Shown: positions 1 through 9,703 of the stretch, piece after piece
Position numbering within the stretch: position 1 is the first letter of the stretch
Layout of the letters: each line of letters opens with the position of its first letter
Origin: Treponema sp.
Lineage (GTDB): Bacteria; Spirochaetota; Spirochaetia; Treponematales; Treponemataceae
Direction: 5' to 3'
Assembly: GCA_017453705.1 (NCBI GenBank)
Contig: JAFTEK010000375.1
Span: 1-9,703 of the forward strand
Length of the DNA stretch: 9,703 nt
Notes under the pieces: generated by a model
Databases searched by the model: none
Seen by the model: only the letters and a program-made list of their open reading frames with translations
What the model was told of the DNA's origin: nothing
Program-made: the position numbers and the translations under genes

Positions 1-6
1 AAAAGC

Positions 7-41
7 TGCATTTTTGCAAGGCTTTAGCCTGAAAAAATGCA
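7..41. other. Imperfect hairpin with T-tract/A-tract stem in the upstream non-coding region
   Basis: The arm TGCATTTTT (7-15) is fully complementary to AAAAATGCA (33-41). Inside it, CA (17-18) pairs with TG (30-31) and GGC (20-22) pairs with GCC (27-29) around the loop TTTA. Only one G.A mismatch and one bulged A interrupt a stem of about 14 pairs. The T-tract is 5' and the A-tract 3' on both strands, the reverse of an intrinsic terminator, so I do not call it one. A mobile-element end, a repeat unit or part of a structured RNA are possible. The stem is seen directly; its role is unknown. Confidence 0.5.
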
Positions 42-42
42 A

Positions 43-101
43 GACCTGTGAGGAAACCAACCGGGCTGCCTTGAGGCTGCGCTGGCGGTTCCGAACAGGT
101 C
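43..101. other. Second, longer imperfect hairpin directly after the first
   Basis: GACCTGT (43-49) pairs perfectly with ACAGGTC (95-101). The stem continues through a tandem G.A/A.G step (50-51 with 93-94), GGAA/TTCC (52-55 with 89-92), CC/GG (57-58 with 87-88) and CC/GG (61-62 with 84-85). It ends in an apical hairpin with GCC-TTGA-GGC (68-77). It lies only one base after the 7-41 hairpin, and this part is visibly richer in G and C than the bases just before the promoter. A frame on the plus strand stays open from base 2 to a TAA at 122-124, so it could also be the tail of a gene cut off at the left edge, but I recognise nothing in those 40 codons. Confidence 0.45.
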
Positions 102-153
102 CAATTGTGTTGCCTATCCTGTAAAGGCTTTTCCCTATTATCAAATTTTTCTG

Positions 154-182
154 TTGTAAATCTATTTAACTCGTGATATACT
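154..182 (+). promoter_or_regulatory. Sigma70-type promoter of the arabinofuranosidase gene, leaderless geometry
   Basis: The -35 box is TTGTAA (154-159). After a 17-base spacer comes TATACT (177-182), preceded by TG one base upstream (174-175), which makes an extended -10. Six bases separate the -10 from the ATG at 189, so the expected +1 falls on or next to the A of the start codon. There is no Shine-Dalgarno sequence before the ATG. Box quality and spacing are seen in the sequence; the start point is inferred. Confidence 0.7.
157..168. promoter_or_regulatory. Possible operator: AT-rich inverted repeat within the promoter spacer
   Basis: TAAAT-CT-ATTTA is a perfect 5-2-5 inverted repeat. 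It overlaps the end of the -35 box and the spacer of the arabinofuranosidase promoter, where a bound repressor would block RNA polymerase. The sequence is AT-rich, so a short palindrome can arise by chance. No regulator gene is present in the window to link it to. Confidence 0.2.
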
Positions 183-188
183 GTTTCT

Positions 189-1703
189 ATGAAAGAGAAG
201 ATAGTTGTCGATACTCTCGACAAAAAGCAGACGATAAGCCGTGATATTTACGGCCACTTTTCAGAGCACTTGGGACGCTGTATTTACGGCGGATTCTGGG
301 TGGGAAAGGATTCCAAGATAGACAACGTTAACGGCTATAACAAGGCTGTCGTGCAGGCATTCAAGGATATAGATATACCCAACCTGCGCTGGCCGGGCGG
401 CTGTTTTGCTGATGAATACCACTGGAAGGACGGCATCGGCCCCAAAGAGAATCGCAAGAGGATGATAAACACCAACTGGGGTGGCGTAGTGGAGGACAAC
501 TCCTTTGGAACCCACGAGTTCATGGGCTTGTGCGAGGAGCTTGACTGCAAGCCGTACATCTGTGGAAATGTCGGCTCTGGCTCCGTGCGGGAGATGGACG
601 AGTGGATTGAATACATGACATTTGACGGTGAGTCGCCGATGGCTCGTCTTAGGGCGCAGAACGGCCATGAGAAAGCATGGAAACTTGACTACTTTGGTAT
701 AGGCAACGAGAACTGGGGCTGCGGCGGCAACATGCGGGCTGAGTTCTACGCTGACAACTACCGCCGCTATCAGACGTTTGTTCGCCAGTATGGTAAGGAC
801 AAGATTTTCAAGATTGCCGGTGGTGCGAATTCTGATGACTACAACTGGACGGATGTTGTCATGGAGAGCGCCGGCAAGATGATGGACGGTATTTCTCTCC
901 ATTACTACACTCTCGAAGGTCGCTGGGAAGACAAGAAGTGCGCCACTGCGTTTGACAAGGGCGGCTGGTACCGTATAATGAAGAATGCCTTTAGGATTGA
1001 TGAGGTTATCCGCCGTCATTCAGAGATGATGGACAAGCACGACCCGGAGAAAAGGGTTGCTCTTGTTGTGGACGAGTGGGGCAACTGGTTTGCATGTGAG
1101 CCGGGGACAAATCCGGGCTTCCTCTACCAGCAGAACTCAGTCTGTGATGCCGTCGTCGCCGCCGTGCACCTGAACATCTTTAACAACCACTCTGACCGTG
1201 TGCGTGTGGCAAACCTGGCACAGGCGGTAAACGTCTTGCAGTCTCCTGTTCTTACAGAAGGGGACAAGGTTGTCCTTACGCCAACTTGGTATGTATTCCA
1301 TGCCTTCAAGGAGCATCAGGGGGCGACCCTGCTGGGCACAAGCTTTGCGTCGCAGTCCGCGCGAATCCACGATGACCAGTCGGGACAGGACATAGTGCTG
1401 CCGGGTCTGTCGGTTTCCGCGTCTGAGAAGGAGAAGTCTGGCAAGACGAACTACCTTGTGACTATCGCTAATCCCGATGTAGACAAGTCCAAGACCGTTG
1501 AGATTACTCTTGCAGGTCTTAAGGGCAAGATTGCCTCCGCGTCTGGAACGATTGTCAACGGTGAGAAGATGAATAGCATAAACACCTTTGAGAAATGTGA
1601 CGCTGTTACGGAGAAGTCTCTTTCTGTGAAAGTGCTTGACGCAGATAGTGTGGAAATAGAGCTTCCCGCTCACTCTGTCGCGTCTGTAACGGTCATAGCT
1701 TAG
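189..1703 (+). CDS. Alpha-L-arabinofuranosidase, glycoside hydrolase family 51
   Basis: This 504-residue enzyme releases terminal alpha-L-arabinofuranosyl units from arabino-oligosaccharides by a retaining mechanism. It has no signal peptide, so it should act in the cytoplasm on imported fragments of arabinoxylan or arabinan. Family landmarks are in order: EHLGR near residue 26, LRWPGG (66-71), GNENWG with the acid/base Glu174, and VDEWGNW with the nucleophile Glu296. These match the known catalytic positions of GH51 enzymes (about 175 and 294). The (beta/alpha)8 barrel is followed by a C-terminal beta-sandwich, about residue 385 onward. Length is typical for the family. The start is secure because an in-frame TGA lies at 174-176 and the N-terminus aligns with the family. 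The gene is alone on the plus strand and converges on the envelope operon. Whether it prefers arabinoxylan or arabinan cannot be read from the sequence. Confidence 0.95.
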
Positions 1704-1714
1704 GCTGTAGCTGG

Positions 1715-1761
1715 CAAGGGAGCTGTGATAGCAACTGTATGTTCACTTTGCAGCTCCTTTG
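1715..1761. terminator. Possible hairpin at the convergent gene ends
   Basis: CAAGGGAGCTG (1715-1725) pairs with CAGCTCCTTTG (1751-1761), giving 11 pairs including one G.T, around a 25-base loop. It spans the gap between the two convergent genes and covers the stop codon of the minus-strand gene. Neither side has a clear run of T, so it may only slow polymerase or stabilise the 3' end. It is the only candidate seen for ending the minus-strand operon. Confidence 0.3.
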
Positions 1762-4559
1762 ATATTAACACCCTGCTCACTTAGCTTTGACAGGGTGTTT
1801 TCATAGACTTCAGTAGAAGATGGCTTGTTCCAATTTTCAGGCTTGAAAAGGTCGTCATGGATTGAATACCATGTTTCCTCTTCAACATCAAACTTGTCAG
1901 ATTTTCTGTTTCGCAAGGCCTTTCCTCCTTCTGTATATTCGCCGTATACGGGGTTTTTCAAGGAAATCTTTGTTATATCGTTGCCAGTGGCAGGGTTTAT
2001 AGTGTTTTCAATGAGACCCTTCACTGCAATAGATGGCACGTCGGCATTTGTCATAAATGTCTTGTCAACCTTCATGCGCCCCCTTTCGGTGAAGTCTTTT
2101 ACCATAAGCAGGCATGTAAGTTCACCTGTTGGAAGATGGGAATACCCCTCCACCTCTTTAATTCCACCTCCACATCCGTGGTCTGCTGATATGATAATCC
2201 TTGTGTTGTCGTAAGCTCCGTTTTCTTTTAAGTAATCCAGCCATTTCCCCAAGAGCTTAAAGGATGCCATGTTTACATGGTAATGTGGTTCCTGCCCATA
2301 TTTAGAGGGGCTGCTTGTTGTTATTGAAGGAACAGGCTTGTATTCAGGAACTTGGAGATAGTTTGGGCTGTGGGGCAGCAGGTTAGTAAAGAATACAAAG
2401 TTATCCCCGTCTTCGACTACCTGTGTCAACAGGGGAAGGTAGTCCAACACAGCATAGTTTTTTATTGTCTGTTCAAAGGATTCTTCCCTGAAAAAAAGCC
2501 TGTCGTTTACTGCCTGTTTGTCCAGTATATAATAGCTTATCAAATAATTCCCTTCGTCATAAAGCCTGGATCTGATCGGAGAAGGACATGCCCTTATTAT
2601 GGAGTATGGCAGGAACCGTTTCCTGTCTGTTTCAAGTTGAATACTGGAACCAAAGCCGTGTTCCTTTTTCCAGTTTTGCCAGTAGACTTCGATAGTTGTG
2701 AATGTTTTTATCTTTTCAGGATATTCGTCCATAAAGTAATAGTTGTCAAGGTAATTTGAAACAGGAAGGTCTGTCATGGACGCACTGTAGCCATTCCGTG
2801 AAAAAAGCCGAGGCAGGAGGGATATGGCTTCCTCGAACTTTTTGCACATAGGCTGTCCTTCCTTTAAATTCATTACAGGGGGAATGTATTCGTAGCCGCC
2901 GAATAAACCTGGGGAACCTGCGACAGTCCCATAACTGAATGATACCGTGTTTGGGTAGAATGTAAATCCGTCATACTGTTCATAAAGATGCGGGTCTTCC
3001 TTAAAACATTCCTCAAGGTAGGCTCCTGTCGCCCTGTCAAGCATTATGCAGAATACATTTGTTCCGGTCTTGGACAGGTTGAATATCGGATCTATTTTTT
3101 CCACAGAAACGTTTTCGGCATTCTTTCTAAGGACTGCGAGAGCTGTGTTATATCCCTGCTGTGTCTTTGCTCCTTCCACAATGGCATGTGTAGCGACAGA
3201 AATGTTTAAAATCATTATTATGGAAGCAAGCAGTTTGCTGGCCTTTTTGCGGAAAAGAAATAGTATAAGAATTCCTGTAAGGGTAATGGAGAGAAGGTTT
3301 AACAATACCGTACCCCCCCCCATGTAAAATATACCGTCTCTTTCGTATACAAGCATATCAGAGAGTATTCCATAGTCACTGGAGAAGGCATAGAAGTTTA
3401 GCAGGGCTGAAAGAAAAATGAAGGCTGCTGCTACTGAAAGAAGTGGTTTACGTTTGTCTGCCGTTATCCTATAGATGAAATATGGCCAGAGCAGAAAAAG
3501 ACCTGCGGCTTTTGCCAGTGTTGGCCAGTAAGTTAAGAAGGGCGAGCTATAGCCCTCCAGGAAGGAGAATGCTACTGGATCTGAGCCGAGAACAGAAAGA
3601 GGGATGGTTGCCCCTATGAGCAGACATAGCCCAATGCAGGACAGCAAGAATATATGTTCATGGTCTTTTGTCTTTGGAGCGCCTGTTGCTTCTTCAGGCT
3701 GTCTTTTAAAGTGAAACAGCTTTTTACTGAAAACACAGGCAAGGCATACTGCTAGTGTGAATATATAGAGAATAATCTTCTTGTATATATGGGCACGCGG
3801 CTTAAAAAAAGTCATATACAGGCATAAGGAAACGAATGCAAGGCAAACGATTGCTTTTACCCAGCGCCGGGGATTACCGCGAGCATGTATAAAATTCTTT
3901 GCCAAGGAAAACAAATTGTTTAGCGTCCAGTAGAAAACCAAACCGCTTGGTGAGCTGTAGAGCAAAATCAAGAATATCATGGCAAGACCGTATACTTGGA
4001 CTTTCTCGCGCAAGGACGCTCCCCTCGTATATATTGTTCCTGATACGATGTTTATCAGCGTCATCAATATGGGAAGGATGTTCACCGACAGGCTGCCGAT
4101 TTTGAGCATGGCATCAGGCTTCATCAGGTCGTCAATAAGTCCGAGTTTAACACCGGAAAGCTCCGGGCATTTGGAAAGAAAGTGATAGGCGGCAATGAAA
4201 AAAGGAACCTGGACTAATATGGAAAGCGAACTCCGCAAGGCATAAGCAGGGCTGTAGTGGTTTATTTCATAATACTCTGCAAGCATCATGAAACGCTCAT
4301 CTCCCTTGAATACAGCCTTTATGTGGTCAAGTCCGGGCTTCATTTTCTTTTGTATTTCCCGTTCTTCCAGCTGTCTGGCATCCGCGGCACTGTAGATTGG
4401 GAAGGTCATCAGGTTTACGAGGAGACTTACTGCTGCTATTGCCATCGGAATTGCTGCCTGCCCGGAAAAGAAATTCCTGAACAGGCAGAAGGACGTCTCA
4501 ACGATGTATTCTATAGGTTCGACAAGCAGACAATACAGTAGTTTAGCGCATAAGTCCAT
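1743..4559 (-). CDS. YidC/Oxa1-like domain fused to a polytopic membrane region and a periplasmic sulfatase-fold transferase/hydrolase
   Basis: This is a 938-residue inner-membrane protein in three parts. Residues about 10-225 match the YidC/Oxa1 core: LMTFPIY, a basic cytoplasmic loop, LVQVPFFIAAYHFL, ILPILM and SSPSGLVFYWTLNNLF. The groove arginine is replaced by Asn49. Residues about 233-462 add seven hydrophobic helices. Residues about 498-880 have the alkaline-phosphatase/sulfatase fold: Asp508 in IMLDR, likely nucleophile Thr545 in GTVAGSPGLFGG (compare GTATAVS in phosphoethanolamine transferases), His730, SADHG with Asp793 and His794, and His808. With twelve helices the positive-inside rule puts the catalytic domain in the periplasm. 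By family it could transfer phosphoglycerol, phosphoethanolamine or a similar group to an envelope glycan or lipid, or act as a sulfatase; the substrate is unknown. ATG follows the murA TAG with no gap; AGAGG (4568-4572) lies eight bases upstream. Two sampled 60-base blocks have 37% and 43% G+C against 55% in one murA block. It is the only gene here ending in TGA. Confidence 0.85.
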   Translation of the reverse strand: MDLCAKLLYCLLVEPIEYIVETSFCLFRNFFSGQAAIPMAIAAVSLLVNLMTFPIYSAADARQLEEREIQKKMKPGLDHIKAVFKGDERFMMLAEYYEINHYSPAYALRSSLSILVQVPFFIAAYHFLSKCPELSGVKLGLIDDLMKPDAMLKIGSLSVNILPILMTLINIVSGTIYTRGASLREKVQVYGLAMIFLILLYSSPSGLVFYWTLNNLFSLAKNFIHARGNPRRWVKAIVCLAFVSLCLYMTFFKPRAHIYKKIILYIFTLAVCLACVFSKKLFHFKRQPEEATGAPKTKDHEHIFLLSCIGLCLLIGATIPLSVLGSDPVAFSFLEGYSSPFLTYWPTLAKAAGLFLLWPYFIYRITADKRKPLLSVAAAFIFLSALLNFYAFSSDYGILSDMLVYERDGIFYMGGGTVLLNLLSITLTGILILFLFRKKASKLLASIIMILNISVATHAIVEGAKTQQGYNTALAVLRKNAENVSVEKIDPIFNLSKTGTNVFCIMLDRATGAYLEECFKEDPHLYEQYDGFTFYPNTVSFSYGTVAGSPGLFGGYEYIPPVMNLKEGQPMCKKFEEAISLLPRLFSRNGYSASMTDLPVSNYLDNYYFMDEYPEKIKTFTTIEVYWQNWKKEHGFGSSIQLETDRKRFLPYSIIRACPSPIRSRLYDEGNYLISYYILDKQAVNDRLFFREESFEQTIKNYAVLDYLPLLTQVVEDGDNFVFFTNLLPHSPNYLQVPEYKPVPSITTSSPSKYGQEPHYHVNMASFKLLGKWLDYLKENGAYDNTRIIISADHGCGGGIKEVEGYSHLPTGELTCLLMVKDFTERGRMKVDKTFMTNADVPSIAVKGLIENTINPATGNDITKISLKNPVYGEYTEGGKALRNRKSDKFDVEEETWYSIHDDLFKPENWNKPSSTEVYENTLSKLSEQGVNIKGAAK
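1767..1801 (+). terminator. Intrinsic terminator of the arabinofuranosidase transcript, inside the opposing coding sequence
   Basis: AACACCCTG (1767-1775) pairs perfectly with CAGGGTGTT (1791-1799). TCA/TGA (1777-1779 with 1788-1790) extends the stem past a bulged C. It is followed by a short T run (1798-1801). The hairpin starts 63 bases after the arabinofuranosidase stop codon, and its antisense strand encodes the last residues (about 920-931) of the YidC/sulfatase fusion. On the minus strand the hairpin is followed by TTAATAT, a weaker tail. Confidence 0.65.
3313..3321 (-). repeat. Homopolymeric poly-G tract (G9 on the coding strand)
   Basis: Nine consecutive C on the plus strand read as ATG GGG GGG GGT in the YidC/sulfatase gene (Met413 and Gly414-416, start of the eleventh membrane helix). 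Loss of one G gives a TAA after four more codons. Gain of one G gives a TAA about 55 codons on. Either change removes the whole sulfatase-fold domain. Poly-G tracts of this size are slippage-prone contingency sites in treponemes and many other bacteria. Confidence 0.7.
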
Positions 4560-5843
4560 CTACTTGACCTCTACCCGCTTAATGTGAGCGCCGAGTGACT
4601 GCAGCCGTTCGACCAGCTGCTCATAGCCACGCTCTATCTGGTATACGTTGCTTATGCGGCTCTCGCCTCTGGCAGACAGGGCTGCGATGACCATCGCCAT
4701 TCCTGCACGGACATCGGGAGAGACCAGATGCTCCCCATGCAGGGCACAAGGACCGGAGATGACGGCCCGGTGGGGGTCGCAAAGGGTGATTCTGGCACCC
4801 ATGCTTATCAGTTTGTCCACAAAGAACATGCGGCTCTCGAACATCTTTTCAAAAACAAGAACAGTGCCTTCCACCTGGGTTGCGACGACGACCATTATGG
4901 AAGTCAAATCCGGCGGAAAACCCGGCCAGGGGGCATCGTCTATCTTGGGTATCATGCCGCCCAAGTCTGCGTTTACTTTGAGTTTTTGGTCGGAGGAGAC
5001 CGTCAGGGTTGTTCCGTCTATGCTCCACTGAATGCCCAGTTTGCCAAAGGCTATCTTTAGGGGGCGCATCTCTTTGGGGCGGATTCCGTGGATTTCCACA
5101 GAACCCCCTGTACATGCTGCAAGGCCAATGTAGGAGCCTATCTCCATGTAGTCCGGGCCAATCGTGAAGTCTGTTCCTGCAAGCTTTTTTACTCCCTCTA
5201 TGTGAAGTATATTGCTGCCAATGCCCGTTATCTTTGCGCCCATCTGGTTGAGCATATCGCACAAATCTTGTATATGCGGCTCACTGGCGGCATTTGTTAT
5301 GTCAGTGTGTCCTTCGGCGAGGACGGCTGCCATTATCGCGTTTTCCGTTGCGGTGACAGAGGCTTCATCAAGGAATATGTCTGTTCCCACCAGCTTGTTG
5401 GCCGTGAACTCAAACTTTCCGTCTGTGGATATTCTGGCTCCTAGTTCTTCCAGTGCCAAAAAATGGGTGTCCAGCCTCCTGCGGCCTATGACATCTCCCC
5501 CTGGTGGCTGCATTACCGCCTTGCCCATTCTGGCTACGAGGGGGCCTGCAAAAAGGATGGACGCACGGATTTTCTTGCTCATCTGAGCGGGAATGTTGGC
5601 GGAGTTTATTCTGGCGGCATCTATCTTCCAGGCATGATCACCCAAGCTCTCCACGCCGACTCCCAGGGAAGTCAGAATCTGGAGCATTACATTGGTGTCC
5701 TCTATGTCAGGAATGTTTCTTAGGATGACAGGTTCCCTTGTAAGCAGTGTCGCCGCAATGCAGGGAAGGGCTGCGTTCTTGTTGCCGCTTGCAGTTATGC
5801 TTCCTTTTATGGGGAAACCGCCTTCTACCTGGTATTCGTACAT
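4560..5843 (-). CDS. murA: UDP-N-acetylglucosamine 1-carboxyvinyltransferase
   Basis: MurA catalyses the first committed step of peptidoglycan synthesis, transferring enolpyruvate from phosphoenolpyruvate to UDP-GlcNAc in the cytoplasm. The 427-residue length is normal. Visible landmarks are Lys22-Asn23 in SGNKNAAL, the mobile active-site loop PPGGDVIGRRRLD (113-125), and PWPGFPPD with Asp312, equivalent to the E. coli catalytic Asp305. The residue matching E. coli Cys115 is Asp117. This is the natural variant found in Mycobacterium, Chlamydia and Borrelia MurA, which is not alkylated by fosfomycin, so intrinsic resistance of the target is expected. The start codon directly abuts the lgt stop (TAG-ATG) and has a strong Shine-Dalgarno five bases upstream. 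The 3' end abuts the YidC/sulfatase ATG in the same way, so the three genes are likely translationally coupled. Confidence 0.97.
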   Translation of the reverse strand: MYEYQVEGGFPIKGSITASGNKNAALPCIAATLLTREPVILRNIPDIEDTNVMLQILTSLGVGVESLGDHAWKIDAARINSANIPAQMSKKIRASILFAGPLVARMGKAVMQPPGGDVIGRRRLDTHFLALEELGARISTDGKFEFTANKLVGTDIFLDEASVTATENAIMAAVLAEGHTDITNAASEPHIQDLCDMLNQMGAKITGIGSNILHIEGVKKLAGTDFTIGPDYMEIGSYIGLAACTGGSVEIHGIRPKEMRPLKIAFGKLGIQWSIDGTTLTVSSDQKLKVNADLGGMIPKIDDAPWPGFPPDLTSIMVVVATQVEGTVLVFEKMFESRMFFVDKLISMGARITLCDPHRAVISGPCALHGEHLVSPDVRAGMAMVIAALSARGESRISNVYQIERGYEQLVERLQSLGAHIKRVEVK

Positions 5844-6854
5844 CTAGGCCTCCTTCCGTGAGCGTAGGTATAGGACAAGCATCAGTATAAGGCAGCCGAA
5901 TATCATCATGGCGCAGAGGATTTGTCCAGTAGAGATGTCCAAGAGGGATGTGTTCCGATAAATTGCGTGAGCTTCCTCTCCTGCTGTCAGGTCTGCGGAG
6001 GACAGGCGGAAGCCCAGGTCTGAGTCCGGCTGGCGGAAGTATTCGACCACAAAGCGGGCTGTCCCATAACCTATCGCATACATACAGCCTAAAAATCCAT
6101 CGAATGGTTTTCTTTTTCTAAGGAACCATAGGAGGGCAAATAACACGATTCCTTCCAGAAAGGCTTCGTAGAGCTGGCTGGGATGGCGGGGCAGGTTGAC
6201 AAGTTTCTCTCCTGCCGCAAGTGTCATGCCGCAGCGGGACGCAAAGTCCTGCACCCAGTCAATGCTTGCGGAAAAGGTCTCGCCTGCAAGCTTTGCCCGT
6301 GGAAAGACCACTCCCCATGGAACGGTTGTAATCCTGCCGTAAAGCTCCCCGTTCATAAAGTTGCCTATACGTCCGAATGTGTAGCCCAAGGGGATGGCAA
6401 CGCACATCGCATCAACCCACTTCCACAGGGGTTTTTTGTGGACGGCGCACCAGAGAATCATCCCCAGGAGACCTCCGATAAAGCCCCCGTGGTATGACAT
6501 ACCTGCAAAACCGCTGAACTTGCGGGTCAGCGGGTCAAATGGCCAGAAAATTAACCAAGGTTTTTTAAGGTAGTCCCCGCTCGTGTCGTAGACCAGGCAG
6601 GAGAAAATCCTCGCTCCCAAAAGGAGCATTACGATTCCCCATGCGATGAAGCTGAATATATCATCTTCGCTCGCCTTGTAGCCTTCTGTATCCAGCGCAC
6701 CTTCCCGCATTTGCTTTTTGAGTATAAGGAAGGCTGTCGTGAAGGCAAAGACATACATGAGGCCGTACCAGCGGATAAGCCCCAGCACTGGTACTCCAGG
6801 GAAAATTTCTGGCTGAATCCAAGATGGATACTCTATATATAGAAGATTATGCAT
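5844..6854 (-). CDS. lgt: Phosphatidylglycerol-prolipoprotein diacylglyceryl transferase
   Basis: Lgt is an inner-membrane enzyme that transfers diacylglycerol from phosphatidylglycerol to the lipobox cysteine of prolipoproteins, the first step of lipoprotein maturation. With start 6854 the protein has 336 residues. Landmarks are WYGLMY (29-34), HGGFIGG with His122, the signature GRIGNFMNGELYGR with Arg162, Asn165 and Glu170, HPSQLYE (224-230), and RFVVEYFRQPD with Arg267 and Glu271. All correspond to residues essential in E. coli Lgt. It is longer than E. coli Lgt (about 290) because of insertions at roughly 188-220 and 279-308. An upstream in-frame ATG at 6893 would add 13 residues and overlap the ATPase gene. 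I prefer 6854: it lies four bases after the ATPase stop, has AAGG upstream, and gives the usual Lgt N-terminus. Confidence 0.96.
   Translation of the reverse strand: MHNLLYIEYPSWIQPEIFPGVPVLGLIRWYGLMYVFAFTTAFLILKKQMREGALDTEGYKASEDDIFSFIAWGIVMLLLGARIFSCLVYDTSGDYLKKPWLIFWPFDPLTRKFSGFAGMSYHGGFIGGLLGMILWCAVHKKPLWKWVDAMCVAIPLGYTFGRIGNFMNGELYGRITTVPWGVVFPRAKLAGETFSASIDWVQDFASRCGMTLAAGEKLVNLPRHPSQLYEAFLEGIVLFALLWFLRKRKPFDGFLGCMYAIGYGTARFVVEYFRQPDSDLGFRLSSADLTAGEEAHAIYRNTSLLDISTGQILCAMMIFGCLILMLVLYLRSRKEA
5849..5855 (-). promoter_or_regulatory. Strong Shine-Dalgarno sequence of murA
   Basis: AAGGAGG lies five bases before the murA ATG and encodes the final Lys-Glu-Ala codons of lgt. It is the best ribosome binding site in the window and fixes the murA start at 5843. 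It suggests murA is translated efficiently by itself as well as by coupling to lgt. Confidence 0.85.
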
Positions 6855-6858
6855 GGTT

Positions 6859-8004
6859 CTAAACCTTGTAGCCCTTTTTGGCCGCGTCCACAAGTTTCTT
6901 TTTGAGCAGGTTGTTCTCGTTTCGTAGCTGGGTCATTTCATATTGCTGCTGTCGCAATAGCTCCACAAGTTCCCCAGTTGTCAGTGCTCCGCTGCCAGTA
7001 AGCTCTTCGACATAAGCCATCTTTGCGGAGAAGTCATCTGAAGCTTCCTCGCTGGCGAGTTCGAATGTCTGGTCGGATACCTGGGTCATGTCGTAGGCAT
7101 CGTCAAATGAAAGGGATTCGTCCTGCTTAATCTTCTCGGCTATGCGGTATATTGCCTGTGCTATGACAGACTGAGGCTTGTATATTATGACCGGTAGACG
7201 GGAGGACAAAGCCTTGTCCTGCATTGTGTCACGGTAAACAACTCCCAGGTGTTCTATGTCCAGCCCCAGGAACTGACGGCAGGAATGTCTTATCTTTATG
7301 GCTCTGTCCGCATCCTTGGGGTCGTCTATCATGTTCAGTATCAGGCGGGGACGGAACTTCTTCATGCGGGACTCAAACAGCTCGGCACTTGGTCTGTCCA
7401 CTGCTTTCAGCTCCTCTATGAGCTTGGGGATGTAGACTTTTTGCATGGCCTGGGAATTTGTCCTCATGTTCTCCAGGTACTTGTAGGCGGGGCTGCCCTT
7501 CTTGAAAGTGTTGTACATCATGCGGAATACTACGTTCTTTAGGAAGAGGTATCCGTTGAGGATTGCTGTTACAGTTGGAGCCGTGACAACGATACCCTGC
7601 GGGGACAGCATGAACATGTCCAATATCGTAAGGTGGGTTCCTGCCCCCAGGTCAAGAATAAGGTAATCTGCGTCTATCGAAGAGAACTCACGGATAAGCT
7701 CGTTTTTCTTAGCCGCCTTGAGTGATGTGAGGCCGGGAATCTCCGAGTCGCCTGCAATAAAGGATACGTTTTCGTAGTCCGTCGGCTCAATAAGTTCTTT
7801 GAATGTTCCCTGCCCAGAAAGGAAGGTTCCTATGCCCTTCTTTGAAGATGTCTGACCTATGACTAGGTGCAGGTTTGATGCCCCCAGATCCAAATCTACG
7901 AGGACGACCTTTTTCCCTGCCTGTCCCAGGGCTATGGCAAGGTTCGCGCTCAAAAGGCTCTTGCCAACGCCGCCTTTGCCTGAGGCAACTGGTATAATCT
8001 GCAT
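6859..8004 (-). CDS. MinD/ParA-family P-loop ATPase with C-terminal coiled coil
   Basis: This is a 381-residue ATPase of the MinD/ParA/FlhG class. The deviant Walker A ASGKGGVGKS (7-16) has the signature Lys10 and the P-loop Lys15. VDLDLGASN (36-44) is the switch I/A' motif and LILDLGAG (115-122) is Walker B with Asp118. The wording around Walker B and the TAPTVTAILNGY segment resemble FlhG/MinD rather than plasmid ParA. Residues about 165-220 form an insertion. Residues about 343-377 are a heptad-like, charged coiled coil, in place of the amphipathic membrane-targeting helix that ends MinD. Such ATPases position or count cell-surface assemblies (division site, flagella, chromosome). No flagellar or min gene is adjacent; its partner is unknown. 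The start is fixed by the family N-terminus beginning just before the P-loop. There is no Shine-Dalgarno, and a promoter sits immediately upstream. Confidence 0.88.
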   Translation of the reverse strand: MQIIPVASGKGGVGKSLLSANLAIALGQAGKKVVLVDLDLGASNLHLVIGQTSSKKGIGTFLSGQGTFKELIEPTDYENVSFIAGDSEIPGLTSLKAAKKNELIREFSSIDADYLILDLGAGTHLTILDMFMLSPQGIVVTAPTVTAILNGYLFLKNVVFRMMYNTFKKGSPAYKYLENMRTNSQAMQKVYIPKLIEELKAVDRPSAELFESRMKKFRPRLILNMIDDPKDADRAIKIRHSCRQFLGLDIEHLGVVYRDTMQDKALSSRLPVIIYKPQSVIAQAIYRIAEKIKQDESLSFDDAYDMTQVSDQTFELASEEASDDFSAKMAYVEELTGSGALTTGELVELLRQQQYEMTQLRNENNLLKKKLVDAAKKGYKV

Positions 8005-8011
8005 GGGCAGA

Positions 8012-8040
8012 ATTGTATCATATTGTGGGAAAAGCTACAA
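8012..8040 (-). promoter_or_regulatory. Promoter of the ATPase-lgt-murA-YidC/sulfatase operon, leaderless geometry
   Basis: On the minus strand, TTGTAG (8040-8035) and TACAAT (8017-8012) are separated by exactly 17 bases. Seven bases (TCTGCCC) separate the -10 from the ATG at 8004, so transcription should begin at or next to the start codon. The last three bases of the -35 box are the TAG stop codon of the HAD gene. The 30-base gap contains no ribosome binding site, which supports a leaderless start. Confidence 0.6.
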
Positions 8041-8676
8041 GATTTCTGGGAGGGAATAGACTTCCTCCACGCCTGTCACCAGGACAGCCCCCATTCCCAT
8101 TTCAAGTGGCAGGGCGAGGTCTATGTCGTAGCGGTCGCCCACTGACAGGCACTCTTCCGCCTTTGCTCCGGTAATCTGCACTGCAAGATTCAGCATCTCC
8201 GGGGCGGGTTTGCTTTTCATGCAGGTGTCCAGCCCGATAATGTCAGGCAAATGCCGGGAAACCCCGATTACGTCCAGTGTCTTGCGGGCGGCGGCGACAG
8301 GATTGTTTGTTACGCAGACAAGCCGGTATTTCTGGCCCAGGGTTTCCAGCAGCTCTTCAAGCTTCTTGTCTTTTTTTAGGTATTTCTCAGGTGAAAGCAA
8401 AGTTTCACGCCAGCGTATGCTTTCTTCTATAGGAATGCCAAAAGCGATGAGTGCGTTGCCCAGGCTGATTTTCTTGCCGCCGTGTTCTGAAGCCCAGCGT
8501 CTCCTGTATTCGAATATTTCCTTGCGAACCTCGTCCTCGTCCCTTCCACGGATATGGGCAAGGTGCCTGACCTGCACGTCCACCTGCTCAAAGACGTAGG
8601 CACGGCTCGTATACAGGGTTCCGTCAATGTCAAATATTATAGTCCTGAGCTTTTCGGGGATAGAATATACCTTCAT
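8035..8676 (-). CDS. HAD-superfamily phosphatase
   Basis: This 213-residue protein carries all four haloacid-dehalogenase motifs: FDIDGTLY with nucleophile Asp16 and acid/base Asp18, VTNN with Thr123 (motif II), Lys156 in KSKPAPE (motif III), and SVGDRYDID with Asp181 and downstream acids (motif IV). A helical C1-type cap lies between motifs I and II (about 24-100), as in phosphoglycolate phosphatases and pyrimidine 5'-nucleotidases. It should be a cytoplasmic, Mg-dependent phosphomonoesterase on a small metabolite. The substrate cannot be read from the sequence. The ATG follows the kinase stop by three bases (TAG-CAG-ATG) with only a weak GGAAG upstream, so translation is probably coupled to the kinase gene. 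A sugar phosphate would fit that pairing. Confidence 0.88.
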   Translation of the reverse strand: MKVYSIPEKLRTIIFDIDGTLYTSRAYVFEQVDVQVRHLAHIRGRDEDEVRKEIFEYRRRWASEHGGKKISLGNALIAFGIPIEESIRWRETLLSPEKYLKKDKKLEELLETLGQKYRLVCVTNNPVAAARKTLDVIGVSRHLPDIIGLDTCMKSKPAPEMLNLAVQITGAKAEECLSVGDRYDIDLALPLEMGMGAVLVTGVEEVYSLPEIL

Positions 8677-8679
8677 CTG

Positions 8680-9703
8680 CTAGAAGGCTTCCGGCTCGAA
8701 TATCTTGGCAATGGAATGGAGGTTTTTTGCCCCCTCCTGTATGGAAGAGAAAATACCCATCCCTGTGAAGGCAAACACAGCGTCTCCAACCAGCTCCGCA
8801 TCGGTACATTCTGGAACGGCGATAGTCATCCCGGTTACGTTGGCTTTCATTTGGTTCCATTCATCGTTGGCGGCCTGTCCGCCTGTCACGGTCATGCGGG
8901 TTGGCAGTTTTATCCCTTTCTCATCGGCCAGGGAAAGCAGGCATTTAAGCCCGTCTCGCACCTGCATCGCAGTCTGGAGCATCAGGTATTTTCCCTGGTC
9001 AAATATGGCCTCTCCGCTTGGGTTGTAAATGCATGAATGGACAAGTTCGTTAAAGCCTATGTCTGTGAAAAGCTTCCTTTCCGCCTCATCCTTGAATTTA
9101 CGGAATTTGTCACCGCTTTCTGGCAACAAAAAGCTTGCATTCCATAGGCCGGGAACAACAGAAGGCAATGTGCGGATTTCATCCCCTTCAAGCGGAATTT
9201 CCGTGCATAGGTTTATGCCTTCGGAAGAGCCTGCCCTGTCGCATAGGCTGCCGGGGCTTAAGGAGTTTGTCCCTACCATCGCGCTTATGAAATCTGCCGC
9301 GCCACAGTAGACAGGTGTTCCCTTCTTTACAACGGGATAAATTCCTTCCGAAAGGCAGCCGGCCTTGTCACCGGGTTTAACAAATGGGGGCAGTTTTGAG
9401 ATATCCGTCTCGGAAAAGCCTGCGTCCTTTAGGGATTCGGCCGTCCAGTAGGCAGTCCTGAAGCTTTCTTGCGGCAGTATAGTAACCCTTGCACCTGTCA
9501 GCTTGTGTATCAGGTATTCTGGACAGGAGAATATGGAAGCATCCTCTTTCCATGCATCGGGGAAACGCCTCTTGAACTCCTTTAGTCGCGGGATAAAGAG
9601 AGATGAGCCTTCATCATCTGGAACATCTTCTTCCCAGGACAGGGTTTCACCGCCATAAGGGGCCGCCAGCGTGGGGCCGTTGCCGCTGATGCATATTCCG
9701 ACT
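8680..9703 (-). CDS. FGGY-family carbohydrate kinase, 5' end beyond the window
   Basis: The visible 340 codons run without a stop from the right edge to a TAG at 8680-8682. The family normally has about 480-500 residues, so roughly 140-160 N-terminal residues are missing. GICISGNGPTL at the start of the fragment and SCPEYLIHKLTG (around residue 64-75 of the fragment) are typical of the N-terminal sugar-binding domain. YCGAADFISAMVG (132-144), with the likely catalytic base Asp137, opens the C-terminal domain. TGGQAANDEWNQMKANVTG (273-291) and the closing AELVGDAVFAFTGMG region are the ATP-side motifs. It phosphorylates a sugar or polyol using ATP; xylulokinase-like wording suggests a pentulose, but the substrate is not settled. 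It leads into the HAD gene. Confidence 0.88.
   Translation of the reverse strand, partial: VGICISGNGPTLAAPYGGETLSWEEDVPDDEGSSLFIPRLKEFKRRFPDAWKEDASIFSCPEYLIHKLTGARVTILPQESFRTAYWTAESLKDAGFSETDISKLPPFVKPGDKAGCLSEGIYPVVKKGTPVYCGAADFISAMVGTNSLSPGSLCDRAGSSEGINLCTEIPLEGDEIRTLPSVVPGLWNASFLLPESGDKFRKFKDEAERKLFTDIGFNELVHSCIYNPSGEAIFDQGKYLMLQTAMQVRDGLKCLLSLADEKGIKLPTRMTVTGGQAANDEWNQMKANVTGMTIAVPECTDAELVGDAVFAFTGMGIFSSIQEGAKNLHSIAKIFEPEAF

Follow-up and report, generated by a model that had tools for sequence, protein, structure and literature searches.

A single gene of the window (the whole stretch of DNA analysed, a 9.7-kb contig) encodes a predicted inner-membrane protein in which a YidC/Oxa1-fold domain is joined to a phosphotransferase-like catalytic domain (Table 1). 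It belongs to a family with multiple copies that quite plausibly transfers phosphate- or phosphonate-linked groups to surface glycans on the outer side of the membrane; the YidC part would then be likely to present or flip the lipid-linked substrate. The original prediction of a YidC and a sulfatase-fold domain on one chain is confirmed by Pfam and structure matches (PF00884 itself stays below its cut-off). The same layout is present in many spirochaetes, where a survey had been proposed. Far from being rare or confined to treponemes, it also occurs in many clostridia, and is mostly annotated as YidC insertase. In agreement with the earlier remark that no protein of this layout had been characterised, no description of it was found in the literature searched. 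A false join of two genes, arising in assembly or annotation, was also considered; the draft state of the window genome (393 contigs) speaks for it. The false join is refuted by full-length copies of the same layout in isolate-titled records (Treponema bryantii B25 and Schwartzia succinivorans DSM 10502) and by at least 120 homologues of similar length among the matches listed, which leaves it a negligible probability.

Table 1. Features of the fusion gene and its neighbours in the window
Feature	Position	Strand	Basis or remark
Fusion gene, 938-aa YidC/phosphotransferase-fold protein	1743..4559	-	reading frame, Pfam, homologues of similar length
YidC/Oxa1-fold domain, residues 1-228	3876..4559	-	
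N49, position of YidC groove arginine	4413..4415	-	pairwise alignment with E. coli YidC
R109, basic residue opening second YidC membrane helix	4233..4235	-	conservation counts
Two linker membrane helices, residues 230-276	3732..3872	-	structure model and hydropathy
Five-helix membrane region, residues 297-481	3117..3671	-	model; possibly like 5-TM part of YejM/EptA/LtaS
Alkaline-phosphatase/sulfatase-fold catalytic domain, residues 498-937, predicted periplasmic	1749..3068	-	structure matches, profile matches
D508, predicted metal ligand	3036..3038	-	125/125
T545, predicted nucleophile	2925..2927	-	Thr in 125/125
H730, predicted phosphate-binding His	2370..2372	-	125/125
D793-H794, predicted metal ligands (DHG motif)	2178..2183	-	125/125; aligned with DHG motif of 2w8s
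Segment with K821 and D840, both invariant	2040..2099	-	125/125 each
murA	4560..5843	-	TIGR01072 513.6 bits, above cut-off
lgt	5844..6893	-	TIGR00544 226.8 bits, above cut-off
MinD/ParA-like ATPase	6859..8004	-	overlaps start of lgt frame

According to Pfam, the YidC part is clearly recognised (PF02096, 77.9 bits, cut-off 35), and its five-helix fold is well kept in the structure model. With 77.8 bits the protein falls below the cut-off of NCBIfam yidC_oxa1_cterm (TIGR03592, 84.3). Altogether 12 helices are predicted, and lysines and arginines are biased towards the inner loops (18 in 85 residues inside vs 9 in 112 outside, with loop limits of our own choice), which would place the catalytic domain outside, as had been predicted. 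In a structural alignment PbgA (6xlp_A) covers residues 289-935 at 15.4 Å, while the five-helix region used as a separate structure query gives weak matches only, none of them clear.

As for the catalytic domain, PF00884 scores 21.2 bits against a curated cut-off of 25 in the window protein, is precomputed on some homologues, and exceeds the cut-off in one enzyme-only gene (29.3 bits, L093). Its profile matches are LtaS, LtaP, and phosphonate monoester hydrolase; alignment of D508 with the N-terminal strand of the last is weak and not significant (2.6 bits). D508, T545, H730, D793, H794, K821, and D840 are invariant in 125 of 125 sequences, a set restricted to open reading frames of at least 860 aa (124 plus the query). 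Sulfatases of the formylglycine type carry a C/S-x-P-x-R signature with Cys or Ser as the nucleophile. Here, unlike in a true sulfatase, the presumed nucleophile is Thr in every sequence, and PF00884 stays below its cut-off in the window protein. In the earlier label "sulfatase/LTA-synthase-type", the word sulfatase describes the fold only, the presumed nucleophile being Thr as in LtaS and EptA. The residues are equated with those of LtaS by motif order and profile alignments rather than by superposed atoms. In LtaS the metal is held by Thr, Glu, Asp, and His, and phosphate by His, Trp, and Arg, according to the accessible part of PMC4192460. LtaS/LtaP, EptA/MCR, and YejM/PbgA share with the fusion an alkaline-phosphatase-fold periplasmic domain that follows membrane helices and carries an Asp-His motif as well as a conserved Thr, with 11-17% identity in structural alignments. 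The fusion differs from them by the N-terminal YidC fold, the two linker helices, and a TagB/F gene partner; moreover, LtaS and EptA have Glu where it has D508, whereas YejM has Asp268.

Compared with the YidC/Oxa1 insertases (Bacillus halodurans 3wo7 and E. coli YidC), the family retains the fold of residues 1-228 and the C-terminal YW region, Y210 and W211 being present in 125/125 sequences and in the canonical rows that reach that far. It differs from them by the loss of groove charge, R109, the fused enzyme-type domain, a separate tree group, and the occurrence of several copies alongside canonical yidC. N49 aligns with E. coli R366, which we take to be the groove arginine. This position is basic in 0/125 fusion sequences, being replaced mostly by N, T, or S, vs 12 of 14 canonical rows; the charge is therefore not universal in canonical proteins either, and a basic groove residue is not strictly essential in all YidC. 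The R109 column, in turn, holds R or K in 124/125 fusion sequences and S or G in 14/14 canonical rows with a residue there. In the tree, which has long branches (L106, L008, and L126), the family is represented by the YidC domains of 39 fused rows, drawn at random with the own copies added. Their separation from the 8 canonical domains has 100/100 support, and they form their own group on a long branch. Only 8 of the 15 canonical rows entered the tree: seven clostridial ones, missed by BLASTP, contributed to residue counts alone, with L113 having no groove-column residue and several being short downstream.

The well-kept fold and the invariant YW motif might mean that the YidC domain works as an insertase or chaperone, serving specifically the membrane part of the fused enzyme or a partner TagB/F. 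YidC-only genes adjoining TagB/F point the same way, and the two that were scanned exceed the NCBIfam insertase-domain cut-off (L093 and L094, 102.0 and 96.2 bits). Against this stand the groove charge missing in all 125 sequences, the separate tree group, and an independent canonical yidC, proposed as a check and found in the window's own genome as well as in 13 of 14 further genomes. Besides, membrane enzymes of this type are normally inserted by SecYEG and the housekeeping YidC. We consider a dedicated insertase distinctly improbable. In 3 of the 23 fusion-bearing genomes (the drafts G003, G012, and G023) canonical yidC was not found, and there the domain might formally serve as an insertase.

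The role as a surface-glycan enzyme is suggested by gene linkage. In a sample of 39 genomes (the window's own and 38 relatives), a short-type PF04464 gene lies within 10 kb of 37/48 fused genes vs 0/34 canonical yidC, leaving 11 fused genes with no TagB/F at that distance. Of the 23 genomes that carry the fusion, 22 have such a gene, against 1 of the 16 that do not (Fisher p 1e-8, the genomes not being independent). Genes counted as fused here score 60-100 bits. Among the 48 frames, 45 have at least 846 aa, the other three being shorter frames counted on their YidC score with the catalytic domain left unchecked. Three weak PF02096 rows (two G020 fragments with 29.9 bits and G024 with 25.2 bits) were omitted, as were three PF13714 rows that scored below the cut-off. 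The partner TagB/F gives a short match to PF04464 (24-51 bits), its open frames being mostly 411-454 aa long, and it belongs with the TagB/TagF CDP-polyol phosphotransferases as a gene partner of the fusion, not a homologue. In contrast, none of the five long-type PF04464 genes of the same 39 genomes (184-257 bits) lies within 10 kb of a fusion gene. A wider comparison covered 82 loci, one of which gave no focal frame in ORF calling, and several share an assembly and are thus not independent. TagB/F lies within 400 bp of 57/141 fused ORFs or pieces, on the same strand in 57/57 cases. It is present in 19/25 Firmicutes-titled and 36/53 spirochaete-titled loci, and was not found in 23 of 81 loci, several of them short contigs.

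Split forms add to this picture. YidC-only genes of 226-229 aa adjoin TagB/F, with some overlap, in three genomes, and enzyme-only genes are present in two of these three clusters. Homologues split in two genes had been named as a sign of a false join; they do exist, but the two genes stand apart within a single cluster, and in genomes other than this one, which is taken as support for a functional link. Polysaccharide genes (glycosyltransferases, an epimerase family, and GHMP kinases) are also found nearby. Together with the YidC-only genes next to TagB/F, they would fit a fused protein that flips an entire lipid-linked glycan polymer produced by TagB/F, the catalytic domain ligating it to an outer anchor. 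However, the usual route for teichoic-type polymers is export through ABC transporters followed by ligation by LCP enzymes, and we know of no precedent for ligation by an alkaline-phosphatase fold, so that polymer flipping appears very doubtful.

Phosphonate genes are a minority partner of the fused genes. PEP mutase lies within 10 kb of only 13/48 fused genes in the 39 genomes, and nucleotidyl genes occur in 5/25 Firmicutes loci. Beside paralogues or TagB/F, the window's own genome has PEP mutases, an NTP-transferase, a phosphonopyruvate decarboxylase, and a nucleotidyltransferase-aminotransferase fusion; two of the paralogues (C182 and C186) have PEP mutase in their clusters. These genes are shared with the pnt pathway and PntC of Treponema denticola as far as the accessible text of PMC6697681 describes them, the difference being that PEP mutase adjoins only a minority of fused copies. 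That text reports the cytidylyltransferase step for the T. denticola enzyme and calls the unknown steps after nucleotidyl activation "enigmatic"; a YidC-fused protein is not met in this part of its account.

Alternatively, the catalytic domain might be a hydrolase that, as has been reported for YejM, trims or recycles lipids or glycans bearing phosphate, with YidC as a membrane sensor or anchor. The linkage seen, however, is to biosynthetic genes (TagB/F, nucleotidyltransferases, and PEP mutase), and arrays of divergent copies (two or more copies or pieces in 43/78 loci) in our judgement suit substrate-specific decoration better, which makes a hydrolase unlikely. The window copy itself is set differently: the TAG stop codon of murA abuts the ATG of the fusion gene, the stop codon of lgt abuts the ATG of murA, and neither TagB/F nor PEP mutase was found on the contig. 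The original argument from this position is not supported, since neither lgt nor murA was matched (BLASTP, E<=1e-8) in the other 81 loci. The accompanying suggestion of a lipid or glycan role for the YidC part gains circumstantial support from TagB/F linkage, split genes, and the lost groove charge.

If the family decorates surface glycans, three steps may be envisaged. A cytoplasmic TagB/F-type enzyme would load a CDP- or CMP-activated alcohol (polyol phosphate, or phosphonate in some clusters) onto a lipid-linked carrier; the enzyme family is known, and its use here is suggested by gene linkage. The YidC groove, devoid of the usual insertase positive charge, might then hold the lipid or let it cross to the outer leaflet. 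Finally, T545 would attack at the metal site of D508, D793, and H794, giving a phospho(no)-threonine from which the group would pass to the glycan; the conservation of these residues is observed, and the chemistry is modelled on LtaS and EptA. Lipid scrambling in vitro is reported for E. coli YidC in PMC10491306, as for all Oxa1-family insertases tested there, and being common to them this activity does not single out the fusion family.

A more specific and more tentative reading is that the YidC/Oxa1 fold has been turned, in spirochaetes and clostridia, into a loader of lipid-linked glycan, in which TagB/F charges a carrier lipid on the cytoplasmic side, the groove flips it, and a fused or partner phosphotransferase delivers phosphate or phosphonate to the surface. 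To our knowledge, treponeme envelopes lack classical LPS. If a loader of this kind exists, it would provide a late step that is still lacking in the tailoring of surfaces with phosphonate and polyol phosphate, and differences among the numerous copies would give rise to different surface chemistries. The fusion would be a candidate for the late steps of phosphonate tailoring that PMC6697681 leaves enigmatic, and for polyol-phosphate decoration in treponemes. If this is right, a widespread family annotated as YidC insertase would be a surface-glycan enzyme and a protein-insertion fold would have a dedicated lipid job, giving the lipid scrambling of canonical YidC reported in PMC10491306 a physiological counterpart.

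The fusion of a YidC fold with an alkaline-phosphatase-fold catalytic domain is widespread and mostly carries insertase annotation. A protein search with the window protein scored 7,997 candidates, and its size floor of about 516 aa means that ordinary YidC may be among the 3,193 matches at E ≤ 0.001. The original prediction of a YidC and a catalytic domain on one chain proved right, with the same layout in homologues of 846–948 aa, the range covering all of the best 120 of the 3,193 matches (the window's own included). All 120 carry PF02096, and of the entries with a name most are called YidC/Oxa1-type insertases, with a few "membrane protein" or hypothetical entries. An artificial join of two genes is ruled out by same-layout full-size homologues across many records. 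Titles and abstract openings listed by the literature searches, of mostly non-subscription coverage, gave no account of this architecture.

A scan of named genomes confirmed at least 562 of 586 candidate stretches, and 78 loci were kept (53 titled Treponema or other spirochaetes, 25 Firmicutes), including strain records of Treponema bryantii B25 and Schwartzia succinivorans DSM 10502. Both domains were aligned in 121 ORFs of ≥860 aa from these loci, and 43 of the 78 have two or more copies or pieces, with a maximum of eight. Across the class-wide sample, matches at E ≤ 1e-30 occur in 29 of 148 genomes. Locus L070, from a Clostridiales MAG, has eight fusion ORFs or pieces within about 20 kb, and the genome of locus L087 (YRB3002, G185) has nine full-size copies, one partial match and a canonical yidC. 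The distant spirochaete genome G059 has several long frames with a YidC-like start; in the one at locus L096, the window query aligns by BLASTP with the YidC part only.

Coordinates of the fusion gene and of features observed at the window and compared loci
Record	Positions	Strand	Feature
Window	189-1703	+	alpha-L-arabinofuranosidase gene, convergent with fusion gene
Window	1743-4559	-	fusion gene, 938 aa
Window	4559-8004	-	MinD-like ATPase, lgt and murA, in a tight run with the fusion gene
L006	2008-3273		cytidylyltransferase-like/PEP mutase fusion
L006	7323-8624		cytidylyltransferase-like/PEP mutase fusion
L008	3322-4422		cytidylyltransferase-like/PEP mutase fusion, same genome as L006
L096	3861-7133		1,090-aa ORF, YidC-like start
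L100	3293-5971		TagB/F gene adjoining nucleotidyltransferase/aminotransferase class V fusion

As for the ordinary insertase, a separate canonical yidC, which the original prediction had proposed looking for, is present in the window genome (615-aa open frame, 200.6 bits) and in 13 of 14 further genomes. This draft (72% complete, 393 contigs) also holds four full-size fusion genes (70–82 bits, window copy counted) and two further C-terminal pieces at contig edges. Among 39 genomes, comprising the window's own and 38 relatives (23 of them congeneric with it), 34 carry a single canonical yidC, and 23 carry fusions, which amount to 48 genes; no canonical match was found in three fusion-bearing genomes (G003, G012 and G023).

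According to residue conservation in 124 homologues plus the window query, D508, T545, H730, D793, H794, K821 and D840 are invariant (125/125). Searched against the PDB, a profile from 40 catalytic domains picks up phosphonate monoester hydrolase, sulfatases, LtaS and LtaP; the DHG motif is paired in the alignments printed. The excerpt of PMC4192460 gives Glu, Thr, Asp and His as metal ligands of Listeria LtaS, with phosphate bound by further His, Trp and Arg, while that of PMC7576196 gives a catalytic Thr common to EptA, MCR and YejM. By fold and motif order rather than superposed atoms, T545 is probably the counterpart of the LtaS Thr. In the YidC groove, the N49 column (E. coli R366 by pairwise alignment) holds T, N, S or Q in 125/125, whereas canonical rows have K or R in 12 of the 14 with a residue there. 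The R109 column is R or K in 124/125 fusion-set sequences and S or G in 14 canonical rows. In a 50-row tree, the 39 fused and 3 stand-alone YidC domains of the family fall into one group, split from eight canonical domains with support 100/100.

The two domains also occur as separate genes. At locus L093, a YidC-only frame of 229 aa, taken from its earliest possible start, overlaps the TagB/F frame end by one base; upstream on the same strand lie a cytidylyltransferase-like gene and an enzyme-only gene of 721 aa. Locus L095 shows the same overlap, with a full fusion nearby. At locus L094, TagB/F matches fall in two ORFs, a YidC-only gene adjoins, a PntC-like gene is present, and a 739-aa enzyme-only gene lies about 6.5 kb further on the same strand. 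Ordinary yidC genes are also present in all three genomes. The occurrence of composite and separate forms in one cluster type argues that the YidC part works for a glycan pathway. Counting against the non-insertase reading, both YidC-only proteins that were scanned exceed the NCBIfam insertase-domain cut-off.

In the window genome, three of four TagB/F-type (PF04464) genes are clustered with a fusion gene; the frames overlap on contigs C356 and C186, and two genes intervene on C182. Across the 39 genomes, which are not independent, short-type PF04464 occurs in 22/23 with a fusion vs 1/16 without (Fisher p 1e-8). It lies within 10 kb of 37/48 fused genes vs 0/34 canonical yidC, and 37 of 41 PF04464–fusion pairs at that distance share a strand; no fusion gene was found within 10 kb of the five long-type genes. 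In the locus set, TagB/F is ≤400 bp from 57/141 fused ORFs or pieces, always on the same strand (57/57), and is present in 19/25 Firmicutes-titled and 36/53 spirochaete-titled loci.

Neighbours of the window genome's paralogues include a fusion of PEP mutase with a cytidylyltransferase-like domain, a LicC/PntC-like nucleotidyltransferase and an iron-containing alcohol dehydrogenase below every NCBIfam cut-off (best ErcA, 141.6 bits; phosphonate-type PsrA, 137.0). Phosphonopyruvate decarboxylase (TIGR03297, 469.9 bits, cut-off 312.5) adjoins a contig-edge paralogue. The fourth TagB/F gene adjoins a nucleotidyltransferase–aminotransferase fusion, arranged like PntC of T. denticola. The Fom1-like layout of the three PEP mutase fusions at L006 and L008 suggests CMP-activated phosphonates. 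Because only 13/48 fused genes in the 39 genomes have a PEP mutase gene within 10 kb, phosphonates seem to be one of several chemistries. At locus L011, three upstream genes, by eye the same as those of L100, are followed instead by a relative with 65% identity to the window gene.

On the window contig, the murA and fusion-gene start codons come directly after the preceding stop codon, so the run from the MinD-like ATPase is probably co-transcribed in this species. The arabinofuranosidase gene is fitting for a treponeme that degrades plant polysaccharides. Since the contig has lgt and murA without TagB/F, the role of the window copy is assigned by family.

In the excerpt of PMC10491306, E. coli YidC, yeast Oxa1 and Get1 scrambled lipids in liposomes; this evidence is permissive rather than specific, because every Oxa1-family member tested there scrambled. 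For phosphonate tailoring, the excerpt of PMC6697681 describes the steps beyond nucleotidyl activation as a gap. Architecture, residue conservation, gene linkage and split forms are observed; beyond them, TagB/F would load a carrier, the YidC groove may carry or flip it, and T545 would transfer the group. The best reading of the fusion protein is a phospho(no)transferase for surface glycans in which the YidC fold has been repurposed.
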